A DNA stretch of 44,923 nucleotides from Deltaproteobacteria bacterium (lineage in GTDB: Bacteria; Desulfobacterota; Desulfobaccia; Desulfobaccales; 0-14-0-80-60-11): positions 1 to 44,923 of the forward strand of contig JACQYN010000087.1 in the NCBI GenBank assembly GCA_016208235.1, written 5' to 3'. The notes beneath the pieces were generated by a model. The model made no database searches, was not told where the DNA came from, and saw only the letters and a program-made list of their open reading frames with translations. A program made the translations under genes and the position numbers. Positions 1 to 44,923 of this stretch are shown in pieces (positions within the stretch are counted from its first letter, which is position 1; every line of letters starts with the position of its first letter).

Positions 1-157
1 TGACCTCCCCGCTCAACAGATAGGTGAGCAGGGGGCGGCTGTAGGGTGGGTGGGGCTCATCGCTGATCAAGGTAATGGAGCCCCGGAGGTCCCACTGCCT
101 CAGGGTTTCAGCCGCAGCCAGGCCCGCGGCGCTGGCGCCGATGATTACATAGCGCAT
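1..157 (-). CDS. NAD(P)/FAD-dependent oxidoreductase, N-terminal fragment (runs off window)
   Basis: Reverse-strand translation from ATG at 157: MRYVIIGASAAGLAAAETLRQWDLRGSITLISDEPHPPYSRPLLTYLLSGEV, a GxGxxA/G-type FAD dinucleotide-binding motif; not in the ORF track because it is truncated by the window edge. Confidence 0.8.
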   Translation of the reverse strand, partial: MRYVIIGASAAGLAAAETLRQWDLRGSITLISDEPHPPYSRPLLTYLLSGEV

Positions 158-179
158 AGATAAGCCCTGAAAAAAGATT

Positions 180-303
180 TCACCACAAAGACACAGAGAC
201 ACAAAGATTCACAGAGAAAATTATATTTATGCCTTGGCTTTGCCAAGGCATAAATATTTTTTCCTTTGTGCCCCTTTGTGCCTTTGTGCCTTTGTGGTTA
301 ATC
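180..303. repeat. Nested inverted repeat (CACCACAAAGACACA.../...TGTGCCTTTGTGGTTA) with inner hairpin ATTTATGCCTTGG-CTTTG-CCAAGGCATAAAT
   Basis: Outer arms and inner perfect stem read directly from sequence. Confidence 0.7.
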
Positions 304-624
304 ATTTTTAAACCGATTGCCCCCCAATCTTCATTTTATTTTACCGCGAAGCCGCGGCCTCAGGGAAGAAAAATAGAGGTTCCTGAAAAATGGCCTGGTG
401 AGGGGGCAGGAAATGTCGGTCCAGCGGGTCATCTTTAAAAGTCGCATCTCTTTCCTGTCTTTTGCTGAAAGCTGAAAGCTGACCGCTGATAGCTTTCCTA
501 TCTTGCATAACCGCCGATCCTGTAGTAGTGTCCTTTCCAAAACGGGCCAGGGCTGAAGAGCAAGGGCCCCTAGCCCATAATCAAAGGCATTTCCCCGAGA
601 AAAATCCGAGAATTGCGGAGGTAC

Positions 625-1230
625 ATGATGAAACCCATATCCCGGGCTTTGATGAGCGTTACGGATAAAGGCGGCTTGTTGGAGTTTGCCCAGTTTCTGG
701 CCAAATACCAGGTGGAAATCCTTTCCACCGGCGGCACTGCCAAGATGCTGCGGGATGGCGGGGTTAAAGTGGTGGAGGTCTCCGATTACACCGGCTTCCC
801 GGAAATGCTGGACGGCCGGGTGAAGACCCTGCACCCCAAAATCCACGGGGGCATCCTGGGCCGCCGGGACCTGCCCGCACACCTGGACCAGATGAACAAA
901 CACCAGATCCAGCCCATCGACCTGGTGGTGGTCAACCTCTATCAGTTCGAGAAAACAGTGGCCAAACCCGGCTGCATGTTGGAAGACGCCATCGAAAACA
1001 TCGACATCGGCGGGCCCACCCTGCTTAGGGCCGCGGCCAAGAATTACCAATCAGTCACCGTGGTGGTGGACCCCCAGGATTATCACCACCTGATGGAAGA
1101 GATGAAGCTGAATAAGGGCGCCACCAGCGTGGGCACCCGCTTCAAACTGGCGAAAAAGGTCTTCAAACTCACCAGCGAGTACGATACCGCCATTTACCGT
1201 TACCTGGAAGACAAGGCTCTGGCCTGCTGA
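625..1230 (+). CDS. purH: IMP cyclohydrolase (PurH N-terminal/MGS-like domain only)
   Basis: [37 protein letters not shown]...[22 protein letters not shown]...[16 protein letters not shown] is the PurH IMPCH domain; ORF stops at ~200 aa, no AICAR transformylase domain. RBS GCGGAGG before ATG 625/628. Confidence 0.9.
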
Positions 1231-1595
1231 TGAGCCTGCCTGCCGCCATTACCATGAGCCGGGGCCGCGTCCTGGACCTCAGCGGCCCCCATTACTACCA
1301 GGACCTGCTCACCGGCATCGCCGAAGAAATCCTTAGCGAACTGGCCGAAATCGAGAAAGTGGACCTCCCCTCCCTGGCGGAAGAGGATTTCGAGCAAGTG
1401 GTGAGCGTCACCCAGATCCGCCTGCTCAATGAGCTCTATTACTGCCTGGGGCAACTCCGGGCCGCAGGCGTAGAACTGGAGGTGAAGCGAGCCATCCAGG
1501 ACCTCCGGGACATCTGGAACCGCTACATCGACCGGACCCAGCGGCCCGCAGCCTTGAAATTCCAGGTGGACCCGGGAGAAGACCAGGTGCAATGA
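1230..1595 (+). CDS. Hypothetical protein, helical, translationally coupled to purH-like gene
   Basis: ORF starts at the purH stop (TGATG overlap), coding-like composition. Confidence 0.55.
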   Translation: MSLPAAITMSRGRVLDLSGPHYYQDLLTGIAEEILSELAEIEKVDLPSLAEEDFEQVVSVTQIRLLNELYYCLGQLRAAGVELEVKRAIQDLRDIWNRYIDRTQRPAALKFQVDPGEDQVQ

Positions 1596-1787
1596 AATGA
1601 GGAGTTGGGGGGGACAGGTGCCGGCGAACCAGGATTTCCAGCCTGTTTCCGCACCTGGCTCCCTCACCCGGAATCAATTCTGCAGAGCTTTTTTAGCCTC
1701 TAAACCCAGCTGCGCCCTCAGCGTCTCGGCGGTCATTTTTAGCGACAGAGGCTTAAGAGAGCGCTGATTCAATTACTTAAGTAGCCG

Positions 1788-3428
1788 TCAGTCTGGGGCC
1801 TGGCGTCTCTCATAGATCAGAATGGAAAACGGTGACTCAGGTTTTCCGGTCCCTGCCTCGCCCCCCCAAAAATACCGGGTTTCCCGGGCCGAGACGATGT
1901 CCACCCTACCCACCAGGTGGTAATATTTCTGGGAATAATCCTGAAACCAGTTCAAAATGAGCGTCTTGGAATCAGGTTGAATTAACCAGGAATAAATAAT
2001 GCCAATAAAGATTAGAAACTTGGGAGAGGCTCGCTCTATTTCGGCAATCATTTCTTTCTGCATGGAGAGACTGTAATCATGGTTCCCCGTCAGCTCATAA
2101 GTGTAAATATACCCGGTGGCAGATTTCCTCTGAGCATAGAAAAATATTTGCGGCTCTGATCCCAACACCGCAATTTTATCCCCGGCTCCGGTTCGGGACG
2201 TCAGGAATTCGGCAATTTTAAGGGATTCGAGGAAGGGATTCGGACCGTAGATAGTCTTGACCAGAGTCTCAGGTTTTTCAGAGAGGAAATAATCTCTATG
2301 GGCATTTACTCCCAGGACTATTCCGAAAAATAAACCTAGCAGAGGAAGAGATATTATTATTCTATAAGAACATTTTTGAGATATATAATATTGTAGCGAG
2401 TCAATGAACACTCCAATCAGTATGGCGCCGGCCGGAAACAATAATATAAAATAATGGCTACGAAAATAAAAACCGGCGCATACGGAAAGAAAAGATAACA
2501 TACTGAACGATAAGACGATCCATCTTATGCCTCTAAGTCGTTTGTCTATAATTAAAATCAGAAAACCAAATGCCATCATTATCCATAATAGGGCGAAGCT
2601 GTTAATAACCTCTATCAAGCTCTGGTTAAATTCTTCCATTCCCCTGGATAGAGGAACCGCGCCGGCATACGCCGCGCTATATTTAAAGGTCCAGAACCAA
2701 AACTTATCAAAAGTCCCGCTAATTAAGGCAATCGCCACCACCAACAATAGAGGCATTATGGCGCCTGCGCCGAAAATCAAAAGGCGCCCGACGATTGCCT
2801 TTATTCTTGCGGGCTGAGAGACCAGACCCGCGTGCAGTATTAAATAACCTCCGAACAACACAAAAAAAATGCCCTGTTGTTTCATGAGAATCGCCAGGCC
2901 GAATAAGAAACCGCTTACCCAATAGAGGGCCAACCTCCCGTTTTCCAGGCCAAATAGGAGTATCCAGGTCCCGGCCAGAGTAGCCAAGACAATAAAATGG
3001 CTGGCGTGCGCGGCAAATCCCAATACCGTGGGACCAACGGAGAGGAAGGCATAACTCAAAGCCGCGATTATCGCGGCCCGGGGGTTCCATAATTTCTTGG
3101 TAATCAGAAATAATAAGGTGATGGAGAGACAATTAACGATAAGCAGACCCAAATGAATGCCTTTAATGGTCTGGCCCAAAAAAAGCATTATCAGAGAATA
3201 AGCAAAACAAGTCCCCGGAAGTTTCATGGTATATACTGCTTTAAAAGGCGGTACCATTTGCAGAAGCATTTGGCCGCAATAGGCAAATTCACCTTCATCC
3301 CGCTCCAACGGGATATCCAAAAGTCTGGCGCGGATGCAAACAACCAAAATAATGATAATGCCAAGGAATACCCAATAAATAATATTACCGGAACGTTCTT
3401 CACTTATCTTCGCATTATTTATAAACAT
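1788..3428 (-). CDS. Polytopic membrane protein, glycosyltransferase family 39/PMT-like
   Basis: 546 aa, many TM segments, N-terminal DEGEFAYCGQMLL (acidic DE motif after TM1 typical of GT39/ArnT-like), long hydrophobic repeats. Confidence 0.7.
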   Translation of the reverse strand: MFINNAKISEERSGNIIYWVFLGIIIILVVCIRARLLDIPLERDEGEFAYCGQMLLQMVPPFKAVYTMKLPGTCFAYSLIMLFLGQTIKGIHLGLLIVNCLSITLLFLITKKLWNPRAAIIAALSYAFLSVGPTVLGFAAHASHFIVLATLAGTWILLFGLENGRLALYWVSGFLFGLAILMKQQGIFFVLFGGYLILHAGLVSQPARIKAIVGRLLIFGAGAIMPLLLVVAIALISGTFDKFWFWTFKYSAAYAGAVPLSRGMEEFNQSLIEVINSFALLWIMMAFGFLILIIDKRLRGIRWIVLSFSMLSFLSVCAGFYFRSHYFILLFPAGAILIGVFIDSLQYYISQKCSYRIIISLPLLGLFFGIVLGVNAHRDYFLSEKPETLVKTIYGPNPFLESLKIAEFLTSRTGAGDKIAVLGSEPQIFFYAQRKSATGYIYTYELTGNHDYSLSMQKEMIAEIERASPKFLIFIGIIYSWLIQPDSKTLILNWFQDYSQKYYHLVGRVDIVSARETRYFWGGEAGTGKPESPFSILIYERRQAPD

Positions 3429-3672
3429 GATTATTTAATCTAGTTATTATTATATTATTAGCAGAATCAGAGACCTCGGCTACGGGCAATCTTATTCATA
3501 AATCTAGATGAAAATAGCATAATTACCATACCCGCCCCAATAAAATTTTTGCCTCTAATAAACTGCAGGTCAAAGGAAAATCCCTGGAGAAAGAATGTGG
3601 CTAATTCATTAATTCTGATTAAATTAGGAAAGGAGGGCTGCGGGAAAACCAAGGAGGCGGGCCGAGAAAACA

Positions 3673-4734
3673 TTGGTTAGGGATAAGGATACAGCCGAAC
3701 CCCAGATCCTGATGGAGCGCCATGGCGGGATGCTGGAGCTGGTTCTCAACCGCCCCCGGGCGCTCAACACTCTTAATCTGGAGATGATCCGCGGGCTGCA
3801 AAAGGGGCTTAATGTCGCCCGGGCGGATGGGGGCTGTAAGCTGGTCCTCCTCAGGGGCGCGGGGGCGCGGGGGTTTTGCGCGGGCGGGGACCTGAAGGCC
3901 CTGGTCCCACTAGTACGGGAGAAATCCTGGGACCGGGCCATGCAATTTTTCCAGGAAGAATACGCCCTGGACCTGGATATCCACCGTTTTCCCAAACCCG
4001 TTATCGCCCTGGCGGCCGGGATCACCATGGGGGGAGGGCTGGGGTTGGCGGCCGGAGCCGACCTGGTGGTGGTTACCGAAGACTCCCGCCTGGCCATGCC
4101 GGAGACCGGCATCGGCTTCTTTCCGGACGTGGGAGCCACGGGTTGGCTCTTTGCCAAATGTCCCCCCGGCTACCCCGAGTATCTGGCCCTGACCGGGGTG
4201 GAGATGCCGGGGCCGGAAGCCGTCAGGGTGGGGCTGGCCACCCATCTGATCGAGGCGGCAAAAGTCCCGGAGGTCCTTAAGATGCTTAAGGAAGGGGCCG
4301 GGAACCTTTCCCCTGCCAAAGACGAAGCGGTGCGCCGCCTTAAAGAAAGCTTGGCCCCTTGGGCCAAGCAGAAAATTCCCGCCCGTCCCGAGCTGGACGC
4401 CTGGGTGGCCCGGCATTTTGCGAACAAGACTTCGGTCCTGGAGATCCTGGACTCCCTGGACCGCTGCCGGGACCATGCCCGGCTTGCCCCGGAGGTCCGG
4501 GAACGGCTCCAGGCCCGTTCGCCCACGGCCCTGGTCCTGACCTTGCGCCTGCTGCGCCTTAACGAGGGCCGCCCCCTGGAGGAGGTCCTGGCCGCGGAGG
4601 CCCGGGCCGCACGCTTCATGATCGCCCATCCCGATTACCTGGAAGGCATCCGGGCCCGGCTGCTCGATCGGGATCAACGGCCCCGGTGGCAGCCTGCCTC
4701 CCTCAAGGAGGTGCGGCTGCCATTGGATTCTTAA
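3673..4734 (+). CDS. Enoyl-CoA hydratase/isomerase family protein, 3-hydroxyisobutyryl-CoA hydrolase-like
   Basis: GFCAGGDLKAL, ITMGGGLGLAAGADLVVVTEDSRLAMPETGIGFFPDVGAT motifs of the ECH_2/HIBCH subgroup; TTG start with AAGGAGG upstream. Confidence 0.85.
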   Translation: MVRDKDTAEPQILMERHGGMLELVLNRPRALNTLNLEMIRGLQKGLNVARADGGCKLVLLRGAGARGFCAGGDLKALVPLVREKSWDRAMQFFQEEYALDLDIHRFPKPVIALAAGITMGGGLGLAAGADLVVVTEDSRLAMPETGIGFFPDVGATGWLFAKCPPGYPEYLALTGVEMPGPEAVRVGLATHLIEAAKVPEVLKMLKEGAGNLSPAKDEAVRRLKESLAPWAKQKIPARPELDAWVARHFANKTSVLEILDSLDRCRDHARLAPEVRERLQARSPTALVLTLRLLRLNEGRPLEEVLAAEARAARFMIAHPDYLEGIRARLLDRDQRPRWQPASLKEVRLPLDS

Positions 4735-4942
4735 CCCCGGCCGACCCGGCGCCGGCCCCGGGTCGATTACAATTAATATTCTATTTCATAAATTCGATAA
4801 CGCAGTTATGGAACCGGACAGGAGATTTAATTCCCCCTTCACCTAACCCATCCCCCATTTGAGGGAAAAGGCCGGATTGGGGGGGGAAATAAAATCCCCA
4901 TTATATTTAGGAAAACAGACACTAAGCCAGGAGGAGGACGTC

Positions 4943-5719
4943 ATGTCTTATAACACCCTGATCTTCACCATTGACGGACCTGCAGCCACTTTGAGCTTCA
5001 ATCGGCCGGAGAAGTTGAACGCGGTGAGCCCGGAGATGCTGACCGAATTCTCCCAGGCTCTGGATGAAGTGCGGGGCAACAAAGCTATCCGGGTATTGCT
5101 CCTCACCGGCCAGGGACGGGCCTTTATCGCGGGGGCGGATATCAAACACTTCCTGGACCTGGATCCCTTGAGCGCCCGTCAGCTTGCCGTCCAGGGCCAG
5201 GATTTGTTTTCTAAGCTGGAAGGGCTGCCTATCCCGGTGATCGCCTGCGTCCACGGGTTTGCCCTGGGGGGCGGCCTCGAAGTCGCTCTGGCCTGCGATT
5301 TTATCTATGCCGCAGAAAAAGCCAAGTTCGGCGCGCCGGAGATCAACCTGGGGTTCAATCCCTGTTGGGGCGGCCCCCAGCGCCTGGCCCGGCTGGCGGG
5401 AAAAAGCCTGGCCAAAGAGCTATGTCTTACCGGGAGGTTTTTCGACGCGGAGGAGGCTAAGGCCCTGGGCCTGGTGGCCCGGGTATTTCCGGAGGACACC
5501 TTCCTGGAGGAATGCCGGAACGCGGCCCGGGACCTGGCCGCCAAAGGCCGGCTGGCCATGGAGTCGGTGAAGCGGGTGATCGATTGGGGGGCGGACGTGG
5601 ATTTAAAAACCGGCTGCGCCCTGGAAGCCGAGACCTTTGCTCTATGCTTCACCAGCCCGGACGTCAAGGAAGGGGTGACTGCGTTTCTGGAAAAGCGAAA
5701 ACCCCGGTTTCAGCCTTAA
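4943..5719 (+). CDS. Enoyl-CoA hydratase/isomerase family protein
   Basis: MSYNTLIFTIDGPAATLSFNRPEKLNAVSPEML...AFIAGADIKHF...GFALGGGLEVALACDFIYA; ATG at 4943 after GGAGGA RBS rather than ORF start 4859. Confidence 0.88.
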   Translation: MSYNTLIFTIDGPAATLSFNRPEKLNAVSPEMLTEFSQALDEVRGNKAIRVLLLTGQGRAFIAGADIKHFLDLDPLSARQLAVQGQDLFSKLEGLPIPVIACVHGFALGGGLEVALACDFIYAAEKAKFGAPEINLGFNPCWGGPQRLARLAGKSLAKELCLTGRFFDAEEAKALGLVARVFPEDTFLEECRNAARDLAAKGRLAMESVKRVIDWGADVDLKTGCALEAETFALCFTSPDVKEGVTAFLEKRKPRFQP

Positions 5720-5853
5720 TACCAAGTTGCGGTCAAAAGAGTGGCATTGTCATTCTGAGCGCAGCGAAGAATCTCAAAATACGAGATTCTTCACTCCGCT
5801 TCGCTCCGTTCAGAATGACAGATTATATTACTGCTTTGACAGCAACTTGGTAT
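5719..5853. mobile_element. MITE-like element, TIR ATACCAAGTTGC.GTCAAA, carrying TGTCATTCTGA hairpin module
   Basis: Left TIR ATACCAAGTTGCGGTCAAAAG, right end CTTTGACAGCAACTTGGTAT (reverse complement ATACCAAGTTGCTGTCAAAG); begins at the stop codon of the preceding CDS. Same TIR at 24981-25180 and 36169. Confidence 0.75.
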
Positions 5854-5970
5854 CAAGTGAAAAAATGTAATCCTGAATGGGTTAGAAGAGAGAGTTTGAC
5901 GAAAAAGGAAAGGTCAATAGACGGGCACAGAGGCCCGCCCCACCGGGCCCCCATGCCCCGGTTTAAAATT

Positions 5971-6597
5971 CTATCCGGAATACTGGAGAGCCTGCTTCTG
6001 GGTCTTCATCTTTTTCAGGAGAAAATCAAAGGAATTGGTTCTGATCACCTGGGCGAATTGGCGTTTATAATTGTCCAGGATGCTCACCCCGTCCACAATC
6101 ACATCATAAAGCAGCCACCCGTCGCCCTGGGGCCGCATCAAGTAGTCCACGGGAATGGTCTCGTTAGTGCGGATCAGTTTGGTATTCACCCGGGTTCCCG
6201 AGCCTTGCCGGCGTTCCTGCTCGTATTTGATGGTCTCCTTTTTGAGGAAATCCAGGACCAGGCGGGTATACGAATCCTGGAACAGGTAGCTGAAGGTGTT
6301 CACGAAGTCCTGGCGCTGGCCGGCGCTAAGGCCCCCATACACCGAACCCAGAGAGTTTTGGGCCATGAGATTAAAATCGAAACTCTTTTGGATGATCTGG
6401 CGGATGGCCTGGGCCCGGGCCGATCTGTGCTCCGGTCCGGACCGGGCCGGGTCGTTTTGAATAGCAATGACTTGATCCAAAATCCCTTTCACATAAGCGG
6501 TGGGGGTCACCGCGAAAGCCGCAGTAGCGAACAGGCAAAGAATCACCAGGGCCAGACCAAAAATATAAAGCCGATTTTTCATCGTGCTTCCTTCCAT
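5971..6597 (-). CDS. MlaC/Ttg2D-family periplasmic lipid-binding protein
   Basis: Signal peptide then ...DFNLMAQNSLGSVYGGLSAGQRQDFVNTFSYLFQDSYTRLVLDF...VNTKLIRTNETIPVDYLMRPQGDGWLLYDVIVDGVSILDNYKRQFAQVI, a classic MlaC pattern. Confidence 0.88.
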   Translation of the reverse strand: MEGSTMKNRLYIFGLALVILCLFATAAFAVTPTAYVKGILDQVIAIQNDPARSGPEHRSARAQAIRQIIQKSFDFNLMAQNSLGSVYGGLSAGQRQDFVNTFSYLFQDSYTRLVLDFLKKETIKYEQERRQGSGTRVNTKLIRTNETIPVDYLMRPQGDGWLLYDVIVDGVSILDNYKRQFAQVIRTNSFDFLLKKMKTQKQALQYSG

Positions 6598-9365
6598 CCC
6601 AAGAGCTGATTCAGCAAACGCCCCACAACTTGCGGCAGGGGAAAGGCGGGGACAGTTTCTTTATGGCTTTTTTCCAGAAGCCGCAGAAAGGCCGGCAGGA
6701 CACTCAGGGAGGCCAGCAACACGCTGAGGCTGCCCACGGTGGCCAGCAGGCCCAGGCTGAAGACCCCCCGGTGTCCGGAGATCATCAGGCTGCCGAAGCC
6801 CAAAGTGGTGGTTAAAGCGGCCAGGGCCACGCCTTTGGCGGTGCTGGCCGGCAAGGTGATGGCCCGGGCGGATTCCTCCATCTGCCAGCGCACCAGGATG
6901 ATGATGCCAAACTCAATCCCTTCCCCCAAGACCAAGGGCAGAAAGAGCACATTGGCCTGATTGAAGGGCAGATCCAGCAGCCACATGATGTTCAGGGTCC
7001 AGCCGGTGCCGACAAATAGAGGCAGCAGCGCCAGCAGAGTCAGTTTCAGGCTGCGGAAGAGCAAAAGGAGCATGATGCTGATGGCGGCCAGGGCCATGCC
7101 CGCGGCCCACAAACAGGCGTTGCGGAAGGCCAGGTTAAAGTGATGGAGGAGGACGGGGTCCCCCACCGCCTCGGCGTCCACGCTTTTGAGGTCACGGACA
7201 AACTTCTCCAGGGGCTCCTGCTCCCAGATATCCAGGGAAGGGAAGACCCGTAGGAGTAGTTCCCCCTGGGAACTGACGAAACGTCTCTTCACCTCTGCAG
7301 GCAGGTCCTTAAGACTGGGGGGAGCCGCGAGCAGGTTCTCTTTGAGGAGGTCCCACATGCCTTTGAGATCCCCGAAAAAGCGCTTCTCAAAATCAGCCAG
7401 CCTGGCCGCCGACTCGGGGTGGCTTTCGGGGCCCAGGAGAACAATGATCCGGTTGAGAAGGGAAGTAGCCTCCAGTATCTGGGACTTGGTGACCGAGTCT
7501 TCGGCGTTTTCCAGGCCATTCCGAGCCTGCGAGAGTTTAAAATTGATGCGCCTCAGCACCCCGGACAGCTCCTGGGGAGAAGAGGGGTTGGAAGGGGCTC
7601 CGGGAAATTCCACCTGGGCAAATATCGGCCCCAGTTCCTGGAGGATGCTCCGTTTGGCTTCCACCCCGCTGGGCAGAAAGGATAAGGCCGACTCCACGTG
7701 GGAGACGGTGGCCAACTCTTTTAATTTCTGGGATTTGGCTTCCAGCTCCGGCAGGGAGTTGGCGGTCAAGGCCCCGTACGCGGTGGAATAACGGGAATCC
7801 CTGAGCAACTTCATTTCCCAGGCCACCGATTCCGTATTCTGATTTTGCAGGTGCAAGGGGTTCAGATCGAAATTCACGTGGGATAGGCTAAAGCCTCCCA
7901 GGGCCATCATCCCCAATCCCAGGACTGCGATCACCCCCGGGCGCTTCCAGGACAGGGCCAGGAAGGGGCGGGGGCTGCCGCTTTCATGGGGCGTCTGGGC
8001 GGGACGGCACTTTTCGGTAACCATGACCAGGGCCGGCAGCAGCACCAGGGTAACCACCAGCATCAGCAGCATGCCCAAGGCGAGAATCTGCCCCATCTCC
8101 GCCAGCCCCTTAAAGCCGGTGAAGACCAGGGGCAGGAAGGAGAAGGCCGCGGCCACCGCCGCGTAAATAATCCCGGGCGCGGCCCGCTGCAGCGTATAGC
8201 CCAGGGTTTCCAGGGTGCAGCGTTTTTGGTTTTTCTGTTCCTCTTCCAGTCGGCAAAACCAATGGATCCCATAATCGATGGTGAGCCCCAGCATCAAGGG
8301 CGCGAAGACCATGGAGAGGAGATTGAGATGGCCCACCACCAGGGTGGCCACCCCGAAGGTCAGGCAGAGACCGGTGACCAATACCACGCACTCCAGCAGC
8401 GGGCGTTTCAGGCTGCGCAAGAAGATGATGAGCAGCAGCATCTGGCCCATTAGAGAGAGCCAGGTGGCCAGGGCGATGTCTTTCATGGCCCCGGACATCT
8501 CGTCGGCTTCCAGGGCCACGGGTCCGGTCACTCCTGCCTTAATATGGGGAAATCTGGCTTTGACTTGGCCCACAATCTGCCGCAGCAGAGTCAGAGTGCG
8601 GCTGGAGGTGGCATACCCGTCTTCTTCGGGAGTAATCAGGAAGAGCAGGTACTTGTCGTTTTCGGTAAACAGGTAGCCTTCCTGGGAAAGATCGGTCAGC
8701 TCCCCCGGGAAGAAACTCTTGAGGGGGGAGACATAGGTCCGGTCTCCTTCCAGCCGCTGCTGCAACTGCCTCAAGGTGGCGTTCAGGAAAGAAAGGTCCG
8801 GCAGCTTTTCCTCAGCCTTGCCCTCTTCCAGAAATTCCGTGAAGAGGTGGCCGATCATGGAGCGGGTGATTTCCCCGTTAATGACCTGAAAATATCCGGC
8901 GAGATTGGGGTTGGCGGCCAGTCCCTCCAAGACCTGGCGATTCTCCAGCAGATTCGTTTTGAGTTTCGCCAGTTCCTTGGGCTCCAGATAAAGTAAGGCC
9001 CATTGCTTGAATCTGTCCGGTTCCAGCCGGTAGAAAAATTCGGGAAATTCCCGGGGATAGCGGCGCAGTTCCTTGGCGAGAGCTTCGGCAAAGGCAATAG
9101 AGTTACTGCGATGGCCGTTTTCCGCGACCACCATCAGCCCGTCATGGGAACCGAAGGCCTTATCCAGTTGGTCGCTGCGGGCGATGAGTTTTTGGTCACT
9201 GGCCACCAAGTCGCTGCGGTTGGTGCGGAAGGCCAGGTGGGTGACGGCATAATAGACCGAAAGCCCGGCCAGCACCAAAGCTATCGCAATGATGGGCCAA
9301 GCGAACCGTTGCAGCCTGCGGATCAGACTCTGACAGGTTCGTGACGATTCGGAATTTTCCGGCAA
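6579..9365 (-). CDS. MMPL/RND-family transporter, HpnN-like (hopanoid-associated)
   Basis: 928 aa with two TM clusters of RND/MMPL type (MFAPLMLGLTIDYGIHWFCRLEEE; LFLPLVLGEGIEFGIIILVRW); overlaps downstream mlaC-like gene. Confidence 0.85.
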   Translation of the reverse strand: MPENSESSRTCQSLIRRLQRFAWPIIAIALVLAGLSVYYAVTHLAFRTNRSDLVASDQKLIARSDQLDKAFGSHDGLMVVAENGHRSNSIAFAEALAKELRRYPREFPEFFYRLEPDRFKQWALLYLEPKELAKLKTNLLENRQVLEGLAANPNLAGYFQVINGEITRSMIGHLFTEFLEEGKAEEKLPDLSFLNATLRQLQQRLEGDRTYVSPLKSFFPGELTDLSQEGYLFTENDKYLLFLITPEEDGYATSSRTLTLLRQIVGQVKARFPHIKAGVTGPVALEADEMSGAMKDIALATWLSLMGQMLLLIIFLRSLKRPLLECVVLVTGLCLTFGVATLVVGHLNLLSMVFAPLMLGLTIDYGIHWFCRLEEEQKNQKRCTLETLGYTLQRAAPGIIYAAVAAAFSFLPLVFTGFKGLAEMGQILALGMLLMLVVTLVLLPALVMVTEKCRPAQTPHESGSPRPFLALSWKRPGVIAVLGLGMMALGGFSLSHVNFDLNPLHLQNQNTESVAWEMKLLRDSRYSTAYGALTANSLPELEAKSQKLKELATVSHVESALSFLPSGVEAKRSILQELGPIFAQVEFPGAPSNPSSPQELSGVLRRINFKLSQARNGLENAEDSVTKSQILEATSLLNRIIVLLGPESHPESAARLADFEKRFFGDLKGMWDLLKENLLAAPPSLKDLPAEVKRRFVSSQGELLLRVFPSLDIWEQEPLEKFVRDLKSVDAEAVGDPVLLHHFNLAFRNACLWAAGMALAAISIMLLLLFRSLKLTLLALLPLFVGTGWTLNIMWLLDLPFNQANVLFLPLVLGEGIEFGIIILVRWQMEESARAITLPASTAKGVALAALTTTLGFGSLMISGHRGVFSLGLLATVGSLSVLLASLSVLPAFLRLLEKSHKETVPAFPLPQVVGRLLNQLLGWKEAR

Positions 9366-9887
9366 GTTATTCCCTTGTCTTAAATTGGGGGGAGAAAATA
9401 TGGCGAAATGAGATCATCCTGCGGCGAACCAATGCGGCGCCGGTTGTCACCGCACTCCTCCCCCTGATTGCCGCCGAGCCGAGACTCTTGATGTTTAGGT
9501 AGCCTGCATGTATCTATCGTTTAGTTAATAATAAATTTTGTCAAGTCAAGTCAAGAGAAACGCCCCATCCCCAATTCACATGTATCTCCATGTATAAATT
9601 ATTTCGGTAAAATTGGGAAAAAGAAAAGAATTTTAGCAGAAATTTTGGCAGAAGGGAGCACTTTTTTTACAGTTCTTCCTCCAAAAATTACCGGGGCCTC
9701 TGAAAAAGAGTCGTCGGCGGAGATAGAGCCGACAGGGCGGGCTTCTATGCCCTCCTGTAGCCCCGCCCCCCACCCTCCTTTCTACCCGCATCCGGATGTC
9801 AATTCCCTCCTCCCCTATCCTTCCCGGCCATGATTCCTTCTCCGCTCAAAAATTCCGGAAAAAATGTTGAGTTCTCTAAGGAGATTT

Positions 9888-9909
9888 GCTATTTTTTTTT
9901 AAGAATAGC
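9888..9909. promoter_or_regulatory. Palindromic operator GCTATT-N10-AATAGC upstream of ModE-like gene
   Basis: Half-sites at 9888-9893 and 9904-9909; same half-sites and spacing occur at 10321-10342. Confidence 0.7.
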
Positions 9910-9912
9910 GAT

Positions 9913-10296
9913 ATGGCCATCAAGAAAAAAGATCATGGCCGGGGCACCGCCCTGGCTGCCAGCTCTCCGGCTGCCGGGGTGCAGATCAAAGGGCGCCTCT
10001 GGTTGGAAAGAGACGGGGAAACCTTCCTGAGTTGGGGGCGGGTGGTGCTCCTGGAGCGAATCCGGGAACTGGGTTCCATCGCCGCCGCGGCCCGTTCCAT
10101 GGAGATGGCTTACAGCCATGCCTGGTCCCTGGTGGCCGACATGAACCGTCTGGCCGGGGAAGACCTGGTGGCCCGGACCTTTGGGGGGAAAAACGGCGGC
10201 CGGGCCTGGCTGACCCCCGCGGGTGAGGCGGCAGTCGCCAATTTTTGGGACATGGCCGGTAAGTTCCAGGAATGGTTAACAAATCAAGAGGGTTGA
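9913..10296 (+). CDS. ModE-like winged-helix (molybdate/tungstate) transcriptional regulator, HTH domain only
   Basis: GRVVLLERIRELGSIAAAARSMEMAYSHAWSLVADMNRLAGEDLVARTFGGKNGGRAWLTPAGEAAV matches the ModE/LysR-type HTH; adjacent to tungstate transporter. Confidence 0.85.
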   Translation: MAIKKKDHGRGTALAASSPAAGVQIKGRLWLERDGETFLSWGRVVLLERIRELGSIAAAARSMEMAYSHAWSLVADMNRLAGEDLVARTFGGKNGGRAWLTPAGEAAVANFWDMAGKFQEWLTNQEG

Positions 10297-10320
10297 AATA
10301 CTCTGTTTTTTTTGCAATTC

Positions 10321-10342
10321 GCTATTCTATTAATTAAATAGC
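10321..10342. promoter_or_regulatory. Palindromic operator GCTATT-N10-AATAGC upstream of tupA
   Basis: GCTATTCTATTAATTAAATAGC; identical half-sites and spacing to 9888-9909. Confidence 0.75.
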
Positions 10343-10396
10343 GCTTCTTCCAGGCACCCCCTTATCTGATTAAGACAGCCAAAGAGGAGGGATAAA

Positions 10397-11212
10397 ATGG
10401 GAAAAACGTCAATCTTGGTTTTGCTGGGATCACTTTTGATTGCTGCCAACATCTCATCAGCGGAAACCCGCATCAAGTGCGCGTCCACCACCAGCACCCA
10501 AAATTCGGGAATGTTCGATTACCTGTTGCCCATCTTTGAGAAGAAGACCGGCATCAAGGTGGACGTGGTGGCCGTGGGCACCGGCGCGGCCATTGAAATC
10601 GGCAAGCGGGGCGACGCGGACGTGGTCATGGTCCACGCCAAGGAGCAGGAATTGAAGGTCGTAAAAGAAGGAGCCTTCGTCAACCGCCATGACCTGATGT
10701 ACAATGATTTCGTCATCATCGGCCCGGCCAATGACCCCTTAAAGATCAAGGGCATGAAATCCGCGGCGGAGGCTTTCAAGAAGATCGCGGCCCAGGGAGC
10801 GCCTTTTGTCTCCCGGGGGGATAAGTCCGGCACAAATACCAAGGAGTTGGCCCTCTGGAAGGCCGCGGGCCTCGATCCCAAGGGGAAGAAATGGTACCTG
10901 GAGGTGGGCCAGGGCATGGAAAAGGCCCAGCGTATCGCCAACGAGAAGCGGGCGTATACCCTCACCGACCGGGGCACCTGGCTGGCTACCAAGGACAAAG
11001 ACAAGCTGGAGATGGTGGTGGTCCTGGAAGGCGACCCCGTCCTCTTTAATCAATACGGGGTGATGGCGGTGAATCCGGAAAAACACAAGAAGGCCAAATT
11101 CAAGGAGGCCATGGTCTTCACTAACTGGCTCATCTCCCCGGAAGGCCAACAGGCCATCGGGGCTTTCAAAGATAAGCATGGGAACCAACTCTTCATTCCC
11201 AATGCGAAATAG
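10397..11212 (+). CDS. tupA: Tungstate ABC transporter substrate-binding protein
   Basis: Signal peptide; IKCASTTSTQNSGMFDYLLPIFEKKTGIKVDVVAVGTGAAIEIGKRGDADVVMVHAK...FVSRGDKSGTNTKE is TupA/WtpA-like. Confidence 0.92.
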   Translation: MGKTSILVLLGSLLIAANISSAETRIKCASTTSTQNSGMFDYLLPIFEKKTGIKVDVVAVGTGAAIEIGKRGDADVVMVHAKEQELKVVKEGAFVNRHDLMYNDFVIIGPANDPLKIKGMKSAAEAFKKIAAQGAPFVSRGDKSGTNTKELALWKAAGLDPKGKKWYLEVGQGMEKAQRIANEKRAYTLTDRGTWLATKDKDKLEMVVVLEGDPVLFNQYGVMAVNPEKHKKAKFKEAMVFTNWLISPEGQQAIGAFKDKHGNQLFIPNAK

Positions 11213-11276
11213 AAATTTCCCAGGGCAGGCCGTGGGCGCATTTTAGGTTCGGCCTGCCCTTACTTTTGGCGTTAGC

Positions 11277-11996
11277 ATGGATACTATACTCCAGGGATTT
11301 AGCAGCGCGTTTAAGCTGATCACCGCGCTTGATCCCGAATTGTTAAAAATTATCTGGCTGTCCCTCCAGGTCTCGGCCGCGGCCTTGCTGCTGGCCCTCA
11401 TCCTGGGCCTGCCCCTGGGGGCCTTGCTGGCTCTCAAAAGACTACCTCTTCGGGGGCTGATCCTCAGCGTGATCAATACCGGCATGGGGTTGCCCCCGGT
11501 GGTGGTGGGACTCTTTGTCTATCTGCTGCTCTCCCGCAGCGGCCCCTTGGGCTTCATGGAGCTTCTCTATACCCCCGGAGCCATGATCATCGCTCAGTTA
11601 ATCCTGTCCTTTCCCATAGTCACTTCCCTGTCCCATACCGCCATCGTCAACGTGAATCCCATTATCAGGCAGGCGGCCCAGGTCTTAGGGGCCAATCCCC
11701 TGCAAGAGGCCCTGACCGTCATCAGGGAAGCCCGGTACGGGATTATGACCGGGGGCATCGCCGCGTTGGGCCGGGTCACCGCGGAGGTGGGCGCGGTGAT
11801 CATGGTGGGGGGCAACATTGCCGGTTATACCCGGGTGATGACCACCACCATCGCTTTAGAAACGGATAAAGGGAATTTCGATCTGGCCATTGCCTTGGGG
11901 ATCATCCTCCTGGGCCTGTCGCTCATGATCAACGTGGCCTTCCGGACCTTGCAGAAGATGGGCCGAACCGGCTCCGGGGTCATTTTATGGGATTAA
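11277..11996 (+). CDS. tupB: Tungstate ABC transporter permease
   Basis: Five or more TM segments, EAA-type loop (GRVTAEVGAVIMVGGNIAGYTRVMTT), position between tupA and ATPase. Confidence 0.9.
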   Translation: MDTILQGFSSAFKLITALDPELLKIIWLSLQVSAAALLLALILGLPLGALLALKRLPLRGLILSVINTGMGLPPVVVGLFVYLLLSRSGPLGFMELLYTPGAMIIAQLILSFPIVTSLSHTAIVNVNPIIRQAAQVLGANPLQEALTVIREARYGIMTGGIAALGRVTAEVGAVIMVGGNIAGYTRVMTTTIALETDKGNFDLAIALGIILLGLSLMINVAFRTLQKMGRTGSGVILWD

Positions 11997-12640
11997 GCCT
12001 GGAATTGGCCCAAATCTCCAAGGCCTATAACGGCCAGGTTATTCTGCGGGATTGCTCCTGGGTCTTCGAAACCGGATTATCCCACGTATTGATGGGCCCC
12101 AACGGCACGGGCAAGTCCACCCTGTTAAGGATCTGCGCCCTGCTGGAGGCCCCGGACCGGGGCCGGGTAAACTATCTGGCCGACGGCCGGCCCCTGCCCC
12201 TTGATTTGGATTTAAAACGCCGAATTACTCTGCTTTTGCCCGGCGTCGGGGTCTTCAACACTTCGGTCTTCAATAATGTGGCTTACGGCTTGAAAATCCG
12301 GGGCATCAACCGGAAGGAGATACAAGCGAAGGTGGATGCTACTCTGGAGGCGGTGGGTCTGGTAGAAAAGAAGCGGCAACGGGCTCTCGACCTCTCCACC
12401 GGCCAGAGCAAGCGCCTGGGTCTGGCCCGGGCCATGGTCCTGGAACCGGAGGTCATCTTCCTGGATGAGCCCACCGCGTCCATTGATCAGGCAAATACCG
12501 AGATCATCGAAGACATCATCATGAACCTGAAGGCCGAAAAAAAGGCCACCATTATCATGGTGACCCATGATCCGGCCCAGGCGGAAAGGCTGGGGGACCG
12601 GCTGCTCTTGATCAAGGACGGCAAACTGTGGCCCGGGTGA
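11987..12640 (+). CDS. tupC: Tungstate ABC transporter ATP-binding protein
   Basis: Walker A GPNGTGKST, signature LSTGQSKRLGLARAM, Walker B VIFLDEPTA. Confidence 0.92.
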   Translation: MGLSLELAQISKAYNGQVILRDCSWVFETGLSHVLMGPNGTGKSTLLRICALLEAPDRGRVNYLADGRPLPLDLDLKRRITLLLPGVGVFNTSVFNNVAYGLKIRGINRKEIQAKVDATLEAVGLVEKKRQRALDLSTGQSKRLGLARAMVLEPEVIFLDEPTASIDQANTEIIEDIIMNLKAEKKATIIMVTHDPAQAERLGDRLLLIKDGKLWPG

Positions 12641-12652
12641 AACCTCACCCGG
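12629..12652. terminator. Hairpin GCCCGGGTGA-AACC-TCACCCGGGC between convergent genes (overlaps tupC stop)
   Basis: Perfect 10-bp stem, 4-nt loop. Confidence 0.6.
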
Positions 12653-12657
12653 GCTCC

Positions 12658-13488
12658 TCAGTGCCATTCAATGTAATTTCGGTAGATAATAATGGTGAGC
12701 AGCAGATACAGGCCGACAATCAGGGCCGTATAGCCGAAGATGAAATACATCACCCGGTACCAATAGGGCGGCCCCGGGACTATGGCCTCCTCCAGCCGCC
12801 CCTCCTCCTCTAGCCTGGCGATCCACAGGGGTTTTTCCTCCCGCTCCTTTTCCAGTTCCACGCTGCCTGCGAACATGCATTCATTCATGGGAAACATGCC
12901 CCGGCGCAGGTGGCCGATGGTGAAGTGGATGATGAAGATATAGAGCATGGCCAGCAGGGCCTCGGCCCGGTGGAAGAGAACCAGGACATTCAAGACCCAG
13001 CCGGGCATGATGCGGCTGGCTGCCAGCGGATACATGAGCGGCAAGCCGGTTATTGCCAGAAGCGGCAACCCCCAAAAAACCGCCCAGTAGTCGAACTTCT
13101 CCCAGTAGGTCCAGCGGTCGAAGGCCGGGGGCGGCCCCATTCCGAAGAACCAGCGCACCTTTTGTCCCAGGTGTACCACATCCGCCCGCTGGGGCACCAG
13201 GGAATCCGCATCAAACAAGCTTTTCCGCCAGGATTTCCATTCCACCTTGGCTAACACGTAGGCGATGTGAATCACAAAGCCGATGATCATCAGGATGCCC
13301 ACCGTATTGTGGACGGTGGTGGCGCCGCCATAGCCGCCGAAGAGGTTGACGACGAACTTCCCCCAACTGGTGGCGTACAGCAGGCGCCCCATGCCGGTGA
13401 CCGCCTGGATCAGGAAGGTCACCATGATGAAGACATGGAAGACGCGGTCAAAGATATTGAACCGGACTATCCGCACCTGGTCATTCAT
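12658..13488 (-). CDS. Membrane cytochrome b subunit (cytochrome b561/PhsC/FdnI-like)
   Basis: DRVFHVFIMVTFLIQAVTGM..., FHRAEALLAMLYIFIIHFTIGHLRRGMFPMNE; several TM helices with His. Confidence 0.8.
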   Translation of the reverse strand: MNDQVRIVRFNIFDRVFHVFIMVTFLIQAVTGMGRLLYATSWGKFVVNLFGGYGGATTVHNTVGILMIIGFVIHIAYVLAKVEWKSWRKSLFDADSLVPQRADVVHLGQKVRWFFGMGPPPAFDRWTYWEKFDYWAVFWGLPLLAITGLPLMYPLAASRIMPGWVLNVLVLFHRAEALLAMLYIFIIHFTIGHLRRGMFPMNECMFAGSVELEKEREEKPLWIARLEEEGRLEEAIVPGPPYWYRVMYFIFGYTALIVGLYLLLTIIIYRNYIEWH

Positions 13489-14236
13489 TTTCCGGCTCCT
13501 CTGGTTCCGGCTTCTCGGGAGGGGACTTTGCCTGGGGCTCCGGCTTCATTTTCTCGCGCATGGCGTGGTAAGATTCCTTGCCCACCCAGATGAGGGTATG
13601 AAGGCCGAAAAAGGCCAGGGTGCCCACGATCAACAGGTACATGAACCAGTTGCTGTAATACAGGGAGGCAAAGGTCTTCCGGGTGGCGGGGTCCCCCGCC
13701 TTGGGCTCATGCACCAGATAGGTGGCAAAGGAGATATTTGCCCCTTCATGGCATTTGCTGCACACATAAGCGTGCCGGCGGATGGGGTTCAGGGGCGAGT
13801 AGTAGTAGTTGATGCCCGCAATAGGCTCACCCCCGTGGCACTGCCGGCAGGTAAGGTTGCCCCGGGTGGTGTGGCTGTGCTTGGCCTCCTCCACGTGGCA
13901 TTCTTCGCACCGCCGCAGTTCGTAGAACTGAATACCCGCGTGGGAATCTTCCATCCGGGAGCGGACATTAGGCTCCACCGCGGCCCGGGGCCGGTAAGGA
14001 GTAACAGATGGGTACCGCCGCACCACTTCCGGGGCCCCCACGAAGGGGCGCACGCGGCGGGGTTTGACTTCGTATTCCTCGTAGTAGCCGGTGCTGAGTT
14101 CCCGCTCCCGGTACCGGCGGATGGACGAGGTGACCTCCTCCTGGGCCGGCGCTGCCGGGGGCCACAGAACCAGGGCCCCCAGCAGCCCCAGGGCTGCCTG
14201 GAGAACGGCCTTCCGGAGCAGCCTCCGCAGGTGCAT
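13481..14236 (-). CDS. Membrane-anchored triheme cytochrome c
   Basis: Signal peptide; three CxxCH motifs (CEECH, CRQCH, CSKCH); C-terminal TM helix WFMYLLIVGTLAFFGLHTLIWV; overlaps cyt b gene by 8 bp. Confidence 0.85.
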   Translation of the reverse strand: MHLRRLLRKAVLQAALGLLGALVLWPPAAPAQEEVTSSIRRYRERELSTGYYEEYEVKPRRVRPFVGAPEVVRRYPSVTPYRPRAAVEPNVRSRMEDSHAGIQFYELRRCEECHVEEAKHSHTTRGNLTCRQCHGGEPIAGINYYYSPLNPIRRHAYVCSKCHEGANISFATYLVHEPKAGDPATRKTFASLYYSNWFMYLLIVGTLAFFGLHTLIWVGKESYHAMREKMKPEPQAKSPPEKPEPEEPENE

Positions 14237-14247
14237 AGCCGTTCTCC

Positions 14248-15609
14248 TTATTTTTTACCCGCTTCTTTGGGAGGCGCCTTGCGAGCCTCAGTGGCAGGTT
14301 TAGGGGCCTCCACTTTTTTAGGGGCAGGTTTGGCCGCCTTGGGGGCCTCCGGCGGCATATCCACTTTTACCGGCGAACCGACCGGCTTGGGCAGCACCGT
14401 CAGGGCATCGAACGCGGCTTGCAGCTTTTTCAGATCCTGGCCTTTGTGCTTGTGACAGGTCTCGCAGGAATTGGGGATCACCGGGTTGGCCAGGGTATCC
14501 TTGGGCAGCAAGCACGCGAAGACGTGGCTGTGAATATCGCCGGATTCCGCGCTGGAGGCGATGCGGGGCATATGACAGCCTATGCAGTTGGCAAAAGAAT
14601 GGATAGAGTGCGCCAGATTGTTGTTCACTTCCACGTGGCAGGTAAGGCACTGCTTGGAACCGGCGGACAAAGTCTGAGACCGGGTAGGAGGAACCCCGAT
14701 CTGGTGCACGTAGTGGCAGGAGGTGCAGGTCACGCCTTCTTTAGCGTGCACGGACTGCTTCCAATCCAGATATTGCTGGTGATGGCCCTTGGCAAACTCA
14801 TTGGCGTACACCATCTTCGTATCGCCGGCGGCAAAGGTGGTCTCCTTGTAGTTGGGACCGAAGGCTTTGCCGGGCTCATAACCCACCGGCCAGCCGGCTC
14901 CCTTCACCTTGGTGGATGAGCCCCGGGTGTGGCAGGAGCCGCAGATCTGAACCGCCACCCCCATGGTGAGCTTGGCCGGGTTGATGATGGTCTGGCGCTT
15001 TTCGAAAACTGCGGTCTTGGGGAGAGCCGCATGCCAGGAACCCTTGCCGTGGCAGGCTTCGCAACCCACCCCCGGTTCGACAAAGGTACTTTTCTCCAGG
15101 TCCACGCCGGTGGCATGGCAGCCGCCGCAACTGACAATCCACGGTTTTTTATCCCATTCGGGATCTCCCTCGCCAAAAGGCACCCAGCGGTGGGTTTCCA
15201 TATTATACTGAATGGGGACAATGAATAGCTTTCCCTTCCTTTCCACTAAGAAGCGCTGTTTCCATTGGCTGCCGATGGTATACTTGACTTCGTCCTCCTT
15301 GGGGATAAAGACCTGATCCACCGGGATTTTGAGCTTCGCCTTGGCCAGATCGGCCCGGATCGCCTTCTCGTCGATGGGGGCGACAATGGCATCCTTGTTC
15401 TTCTGGGCGTCTTGCAACATCCGGCTGTGCAGGGTCATCTTCCAGGAGTCGAAGTGCTCCAGGTGGCACATCTTACAGGTATCCGAGCCCACGTACTTTT
15501 TCGGCTCCTTTTTCAGGGCCTCCACGTCAATGGGCCGCTCGCCGCAGGCCGTCAATCCCAGGGCCACCAGCCCCATCAGCAATATTCTCCCTAGACCATA
15601 CCTGTTCAT
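14248..15609 (-). CDS. Octaheme c-type cytochrome lipoprotein (cytochrome c554-like)
   Basis: Lipobox LTAC; eight CxxCH motifs (CKMCH, CGGCH, CEACH, CGSCH, CTSCH, CLTCH, CIGCH, CETCH); Pro/Lys/Ala-rich tail. Confidence 0.88.
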   Translation of the reverse strand: MNRYGLGRILLMGLVALGLTACGERPIDVEALKKEPKKYVGSDTCKMCHLEHFDSWKMTLHSRMLQDAQKNKDAIVAPIDEKAIRADLAKAKLKIPVDQVFIPKEDEVKYTIGSQWKQRFLVERKGKLFIVPIQYNMETHRWVPFGEGDPEWDKKPWIVSCGGCHATGVDLEKSTFVEPGVGCEACHGKGSWHAALPKTAVFEKRQTIINPAKLTMGVAVQICGSCHTRGSSTKVKGAGWPVGYEPGKAFGPNYKETTFAAGDTKMVYANEFAKGHHQQYLDWKQSVHAKEGVTCTSCHYVHQIGVPPTRSQTLSAGSKQCLTCHVEVNNNLAHSIHSFANCIGCHMPRIASSAESGDIHSHVFACLLPKDTLANPVIPNSCETCHKHKGQDLKKLQAAFDALTVLPKPVGSPVKVDMPPEAPKAAKPAPKKVEAPKPATEARKAPPKEAGKK

Positions 15610-15920
15610 ACCGCCCTCCCGATAAGGATATTAAGAATATTGGGGAGCCACGATTTCTGGCCCTGGATGATTGATGTGTCCGCTCTAATGCCCGGAAGCT
15701 CAGGTTTCCGGCAAATTATTATTGTTTAAATGTTATTACCCTTTATCTCCAAGTCAATGCCGACAAAAGCCTTTGGTTGGTATATCAGTCTATAATCTAT
15801 ATAAGCTATTTAGTATAGATAAAAGATTGTGTGAAAAATATTTTAATCACATGAAACCGATCAACTTACTCTTTATCCCCCGGTACTTTCCTGATATGCT
15901 CAAAAGTCAGGCGTACTCCC

Positions 15921-18077
15921 GTGGATAGCTTCGCGATTTACACCACCAGAACTAAAATCAAAGCCGGCGCGGTCCTCATTCTGGCCGCCCTGCTGCTGGT
16001 CCTGGGTCTGGATTTCTCCGGGGTCCTCACCCCCTACCGCCTCAAGACCCTGGATCTGCTCTTCCGCCAGGCGCCCCTCCCCAAAGCCAGTCCCCAGGTG
16101 GTGGTGGTCACCGTGGACCAGCCGGACCTGGATTTTTTTAAAGCCCAGGGCGTTACCTGGCCCTGGCCCCGCCAAATCTACGCTCCGCTGATCGATTTCT
16201 GCCGCCGGAGCGGCGCGCAGGCGGTGATCTTCGACATCCTCTACACCGAGGCTTCTTCTTACGGCCCGGACGACGACCGGCGCTTCGCCGAGGCCGCGGC
16301 CGCCGCGGGCAACGTGATTTTTCCCTTCTTTCTTTCCCGGGAGGACAAACCTTCCTCCCCCGGGACGACGGAACTTCTGGACAAGGCGGCGCTGGCCATC
16401 TCCGGGACCCCTCCCCCGGAAAGCATCAAGTACCGGTCCCTGCTGGCCCCCATCCCTCCCCTGGTGGCCGCGGCCCGGACCCTGGGGAACGTCCAATCCC
16501 CCCCGGATATCGACGGCATCTATCGCCGCATCCCCCTGGTGCTGCCTTTCCAAGGCCGCTGGCTGCCGCTGCTGGCCTTCGCCGCGTTCCAATCCTTTGA
16601 TCAGGAGGCGCCGTGGCGGTTCCAGGACGGGGCGTTGGTCCAGGGGGACCGACGGATTCCCCTGGACGCCCAGGGACAGTTTTTGCTCAAGTACCGGGGG
16701 CCCACTCGCAGCCATCAGCGCTTCTCCGCGGCCAACCTGATCCAATCCGAGTATCGCCTCCTCCATGGCCACCCATCCCTGGTCCCCCCGGAGGCCCTGG
16801 CCGGCAAATGGGTCTTCGTGGGCCTCACGGCCCCGGGTTTGTTCGACCTGAAGGCCAGCCCGGTGAGCGCGATCTACCCGGGAGTGGAAGTCCACGCCAC
16901 CTTGCTGGACAATTTGCTCCAGGGGGATTTTCTGAAGACCGTGCCTGCGTGGCTCTGGTGGGCCTGGACCCTGGTTCTCGTTGGGTCGATGGTCCTGACC
17001 GTGCTCTTCGTATCCGGGATGTCCGGGCTGATCGCCAACCTGGGGGCCCTGGTCATCTTTAACGCCCTGCACGTGGCCCTCTGTGTTTTCGCCTTTACCC
17101 GGAGTTGGTACGCCGATCCCTTGCTGCCGGATCTGGCCCTGAACTTTAGTTTCGCCCTGGCCGCGGTTTACAGCTACGCCACCGAAGGACGGCAAAAACA
17201 CGCCATCCGTGGCATGTTCGCCCAGTACATGTCCGAAGTGGTGATCAACCACCTCCTGGAGCACCCGGAAAAGCTGAAATTAGGGGGCGAACGCCGCCGG
17301 ATCACCATCTTTTTCTCCGACCTTGCGGGTTTTACCACCCTGTCCGAGCGCCTGGACCCGGAAAAAGTGGTGGCCCTCCTCAATGACTATCTCTCCCGGA
17401 TGACCGATATCATCCTGGAAGAGGACGGCATGGTGGACAAATTCGAAGGCGACGCGATCATGGCCTTCTGGGGCGCGCCTTTGGATCAAGAAGACCAGGC
17501 GGTACTGACCTGCCGGGCGGCGCTGCGCCAGGCCGCGGCCCTGCAAGACCTGAACCGGCAATTTGCGGATCGGGGCTTGCCGCGCCTTAACCTCCGTATG
17601 GGCCTTCACACCGGCGAAGCCATCGTCGGCAATCTGGGTTCCCAGAAACGCTTTGATTACACGGCCATTGGCGATAGTGTAAACCTAGCTTCCCGCCTGG
17701 AAGGGCTGAACAAGTTTTATGGCACCCCCATCATGGCCAGCGAGGCCACCGTGCAGGAATGCCGCGACCTGGTGGAATTTCGGGAACTGGATTGGGTGGC
17801 CGTCAAAGGCCGGGCGGCCCCGGTGACCGTTTACGAAGTGCTGGCTCTGAAAGGGGAACTGACCCCTGAGCAGGCCGCGGGCCGGGAGGAATTTGCCCGG
17901 GGCCTCCAGCTCTTCCGGGAAAAGGCGTTCAGCCGGGCCGAGCCCGCGTTCGCCGCAGTCCTGGAACACCTCCCGGAAGACGGGCCGGCCCCAATGTTTA
18001 TTGACCTCTGCCGGAAATTCCAGGAATCTCCACCCCCCAGCGACTGGGACGGCGTCTTCCGCCCGGATAAGAAGTAA
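15921..18077 (+). CDS. CHASE2 sensor domain class III adenylate/guanylate cyclase
   Basis: N-terminal TM + CHASE2-like extracellular domain, TM bundle, then ITIFFSDLAGFTTLSERLDPEKVVALLNDYLSRMTDIILEEDGMVDKFEGDAIMAFWGAP cyclase domain; GTG start. Confidence 0.92.
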   Translation: MDSFAIYTTRTKIKAGAVLILAALLLVLGLDFSGVLTPYRLKTLDLLFRQAPLPKASPQVVVVTVDQPDLDFFKAQGVTWPWPRQIYAPLIDFCRRSGAQAVIFDILYTEASSYGPDDDRRFAEAAAAAGNVIFPFFLSREDKPSSPGTTELLDKAALAISGTPPPESIKYRSLLAPIPPLVAAARTLGNVQSPPDIDGIYRRIPLVLPFQGRWLPLLAFAAFQSFDQEAPWRFQDGALVQGDRRIPLDAQGQFLLKYRGPTRSHQRFSAANLIQSEYRLLHGHPSLVPPEALAGKWVFVGLTAPGLFDLKASPVSAIYPGVEVHATLLDNLLQGDFLKTVPAWLWWAWTLVLVGSMVLTVLFVSGMSGLIANLGALVIFNALHVALCVFAFTRSWYADPLLPDLALNFSFALAAVYSYATEGRQKHAIRGMFAQYMSEVVINHLLEHPEKLKLGGERRRITIFFSDLAGFTTLSERLDPEKVVALLNDYLSRMTDIILEEDGMVDKFEGDAIMAFWGAPLDQEDQAVLTCRAALRQAAALQDLNRQFADRGLPRLNLRMGLHTGEAIVGNLGSQKRFDYTAIGDSVNLASRLEGLNKFYGTPIMASEATVQECRDLVEFRELDWVAVKGRAAPVTVYEVLALKGELTPEQAAGREEFARGLQLFREKAFSRAEPAFAAVLEHLPEDGPAPMFIDLCRKFQESPPPSDWDGVFRPDKK

Positions 18078-18176
18078 AGAGTTTAGGGGTCAGGGGTCAG
18101 AAGTTAGGGGGCAGGGTGTTCAATTTTACCCCGGATTATGCCGCAAATTATAATGGAAATATGTCCAACTGCTTGT

Positions 18177-18969
18177 TATAAGGAGGTATATTTAGCAAAT
18201 CGGGGGTCTCCAAGGTGCTCGCTAATGGTGAAAGCCAGAAAGAGGTAATCCGGCCGGATTTTAATCGGGCCATCATGATCGATTTCCAGGGGGCCAAGAT
18301 CACCTCAGACGTTGGTTTTCTCCTGATGCGAGAGATAGACGAGCGTTTTAGGATCATCGATCCCATGGAATCTACGAGTACTGCGAGGACCAGCGCATCA
18401 CCTACTTCATTCGGTTACCAGCCAACGAGAACCTGGATAAGCTGGTGGCACCGCACCTCAGTCGTCCGGTGGGCAGACCGCCCAAGAGCGGCATCCAGGT
18501 CAAGATCGTTGATCTGCACTACCAGGCTAAGAGTTGGAGCCGGCCACGACGGGTAGTGGCCAAGATCGAGTGGCACCGGGGCGAGTTATTCCCCCGCATC
18601 GGCTCTGTGGTCAACAGCTCCAGGCTGCCGGCCAGTAAGGTGATCAAGATCTATAACGGCCGGGGGGATGCGGAAAACCGGATCAAGGAAGGCAAAAACA
18701 CCCTGCGCTGGGACAAGACCAGCTGTCAACGGTTCGAGGCCAACCAAGCCCGGCTGACGATGGGGGTTCTGGCCTATAACCTTCTCCATATGATACGGCA
18801 GTTCTATGTCTGGGGCGAAGAAGTGAAACGGTCCATCGACTGGTTGATCAAACGTCTGATCAAAGTGGGGGCCAGGGTTTCTTACCACGCCCGGCGGTGG
18901 TATGTGCTTATCGCCTCGGCCTTTCCCCTGGCTCACCATTACCGGGCGGTGCTGGCCTGGGGTCCTTAA
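18177..18969 (+). pseudogene. Degenerate IS1380-family transposase (internal deletion + frameshift)
   Basis: N-part VIRPDFNRAIMIDFQGAKITSDVGFLLMREIDERFRIID; then, in another frame, YEYCEDQRITYFIRLPANENLDKLVAPHLSRPVGRPPKSG...VIKIYNGRGDAENRIKEGKNTLRWDKTSCQRFEANQARLTMGVLAYNLLHMIRQFY. Central catalytic portion missing. Confidence 0.85.
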
Positions 18970-19246
18970 ACTCCACGAAAGTGAAGGATCCTGATTCTGA
19001 GGGGCAGGTATGCCCAAATTTTTGGAAAAATTACTATGCCCGGCTGTTAGGTTGACAATTTCATGGCAATTTGTGCTATCATTCTTTTAATATGACAATT
19101 TTGCTGCAAAATAGGAAGCTTGACTGGGTGCCACTCGGAGAGAAGTCTCCCCAAAAGCATTTCTGGGCTGGGGGGCCAAGCTTGCCGCATAATCTCGGTT
19201 AAAGCCTTGCGGCTTACTAATATTCAAAAAGGAAATTTTCTTTAAA

Positions 19247-20443
19247 ATGGCAGACACCATTGCAGGCCGCCTGGAGTTGTTGGCCGAACTGGGCGAGGCC
19301 CTGGCCAGGCGCCGGAATGACCTGATCGAGGCGCAAGGCGATGATATCGGCGCTCCCTGCCGCATCGCCGGGTTGGAAGTGGACCTGGCCGTGGAGCACC
19401 TGCGGACCATGGCCGTGGAAGTTCCCTACGTTGAGGGCAAATCTCCCTATGGCACCGTGGCGGCCGTCTTTCCCTATGACGCCGCCCCGGTGGTGCTGGC
19501 CCGGGTGGGAGGGGGCGCCATCCTGGGCGGCAACCGCCTGCGCTTCTCCTGCTCCTCCCAGACCCCCCGCACTGCGCGCCTGCTGGCGGAGATGGTGGCC
19601 CCTTTCCCGGAGTTACAGGTGGTGGTAGGCCTGGACAACCGCACCTTCGGGCAGCAGTGTGTCCAGGACCCTGAAGTGCGGGTGCTGTTCATCTCCGGGG
19701 GCGGCGCGGTAGGGGCCGCCTACGCCAATGAGGCCGCGGCCTTTGACAAAATCTTCTTTGCCGGGCCCAGTGGCCTGCCGCCCGTCCTGCTCTTTCGGGA
19801 CGCCCCCCTGCAGGACGCGGTCAACTTCCTGGTGCGCTGGGCCTTCGTCAACGGCGGCCAATATTGCACCAGCATCAAACGGGTCTACCTCCACGAGGAG
19901 ATCTTTGACGAAGTGCGCCGCCTGATCCTGGCGCGCCTACCGGAGATCAAGGTGGGAGACCCCCGGGACCCAGCCACCTGGATCGGCCCCATCAAGACGG
20001 AGCGCACCCGCAAACTCCTGGACCGGGTCCTGGCCGCCCTGAAGGAGCCCCGTTTCCTGGCGACCCCCCAGCGAGACGGGCAGTGGCAGGGGCCCTTCCT
20101 GGTGGATACCCCGGAGCCGCCGGACCTGGAACTGTTCGGCCCCTTTTTGGCCCTGACGCCGGTGGACAGCGACGCCCAGGCGGTGGCCCAGGTCCTGTCC
20201 AGCCGCTACCCCTTCCTGGTGGCCTGGTTCGGCACCCCTCCGCCCGGCGCCCGGGAGGCCCTGACCGAGACCTTTGGCATGGTCTATGACAATGTCTATA
20301 ACAATCCGGATTTTCTCTTCACCCCCCTGCGTCGGCCCTTCGGCGGCAAAGGAGAGAGCGGCTGGATCATTGAGCGCCGGAACGGCCGGATGGTAAAGCG
20401 GGACGGCGCCTTCATCTATAGCGCCGAACTGGTGCGCGAATAG
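19247..20443 (+). CDS. Divergent aldehyde dehydrogenase-family protein
   Basis: ALDH-fold landmarks incl. NGGQYCTS (nucleophile Cys) and PLRRPFGGKGESG; several canonical catalytic residues absent. Confidence 0.78.
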   Translation: MADTIAGRLELLAELGEALARRRNDLIEAQGDDIGAPCRIAGLEVDLAVEHLRTMAVEVPYVEGKSPYGTVAAVFPYDAAPVVLARVGGGAILGGNRLRFSCSSQTPRTARLLAEMVAPFPELQVVVGLDNRTFGQQCVQDPEVRVLFISGGGAVGAAYANEAAAFDKIFFAGPSGLPPVLLFRDAPLQDAVNFLVRWAFVNGGQYCTSIKRVYLHEEIFDEVRRLILARLPEIKVGDPRDPATWIGPIKTERTRKLLDRVLAALKEPRFLATPQRDGQWQGPFLVDTPEPPDLELFGPFLALTPVDSDAQAVAQVLSSRYPFLVAWFGTPPPGAREALTETFGMVYDNVYNNPDFLFTPLRRPFGGKGESGWIIERRNGRMVKRDGAFIYSAELVRE

Positions 20444-20848
20444 TGAGCAATCAATACTTCCGGGAATATAATCGATAGTGCCCATAGAGACTGTTCAGCT
20501 CAACTCGTTGGATGAATAGCCTCAACCAAATAATTATTCTAGACCAGGTCCATCATGGAAATAAGCAGGGGTTGCCGGCGAATGCCGGCAATCTCGCTTT
20601 CCGACAAACCTTTTAAATAGGCCATCACCTGTACTGGCACGTCAACCAGAGCATTAAAGACTTTTACATATATTTCCACTCCCCATTCTGCTTCCACTCC
20701 CCACTAAACCCCTGGCCCCTGACCCCTAACCCCCTTAAGCGAATGGCATGCAAAAATCTAAAGTACCTGTCCCTCTCCCCGGTCACCCAGGAATTTCGGT
20801 TTGACATCCCCAGCTTCTTTGATATTTTTTATCAGCAAAGGAGGGGCG

Positions 20849-21373
20849 ATGCAGGCTCAGAAGCGCTGTCTCATATCTCGCGAAGACATTGCCCGGAGGG
20901 TCAAGGAATTGGCGACCCAAATCAGCCGGGATTACGCCGGCCGTGACCCGGTGCTGGTGGGCGTCCTGAAAGGCGCGTTCATCTTTCTGGCCGACCTGGT
21001 CAGGGCCCTCCCCTTCCCGGTGGAGGTGGACTTCGTCCGCCTCAAGAGTTACGGCGCGGGCACCACCTCTTCCGGGGAGATCCATATCACCAAGGACGTG
21101 GAAGAACCCCTGAAAGACCGGGACGTGCTGATTGTGGAAGATATCGTGGACCTGGGCCTGACCCTGGACTTCCTGCGCAAACACCTCCTCACCCACCACC
21201 CCCGCTCCTTGAAGATTTGCTGTCTCATCGATAAAAAGGAACGCCGGCAAGTGGAAGTCCCCCTGGACTATGTGGGCTTCCCCGTGGAGAAAGGCTTCCT
21301 GGTGGGCTACGGCCTGGACTGCGGCGAAAAAAACCGCACCTGGCCGGAGGTTTATGAGCTAATAAATTGTTAG
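20849..21373 (+). CDS. hpt: Hypoxanthine phosphoribosyltransferase
   Basis: PVLVGVLKGAFIFLADLVRAL, VLIVEDIVDLGLTLDFL (PRPP loop), VGYGLDCGEKNRTWPEVYEL; ATG 20849 after GGAGG. Confidence 0.92.
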   Translation: MQAQKRCLISREDIARRVKELATQISRDYAGRDPVLVGVLKGAFIFLADLVRALPFPVEVDFVRLKSYGAGTTSSGEIHITKDVEEPLKDRDVLIVEDIVDLGLTLDFLRKHLLTHHPRSLKICCLIDKKERRQVEVPLDYVGFPVEKGFLVGYGLDCGEKNRTWPEVYELINC

Positions 21374-21404
21374 GAGTCGATTTGGGGAAAAGGTAAGGGC
21401 CTAT

Positions 21405-21560
21405 GGGCCGTAGTGTTTTGCTTCATAATTTGGATGATTTCCATTTAAGGTGAACGGCCTGGGAAATGGGAAGTATTTCCCCCCTTTTCTAAAGGGGGGT
21501 TAGGGGGGATTTTATGCGACCTGTTGAAAATCCCCCTAAATCCCCCTTTAGAAAAGGGGG
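21405..21560 (+). repeat. ~156-bp repeat, left copy (inverted partner at 22671-22827), containing CCCCTTTTCTAAAGGGG...CCCCTTTAGAAAAGGGG hairpin
   Basis: GGGCCGTAGTGTTTTGCTTCATAATTTGGATGATTTCCATTTAAGGTGAA...GGGAA.T.GGGA.GTATTTCCC.CCTTTTCTAAAGGGG aligns with reverse complement of right copy. Confidence 0.85.
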
Positions 21561-21651
21561 ACTTAAAAACCCACTATCCGGATGCCTTCCCAATTTATTA
21601 CCCAATTTATGAATCATGACACTATCCCCTCCCCCGGATTCCATCTGAGAA

Positions 21652-22602
21652 ATGGCGCTACGCTTCGCGGCGGTGGATTTGGGGTCTTTGACGGTGCGGT
21701 TGGCGGTGGCCGAGCTCACCGGACCAGGGCGTTTCCGGGTATTGGCTCATTACCGGGAAGTCACTGGCTTGGGGGAGGGGTTAGCCCGGAATGACACCCT
21801 GGCCCCGGAGGCCATGACCCGCACCCTCAAAGCACTTAAAGGCTTCGTACGGGTAATGCGGGCCCAGGGGGTGGACGTCTCCCGGACGGTGGCCACCCAA
21901 GCGGTGCGCCAGTCCCGGAATCGGGAAGTTTTTGTGCAGCAGGTCCAGGAGTTGGGCCTACCGGTGCGGGTCTTGCCCCCGGAGGAAGAGGCCCGGCTCT
22001 CCCTTAAAGGCGTGCTCTCGGCCTTGGCCCCGGAATTTTTGGCGGCCCCGGAGTTGGTGGTCTTTGACGTGGGCGGCGGTAGTTCCGAATGGGCTCTCAT
22101 CCGCCAGGGACGGGAGCCGGAGTTCGCCAGCCTGCCCCTGGGCGTGCTGACCCTGAGCCAGGCCCGGCCCCTGGGAGATCCGCCCCGGGCGGACGCGGTG
22201 GCGGCCCTGAAGCAGGAAATAAAGGAGAGGTTGGGGGAATTTTACCGGCAAAACCTCCAACCTCACCTGAGTGCCACCCCCCGCCTGGTGGGCACCGCGG
22301 GCGCGGTCACCACCCTGGCGGCCCTGGCTCTGAAAATGCGCCGGTATGAGGCGCAGCGGGTCAATAACCTGATCCTGACCCGGGCGCAGGTGGCGGAATT
22401 GGCGGAACTCCTCTGCCGCCTGCCGGAAGCCGAACGGGCCCGGCTCCCGGGCATGGAACCCGCCAAGGCCGGGGTGATGGTGGCCGGGGTCCTGATTGTC
22501 TTGACTATCCTGGAAATATTCCGGCAAGACTCTCTTGTAACCATCGACGCCGGTCTGCTGGAGGGGGTATTGGGGGAGATAGCGGAGAATTTGGGGGATT
22601 AA
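21652..22602 (+). CDS. Ppx/GppA exopolyphosphatase/guanosine pentaphosphatase family
   Basis: RFAAVDLGSLTVRLAVAEL, VATQAVRQSRNREVFVQQV, VVFDVGGGSSEWALI, LVGTAGAVTTLAAL. Confidence 0.9.
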   Translation: MALRFAAVDLGSLTVRLAVAELTGPGRFRVLAHYREVTGLGEGLARNDTLAPEAMTRTLKALKGFVRVMRAQGVDVSRTVATQAVRQSRNREVFVQQVQELGLPVRVLPPEEEARLSLKGVLSALAPEFLAAPELVVFDVGGGSSEWALIRQGREPEFASLPLGVLTLSQARPLGDPPRADAVAALKQEIKERLGEFYRQNLQPHLSATPRLVGTAGAVTTLAALALKMRRYEAQRVNNLILTRAQVAELAELLCRLPEAERARLPGMEPAKAGVMVAGVLIVLTILEIFRQDSLVTIDAGLLEGVLGEIAENLGD

Positions 22603-22670
22603 GCTGGGGTTGATGTTTATAAATGATATGATAATTATTTCAGAAGTTGTCCCGAATAACGGTATTTAAG

Positions 22671-22827
22671 CTCCCCTTTTCTAAAGGGTAATTTAGGGGG
22701 ATTTTCAATAGGTTGCCTAAATTCCCCCCTGCCACCCCTTTAGAAAAGGCGGGAAATACCTCCCTATTCCCAAGCTTTTCACCTTAGATGGAAATCATTA
22801 AAATAATGAAACTTGACACTTTGGGCC
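22671..22827 (-). repeat. ~157-bp repeat, right copy, inverted relative to 21405-21560
   Basis: Reverse complement reads GGCCCAAAGTGTCAAGTTTCATTATTTTAATGATTTCCATCTAAGGTGAAAAGCTTGGGAATAGGGAGGTATTTCCCGCCTTTTCTAAAGGGG... Confidence 0.85.
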
Positions 22828-22874
22828 GAAGGTCTTTCCAGATTCTATAATTCAATCCTTGTGGAGAAAAACCG

Positions 22875-24335
22875 ATGCCAGAGCCGATTTCTTATGCTTA
22901 CACGTTTGATGATCTGTTGTTAGTGCCGGGGCCGTCCGCGGTTTTACCCAGCGAGGTGGACCTGTCCACCCGGCTCACCCCTCGCATCCTGCTCAATATC
23001 CCCCTGTTGAGTTCGGCCATGGACACGGTCACGGAAGCGGACACCGCCATTTCTCTGGCCCGGCAAGGGGGCATCGGCATACTCCACCGCAACATGACCA
23101 TCCCCGCCCAGGTGCTGGAGGCGGAAAAGGTGAAGAAGTCGGAGAGCGGGATGATCATCGATCCGGTGACCATCGGTCCGGAGGAGAGCATTGCCAAGAT
23201 CCTGGACCTGATGGAGCGCTACCGCATCTCCGGCATCCCGGTGGTGGAAGGCCAGCGCCTGGTGGGGATCGTCACCAACCGGGACCTGCGCTTTGAGACC
23301 AACCTGGACCAGAAGGTCAAGGAGGTGATGACCAAGGACCGCCTGGTCACCGCACCGGTGGGTATCACCCTGGAGGATTCCAAGGCCCTGCTTCACAAGT
23401 TTCGCATTGAGAAGCTGCTGGTGGTGGATGATGAATACAATCTCAAGGGCCTGATTACCATCAAGGATATCGAAAAGATTCGCAAGTATCCCCAGTCCTG
23501 CAAGGACGAATTCGGCCGCCTGCGGGTGGGGGCCGCGGTGGGAGTGGGCCCGGACCGGGAGGCCCGGCTGGACGCTCTGCTCAAGGCCGGGGTGGACGTG
23601 ATCGTCATTGACACCGCGCACGGCCACTCCCAACGGGTGATACAGGCGGTGAAAGCCACCAAGCGGGAGTTTCCCCAGGCGGAGTTGATCGCCGGGAACG
23701 TGGCCACCGCGGGGGGAGCAGAAGACCTGATCAAGGCCGGGGTGGACGCGGTGAAACTGGGGGTGGGGCCCGGGTCCATCTGCACCACCCGGGTGATCGC
23801 CGGGGTGGGGCTCCCCCAGTTGTCCGCGATCATGGACTGCTCTAAGGTCACCCGGAAAGCGGGCATTCCCCTGGTCGCAGACGGCGGCATCAAGTACTCC
23901 GGGGACATCACCAAGGCCCTGGCCGCGGGCGCGGAGGTGGTGATGATCGGCAGTCTCTTCGCCGGCACCGACGAAAGCCCCGGAGAAACAGTGATCTTTC
24001 AGGGGCGGAGTTACAAGATTTACCGGGGCATGGGCTCCATGGAGGCCATGAAGGCGGGCAGCCGGGACCGCTACTGCCAGGAAGACTTCGAACTGGAATG
24101 CAAACTGGTGCCCGAAGGCATCGTCGGCCGGGTGCCCTCCCGAGGGAAGCTCCCGGACGTCATCTACCAACTGATGGGCGGCCTGCGCTCCGGCATGGGC
24201 TATGTGGGCTGCCACACCATCCCGGAACTGCAGCAAAAAGCCCGATTTGTCCGCATCACTCCCGCGGGCCTGAAAGAGTCCCACGTCCACGACGTAGTCA
24301 TCATGAAGGAAGCGCCGAATTACTGGGTGGAGTGA
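22875..24335 (+). CDS. guaB: IMP dehydrogenase with CBS domains
   Basis: [46 protein letters not shown] catalytic loop, CBS pair between. Confidence 0.97.
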
Positions 24336-24368
24336 TGGTTATCAGACTATAACCTTTAGGACTACGGG

Positions 24369-24686
24369 ATGAATATCCGTTTCTATCTTGACCCAGAGAC
24401 GGGTCAGTAACATATATATAAACATGGAGTAAGTGAAAAAGAAGTTGAAGAAGTGTTAAATAGAACGGGGGAGGACCATCCTGGCCAGGAAGGCTCCCGG
24501 GTGGCTATTGGCCAGACGTTATCTGGACGTTATTTACGGCTTATATATGTTCCAGACCCGCAGCCTAATAGCATTTTTGTTATTACCGCCTATGAATTGA
24601 AGGGAAAACCTCTGATCGCCTATCGCAGGCGGCGTCGCAGGAAAAAAAATGAAAAAACAAAGCAACTTTCCTCCAGGGTGGGATGA
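24369..24686 (+). pseudogene. Small toxin-like protein (DUF4258-like) with in-frame TAA at codon 14
   Basis: MNIRFYLDPETGQ*HIYKHGVSEKEVEEVLNRTGEDHPGQEGSRVAIGQTLSGRYLRLIYVPDPQPNSIFVITAYELKGKPLIAYRRRRRRK; both sides of stop are in one frame. Confidence 0.65.
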
Positions 24687-24726
24687 AGCCCGGGTTCGCC
24701 GGGTCCTGGCTCATTATGAGGAACAG

Positions 24727-24940
24727 TCATTCATGGGCCTCCGGGTCACCCACAAATCATGAAAAGCTGGTAGGGCGGGCGTCTCGCCCGCCTCGGTAAT
24801 CCGCACAGGCTGGAAAGCCTGTGCTACCGCTTAGTAACTTTTCAAGACAGTTCCTCATGGGCCCTTGGCCCACCCATAAAGCATGAAAAGTGCGGTAGCA
24901 CAGGCTTTCCAGCCTGTGCGGGGAAAACTTTTCGAAGCAG
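24727..24940. repeat. Repeat insertion with two diverged direct sub-repeats (ACAGT..TCATGGGCC...CATGAAAAG) and GTAGGGCGGGC / CACAGGCT..AGCCTGTG hairpins
   Basis: Flanked by CAG at 24724-24726 and ending CAG 24938-24940; sub-repeats at ~24724 and ~24853. Confidence 0.65.
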
Positions 24941-24980
24941 ACGGAAGAAGAAGCGGTCGCTGAAGATGAGGCGGCCTTTG

Positions 24981-25180
24981 ATACCAAGTCGCAATCAAAC
25001 GACAATTTTCTTGTAGGGGCGGACCCATGTGTCCGCCCTAATGCGGGCGCACACGCGGGTGCGCCCCTACAATTCCGACGACAATTTTCTTGTAGGGGCG
25101 GACCCATGTGTCCGCCCTAATGCGGGCGCACACGCGGGTGCGCCCCTACAATTCCGTGCCTTTTGATTGCAACTTGGTAT
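24981..25180. mobile_element. MITE-like element with ATACCAAGT(T/C)GCAATCAAA TIRs carrying two exact 79-bp hairpin units
   Basis: TIRs ATACCAAGTCGCAATCAAAC / rc of CTTTTGATTGCAACTTGGTAT; identical 79-bp units 24999-25077 and 25078-25156. Confidence 0.85.
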
Positions 25181-25302
25181 GAGCAGGTGACGCAAACCGC
25201 AATGGAGGTTCCGGTTGAATTGGTACCGGCTGTTCGCGAGCTGATTGCTAAACATCGAATTAAGCCAAGTGGACAGTCACCCCGTTAATTCCAGAGGTTT
25301 GT

Positions 25303-25392
25303 TGGGGTAGGGGGCCAGGGGTTGTGAACCCCTGGCCCCTCCCCTCAATGACAAACAAAAAGGGAGGGCCTGTGGCCCTCCCTTGATAATTT
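25303..25392. terminator. Tandem strong hairpins (AGGGGCCAGGGGTT..AACCCCTGGCCCCT; GGGAGGGCC-TGT-GGCCCTCCC)
   Basis: Stem-loops read directly; located beyond the 3' end of the mvhD-like gene (minus strand). Confidence 0.5.
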
Positions 25393-25471
25393 AAGGGATT
25401 GGGGATGGATGTGAAGAAGAGGGTAAAGGGCCGCGCTCCTTAGTTCCCTTCACCACAATTTATCCCAATTT

Positions 25472-25936
25472 CTAAGAAGCCTCTTTCGCCTCCGGGTGTT
25501 CGGCCAGCCAGGCGGCCCGGAGTTCGTGTTTGATGGGGCTGGGGCCCAGTTTATAGGCCCGTTCGCTCATCTCCTTGGCGATGGCCGCGAATTTCGGCCC
25601 TTCCGAGGAGGAGAGGTTGAACATCTCCAGCCGCTCCGGCTCCAGGCCTATCTGGGTGAAGTCCTTTTTCAGCTTGGTCACCCGTTTCCTGGCCCGGATG
25701 TTACCCATCAGGTAGTGGCATTCGCCCTCCAGGCAGCCGGCCACGAAGACCGCGTCCGCGCCGCCTTCGAAGGCCTTGAGGAGGTGGATGATATCCACCC
25801 GGCCAGTGCAAGGCATCATGATGATCTTGATCTCCGGGGGATATTGCAGTCGCATCGAACCTGCCAGGTCCGCGGCGCTGTATGCTCAGTAGCGGCAGCA
25901 AAAGCCGATGATCTTGGGAGCAAAGGGTGTGGTCAT
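25472..25936 (-). CDS. mvhD: MvhD-like hydrogenase/heterodisulfide reductase-associated iron-sulfur protein; probable selenoprotein (UGA at 25888-25886)
   Basis: MTTPFAPKIIGFCCRYUAYSAADLAGSMRLQYPPEIKIIMMPCTGRVDIIHLLKAFEGGADAVFVAGCLEGECHYLMGNIRARKRV...; in-frame TGA in the position of a conserved Cys/Sec ligand; GGAGAGAATT before ATG. Confidence 0.88.
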
Positions 25937-25951
25937 AATTCTCTCCTTTCT

Positions 25952-28900
25952 TTAACCCGCGGCCAGAGCCGTTTCCTGGGCGATGATCTGGATATCAGTA
26001 TAGTGTTTCATGGTGATGGCTTTGGCCGGGCATTCGGAGACGCAGACGCCACAACCCTGGCACTTGGCCGGATCGATATAGGCCGCGTCGACCTGGTAGT
26101 CGATGACCGGCACGTTGAAGGGACAGGTGCGCACGCAGGTGAGGCAGACCGCGCACTTGTCGGGTTCCACCACGGCCACCACGCCGCCCACGGAGACTTT
26201 CTCCAGGGCCAGGAAGGTGGCGGCCCGGCCCGCCGCGGCCTTGGCCTGGGCGATGGACTCGTCAATGGGCTTGGGATAGTGGGTCAACCCGGCCAGGAAG
26301 ATGCCGTCCGTGGGGAAATCCACGGGCCGCAGCTTGGCGTGGGCCTCGTTGAAGAAGCCCTCGGCATTTCTGGGCAACTTGAAGAGCTCGCCCAGATCGT
26401 CGATGGGGTTGGGAAGCACCGCGCTGGCCAAGGTCAGGAGGTCCGGCTTGAGGACCACCGGCATACCCAGGATGGGGTCGGTCACCGTCACCTGGAGGCC
26501 GCCCTCTGCGGCTTTTTCCACCTTGGGCTTGCTGTTCAGGTCAAAGCGGATGAACATCACGCCCATTTCCCGGGCTTCCTTGTAGAGCAGCTCCCGTTCC
26601 CCGTAGGTGCGCAGATCCCGGTAGAGGATGAAGACGTCCAGATCCGGGTTGAGTTTTTTCATCTCAATGGCGCTTTCCACGGAGTGGGTGCAGCAGAGAC
26701 GGCTGCAATAGGGCCGCTCCGGTTCCCGGGAGCCCACGCACTGGATGAAGACCGCCTGCTTGGCCTGAGCCACCCGGGGGTCCTTCTCGGCGATGAGCTT
26801 ATCCACTTCCAGGCCGGTGAAGATATTGGGGTCCTGGCCGTAGAGGTACTCTTCCGGGGACAAGGCGTGGCCCCCGGTGGCCATGACGGTCACCCCGTGC
26901 TCCAGTTCCCGGTCGCCCTGGGGGGTGGCCACGGTGGAGCGGTAGTTGCCGACGAAGCCGGTGGTTTCCGTGACCGCGGTGTTGAACATGATTTCGATGT
27001 TGGGGTTATTCTTAACATCTTCGATCAGCTCTTCCAGGTAGCCCCGGTAGTTGTAGCCCCGGGAGCTGACCACCAGGTTCCAGGCGTTGCCCCCCAGCTT
27101 GTCGGTTTTTTCCACCAAATAGGACTTGAAGCCCATATTGGCGATGGACCGGGCGGATTCCATGCCGGCCACGCCGCCGCCGATGACCAGCGCGGCTTTG
27201 GTGACCGGGAACTCCATCTTGTGGAGGGGCTCCAGGTTGACCAGCCGGGCCACGACGCCCCGCACCAGGTCCTTGGCCTTCTCCAGGGCCTTTTCCGGCT
27301 CGTGCATGTGCACCCAGGAGTCCTGGTCCCGGATATTGGCCATCTCGAAGAGATAGGGGTTGAGGCCCACCTGGCGGATGGTCTCCATAAACATGGGCGC
27401 GTGGGTGCGGGGACTGCAGGAGGCCACCATCACCCGGTTCAGGTTTTGCTCTTCGATGGCCTTCAGGATCTTGTCCTGGGTGTCCGCGGAGCAGGTGAAC
27501 AGGTTTTCATCCACGAAGGTCACGTAGGGCAAGGTCTTGGCGTATTCCACCAGCTTGGGGATATTAATCACGCCGCCGATGTTGATGCCGCAGTTGCAGA
27601 TAAACACGCCGATGCGGGGTTCCTGGCCGCTCACGTCTTTTTCCGGGGGCAGGACCTGCACCTTCTTGTCCTTACCCCGGGCCGCAGCCAGCAGTTCCCC
27701 GGCGTCCGCGGCCGCGCCCGAGGCCTCCATAACCGATTGGGGAATGTCCTTGGGGCTCTGGAAGACGCCGCAGACATAAACCCCCGGTTTATTGGTGCTC
27801 AGGGGCGTGAAGGGGGAGGTCTCCGCAAAGCGGGTGTTCGGATTGAACTCCACCCCCAGGGTCTTGGCCAACTTCAAGGCATCCGGCGATGACTCCAGAC
27901 CCACGGAGAGGACCACCATGTTGAAGTCTTCGTTCTTCAGTTCCCCGTTTTCCGTGAGGTAGCGGATGCGCACGTCATCGGAACCGGGCACCTGGTCGAT
28001 GGTGTGGATCCGGGAGCGGAGGAAGCGGATGCCGTGCTCGTCTTCGCCCCGCCAGTAGTATTTTTCGAACTCCTTGCCGTGGGTCCGCATGTCCATGAAG
28101 AAGATGGCGGTGTCCAGGGGTTCCTTGCTGTGTTCCTTGGCGATCACCGCCTGCTTGATGGCGTACATGCAGCACACCGCGGAGCAGTAGCTGTTGTCGC
28201 AGTGATTGAGGTCCCGGGAACCCACGCATTGCAGCCAGGCGATCTTCTTGGGCTCCATGTGGTCCGAGGGCCGGATGAGGTGCCCGGCAAAGGGGCCCGA
28301 GGCCGACAGAATCCGCTCGAATTCTAGACTGGTAACCACTCCGGGGTAAGCTGCGTAATGGTAAGCCGCATACTTGGTGGGGTCATAGACCTTGAAACCC
28401 GGGGCCATGACCACCGCGCCCACGTTCAGTTCCTTCGTCAGGGGGCCCTGGTCGTGCATGACGGCCCCGGCCTGGCAGGCCACCACGCACTGCAGGCACT
28501 CGGAGCACACCCCGCAGTTGATGCAGCGGGCCGCCTCGGCCACGGCCTCTTCTTCCGTGTAGCCCAGGTTGATTTCCTTGAAGCCCTTGATCCACTCTTC
28601 CACCGGGATATGGGGCATCAGGGCCCGGTGCTTCTTTTCCGCGTCTTTCTGGATTTCACTCCAGTGGCCTTCCTCCTTGGGGATGGGCCGCAGGGGCGCT
28701 TCCCGGTCCGCTTTCAGGTCTTGGCCGTTCAGGTAACGATCTACGGAGAGGGCCGCTTCCCGGCCCGCGGCCACCGCGCCGATGGCGATCCAGGGGCCGG
28801 TGACCACGTCCCCGCCGGCAAAGACGCCTTCCCGGCTGGTGGCCAGGGTCTCAGGATCGGATTTGATGAGGCCCCGGGGAGTCAGCTCAATTTTGTCTTC

Positions 28901-30415
28901 GGGAGTGAGGAACTGCAGGTTCGCCTTCTGACCGATGGACATGATGACCACGTCCGTGTCCCGGGTAGTGGTCTGATCTTCAAAATAGGTAGGGGCAAAG
29001 CGGCCCTGCTCGTCAAAGACCCGCTCCACCGCCTTCATTTCCAGGCCGGTGACTTTGCCGCTGGCGGCGATAACCTGCTTGACGCCCCAGCGGGTGACGA
29101 TCTCCACGCCTTCGTGCTCCGCCTCTTCCACTTCCCAAGGAGACGCGGGCATCTCTTCCCGGGACTCCAGACAAACCAGGGTCACCTGGGACGCGCCTTG
29201 GCGCCGGGCGGTGCGGGCCACGTCCATGGCCACGTTGCCGCCGCCGATGACCAGGGTCCGTTTGCCTTTAACGGGGTTGGCCCCGGTGGAGGACGCGTCT
29301 TTCAGATATTCCACGCCCCAGAGCACGCCCTGGGCGTCGGCCCCGGGGATCGGCAGCCTGATGGAGTCCTGGCAGCCCACGCCCATGAAAACCGCCCGGA
29401 AACCGTCCCGGGTGAGGAGGTCGTTGATGGTGAGGCCCGGGCCGATGGGGGTCTTAAACCGGAATTCCACCCCCAGGCGCTTTAAGTAATCCACCTCTTG
29501 CTGCAGCACCTCCCGGGGCAGGCGGTATTCGGGGATGCCGTAGCGCAGCCAGCCGCCGGCTTCCGCCGCGGCCTCGAAGATCACCGCTTTATAGCCCTTC
29601 AGGGCCAGGTGATAGGCGCAGCTCAGACCCGACGGGCCGGCGCCCACAATGGCCACCGCGCCTTCCTGCTTTTCCACCTCCGGCACCGGCAGGGCGCTCC
29701 AGTCAACCTGATCCGCCACGAAGCGTTTCAGGTTGCAGATGGCGATGGGTTCCTCTATTTCCTGGCGGCGGCAGTCGCTCTCGCAAGGATGCGGGCAGAT
29801 GCGGCCGATGGTGCCGGGCAGCGGCAGCCGGTCCATGATCAGGGCCAGAGCCTCCGGGTATTTCTTGGCCTTGATCAATTGCACGTAGCCCTGGGCGCTG
29901 AGGTTGGCCGGACAGGCCCGAACGCAAGGGGCCCGGTCGTATTTCTTAATGGCAAAAGTGGCGGGAATGGCCTGGGGATAGAGGCGATAGATGGCCTGGG
30001 CTTCGTTGAGGCCGATATTGAATTCGTTGGGCACCCCCACCGGACAGGCCTCGGCGCAGGCCCCGCAGCCGGTGCACTTGGCCGGGTCGATGAAGCGGGG
30101 TTCCTGCTCCACGGTCACTTTAAAATTGCCGGGCTCGCCGGAGATGGCCGTGACCTCGGACAGGGTGCTGATCTCAATGTTCAGGTGGCGGCCGCATTCC
30201 ACCAACTTGGGAGAGATGATGCACATGGAACAGTCATTGGTGGGAAAGGTCTTGTCCAACTGGGCCATGACGCCGCCGATGGCCGACTTTTTCTCCACCA
30301 GGTGGACGTAGAAACCCGCGTTTGCCAGGTCCAGGGCGGCCTGCACCCCGGCGATGCCGGCGCCCACCACCATTACTTTACCAACCGGGTCTTTCGCCTG
30401 CGCCTTTTTGGCCAT
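25952..30415 (-). CDS. hdrA: HdrA-like FAD/4Fe-4S protein with embedded GltD/NfnB-like NAD(P)-binding module and a second HdrA domain (1487 aa)
   Basis: Three FAD motifs (GAGIAGVQAALDLANAG, GAGPSGLSCAYHLALKG, GGGVAGMESARSIANMG) plus NAD(P) motif GGGNVAMDVARTARRQG; multiple Cx2Cx2Cx3CP clusters. Confidence 0.9.
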   Translation of the reverse strand: MAKKAQAKDPVGKVMVVGAGIAGVQAALDLANAGFYVHLVEKKSAIGGVMAQLDKTFPTNDCSMCIISPKLVECGRHLNIEISTLSEVTAISGEPGNFKVTVEQEPRFIDPAKCTGCGACAEACPVGVPNEFNIGLNEAQAIYRLYPQAIPATFAIKKYDRAPCVRACPANLSAQGYVQLIKAKKYPEALALIMDRLPLPGTIGRICPHPCESDCRRQEIEEPIAICNLKRFVADQVDWSALPVPEVEKQEGAVAIVGAGPSGLSCAYHLALKGYKAVIFEAAAEAGGWLRYGIPEYRLPREVLQQEVDYLKRLGVEFRFKTPIGPGLTINDLLTRDGFRAVFMGVGCQDSIRLPIPGADAQGVLWGVEYLKDASSTGANPVKGKRTLVIGGGNVAMDVARTARRQGASQVTLVCLESREEMPASPWEVEEAEHEGVEIVTRWGVKQVIAASGKVTGLEMKAVERVFDEQGRFAPTYFEDQTTTRDTDVVIMSIGQKANLQFLTPEDKIELTPRGLIKSDPETLATSREGVFAGGDVVTGPWIAIGAVAAGREAALSVDRYLNGQDLKADREAPLRPIPKEEGHWSEIQKDAEKKHRALMPHIPVEEWIKGFKEINLGYTEEEAVAEAARCINCGVCSECLQCVVACQAGAVMHDQGPLTKELNVGAVVMAPGFKVYDPTKYAAYHYAAYPGVVTSLEFERILSASGPFAGHLIRPSDHMEPKKIAWLQCVGSRDLNHCDNSYCSAVCCMYAIKQAVIAKEHSKEPLDTAIFFMDMRTHGKEFEKYYWRGEDEHGIRFLRSRIHTIDQVPGSDDVRIRYLTENGELKNEDFNMVVLSVGLESSPDALKLAKTLGVEFNPNTRFAETSPFTPLSTNKPGVYVCGVFQSPKDIPQSVMEASGAAADAGELLAAARGKDKKVQVLPPEKDVSGQEPRIGVFICNCGINIGGVINIPKLVEYAKTLPYVTFVDENLFTCSADTQDKILKAIEEQNLNRVMVASCSPRTHAPMFMETIRQVGLNPYLFEMANIRDQDSWVHMHEPEKALEKAKDLVRGVVARLVNLEPLHKMEFPVTKAALVIGGGVAGMESARSIANMGFKSYLVEKTDKLGGNAWNLVVSSRGYNYRGYLEELIEDVKNNPNIEIMFNTAVTETTGFVGNYRSTVATPQGDRELEHGVTVMATGGHALSPEEYLYGQDPNIFTGLEVDKLIAEKDPRVAQAKQAVFIQCVGSREPERPYCSRLCCTHSVESAIEMKKLNPDLDVFILYRDLRTYGERELLYKEAREMGVMFIRFDLNSKPKVEKAAEGGLQVTVTDPILGMPVVLKPDLLTLASAVLPNPIDDLGELFKLPRNAEGFFNEAHAKLRPVDFPTDGIFLAGLTHYPKPIDESIAQAKAAAGRAATFLALEKVSVGGVVAVVEPDKCAVCLTCVRTCPFNVPVIDYQVDAAYIDPAKCQGCGVCVSECPAKAITMKHYTDIQIIAQETALAAG

Positions 30416-30871
30416 AGAAATTACCTTCCTGAATTCATATGTAAATTATTTTGTATAGATATTGTGAATTTCCCCACTAAAAATCTTAGAAAAAATTACC
30501 CTATTAGTCAAGAAAGAATCATATCGGTTCCGTTAGCCTCAGAACAGGTTTTCTCTCCGGGAAACCTTGACCGGACCTGAGAAATGGTTATTTCTAGCAT
30601 GCAAGGAGAGCAGTCCTGGGCATGGGTCAAAAAGTAGCATGCCGGAAATTTCTGTTACTTTTTCTCCCACGGTCTCAACAACTTCTTAATCACGGAAATA
30701 ATAAATTATTGGTCCTTAAACTCCGCCTCCCCTGATGGGAGTGGCCGGGGAGAGGAGAATGCAAGGGCAGTGCGGAAACGCCCTTACAGCCCCCCCACTC
30801 TGCCCTCCCCATTAAGGGCATAGGCAAAAACTTAATGATTTAACAATCAATTTTATAGAATAGTTAGTTAT

Positions 30872-30964
30872 TGTCATTCTGAACGGAGCGAAGCGGAGTG
30901 AAGAATCTCGTCTTTTGCTGGTAAACTGGAGATTCTTCGGTCGCTTCGCTTCCTCAGAATGACA
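30872..30964. repeat. TGTCATTCTGA...TCAGAATGACA hairpin module
   Basis: TGTCATTCTGAACGGAGCGAAGCGGAGTGAAGAATCTC...GAGATTCTTCGGTCGCTTCGCTTCCTCAGAATGACA. Confidence 0.8.
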
Positions 30965-31039
30965 AAAAAGGCACCTTTTACAGATTCTTAAGGTATTAAT
31001 GTCTTCTAAAAATGAACATTTCGAATGGGGGTTAAAGAC

Positions 31040-31873
31040 ATGGCCATTCAGGACAATCCACCGGAAGTCAGAGGTTTGCTCGAGGTTCTGGGCCTGCTGG
31101 AAGAGCCCATGGGCGTCCATTACACGGAACTGGAACCCCAGGGCGCCATTTCCCCGCAGCCTTACCGTCTCCCCACCGTGGAAATGGAGGCCCGGGGGGA
31201 AGTGGACTGGGACGAAACCTTTGCCAATTTTTCCTGCGTCATCGGCAATATCTGGCGGGCCCGAAAAAAAGGCGTCCCGGCCTACTTCGACCAGACGCGC
31301 TTCGGTTGCCTGGGGGCCGCTTTTTTCTTGGGATATTTGAAACCTCAACTGGAGACCATCGTCCATTACGTCTCCACCGGTATTCCCAACATCCTGGAAG
31401 GGGAGTGCTACCTGGAGTCCCCGGAAGTCACCCGTCAATTCTATGAAACCATCGACCCCCGCCCTGCGCCGGCCCGGTTTTGCGTATTCAAACCCCTGAG
31501 CCAGTTCGCTCCTGACGAAGAGCCGGAGGTGGTGATCTTTTTCGCCCGCGCGGAAAGCATCAGCGGGCTCAACCAACTGGCCACCTTTGTCACCAACGAC
31601 TTTGAAGCGGTGCAATCGCCCTTCGGCGCAGGCTGCGCCAATATCCTCACCTGGCCCCTCAAGTATCTGCATTGGGGCCTCCTCAAGGCCGTGCTGGGCG
31701 GCTGGGACCCCTCGGACCGACGCTTTCTCAAACCCGACGAGATCACCTTTGCCGTGCCCTACGAGATGTTCCAGCGCATGGCCGCGCGCTGGCAGGAATC
31801 CTTCCTCACCAAACAGGCCTGGGCCACAGTGCGCAAAAAGATCGAATTAAGCCGCAAGAAATGGGGGGAGTAG
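31040..31873 (+). CDS. DUF169-family protein
   Basis: LEEPMGVHYTELEPQ...CVIGNIWRARKKGVPAYFDQTRFGCLGAAFFLGY...GAGCANILTWPLKY; ATG 31040. Confidence 0.78.
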   Translation: MAIQDNPPEVRGLLEVLGLLEEPMGVHYTELEPQGAISPQPYRLPTVEMEARGEVDWDETFANFSCVIGNIWRARKKGVPAYFDQTRFGCLGAAFFLGYLKPQLETIVHYVSTGIPNILEGECYLESPEVTRQFYETIDPRPAPARFCVFKPLSQFAPDEEPEVVIFFARAESISGLNQLATFVTNDFEAVQSPFGAGCANILTWPLKYLHWGLLKAVLGGWDPSDRRFLKPDEITFAVPYEMFQRMAARWQESFLTKQAWATVRKKIELSRKKWGE

Positions 31874-31920
31874 GGTGCGTTTTACGCACCAAAAGATGGC
31901 GCGTAAGACGCGCCCTACGG
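31872..31920. repeat. Imperfect inverted repeat TAGGGTGCGTTTTACGCACC/GGCGCGTAAGACGCGCCCTA overlapping DUF169 stop
   Basis: Arms complementary with T/C and A/G covariation. Confidence 0.7.
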
Positions 31921-32042
31921 AAGATGCTTGGGGGGAGGGGGCCAGGGGCCTGCGCCCCCTGCCCCCTCCCTCAAATTCCCTTCCCGGCATTGATAATAAA
32001 AAGTTGTGGTAAAGTATCTCACTTAGTGATATATTATAGTTA

Positions 32043-32423
32043 ATGAGGGTGTTCAAGAACAAATGGTTCGCCCGCTGGGCGCGAACGGAAGACGTTTTGG
32101 ATTCCGTCTTGCTGCAAGTGGCGGCAGAGGTTGTCGCGGGGCAGGTGGAGGCTGATCTCGGAGGTTGTTTATTCAAAAAGAGGATAGCGCGGGAAGGGAG
32201 CGGGAAGCGTGGCGGCTATCGTGTCCTTATAGGATACAAAAAGCCGGATGCGGAACGGATTATCTTTCTTTATGCGTTCCCCAAAAATGCCAAGGCCAAT
32301 ATTTCAGATAAGGAAAAGGAGGCCCTAAGCTTGGTTGCCGAGGCTTTTGTTTCGGCAACGGATGCACAAGTGGGCTTGCTTTTGAAGGAAGGTTCCATAA
32401 TGGAGGTACAGCACCATGAGTGA
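32043..32423 (+). CDS. RelE/HigB-like type II toxin
   Basis: MRVFKNKWFARWARTEDVLDSVLLQVAAEVVAGQVEADLGGCLFKKRIAREGSGKRGGYRVLIGYKKPDAERIIFLYAFPKNAKANISDKEKEAL. Confidence 0.85.
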   Translation: MRVFKNKWFARWARTEDVLDSVLLQVAAEVVAGQVEADLGGCLFKKRIAREGSGKRGGYRVLIGYKKPDAERIIFLYAFPKNAKANISDKEKEALSLVAEAFVSATDAQVGLLLKEGSIMEVQHHE

Positions 32424-32718
32424 GATTTTGGATATTGCCCATGATATGGCGCGCGACCTGTTGAAGGCCGGGGCCATGGACGAAATTACCATGCGCCAGA
32501 TTAAGGCGCTCTGCTTGCCGGCCAAACGGGCATTTCGGCCCGAGGATATCCGGCGCATCCGCCTGGCGAACCATGTCAGCCAGGCCGTGTTTGCGGCGAT
32601 TCTTGGTATCGGCAAGACCACGGTTCAACAGTGGGAACAAGGGCAGAAAAGACCAAGCGGCCCGGCGCAACGGCTTCTGGATCTTATTGATCGTAAGGGA
32701 TTGGCGGCACTCGGCTAA
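32416..32718 (+). CDS. HTH-domain antitoxin (HigA-like)
   Basis: FRPEDIRRIRLANHVSQAVFAAILGIGKTTVQQWEQGQKRPSGPAQRLLDLI; 8-bp overlap with toxin gene. Confidence 0.88.
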   Translation: MSEILDIAHDMARDLLKAGAMDEITMRQIKALCLPAKRAFRPEDIRRIRLANHVSQAVFAAILGIGKTTVQQWEQGQKRPSGPAQRLLDLIDRKGLAALG

Positions 32719-32801
32719 ACGGAGTTATTCCGGAGCCTCAGGCCGTGAAGTTCAAGCTGGCCGGTGTCTTCAAGGCTGCGGTCGAAGCCGTGGCCGCGCT
32801 A

Positions 32802-32862
32802 AGATTTGGTGGTTACAGGCTTCCAGCCTGTGCAATTGCACCGGCAACGGTGCCACCAAATC
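32802..32862. repeat. Hairpin repeat AGATTTGGTGG...CCACCAAATCT
   Basis: Perfect 11-bp outer arms around inner palindromes. Confidence 0.65.
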
Positions 32863-33068
32863 TAGTTTGGTTTTGCCGTTATTGAATCCCTCCGAGCAGC
32901 AGCCCCTCTCGAGATAAAGCAAGGTAGGATAACCGCTCCCAAATTCTCCCTAAAATTCTTGCAGGAAATAATTTTTGGGTATTAAATATAAAAATGGGGA
33001 TGGCACCCTTTGCTTCATCCCCTTTCCCACGTTTTCTGCCGATTAAGTTTTGCGAGGAGATATAAGCT

Positions 33069-34313
33069 ATGACCGATTGTCCTTCCGGCGCCGATCCCAA
33101 GACCTGCGGCGCAGACCCTAAAGCCTGCTCCGGCTGCGAGCCGGGGCATCATCACCCCGAAGAATCCGGGGATAAAGAGCTCACCCGCACCCTGAAGCAG
33201 ATTCGCCACAAGATCCTGGTCATGAGCGGCAAAGGCGGCGTGGGCAAAAGCAGCGTGGCCGTGAGCCTGGCCCTGTCCCTAGCCCGCCGGGGTTATAAAG
33301 TGGGCCTCATGGACGTGGACCTCCACGGCCCCAACGTGCTTAGGATGCTGGGCCTCAAAGACCCCCTGGACCTGATGCACGCCCAGTTCCGACTGCCCCC
33401 GGACCTCTTTGACACCCTCCGGGTCATCTCCATCGAGGTCCTGATGAAAAACCGGGAAATGGCGGTCATCTGGCGGGGACCCCTGAAACACCAGCTCATC
33501 CGCCAGTTCTTGACCGAAGTGGTTTGGGGCCCCCTGGATTACTTAGTGATCGACGCGCCTCCCGGAACCGGCGACGAGCCCATGAGTGTGGCCCAAACCA
33601 TCCCTGAGGCCCACGCGGTCATCGTCACCACCCCCCAGGAAATCTCCCTGGCGGACGTGCGCAAATCCATCAACTTCTGCCAGAAGATCAACCTGGACAT
33701 GCTGGGGTTGGTGGAAAACATGAGCGGCTACCGCTGCCCCCACTGCGGCGAAGCAGTGCCTTTGTTCAAAAGCGGCGGGGCCGAAAAAACTGCGCAGGCC
33801 GCCAAGGTCCCCTTCCTGGGCGCACTGCCCTTCGACCCCAAGGTGGTGGAGGCCGCGGACCAGGGGGAACTTATCCAACTGCCAGAGGCCGACAGCCCCT
33901 TCTTCCAGGCCCTGCGGCCCATCGTCGATTACCTGCTGGAGGTCCTCTCCCCCACCGCGTCCCGCCGGGAGCCCGGGGTGCTGAAGTTCGCCCTGCCCTT
34001 AGATGACGGCAAGTTGGCCGCCAAGTTCAGCCAGGCCCAACATTTTGCCTTCTTTACCGTCAAAGACCGGGCCATCGTGGATCGAGAAACCATCCCCACT
34101 CCGCCCCATGAGCCGGGGGGCATCCCCGAGATACTGGACGACCTGGGGGTCACCCACGTCGTCGCCGCGGGCCTGGGAGATAAAGCCCAGGGCCTGATCC
34201 AGCATAAAGGCATCCAAGTCATTCCCGGAAACCCCCAGGAAGCCCCGGAAACCTTGGTGCAGAACTACCTGAAAGACAACCCCGCCCCCGCCCGCCAGTG
34301 CGCCGCACCTTGA
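33069..34313 (+). CDS. Mrp/NBP35 family Fe-S carrier ATPase fused to C-terminal NifX/NifB-like (FeMo-co biosynthesis) domain
   Basis: ILVMSGKGGVGKSSVAVSLALSLA, VDLHGPNV, VIDAPPGTGDEP, CPHCGE; C-term LKFALPLDDGKLAAKFSQAQHFAFFTVKD...LVQNYLKDN. Confidence 0.9.
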   Translation: MTDCPSGADPKTCGADPKACSGCEPGHHHPEESGDKELTRTLKQIRHKILVMSGKGGVGKSSVAVSLALSLARRGYKVGLMDVDLHGPNVLRMLGLKDPLDLMHAQFRLPPDLFDTLRVISIEVLMKNREMAVIWRGPLKHQLIRQFLTEVVWGPLDYLVIDAPPGTGDEPMSVAQTIPEAHAVIVTTPQEISLADVRKSINFCQKINLDMLGLVENMSGYRCPHCGEAVPLFKSGGAEKTAQAAKVPFLGALPFDPKVVEAADQGELIQLPEADSPFFQALRPIVDYLLEVLSPTASRREPGVLKFALPLDDGKLAAKFSQAQHFAFFTVKDRAIVDRETIPTPPHEPGGIPEILDDLGVTHVVAAGLGDKAQGLIQHKGIQVIPGNPQEAPETLVQNYLKDNPAPARQCAAP

Positions 34314-34452
34314 GGTGAGGGTTGAGGTTAGTTGGGGAAGGGAGCCAGGGGTCAGTGGTCAGTTGCTAGTGATCAGTCGTTTCTCACTGGCTACTGACCA
34401 CTGGCCACTGACCACTATCCCCCCTGGCCCTCCCCACAGTACCGTCCCGTCT

Positions 34453-34914
34453 CTAGGTGAGAGAAATGACCTTGTCGGCCATTTGCATGGAGGTGACGAT
34501 ATCCAACATGCTGGTGAGTTCGCCTACCTGCTTCTTTTCAAAGAGATTGAAAGTCTTCAGGCAGGGGCCGCACACCAAGATGCCCAGCCCTTCCCCGGCC
34601 AGTTCCTGAAGTTGGGGCAAAGCCTCCGAACCCTCCACAGCCAGTTTGACCCCCCCATTTAACAGAACCAACCGCCACAGATCGTCCCCCATTTCTTTCA
34701 TGGTCCGGATAAAATTGATGACGATTTTCCCGCCGAGTTCATCGTCTCCCTTGCCCAGGCGATCGGTGGCCAGAAGCACCAGGGTTTTCTTCGCATCCCC
34801 GGACTGCCTTTCGGGAACCGAACTTTCCCCGGCGCAACAAGCCGGGTTCGCCGCGCTCTCCTTTGCCGCTTTATTTTTATTCCTACGACGAGGGTTGCGA
34901 GCAAAAGGATACAT
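34453..34914 (-). CDS. DsrE-family YedF-like (selenium metabolism-associated) protein, no TusA domain
   Basis: KTLVLLATDRLGKGDDELGGKIVINFIRTMKEMGDDLWRLVLLNGGVKLAVEGSEALPQLQELAGEGLGILVCGPCLKTFNLFEKKQVGELTSMLDIVTSMQMADKVISL. Start uncertain (34956 also possible). Confidence 0.75.
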   Translation of the reverse strand: MYPFARNPRRRNKNKAAKESAANPACCAGESSVPERQSGDAKKTLVLLATDRLGKGDDELGGKIVINFIRTMKEMGDDLWRLVLLNGGVKLAVEGSEALPQLQELAGEGLGILVCGPCLKTFNLFEKKQVGELTSMLDIVTSMQMADKVISLT

Positions 34915-34972
34915 GTTATTTAGTTCAGGGATTGGGAATAAGTGGTTTGAGGACAAACGGGATGTAACGTGG

Positions 34973-35290
34973 CATAGGCGTTAACTTAAACAATGCTTGT
35001 CATTCTGAACGGAGCGAAGCGGAGTGAAGAATCTCGTATTTGAAGCTAAAAAACTTGTGGATTTACTCAAAATACCGGCACTTGAAGATTTTCTCCTCAA
35101 TCCAGAGTAGAAGTACCTAAGTGAAGACTGGTTTAAAAGGAGGCTTTCCTGAAACAGAGTGTCATTCTGAGCGAAGCGAATAATCTCAAAATACGAGATT
35201 CTTCACTCCGCTTCGCTCCGTTCAGAATGACAAAATAACAAAAAATTCTAGAAAATTTATTTGTAAAAACTCATTAAGTTAACGCCTATG
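34973..35290. mobile_element. MITE-like element, 318 bp, perfect 17-bp TIRs CATAGGCGTTAACTTAA
   Basis: CATAGGCGTTAACTTAA at 34973-34989 and its exact reverse complement TTAAGTTAACGCCTATG at 35274-35290; contains TGTCATTCTGA modules at 34998 and 35160-35232. Confidence 0.85.
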
Positions 35291-35316
35291 ATGTGTAATG
35301 GTGAGGAGCAGCGATC

Positions 35317-35820
35317 TTAAGAACTGGAAGGTTTCAGAAATAGACGGTAGCCGCTGGGGGTTTCCGGCTGGCAGGTTACGACGTTCCTTTCATCCACCTC
35401 GAAGACACAGTGTTCTTCCAGCAGGGCCTTCAACTTTTTCCGGGCCCGATGGAGCCTGACACTGCGGAGCGACTCGGGCAAATGGTTGACCAGGCCGAAG
35501 ACGCATTTGCGCATCTGGCCTTGCTCCAGTTCTTTCTGAGACGTGGGCGCCTTGGCCGGCGCCGGCTCCCCGGAGATTTCTTCCAGGGCCAGGTTGGCGG
35601 TTTTTCCTTGCTGGCGGAAGTAATCCCGGCAGATATTGTAGGCAATCCTGAATATCCAGGCTTGCAGCCTGGCGGCATCCCTGACGTTTTCCAGGTTATT
35701 GTTGATTTTGATAAAAGTTTCCTGGACCAGGTCATCCGCCACCCATTCGTTTCTCACCGTATGCAGGATGAATTTCCTGACCTTCTGGTAATACTGATCG
35801 TAAATCTCCGTGAGGTGCAT
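35317..35820 (-). CDS. ECF-type RNA polymerase sigma factor with apparent sigma-4.2 deletion
   Basis: Sigma-2 region intact (VADDLVQETFIKINNNLENV..LQAWIFRIAYNICRDYFRQQ); LPESLRSV joins directly to RLHRARKKLKALLEEHC. Confidence 0.75.
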   Translation of the reverse strand: MHLTEIYDQYYQKVRKFILHTVRNEWVADDLVQETFIKINNNLENVRDAARLQAWIFRIAYNICRDYFRQQGKTANLALEEISGEPAPAKAPTSQKELEQGQMRKCVFGLVNHLPESLRSVRLHRARKKLKALLEEHCVFEVDERNVVTCQPETPSGYRLFLKPSSS

Positions 35821-35838
35821 CTATCAATCCTTGTCAGT

Positions 35839-36099
35839 TCAGGAACCGCATTTCGGACTGCATTTGTCGCTGGGCAAGGGGCAGGCGTCCCCTTCCTGAC
35901 CCGTAAAGTTTCTGATGCTGTTCTTCATCAGCATATTGATATTATTCTTAATCTTGTAAGCACATTCCACTGCTTCGTGAATATCCCCGGCAGCCACCCC
36001 CGCGGCCTGGGCCATCCCATAATAAAATTCGAAGCAGGGTATGCAATTAGCCGCAGTCGCCGCGCCCAGGCAAACCAACAACTTGGTTTTCTCGTCCAT
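35839..36099 (-). CDS. Carboxymuconolactone decarboxylase/AhpD-like protein
   Basis: AATAANCIPCFEFYYGMAQAAGVAAGDIHEAVECAYKIK with CxxC; AGGAGG RBS before ATG 36099. Confidence 0.75.
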   Translation of the reverse strand: MDEKTKLLVCLGAATAANCIPCFEFYYGMAQAAGVAAGDIHEAVECAYKIKNNINMLMKNSIRNFTGQEGDACPLPSDKCSPKCGS

Positions 36100-36168
36100 T
36101 CCGGTGCCTCCTGATGCGGATGAATAATTCATAAGACGGTAAAGAATCTGAAAAGGTTACAGCAGTTA

Positions 36169-36262
36169 ATACCAAGCTGCCGTCAAACATTACAATTTCC
36201 GGTTGTAGGGGCGCACCCATGTGTGCGCCCACCCAGGGGCGGACACGCTGGTCCGCCCCTAC
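36169..36262. mobile_element. Partial MITE-like element: left TIR ATACCAAGCTGCCGTCAAA plus GTAGGGGCGCACC...CCGCCCCTAC hairpin; right TIR not seen
   Basis: Shares TIR with 5719 and 24981 elements and hairpin family with 24981 element. Confidence 0.65.
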
Positions 36263-36690
36263 CCCTCCCAATAATAGGCCAGCAGCAGGGCGTCTTCCTG
36301 GGTGTCGTCGTAATAGCGGGGGCGGCGGCCCATTTTCTTGAAGCCCAGGGAATGGTAAAGGTTGAGGGCCGGGGTGTTGGAGGGGCGCACTTCCAGCCAG
36401 GCCACCTGCGCCCCCAGTTCCCGGGCCTGGGCCATGGATACGGTGAGGAGGCGGCGGGCGAGACCCCGGCGGCGGTGAAGGGGGTGGACGGCCAGGTTGA
36501 GGATGTGCATTTCGTCGGCCACCACCCAGTAAATGATATAGCCCCAAGCCTGCCAGGGTTGTGGAGGAGGGGGACCGGCCACCAGGGTATGGCTCAGGGA
36601 ATGTCCCAGTTCCGCCAAGAAAGAGAAGCGGGACCAGGGGGTGGGGAAGGATACTTTCTCGATGGCCCAGATGCCGTTGATGTCCGTCAA
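36259..36690 (-). CDS. rimI: Ribosomal-protein-alanine N-acetyltransferase
   Basis: VADEMHILNLAVHPLHRRRGLARRLLTVSMAQARELGAQVAWLEVRPSNTPALNLYHSLGFKKMGRRPRYYDDTQEDALLL. Confidence 0.9.
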   Translation of the reverse strand: MTDINGIWAIEKVSFPTPWSRFSFLAELGHSLSHTLVAGPPPPQPWQAWGYIIYWVVADEMHILNLAVHPLHRRRGLARRLLTVSMAQARELGAQVAWLEVRPSNTPALNLYHSLGFKKMGRRPRYYDDTQEDALLLAYYWEG

Positions 36691-36718
36691 ACCGGCAGGG
36701 CGGATGAGTACCTCTTGA

Positions 36719-37120
36719 TCATTTATGGCGCAGGACCTCGCTGGCTACGGTAATCCCTTTCTGGCCGGATTGTTTCAGGGCCAGGGCCACCTGCACCAGG
36801 TCTTTTTCCTCCCGCAGTTGGGCCAGCTTCATGAGCATGGGCAGGTTCACGCCGGTGACCACCTCCACCTTGCCTTCCTGGAGAAAGGTGAGAGTCAGGT
36901 TGGAGGGGGTGCCTCCCAGCATGTCCGTGAGGATGATTACCCCGTTACCGTTGTTCACCTGGGCCAGGCCCCGTTGGATCTGCTGCCGGCATTCCTCCGG
37001 GGAGGCGTGGGGGTCAAGGGAAATGGCCTGAACCGCGTCCTGGCGTCCGAGGATCAGGTCGCAGACGGATATCAGGGCTTCGGCCAGTTCCTTATGAGTA
37101 ACGAGTAAAATACCGATCAT
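36719..37120 (-). CDS. PTS mannose-family EIIA component
   Basis: MIGILLVTHKELAEAL (His9), GVIILTDMLGGTPSNLTLTFL, VTGVNLPMLMKLA. Confidence 0.9.
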   Translation of the reverse strand: MIGILLVTHKELAEALISVCDLILGRQDAVQAISLDPHASPEECRQQIQRGLAQVNNGNGVIILTDMLGGTPSNLTLTFLQEGKVEVVTGVNLPMLMKLAQLREEKDLVQVALALKQSGQKGITVASEVLRHK

Positions 37121-38040
37121 GAGTAACTCTCCTTGGGCGTCACCTCTCGATGATGGAGGGTGAACGGTAAATTCCCCTGGGTCAGGTGCTCCGCCAGGAC
37201 ATTGGCGATGACCACGGAGCGGTGTTGCCCCCCGGTACAGCCGATGGCCAGGGTGAGATGGGTCTTACCCTCTTGAATAAACAGGGGCAGCAGGTAATCG
37301 AGAAAATCGAAGAGATGCTGCAAGAAAGACTGGGTTTCCTGCTGTCCTAAGACATAGTCCCGGACCCGGGGATCGTTGCCGGTTAAGGGTTTCAAATCTT
37401 CCACAAAAAAGGGATTGGGGAGAAACCGGACATCCAGCACCAGGTCGGACTCCGGGGGAATGCCGTTCTTGTAGGAAAAAGAAATCAGGTGCAGGGCCAG
37501 GCGCTGGCGGGGCGTCAACTCCGAGTATTCCGCCTGGATCAGGTCCCGCAGTTGATGAGGGCTGTAAAACGAGCTGTCAATGATGCGGTGGGCCAGGCTC
37601 CTGAGGCCCGCCAGGGAGCGGCGCTCTTCTATTAAGGCATGGGAAATGCTTTCCTGGTCCGCCAGGGGATGCTGGCGCCGGGTCTGGCTGAAGCGGCGGA
37701 TCAGGGTAGCTTCATCCGCTTCCAGGAAGATCAGGTGCAACTGGTAGCCCTGCTTCTTCAGGCTGCGGAAGACCCGGGCGTAATTCTGCAAAAACCCCTC
37801 GGTGCGCACGTCCATGACCAGGGCGATTTTCCGGCCGTCCCGGTGGGCCCGGGACTGCTCCCGCAAAAACGGAGGCAGGAGGCGCAGGGGCAGGTTATCC
37901 ACACAGAAATAGCCGATGTCCTCCAGGGCCCGGAGCACGGTGCTTTTTCCCGAACCGGAAACGCCGGTGATGATCAGGACAGGAATAGATGCTAACGGGG
38001 GGTTTGCAGGCTGCTGGTTTGCCACGGGAATCCGGCCCAT
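37117..38040 (-). CDS. rapZ: RNase adapter protein RapZ (YvcJ family nucleotide-binding protein)
   Basis: VLIITGVSGSGKSTVLRALEDIGYFCVDNLPLRLLP...DVRFLPNPFFVEDLKPLTGNDPRV...LTLAIGCTGGQHRSVVIANVLAEHL. Confidence 0.95.
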   Translation of the reverse strand: MGRIPVANQQPANPPLASIPVLIITGVSGSGKSTVLRALEDIGYFCVDNLPLRLLPPFLREQSRAHRDGRKIALVMDVRTEGFLQNYARVFRSLKKQGYQLHLIFLEADEATLIRRFSQTRRQHPLADQESISHALIEERRSLAGLRSLAHRIIDSSFYSPHQLRDLIQAEYSELTPRQRLALHLISFSYKNGIPPESDLVLDVRFLPNPFFVEDLKPLTGNDPRVRDYVLGQQETQSFLQHLFDFLDYLLPLFIQEGKTHLTLAIGCTGGQHRSVVIANVLAEHLTQGNLPFTLHHREVTPKESYS

Positions 38041-38112
38041 TGCTGGGAATTTAAAAACCTGGCCCGATATGGCGCCCCCGTGCAGGCAATGGCCGCGGGG
38101 TCGGACCTGATC

Positions 38113-38589
38113 TCAAAATTCCGCGTCTTTTTCCGCAATCAGTCGTAAGATTTCTTCGGTCCCGCCGGACCCCATCAGGCTATCCCGGAAAACTTGGCTC
38201 ATGAGCATGCGGGAAATCTTGGCCAGGGCCTTAAGATGCAGGCCCGTGGAGTTGGCCGGGGCCAGCAGCAGGAAAAAAAGGTGAGAGGGCTTACCGTCTA
38301 TGGAGTCAAAGTCCACTCCTTTGACACTGCGGCCGAAGGCCAGGAGCATCCCGGAAAGCTGGGGGAGCTTTCCATGGGGGATGGCGATATTATCGCCGAT
38401 CCCCGTGCTCCCCAGGCGCTCCCGGTCCAGCAGCACCTCCACCACGGTCTGCAGGTTTACCTCTTTATGGCCGCTCACCAGGACTGCGGCCAGCTCCTCC
38501 AACACCCCCCGTTTATTGACCGCCTGTAAATTCGGCACAATGCACTTGGGGTCCAGGAGTTCGATGATTTTCATGGGGATTGGGGTCAT
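38113..38589 (-). CDS. ptsN: PTS nitrogen-type EIIA
   Basis: GIGDNIAIPHGKLPQLSGMLLAFGRSVKGVDFDSIDGKPSHLFFLLLAP. Confidence 0.93.
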   Translation of the reverse strand: MTPIPMKIIELLDPKCIVPNLQAVNKRGVLEELAAVLVSGHKEVNLQTVVEVLLDRERLGSTGIGDNIAIPHGKLPQLSGMLLAFGRSVKGVDFDSIDGKPSHLFFLLLAPANSTGLHLKALAKISRMLMSQVFRDSLMGSGGTEEILRLIAEKDAEF

Positions 38590-38590
38590 C

Positions 38591-39112
38591 CTAACTCAGA
38601 TCCGGCTCCACCAGCACAAATTGCCCGTCCTGCCGCCGGTAGAGTATTCCCAAAGCCCCGTTGGCCACATTGGTGAAGACCAGGAGGTTATCATTACCGC
38701 TCTGCATCATTTCCACCGCGTCGGCAAGTTCCAGGGCCGGCACTTCCACCCTTTTCCGCCTGATGGGAGGCAGTCCCGGACTCTCTTCCACAGCCTTCAG
38801 CGGGGCCGCGGCCCGGATGCGGTCACCTTTATCCCGCATCTTTTCCCGCAGCTTTTTCAACTGCATATCGATCTTATCCATCACCAGATCGATGGCCGCA
38901 TACATGTCGGCATTTTCTTCCCGGCCTTTGATGATCCGGCCGTTGCTGTCGATGGTCACGTCCGCCAGGTGCCGGAATTTCTCCTGGCCCAGCACCACGT
39001 GGGCCTCCACCGGTCCGTCCAGATAGCGCTTAAACTTATTTAAGCGTTCAGTCACATAATTTTTCAATGCCTCGGAAGGCTCAATCTGTCTAAATGTCAC
39101 GGAAATCTGCAT
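38591..39112 (-). CDS. hpf: Ribosome hibernation-promoting factor, long form
   Basis: MQISVTFRQIEPSEALKNYVTERLNKFKRYLDGPVEAHVVL...AAIDLVMDKIDMQLKKLREK; C-terminal VFTNVANGALGILYRRQDGQFVLVEPD. Confidence 0.95.
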   Translation of the reverse strand: MQISVTFRQIEPSEALKNYVTERLNKFKRYLDGPVEAHVVLGQEKFRHLADVTIDSNGRIIKGREENADMYAAIDLVMDKIDMQLKKLREKMRDKGDRIRAAAPLKAVEESPGLPPIRRKRVEVPALELADAVEMMQSGNDNLLVFTNVANGALGILYRRQDGQFVLVEPDLS

Positions 39113-39152
39113 GCTGTCCTCCTAAGTGGTGACCCCAAGGAAAAATGCGCGA

Positions 39153-40640
39153 TCAAGAGGGAGAAGTTTCTGACAGGTCTTTACGCCGGTAACTCGGTCT
39201 CTTGCGTTTGCTGGAAGGAAGCACCCCCAACATGCCCCGATATTTGGCCACCGTTCTCCGGGCGATGATTACGTTGTCCCGGCGCAGCAGATCGGCAATC
39301 TCCTGGTCGCTCAGCGGGTTCTCGGGATTTTCGCCTTGTACGAGCTGGCGGATCTTCTCCTTCACGCTTTCCGAGGCAATCTGATCTCCCAGGATCTGGT
39401 TGATGCCGCTGTTGAAGAAATACTTCAGATCAAACACGCCTTGGGGGGTGTGAATATATTTGTTGGTGGTTACCCGGCTGATGGTGGATTCGTGCATCTG
39501 CACGTCTTCCGCAACCTGGCGCAGAGTCAAGGGTTTCAGATGGGCCAGGCCCTGGTCCAGGAACTCCCTCTGGAACCGAATGATGCTTTCGGTGACCTTG
39601 TACAGGGTTTTCTGGCGCTGGTGGATACTGCGGATAAACCAGAGGGCGTTGTCCAGATGCTTTTGAATATAGCTCTTGACGTTTTCCGGCAGACTCTCGG
39701 GGTTGCGCAGGGCCTCCAGGTAAAAGGAGCTCACCCTGAGCTTGGGCAGGCCGTCTTCATTCAAGCTGATGATATAATCGTTGCCTACCTTATCTACATG
39801 AACATCCGGGTTGATGTAGTCCGCGTCCTCTGCATCGAACTCCCGGCCAGGTTTGGGGTCCATTTTGAAGATGATCTCGCTGGCCTGAAAGACCTTTTCC
39901 AGTGGTACTTTCAGGTCCCGGGCAATGGCCTGGTAATTCTTGTTACCCAGATTAGGCAGATGATTTTCGACGATAGCGGTGACGATGGGGTCTTGCTGGC
40001 CGGAGGCTTTAAGCTGCAGGAGGAGGCATTCCTTGAGGTCCCTGGCCGCCACCCCCGGCGGGTCCAGGCTCTGGATAACCTCCAGAACTTCCGCCACCCG
40101 CTCCGGGGTGGCGTTCATCTCCGTGGCGATTTCCTCAACTGTGGCCCGGAGATAGCCGTCCCGGTCCAGATTGCCGATGATCATGGCGCCGATGGCCTCG
40201 CCTTCCTCATCCAACTCCACCATGCGCAGTTGCCAGATGAGGTGGGACTTCAGGGTGGTTTTCTGGGCGTTCAGGTTCTCAAAAGGCGCAGCTTCCCGTT
40301 CCTCAAATTCACCGGAAGTGGGGGAGGGCATCAGCCGGTCTTGCAGATATTTGTCCCAGTCCCACTCTTCCGCGGCGGATTTGGCCTCGGAGCCGTTGGT
40401 GGCCTCACCCTCCTGGGTCTCGCCATTGCTGGAAGGTGAGAAAGCTTCCTGCTCCTGCTCTAATTCGCCCCGCTCTTCAACCTGGGATTCTTCCAGAACC
40501 GGGTTGGTCTCCAGGACCTGATGGATCTCCCCCAGGAGCTCCAGCCGGGAGAGTTGCAGCAGTTTAATGGCCTGCTGCAACTTCTGGGTCATGATGAGCG
40601 TCTGGGTCAGCTTCAGGGTCTGTCGAATCTCGAGAGCCAT
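39153..40640 (-). CDS. rpoN: RNA polymerase sigma-54 factor
   Basis: N-terminal Q-rich MTQKLQQAIKLLQLSRLEL; C-terminal RpoN box ARRTVAKYRGMLGVLPSSKRKR. Confidence 0.97.
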   Translation of the reverse strand: MALEIRQTLKLTQTLIMTQKLQQAIKLLQLSRLELLGEIHQVLETNPVLEESQVEERGELEQEQEAFSPSSNGETQEGEATNGSEAKSAAEEWDWDKYLQDRLMPSPTSGEFEEREAAPFENLNAQKTTLKSHLIWQLRMVELDEEGEAIGAMIIGNLDRDGYLRATVEEIATEMNATPERVAEVLEVIQSLDPPGVAARDLKECLLLQLKASGQQDPIVTAIVENHLPNLGNKNYQAIARDLKVPLEKVFQASEIIFKMDPKPGREFDAEDADYINPDVHVDKVGNDYIISLNEDGLPKLRVSSFYLEALRNPESLPENVKSYIQKHLDNALWFIRSIHQRQKTLYKVTESIIRFQREFLDQGLAHLKPLTLRQVAEDVQMHESTISRVTTNKYIHTPQGVFDLKYFFNSGINQILGDQIASESVKEKIRQLVQGENPENPLSDQEIADLLRRDNVIIARRTVAKYRGMLGVLPSSKRKRPSYRRKDLSETSPS

Positions 40641-40703
40641 ATGTCTGGTTGAAGATTTTTCCCTGTGGAATCAGTCCCGGCCCGGGGCCGGTTTCTGTAC
40701 ATA

Positions 40704-41438
40704 TTATAACTTAAAGGTTTCCCCCAAGTAAATCCTTTTAGCCACTTCGCTTTGCACCAAAACCTCGGGGGTCCCTTCCTCCAATACCACTCCTTCGTTG
40801 AGGATATAGGCCCGGTCGCAGACCCCCAGGGCCTCCCGTACGTTATGGTCGGAGATGAGCACTCCCAACTGCCGACCTTTTAACTGGCGGATAATATTCT
40901 GAATATCGGTCACCGCCAGAGGGTCGATCCCGGCAAAGGGCTCGTCCAGGATGATGAAATGGGGGGAGGTGACCAGGGCTCGGGTAATCTCCACCCGGCG
41001 CCTCTCCCCCCCGGAAAGGGCGGAGGCTTTCTGATGAGCCAGGTGGGTGATGCGGAGTTCCGCCAGCAATTGTTGCAACCGCTCCTGCCGCACCTGGGGG
41101 TCCGGCTCCAGGGTCTCCAAAATGGCCATGATGTTCTCTGCCACCGTGAGCTTGCGAAAAACCGACGGCTCCTGGGGCAGGTACTGCACCCCCAGCCGGG
41201 CCCGCTGGTAGATGGGCAGAGAGGAGATCTCTTCGCCGTCCAGGAAGATTTGGCCCCGGTCAGGGTGGAGCAGCCCCACCACCATGTAGAAAGTGCTGGT
41301 CTTGCCCGCGCCGTTGGGACCCAGCAGGCCCACCACCTCTCCGCTCTGCACCTCCAGATTGAGGTCGTCCACCACGGTGCGGCCGTCGTAACTTTTCACC
41401 AGATTGCGGAGAGACAGGCGGTGCATTCCCTGAATCAC
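40704..41438 (-). CDS. lptB: LPS export ABC transporter ATP-binding protein
   Basis: GLLGPNGAGKTSTFYMVVGLL, LSGGERRRVEITRAL, FIILDEPFAGIDPLAV. Confidence 0.97.
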   Translation of the reverse strand: MIQGMHRLSLRNLVKSYDGRTVVDDLNLEVQSGEVVGLLGPNGAGKTSTFYMVVGLLHPDRGQIFLDGEEISSLPIYQRARLGVQYLPQEPSVFRKLTVAENIMAILETLEPDPQVRQERLQQLLAELRITHLAHQKASALSGGERRRVEITRALVTSPHFIILDEPFAGIDPLAVTDIQNIIRQLKGRQLGVLISDHNVREALGVCDRAYILNEGVVLEEGTPEVLVQSEVAKRIYLGETFKL

Positions 41439-42073
41439 CGTTCTTTCCGGCCCTGGGGCCCCAGGGGGAGGCCCTTGGCAGCCTCCGGCAAGCCCTTGCC
41501 GGAGGGATAGAGGTGGGCTTCCACCCGTTTCCGGGGGGAACTCTCCACCATCACCCGGTTGGTCTTGAGATTAAAAACGATGCGTTCGCCCTTCAATGTA
41601 TTTTCCGCGCTCCACACTTGGGGATCGCCCGCCAACACCAATTCTTCCCGGTCCCGGTAGTACGTGGCTTCCTTGCCGGTAGCCACCTTGTCGCCCTGCA
41701 CGAACCGCACCCCTCCGGCGGCCACGATGCGGTTGATTTTCTCTCCTCCCAGGTCCCCCAGGGGCGAAGTCTCTTTTTTCTCTTGGGGAGCGGCCGCGGG
41801 CTTCGGCCCGGATTTAGGCGGTTCATAATAGACCCGCAGTTGCTCGGCATATAAAATGTTGTCGCCGTAAGTGGCCTTCACTTGGCCGCTGAAGATGATG
41901 ACCCGCTCCTTCTGGTCCGCTTCCAGACGGGCGGCGATGATGTGCAGAGGCAGATCCTTTTGGACCCCTTTCTTGCCCTGGGCCCGCGCCGCGTCCGGGG
42001 CAATCCCGATACTCAGCGCCAACAGCAGGCAGATAGCGGCGGCCCAGCCTCGCCTGGATATTCTTGGTTTCAC
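41435..42073 (-). CDS. lptA: LPS transport periplasmic protein LptA
   Basis: Signal peptide; LHIIAARLEADQKERVIIFSGQVKATYGDNILYAEQLRVYY; position between lptC and lptB. Confidence 0.9.
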   Translation of the reverse strand: MKPRISRRGWAAAICLLLALSIGIAPDAARAQGKKGVQKDLPLHIIAARLEADQKERVIIFSGQVKATYGDNILYAEQLRVYYEPPKSGPKPAAAPQEKKETSPLGDLGGEKINRIVAAGGVRFVQGDKVATGKEATYYRDREELVLAGDPQVWSAENTLKGERIVFNLKTNRVMVESSPRKRVEAHLYPSGKGLPEAAKGLPLGPQGRKER

Positions 42074-42666
42074 GGTATTCTCTCCAAATTTTGGACCTTG
42101 ATCTGGGTAAGGCGGTGTTGGGCCAGGACCATCTTTTTCTCCGCCAGTTTCACTTGCAAGTCCTTACCCTGGATCTTCAGGCGGGGTTCTTCCAGGGTCA
42201 CCTCTTCCGGAGCCAGCAAGAGCCGCTCTCCGGGTTGATAGGTGACCGTGCCGGTGGTGATGCGCAGGTCGCCGCTCACCATTTCCACCCCACCCTGCAG
42301 AGTCAGGACCCGGGTTTTGGTGTTGATCAGCCCTTCCTTGGCTTTGACCCGGACGACCTTATCGGGGCCTCCGAAGAATTCCACCTTGACCCCGGTGATC
42401 CTGACCTCCATCTTGTCTTTGAGGAAATCCGCGGATTGGGCCTCCAGGGTCCAGCGTTTATCCCCTTCCTGGATCTCGGTGAGGGCCAGGGTTTCCATGC
42501 GGGCCTTGGTCTCGGTGGGCGGGGGTTTGGGGGGCGGCGGCGGTGGACGGTTGAATTCATAAAGGCCCCAGGCGCCCAATCCCACCAACAGAATCAGGCC
42601 CGTCAGGCCCTTCCATCCTAGAAATTTCCGCCAGCCCCTCCGGGGCTTGATATGAAAATTTTCCAT
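42070..42666 (-). CDS. lptC: LPS export protein LptC
   Basis: Single N-terminal TM; KRWTLEAQSADFLKDKMEVRITGVKVEFFG...LRITTGTVTYQPGERLLLAPEEVTLE; overlaps lptA. Confidence 0.88.
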   Translation of the reverse strand: MENFHIKPRRGWRKFLGWKGLTGLILLVGLGAWGLYEFNRPPPPPPKPPPTETKARMETLALTEIQEGDKRWTLEAQSADFLKDKMEVRITGVKVEFFGGPDKVVRVKAKEGLINTKTRVLTLQGGVEMVSGDLRITTGTVTYQPGERLLLAPEEVTLEEPRLKIQGKDLQVKLAEKKMVLAQHRLTQIKVQNLERIP

Positions 42667-43133
42667 GCCAATTAGGTCGATTTTCTCTGAGAGAATTATA
42701 TTAACCTTGGCAAAAAGAGTAAAGGCTTATCTGGTGTGGGGCGGAGGAACTGGGCGGAATGAGGGCGATTGTTTTAGGAGTAGCCTTTTCATGAAATAGC
42801 CAGCAGCTATCAGCGGTCAGCTTTCAGCAAAGACCAGGAATTGATGAGGGCGATGAAATGCAGATCGGGCACTGCCCACCGTGCCTCTCGGAACCTAAAA
42901 TCGCCCTTCATTTTGGATCTACTTTCTCCATTGAAGACTGGTAGGGCGGGCGTCCTCGCCCGCCATTAGCCGTCAAATCTAGCATCTCCTCCTTCTCGGG
43001 ATTACTCCTTCTCAAGCAAGCTTTTTGGTGGCACCGGCTTCCAGCCGGTGCAGGCGCAGGCTATCAGAAGGCGTGTGCACCGCGTCTCAAAAATCATACT
43101 TAGGCTGGTCACCGCTCGCCATCAGGGAAACGT

Positions 43134-43481
43134 CTAGGGAGGGCCCCCGCCCGCCGCAGGGCGGCGCCGGAGAAGCCGCAGCCTTTCAAAGCCCCCCAAG
43201 GCAGTAAAGAGAAAAAGGTAGCCGAAGCAGGAGAACCAGATTATCGGGGTATAAAAACGAATAACGAATAAGGTCGAGGGTATACTTTTGCTTAGGGGTG
43301 ATAAAGTATGGGTGGCCGTGCTCCCGAACCTCGATGGAGTAATGCTCGGCTTGACCGGCGAGGATTCTCGATCAACAATCCTGGTGGGCACATACATCCA
43401 GGCAAAGGTCACCGCCAGCATGGCCACCAGGCAGAGACCGGCAATGGCGGTGCATATCGCCAGAGAAGTACTGATCTTCAT
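43134..43481 (-). CDS. Hypothetical small membrane protein
   Basis: Two hydrophobic segments; no recognised family; may not be expressed. Confidence 0.3.
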   Translation of the reverse strand: MKISTSLAICTAIAGLCLVAMLAVTFAWMYVPTRIVDRESSPVKPSITPSRFGSTATHTLSPLSKSIPSTLFVIRFYTPIIWFSCFGYLFLFTALGGFERLRLLRRRPAAGGGPP

Positions 43482-43534
43482 AGACTAGTGGGGCGGGCCT
43501 CCGTGCCCGCCATTGGTCCCTTCTCTCCCAAGCC

Positions 43535-43594
43535 CTAATCTCTGACCCAGGGACTAACAATCTCCTCCCACTTCCCCTGGGCCTTTAGCAGCAA
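43535..43594 (-). pseudogene. Duplicated 3'-end fragment of kdsC
   Basis: Reverse-strand reads LLLKAQGKWEEIVSPWVRD*, near-identical to kdsC C-terminus LLLKAQGKWEGIVSHWMECL*. Confidence 0.75.
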
Positions 43595-43613
43595 TCGGCG
43601 GGCACGGATCGCC

Positions 43614-44295
43614 CTATAAGCTCCTTACATTCTTAAGAAGCTGTCGCCGAATTTGGGTGAGTTCTTCTATTCCTAAAAGCTTCTGGAAAAAATTGATGAT
43701 AGTAGTTGCTGCTATTTCACTTTCTACCTGTTTCCCTTCTTCTTTTGTTATACCCAGAACATTATATAAGTTGTCATACATCTGATTAACCATATCAAGA
43801 TTCCCTGTCTTGTGAAAGTAAGGTTCGTTTTGTGCCCTTACCCCAATCCCACGTAGAGCAGCCTCGAATTTATCAATAACAGGTAGAATATCTGGAGTAA
43901 GCCAAGCTACGTATTTTTGTTGGATCGTGTATAAATTGGATGAATGCGTTAATGCCTTAGGAGTTGGTCCTTCCTGGATAAGGGTTTTGGCAGTTTTCAT
44001 TCACTTGCGCAATATATTCTTCGGAAAAGGCAGCATGCTTGTCAAACGCAACATTTGCCATGTGTGATGTAGCCCCAATCTGAAAATATTGTTGGTCTGC
44101 CTGTAAGGCCCGCTGTTTCTCGAATGCCGCCTCATCCCGAAAAAGCTGAAAAAGAGCAACGAATAGTGCACCAACGCTAGGAATCTTACTAATTTCCCTC
44201 AATAAAGAATCAACTTGAAAATAGCTGCTAATAAAAAATGAGCCCAAAAAAACTATCCCACAAATTACATAAAAATTAATATTCTTTTTTATCAT
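43614..44295 (-). pseudogene. Frameshifted membrane-anchored hypothetical protein (two overlapping ORFs)
   Basis: MIKKNINFYVICGIVFLGSFFIS...AFSEEYIAQVNE and MKTAKTLIQEGPTPKALTHSSNLYTIQQKYVAWLTPDILPVIDKFEAALRGIG appear continuous across a frame change near 43990-44000. Confidence 0.5.
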
Positions 44296-44403
44296 GATGA
44301 TTTTTCCTTCTACATTAATATTTCTTTTTATTATATTGCATTAAATACAAGTAGACTCATAGTGCATCTCGTGGTCGCCACAAATTGGCGGGCACTACCC
44401 CTT

Positions 44404-44923
44404 TTATAAGCATTCCATCCAGTGACTAACAATCCCCTCCCACTTCCCCTGGGCCTTAAGGAGCAAATCACAGACCTCCCGCACTGCGCCCTTGCCTCCC
44501 GGCAGGGTGGTGACCCAGTGGGCCGCGGCCTTAACCTCCGGCGCGGCGTCGGCCACCGCCACCGCCAGCCCCACCCGGCGCAGATGGGGAAGGTCCACCA
44601 GATCGTCCCCCACCGCGGCCACCGCGCCGGCCTCAATCTTCAGAGCGGCCATGATTTCCTCCAGGACCGCCACTTTGTCCCGGAGGCCCTCGTGAAAACG
44701 GTTGACCCCCAACTCCCGGGCCCGGTGATAGGCCGCGTCCGAGCGCCGCCCGGAGAGAAAGGCCACCTCGATCCCGGCTCGCTGCGCCATCTTGATGCCG
44801 TGGCCGTCCCGGACGTGAAAGACTTTCAGGGCTTCACCCGTGGGGCCGAAATAGAGGCTCCCGTCGGTGAGGACCCCGTCCACGTCCAGGATCAACAGGC
44901 GAATGGCCTGGGCCCGCTGCCAG
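44404..44923 (-). CDS. kdsC: KDO-8-phosphate phosphatase, 5' end off window
   Basis: LLILDVDGVLTDGSLYFGPTGEALKVFHVRDGHGIKMAQRAGIEVAFLSGRRSDAAYHRARELGV...AAVGDDLVDLPHLRRVGLAVAVADAAPEVKAAAHWVTTLPGGKGAVREV; open to window edge. Confidence 0.93.
   Translation of the reverse strand, partial: WQRAQAIRLLILDVDGVLTDGSLYFGPTGEALKVFHVRDGHGIKMAQRAGIEVAFLSGRRSDAAYHRARELGVNRFHEGLRDKVAVLEEIMAALKIEAGAVAAVGDDLVDLPHLRRVGLAVAVADAAPEVKAAAHWVTTLPGGKGAVREVCDLLLKAQGKWEGIVSHWMECL

Follow-up and report, generated by a model that had tools for sequence, protein, structure and literature searches.

Proteins of the MvhD family are also known under the names FlpD, FrhD and VhuD. Selenocysteine (Sec)-containing FrhD was described for Deltaproteobacteria in 2006, with eight copies in Syntrophobacter fumaroxidans and four in Syntrophus aciditrophicus (PMC1794560). 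In Desulfobacterium autotrophicum HRM2, Sec-containing MvhD1, MvhD2, MvhD3 and MvhD5 are encoded beside HdrA or HdrL, the latter being the name given in this organism to the fusion of HdrA with glutamate synthase, and an mvhD gene is located after each HdrL gene (PMC2702500). For mvhD of Desulfococcus multivorans, a gene spanning two locus tags, a UGA codon and a SECIS were noted (PMC5109826). A [2Fe-2S] cluster is present in MvhD and ElpC; in the solved complexes, this cluster of MvhD supplies the bifurcating HdrA flavin with electrons (PMC6019823, PMC12350162).

The window analyzed here, a DNA stretch of 44,923 nucleotides from a bacterium related to sulfate reducers, contains a gene which adds to the known kind of Sec-FrhD/MvhD, published in 2006, a Sec-MvhD beside HdrL having been published in 2009. 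With the deltaproteobacterial Sec-FrhD/MvhD (PMC1794560) it shares the family, the use of Sec, the broad bacterial group and the pairing with an HdrA-type gene, but its partner HdrL contains Cys only, and an frhA/frhG operon was not identified beside it. In D. autotrophicum HRM2 (PMC2702500), Sec-MvhD follows either HdrL, the HdrA/GltD fusion, or HdrA, and in the window it follows HdrL; HdrL1 and HdrL3 of D. autotrophicum, however, are selenoproteins, while HdrL of the window is not. Archaeal VhuD (Methanococcus; 9sfi_K by sequence) has a non-standard residue at the same position of the CxxC motif as the window protein, but in VhuD both column 17 and column 68 are of this type, compared to one Sec in the window protein, and the archaeal SECIS is located in the 3'-UTR, whereas that of the window lies inside the coding region. 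The coordinates of the features are listed in Table 1.

Table 1. Features of the hdrL–mvhD locus in the window and related loci with UGA at column 68.
Feature	Coordinates	Strand	Description
mvhD-like gene of a predicted selenoprotein	25472..25936	minus	154 aa with U as residue 17; a single TGA within one frame
Predicted selenocysteine codon UGA	25886..25888	minus	Codon 17, second Cys position of the MvhD CxxC motif
Ribosome-binding site AAAGGAGAG	25941..25949	minus	Upstream of the mvhD ATG; sequence read directly
Putative SECIS hairpin	25856..25872	minus	Stem 25872-25866 with 25862-25856, 7 bp; apical loop GGC 25865-25863
hdrL	25952..30415	minus	1487-aa HdrA with inserted GltD-like NAD(P)-binding domain; Cys only
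Predicted intrinsic terminator after mvhD	25360..25384	minus	11-bp stem with T tail; sequence read directly
mvhD with column-68 UGA in related genomes			L118-L122, L143, L146, L149, L153, L156-L159, L161-L165; conserved hairpin ATTTCCT-GGA-AGGAAAT

Direct reading of the sequence showed that the mvhD frame starts with ATG at 25936-25934, preceded by a ribosome-binding site, ends with TAG and contains a single in-frame TGA at codon 17, just as described in the initial annotation. Translated through the TGA, the frame represents one complete FlpD/MvhD domain (PF02662; 160 bits against a gathering score of 22.3; profile positions 1-123 of 123), and the full-length domain is obtained only when the UGA is read through. 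With the VhuD model NF045873, the protein scores 155 bits, below the NCBIfam cut-off of 215. Its relatives in the PDB are 7bkb_F, 5odc_D and 9sfi_K. Under the standard code, the open reading frame comprises 127 aa, starts only from the ATG at 25855 and is devoid of the Cys-rich N-terminus; the truncation of the gene with the loss of its Cys/Sec motif had been correctly foreseen.

Homologues were collected by scanning genome contigs with back-translated search peptides, none of which overlapped the SECIS region downstream of the UGA, and therefore this region was not selected for. Among 80 loci from other genomes, codon 17 is TGA in 74 and Cys (TGC or TGT) in six; nothing but Sec or Cys occurs at this column among the subfamily homologues counted, in line with what had been anticipated for codon 17. 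Within the order, a single TGA is present in each of the 17 closest matches. The 74 external genes, the window gene and one further paralogue of its genome constitute the 76 UGA genes considered below, and all 76 retain the conserved Cys set of FlpD/MvhD, namely, C14, U17, C43, C68 and C73. According to the MvhD tree, which includes few columns and many long branches, at least two changes between Cys and UGA are forced, and 5-6 are counted in bootstrap trees; the six Cys copies may represent either losses or the ancestral state. In the PDB sequence 9sfi_K, an archaeal-type subunit delta, a non-standard residue X is found exactly at column 17 and a second X at column 68; these are presumably Sec, since MvhD/VhuD is listed as having two Sec (PMC13188914).

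Another column-17 Sec-MvhD with an identical SECIS core is encoded in the same genome downstream of another HdrA-like gene (L012; G000:C222:3479-3880, plus strand).

The default gene call implies that the UGA is a true stop and that a 127-aa protein is translated from the internal ATG at 25855; this frame is indeed what an ORF finder gives, and AGG is present about 8 nt before the ATG. However, the AGG is a part of the 3' arm of the conserved hairpin, and the short form would lack residue 17 together with C13 and C14, both of which are kept in 76/76 UGA genes, their codons upstream of the UGA alternating synonymously between TGC and TGT, making translation from 25855 very improbable. The assembly is a fragmented draft in which an mvhD paralogue (L013) has a frame-shifting tandem duplication, as might be expected if the gene were a pseudogene or if TGC/TGT had been turned into TGA by faulty sequencing or assembly, but the SECIS is conserved and the TGA is shared by the great majority of the external homologues and by all of the closest order matches. 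Since dozens of independent genomes share this TGA, the sequencing error considered in the initial annotation is excluded, and an error or pseudogene as a whole has a negligible probability.

Sec decoding of the UGA agrees with the region located downstream of it. The hairpin GGACCU-GGC-AGGUUC proposed previously was found, with an extra closing pair, although the distance from the UGA to the loop is 20 nt and not about 21-23 nt. In the UGA genes, the hairpin has the form (C/G)GGACCU-GGC-AGGUUC(G/C), the loop likewise starting 20 nt after the UGA. Codons 23-26 are GAC CTG GCA GGT in 76/76 of these genes; Asp, Leu, Ala and Gly all allow synonymous codons, the flanking codons vary synonymously among the UGA genes, and 14 Cys homologues contain mixed synonymous codons at 23-26. 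The closing pair of the hairpin (hairpin columns 17 and 33) is C-G in 26 genes, G-C in 44 and C-C in six (n = 76); in the six C-C genes, the inner pairs are retained, with the exception of one pair in L108. The change at hairpin column 17 falls on the second position of an Ala/Gly codon and alters the amino acid, while that at hairpin column 33 falls on the third position of a Ser codon and is synonymous; because of this, the joint switch is not explained by protein constraint and points to RNA pairing. Overall, 98.3% of pair cells are paired in 59 distinct sequences, and the covariation score was reached by 0/500 shuffles, a figure inflated by kinship among the sequences. Nor is the hairpin a chance occurrence: across the 3.08-Mb genome, its core was found nowhere but at the two TGA-MvhD genes, and the reversed-pattern control gave 0.

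The folding energy of the hairpin is -17.0 kcal/mol (z = -2.1; 7/200 shuffles as low), which is a weak signal by itself; judging from the alignment, conservation and not folding energy is the strong signal. In minimum free energy (MFE) folding of single homologues at 48 nt, several sequences adopted other structures despite the invariant hairpin sequence; since such single-sequence folding is unreliable, covariation and codon conservation were used instead. When the window and the UGA region were searched against Rfam, neither a match nor a fitting bacterial SECIS family was revealed, and the SECIS was therefore assessed comparatively and against the published bSECIS rules, namely, a loop of 3-9 nt, a stem of 4-16 bp, G in the first two loop positions, a spacing of 16-37 nt and MFE <= -7.5 (PMC13188914). 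With its loop GGC, 7 bp, 20 nt and -17.0 kcal/mol, the window hairpin lies within these limits and is, as had been suggested, compatible with a bacterial SECIS.

The components required for a bacterial selenoprotein, SelA, SelB, SelC and SelD, for which the initial annotation had proposed to look, are all encoded in the genome, SelB as a contig-cut fragment. The genome contains tRNA-Sec (selC, 78 bits), SelA (606 bits) and two full-length SelD genes (382 and 378 bits), one of them with a TGA, plus a third fragment. Only the C-terminal part of SelB is present, its frame being cut at the start of contig C1, and its score is below the model cut-off because of the contig end. In the order, tRNA-Sec is above the cut-off in 24/29 genomes; the search gave no match in G012, G020 and G021, order-level relatives with TGA-MvhD, probably because of draft gaps.

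The selD gene with the in-frame TGA is L114 (G000:C59:22396-23310), the one without TGA is L113 (contig C5), and L115 is a contig-edge fragment; probably, Sec-type and Cys-type SelD are present in one genome. The SelB part (L026; G000:C1:2-1525) contains an in-frame tandem repeat, with EEICRHLSAYHKQNPLKSGLSKEEL occurring twice, which together with the duplication in L013 suggests that short duplications were introduced by the assembly or that the genome contains real tandem duplications.

Near-cognate readthrough is a general phenomenon, and the UGA could be decoded in this way as Trp or Cys with no involvement of selenium; no support for it was found here. The UGA is exchanged exclusively for Cys, the hairpin that follows it is conserved and the genome has the Sec machinery, so that suppression of this kind is highly unlikely. 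Selenocysteine insertion is accepted because of the UGA/Cys exchange, the conserved hairpin and the presence of tRNA-Sec, selA, selD and the contig-cut selB. Together with the PF02662 domain, this supports the initial proposal of a Sec-containing MvhD: the gene almost certainly encodes a genuine selenoprotein, an HdrL-partnered [2Fe-2S] subunit, with Sec placed at residue 17 via SelB and the hairpin.

The product of hdrL matches the profiles of HdrA2 (923 bits) and of the NAD(P)-binding PRK12771 (542 bits, above its cut-off). The gene ends 15 nt before mvhD, likewise precedes it at almost all of the homologous loci, and is its probable operon partner. Of the earlier assignment to a subunit of the Mvh hydrogenase/Hdr type, the MvhD family is retained, but the partner is the fused HdrA/GltD (HdrL), and an MvhA/MvhG gene was not identified beside mvhD. 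Because mvhD follows hdrL so closely and ends at a strong terminator-like hairpin, MvhD of the window, by analogy with the solved complexes, most likely passes electrons to or from the HdrL flavoprotein via a [2Fe-2S] cluster. SelB carrying Sec-tRNA(Sec) would recognize the hairpin, located 20 nt after the UGA, and selenocysteine would then be inserted at residue 17, replacing the second Cys of CxxC. There, Sec may either coordinate the [2Fe-2S] cluster or lie close to it, and the cluster would relay electrons between the HdrL flavin and a module acting as donor or acceptor, the direction of the flow being presumptive.

Among the HdrL proteins of neighbouring loci, just one candidate stop codon was found, in L105 (near 2954-3460), where it is aligned to a conserved Cys (column 65) of an HdrL-type neighbour, a candidate Sec-HdrA.

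A second putative Sec site is located at column 68. Among the MvhD copies of the window's own and related genomes (n = 50, some counted more than once), UGA is at column 68 and Cys at column 17 in 21, the reverse arrangement is present in nine, and none of the 50 has UGA at both. In the column-68 hairpin, AUUUCCU-GGA-AGGAAAU, the loop lies 23 nt downstream of the UGA; this hairpin is not kept intact in Cys homologues, and 99.1% of its cells are paired (16 distinct sequences), with modest covariation, reached by 32/500 shuffles. The apex CCU-GGN-AGG is common to the column-17 and column-68 hairpins. In the main text of the papers, no statement on a column-68 Sec site for bacteria was found, and this site may be less documented. 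Possibly, although at somewhat less than even probability, Desulfobacterota-type bacteria have two alternative MvhD Sec sites, each with its own SECIS, selenium tuning either side of the cluster in different Hdr complexes.

In the paralogue L013 (contig C99, approximately 9567-10040, minus strand), column 17 is Cys and column 68 is an in-frame UGA, with the hairpin ATTACCT-GGA-AGGTAAT 23 nt after the UGA and one compensatory change from U-A to A-U. In its 3' part, a tandem duplication of about 75 bp, originating from the assembly or real, shifts the frame.

The analysis corrects a truncated gene call; two of the conserved Cys/Sec positions lie in the N-terminal part that this call omits. The SECIS core, nearly invariant in 76 sequences, might serve to rescue the same mis-called gene in Desulfobacterota drafts. 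Columns 17 and 68 represent a clean natural variant pair for the role of the selenolate near the [2Fe-2S] cluster in Hdr-type complexes.
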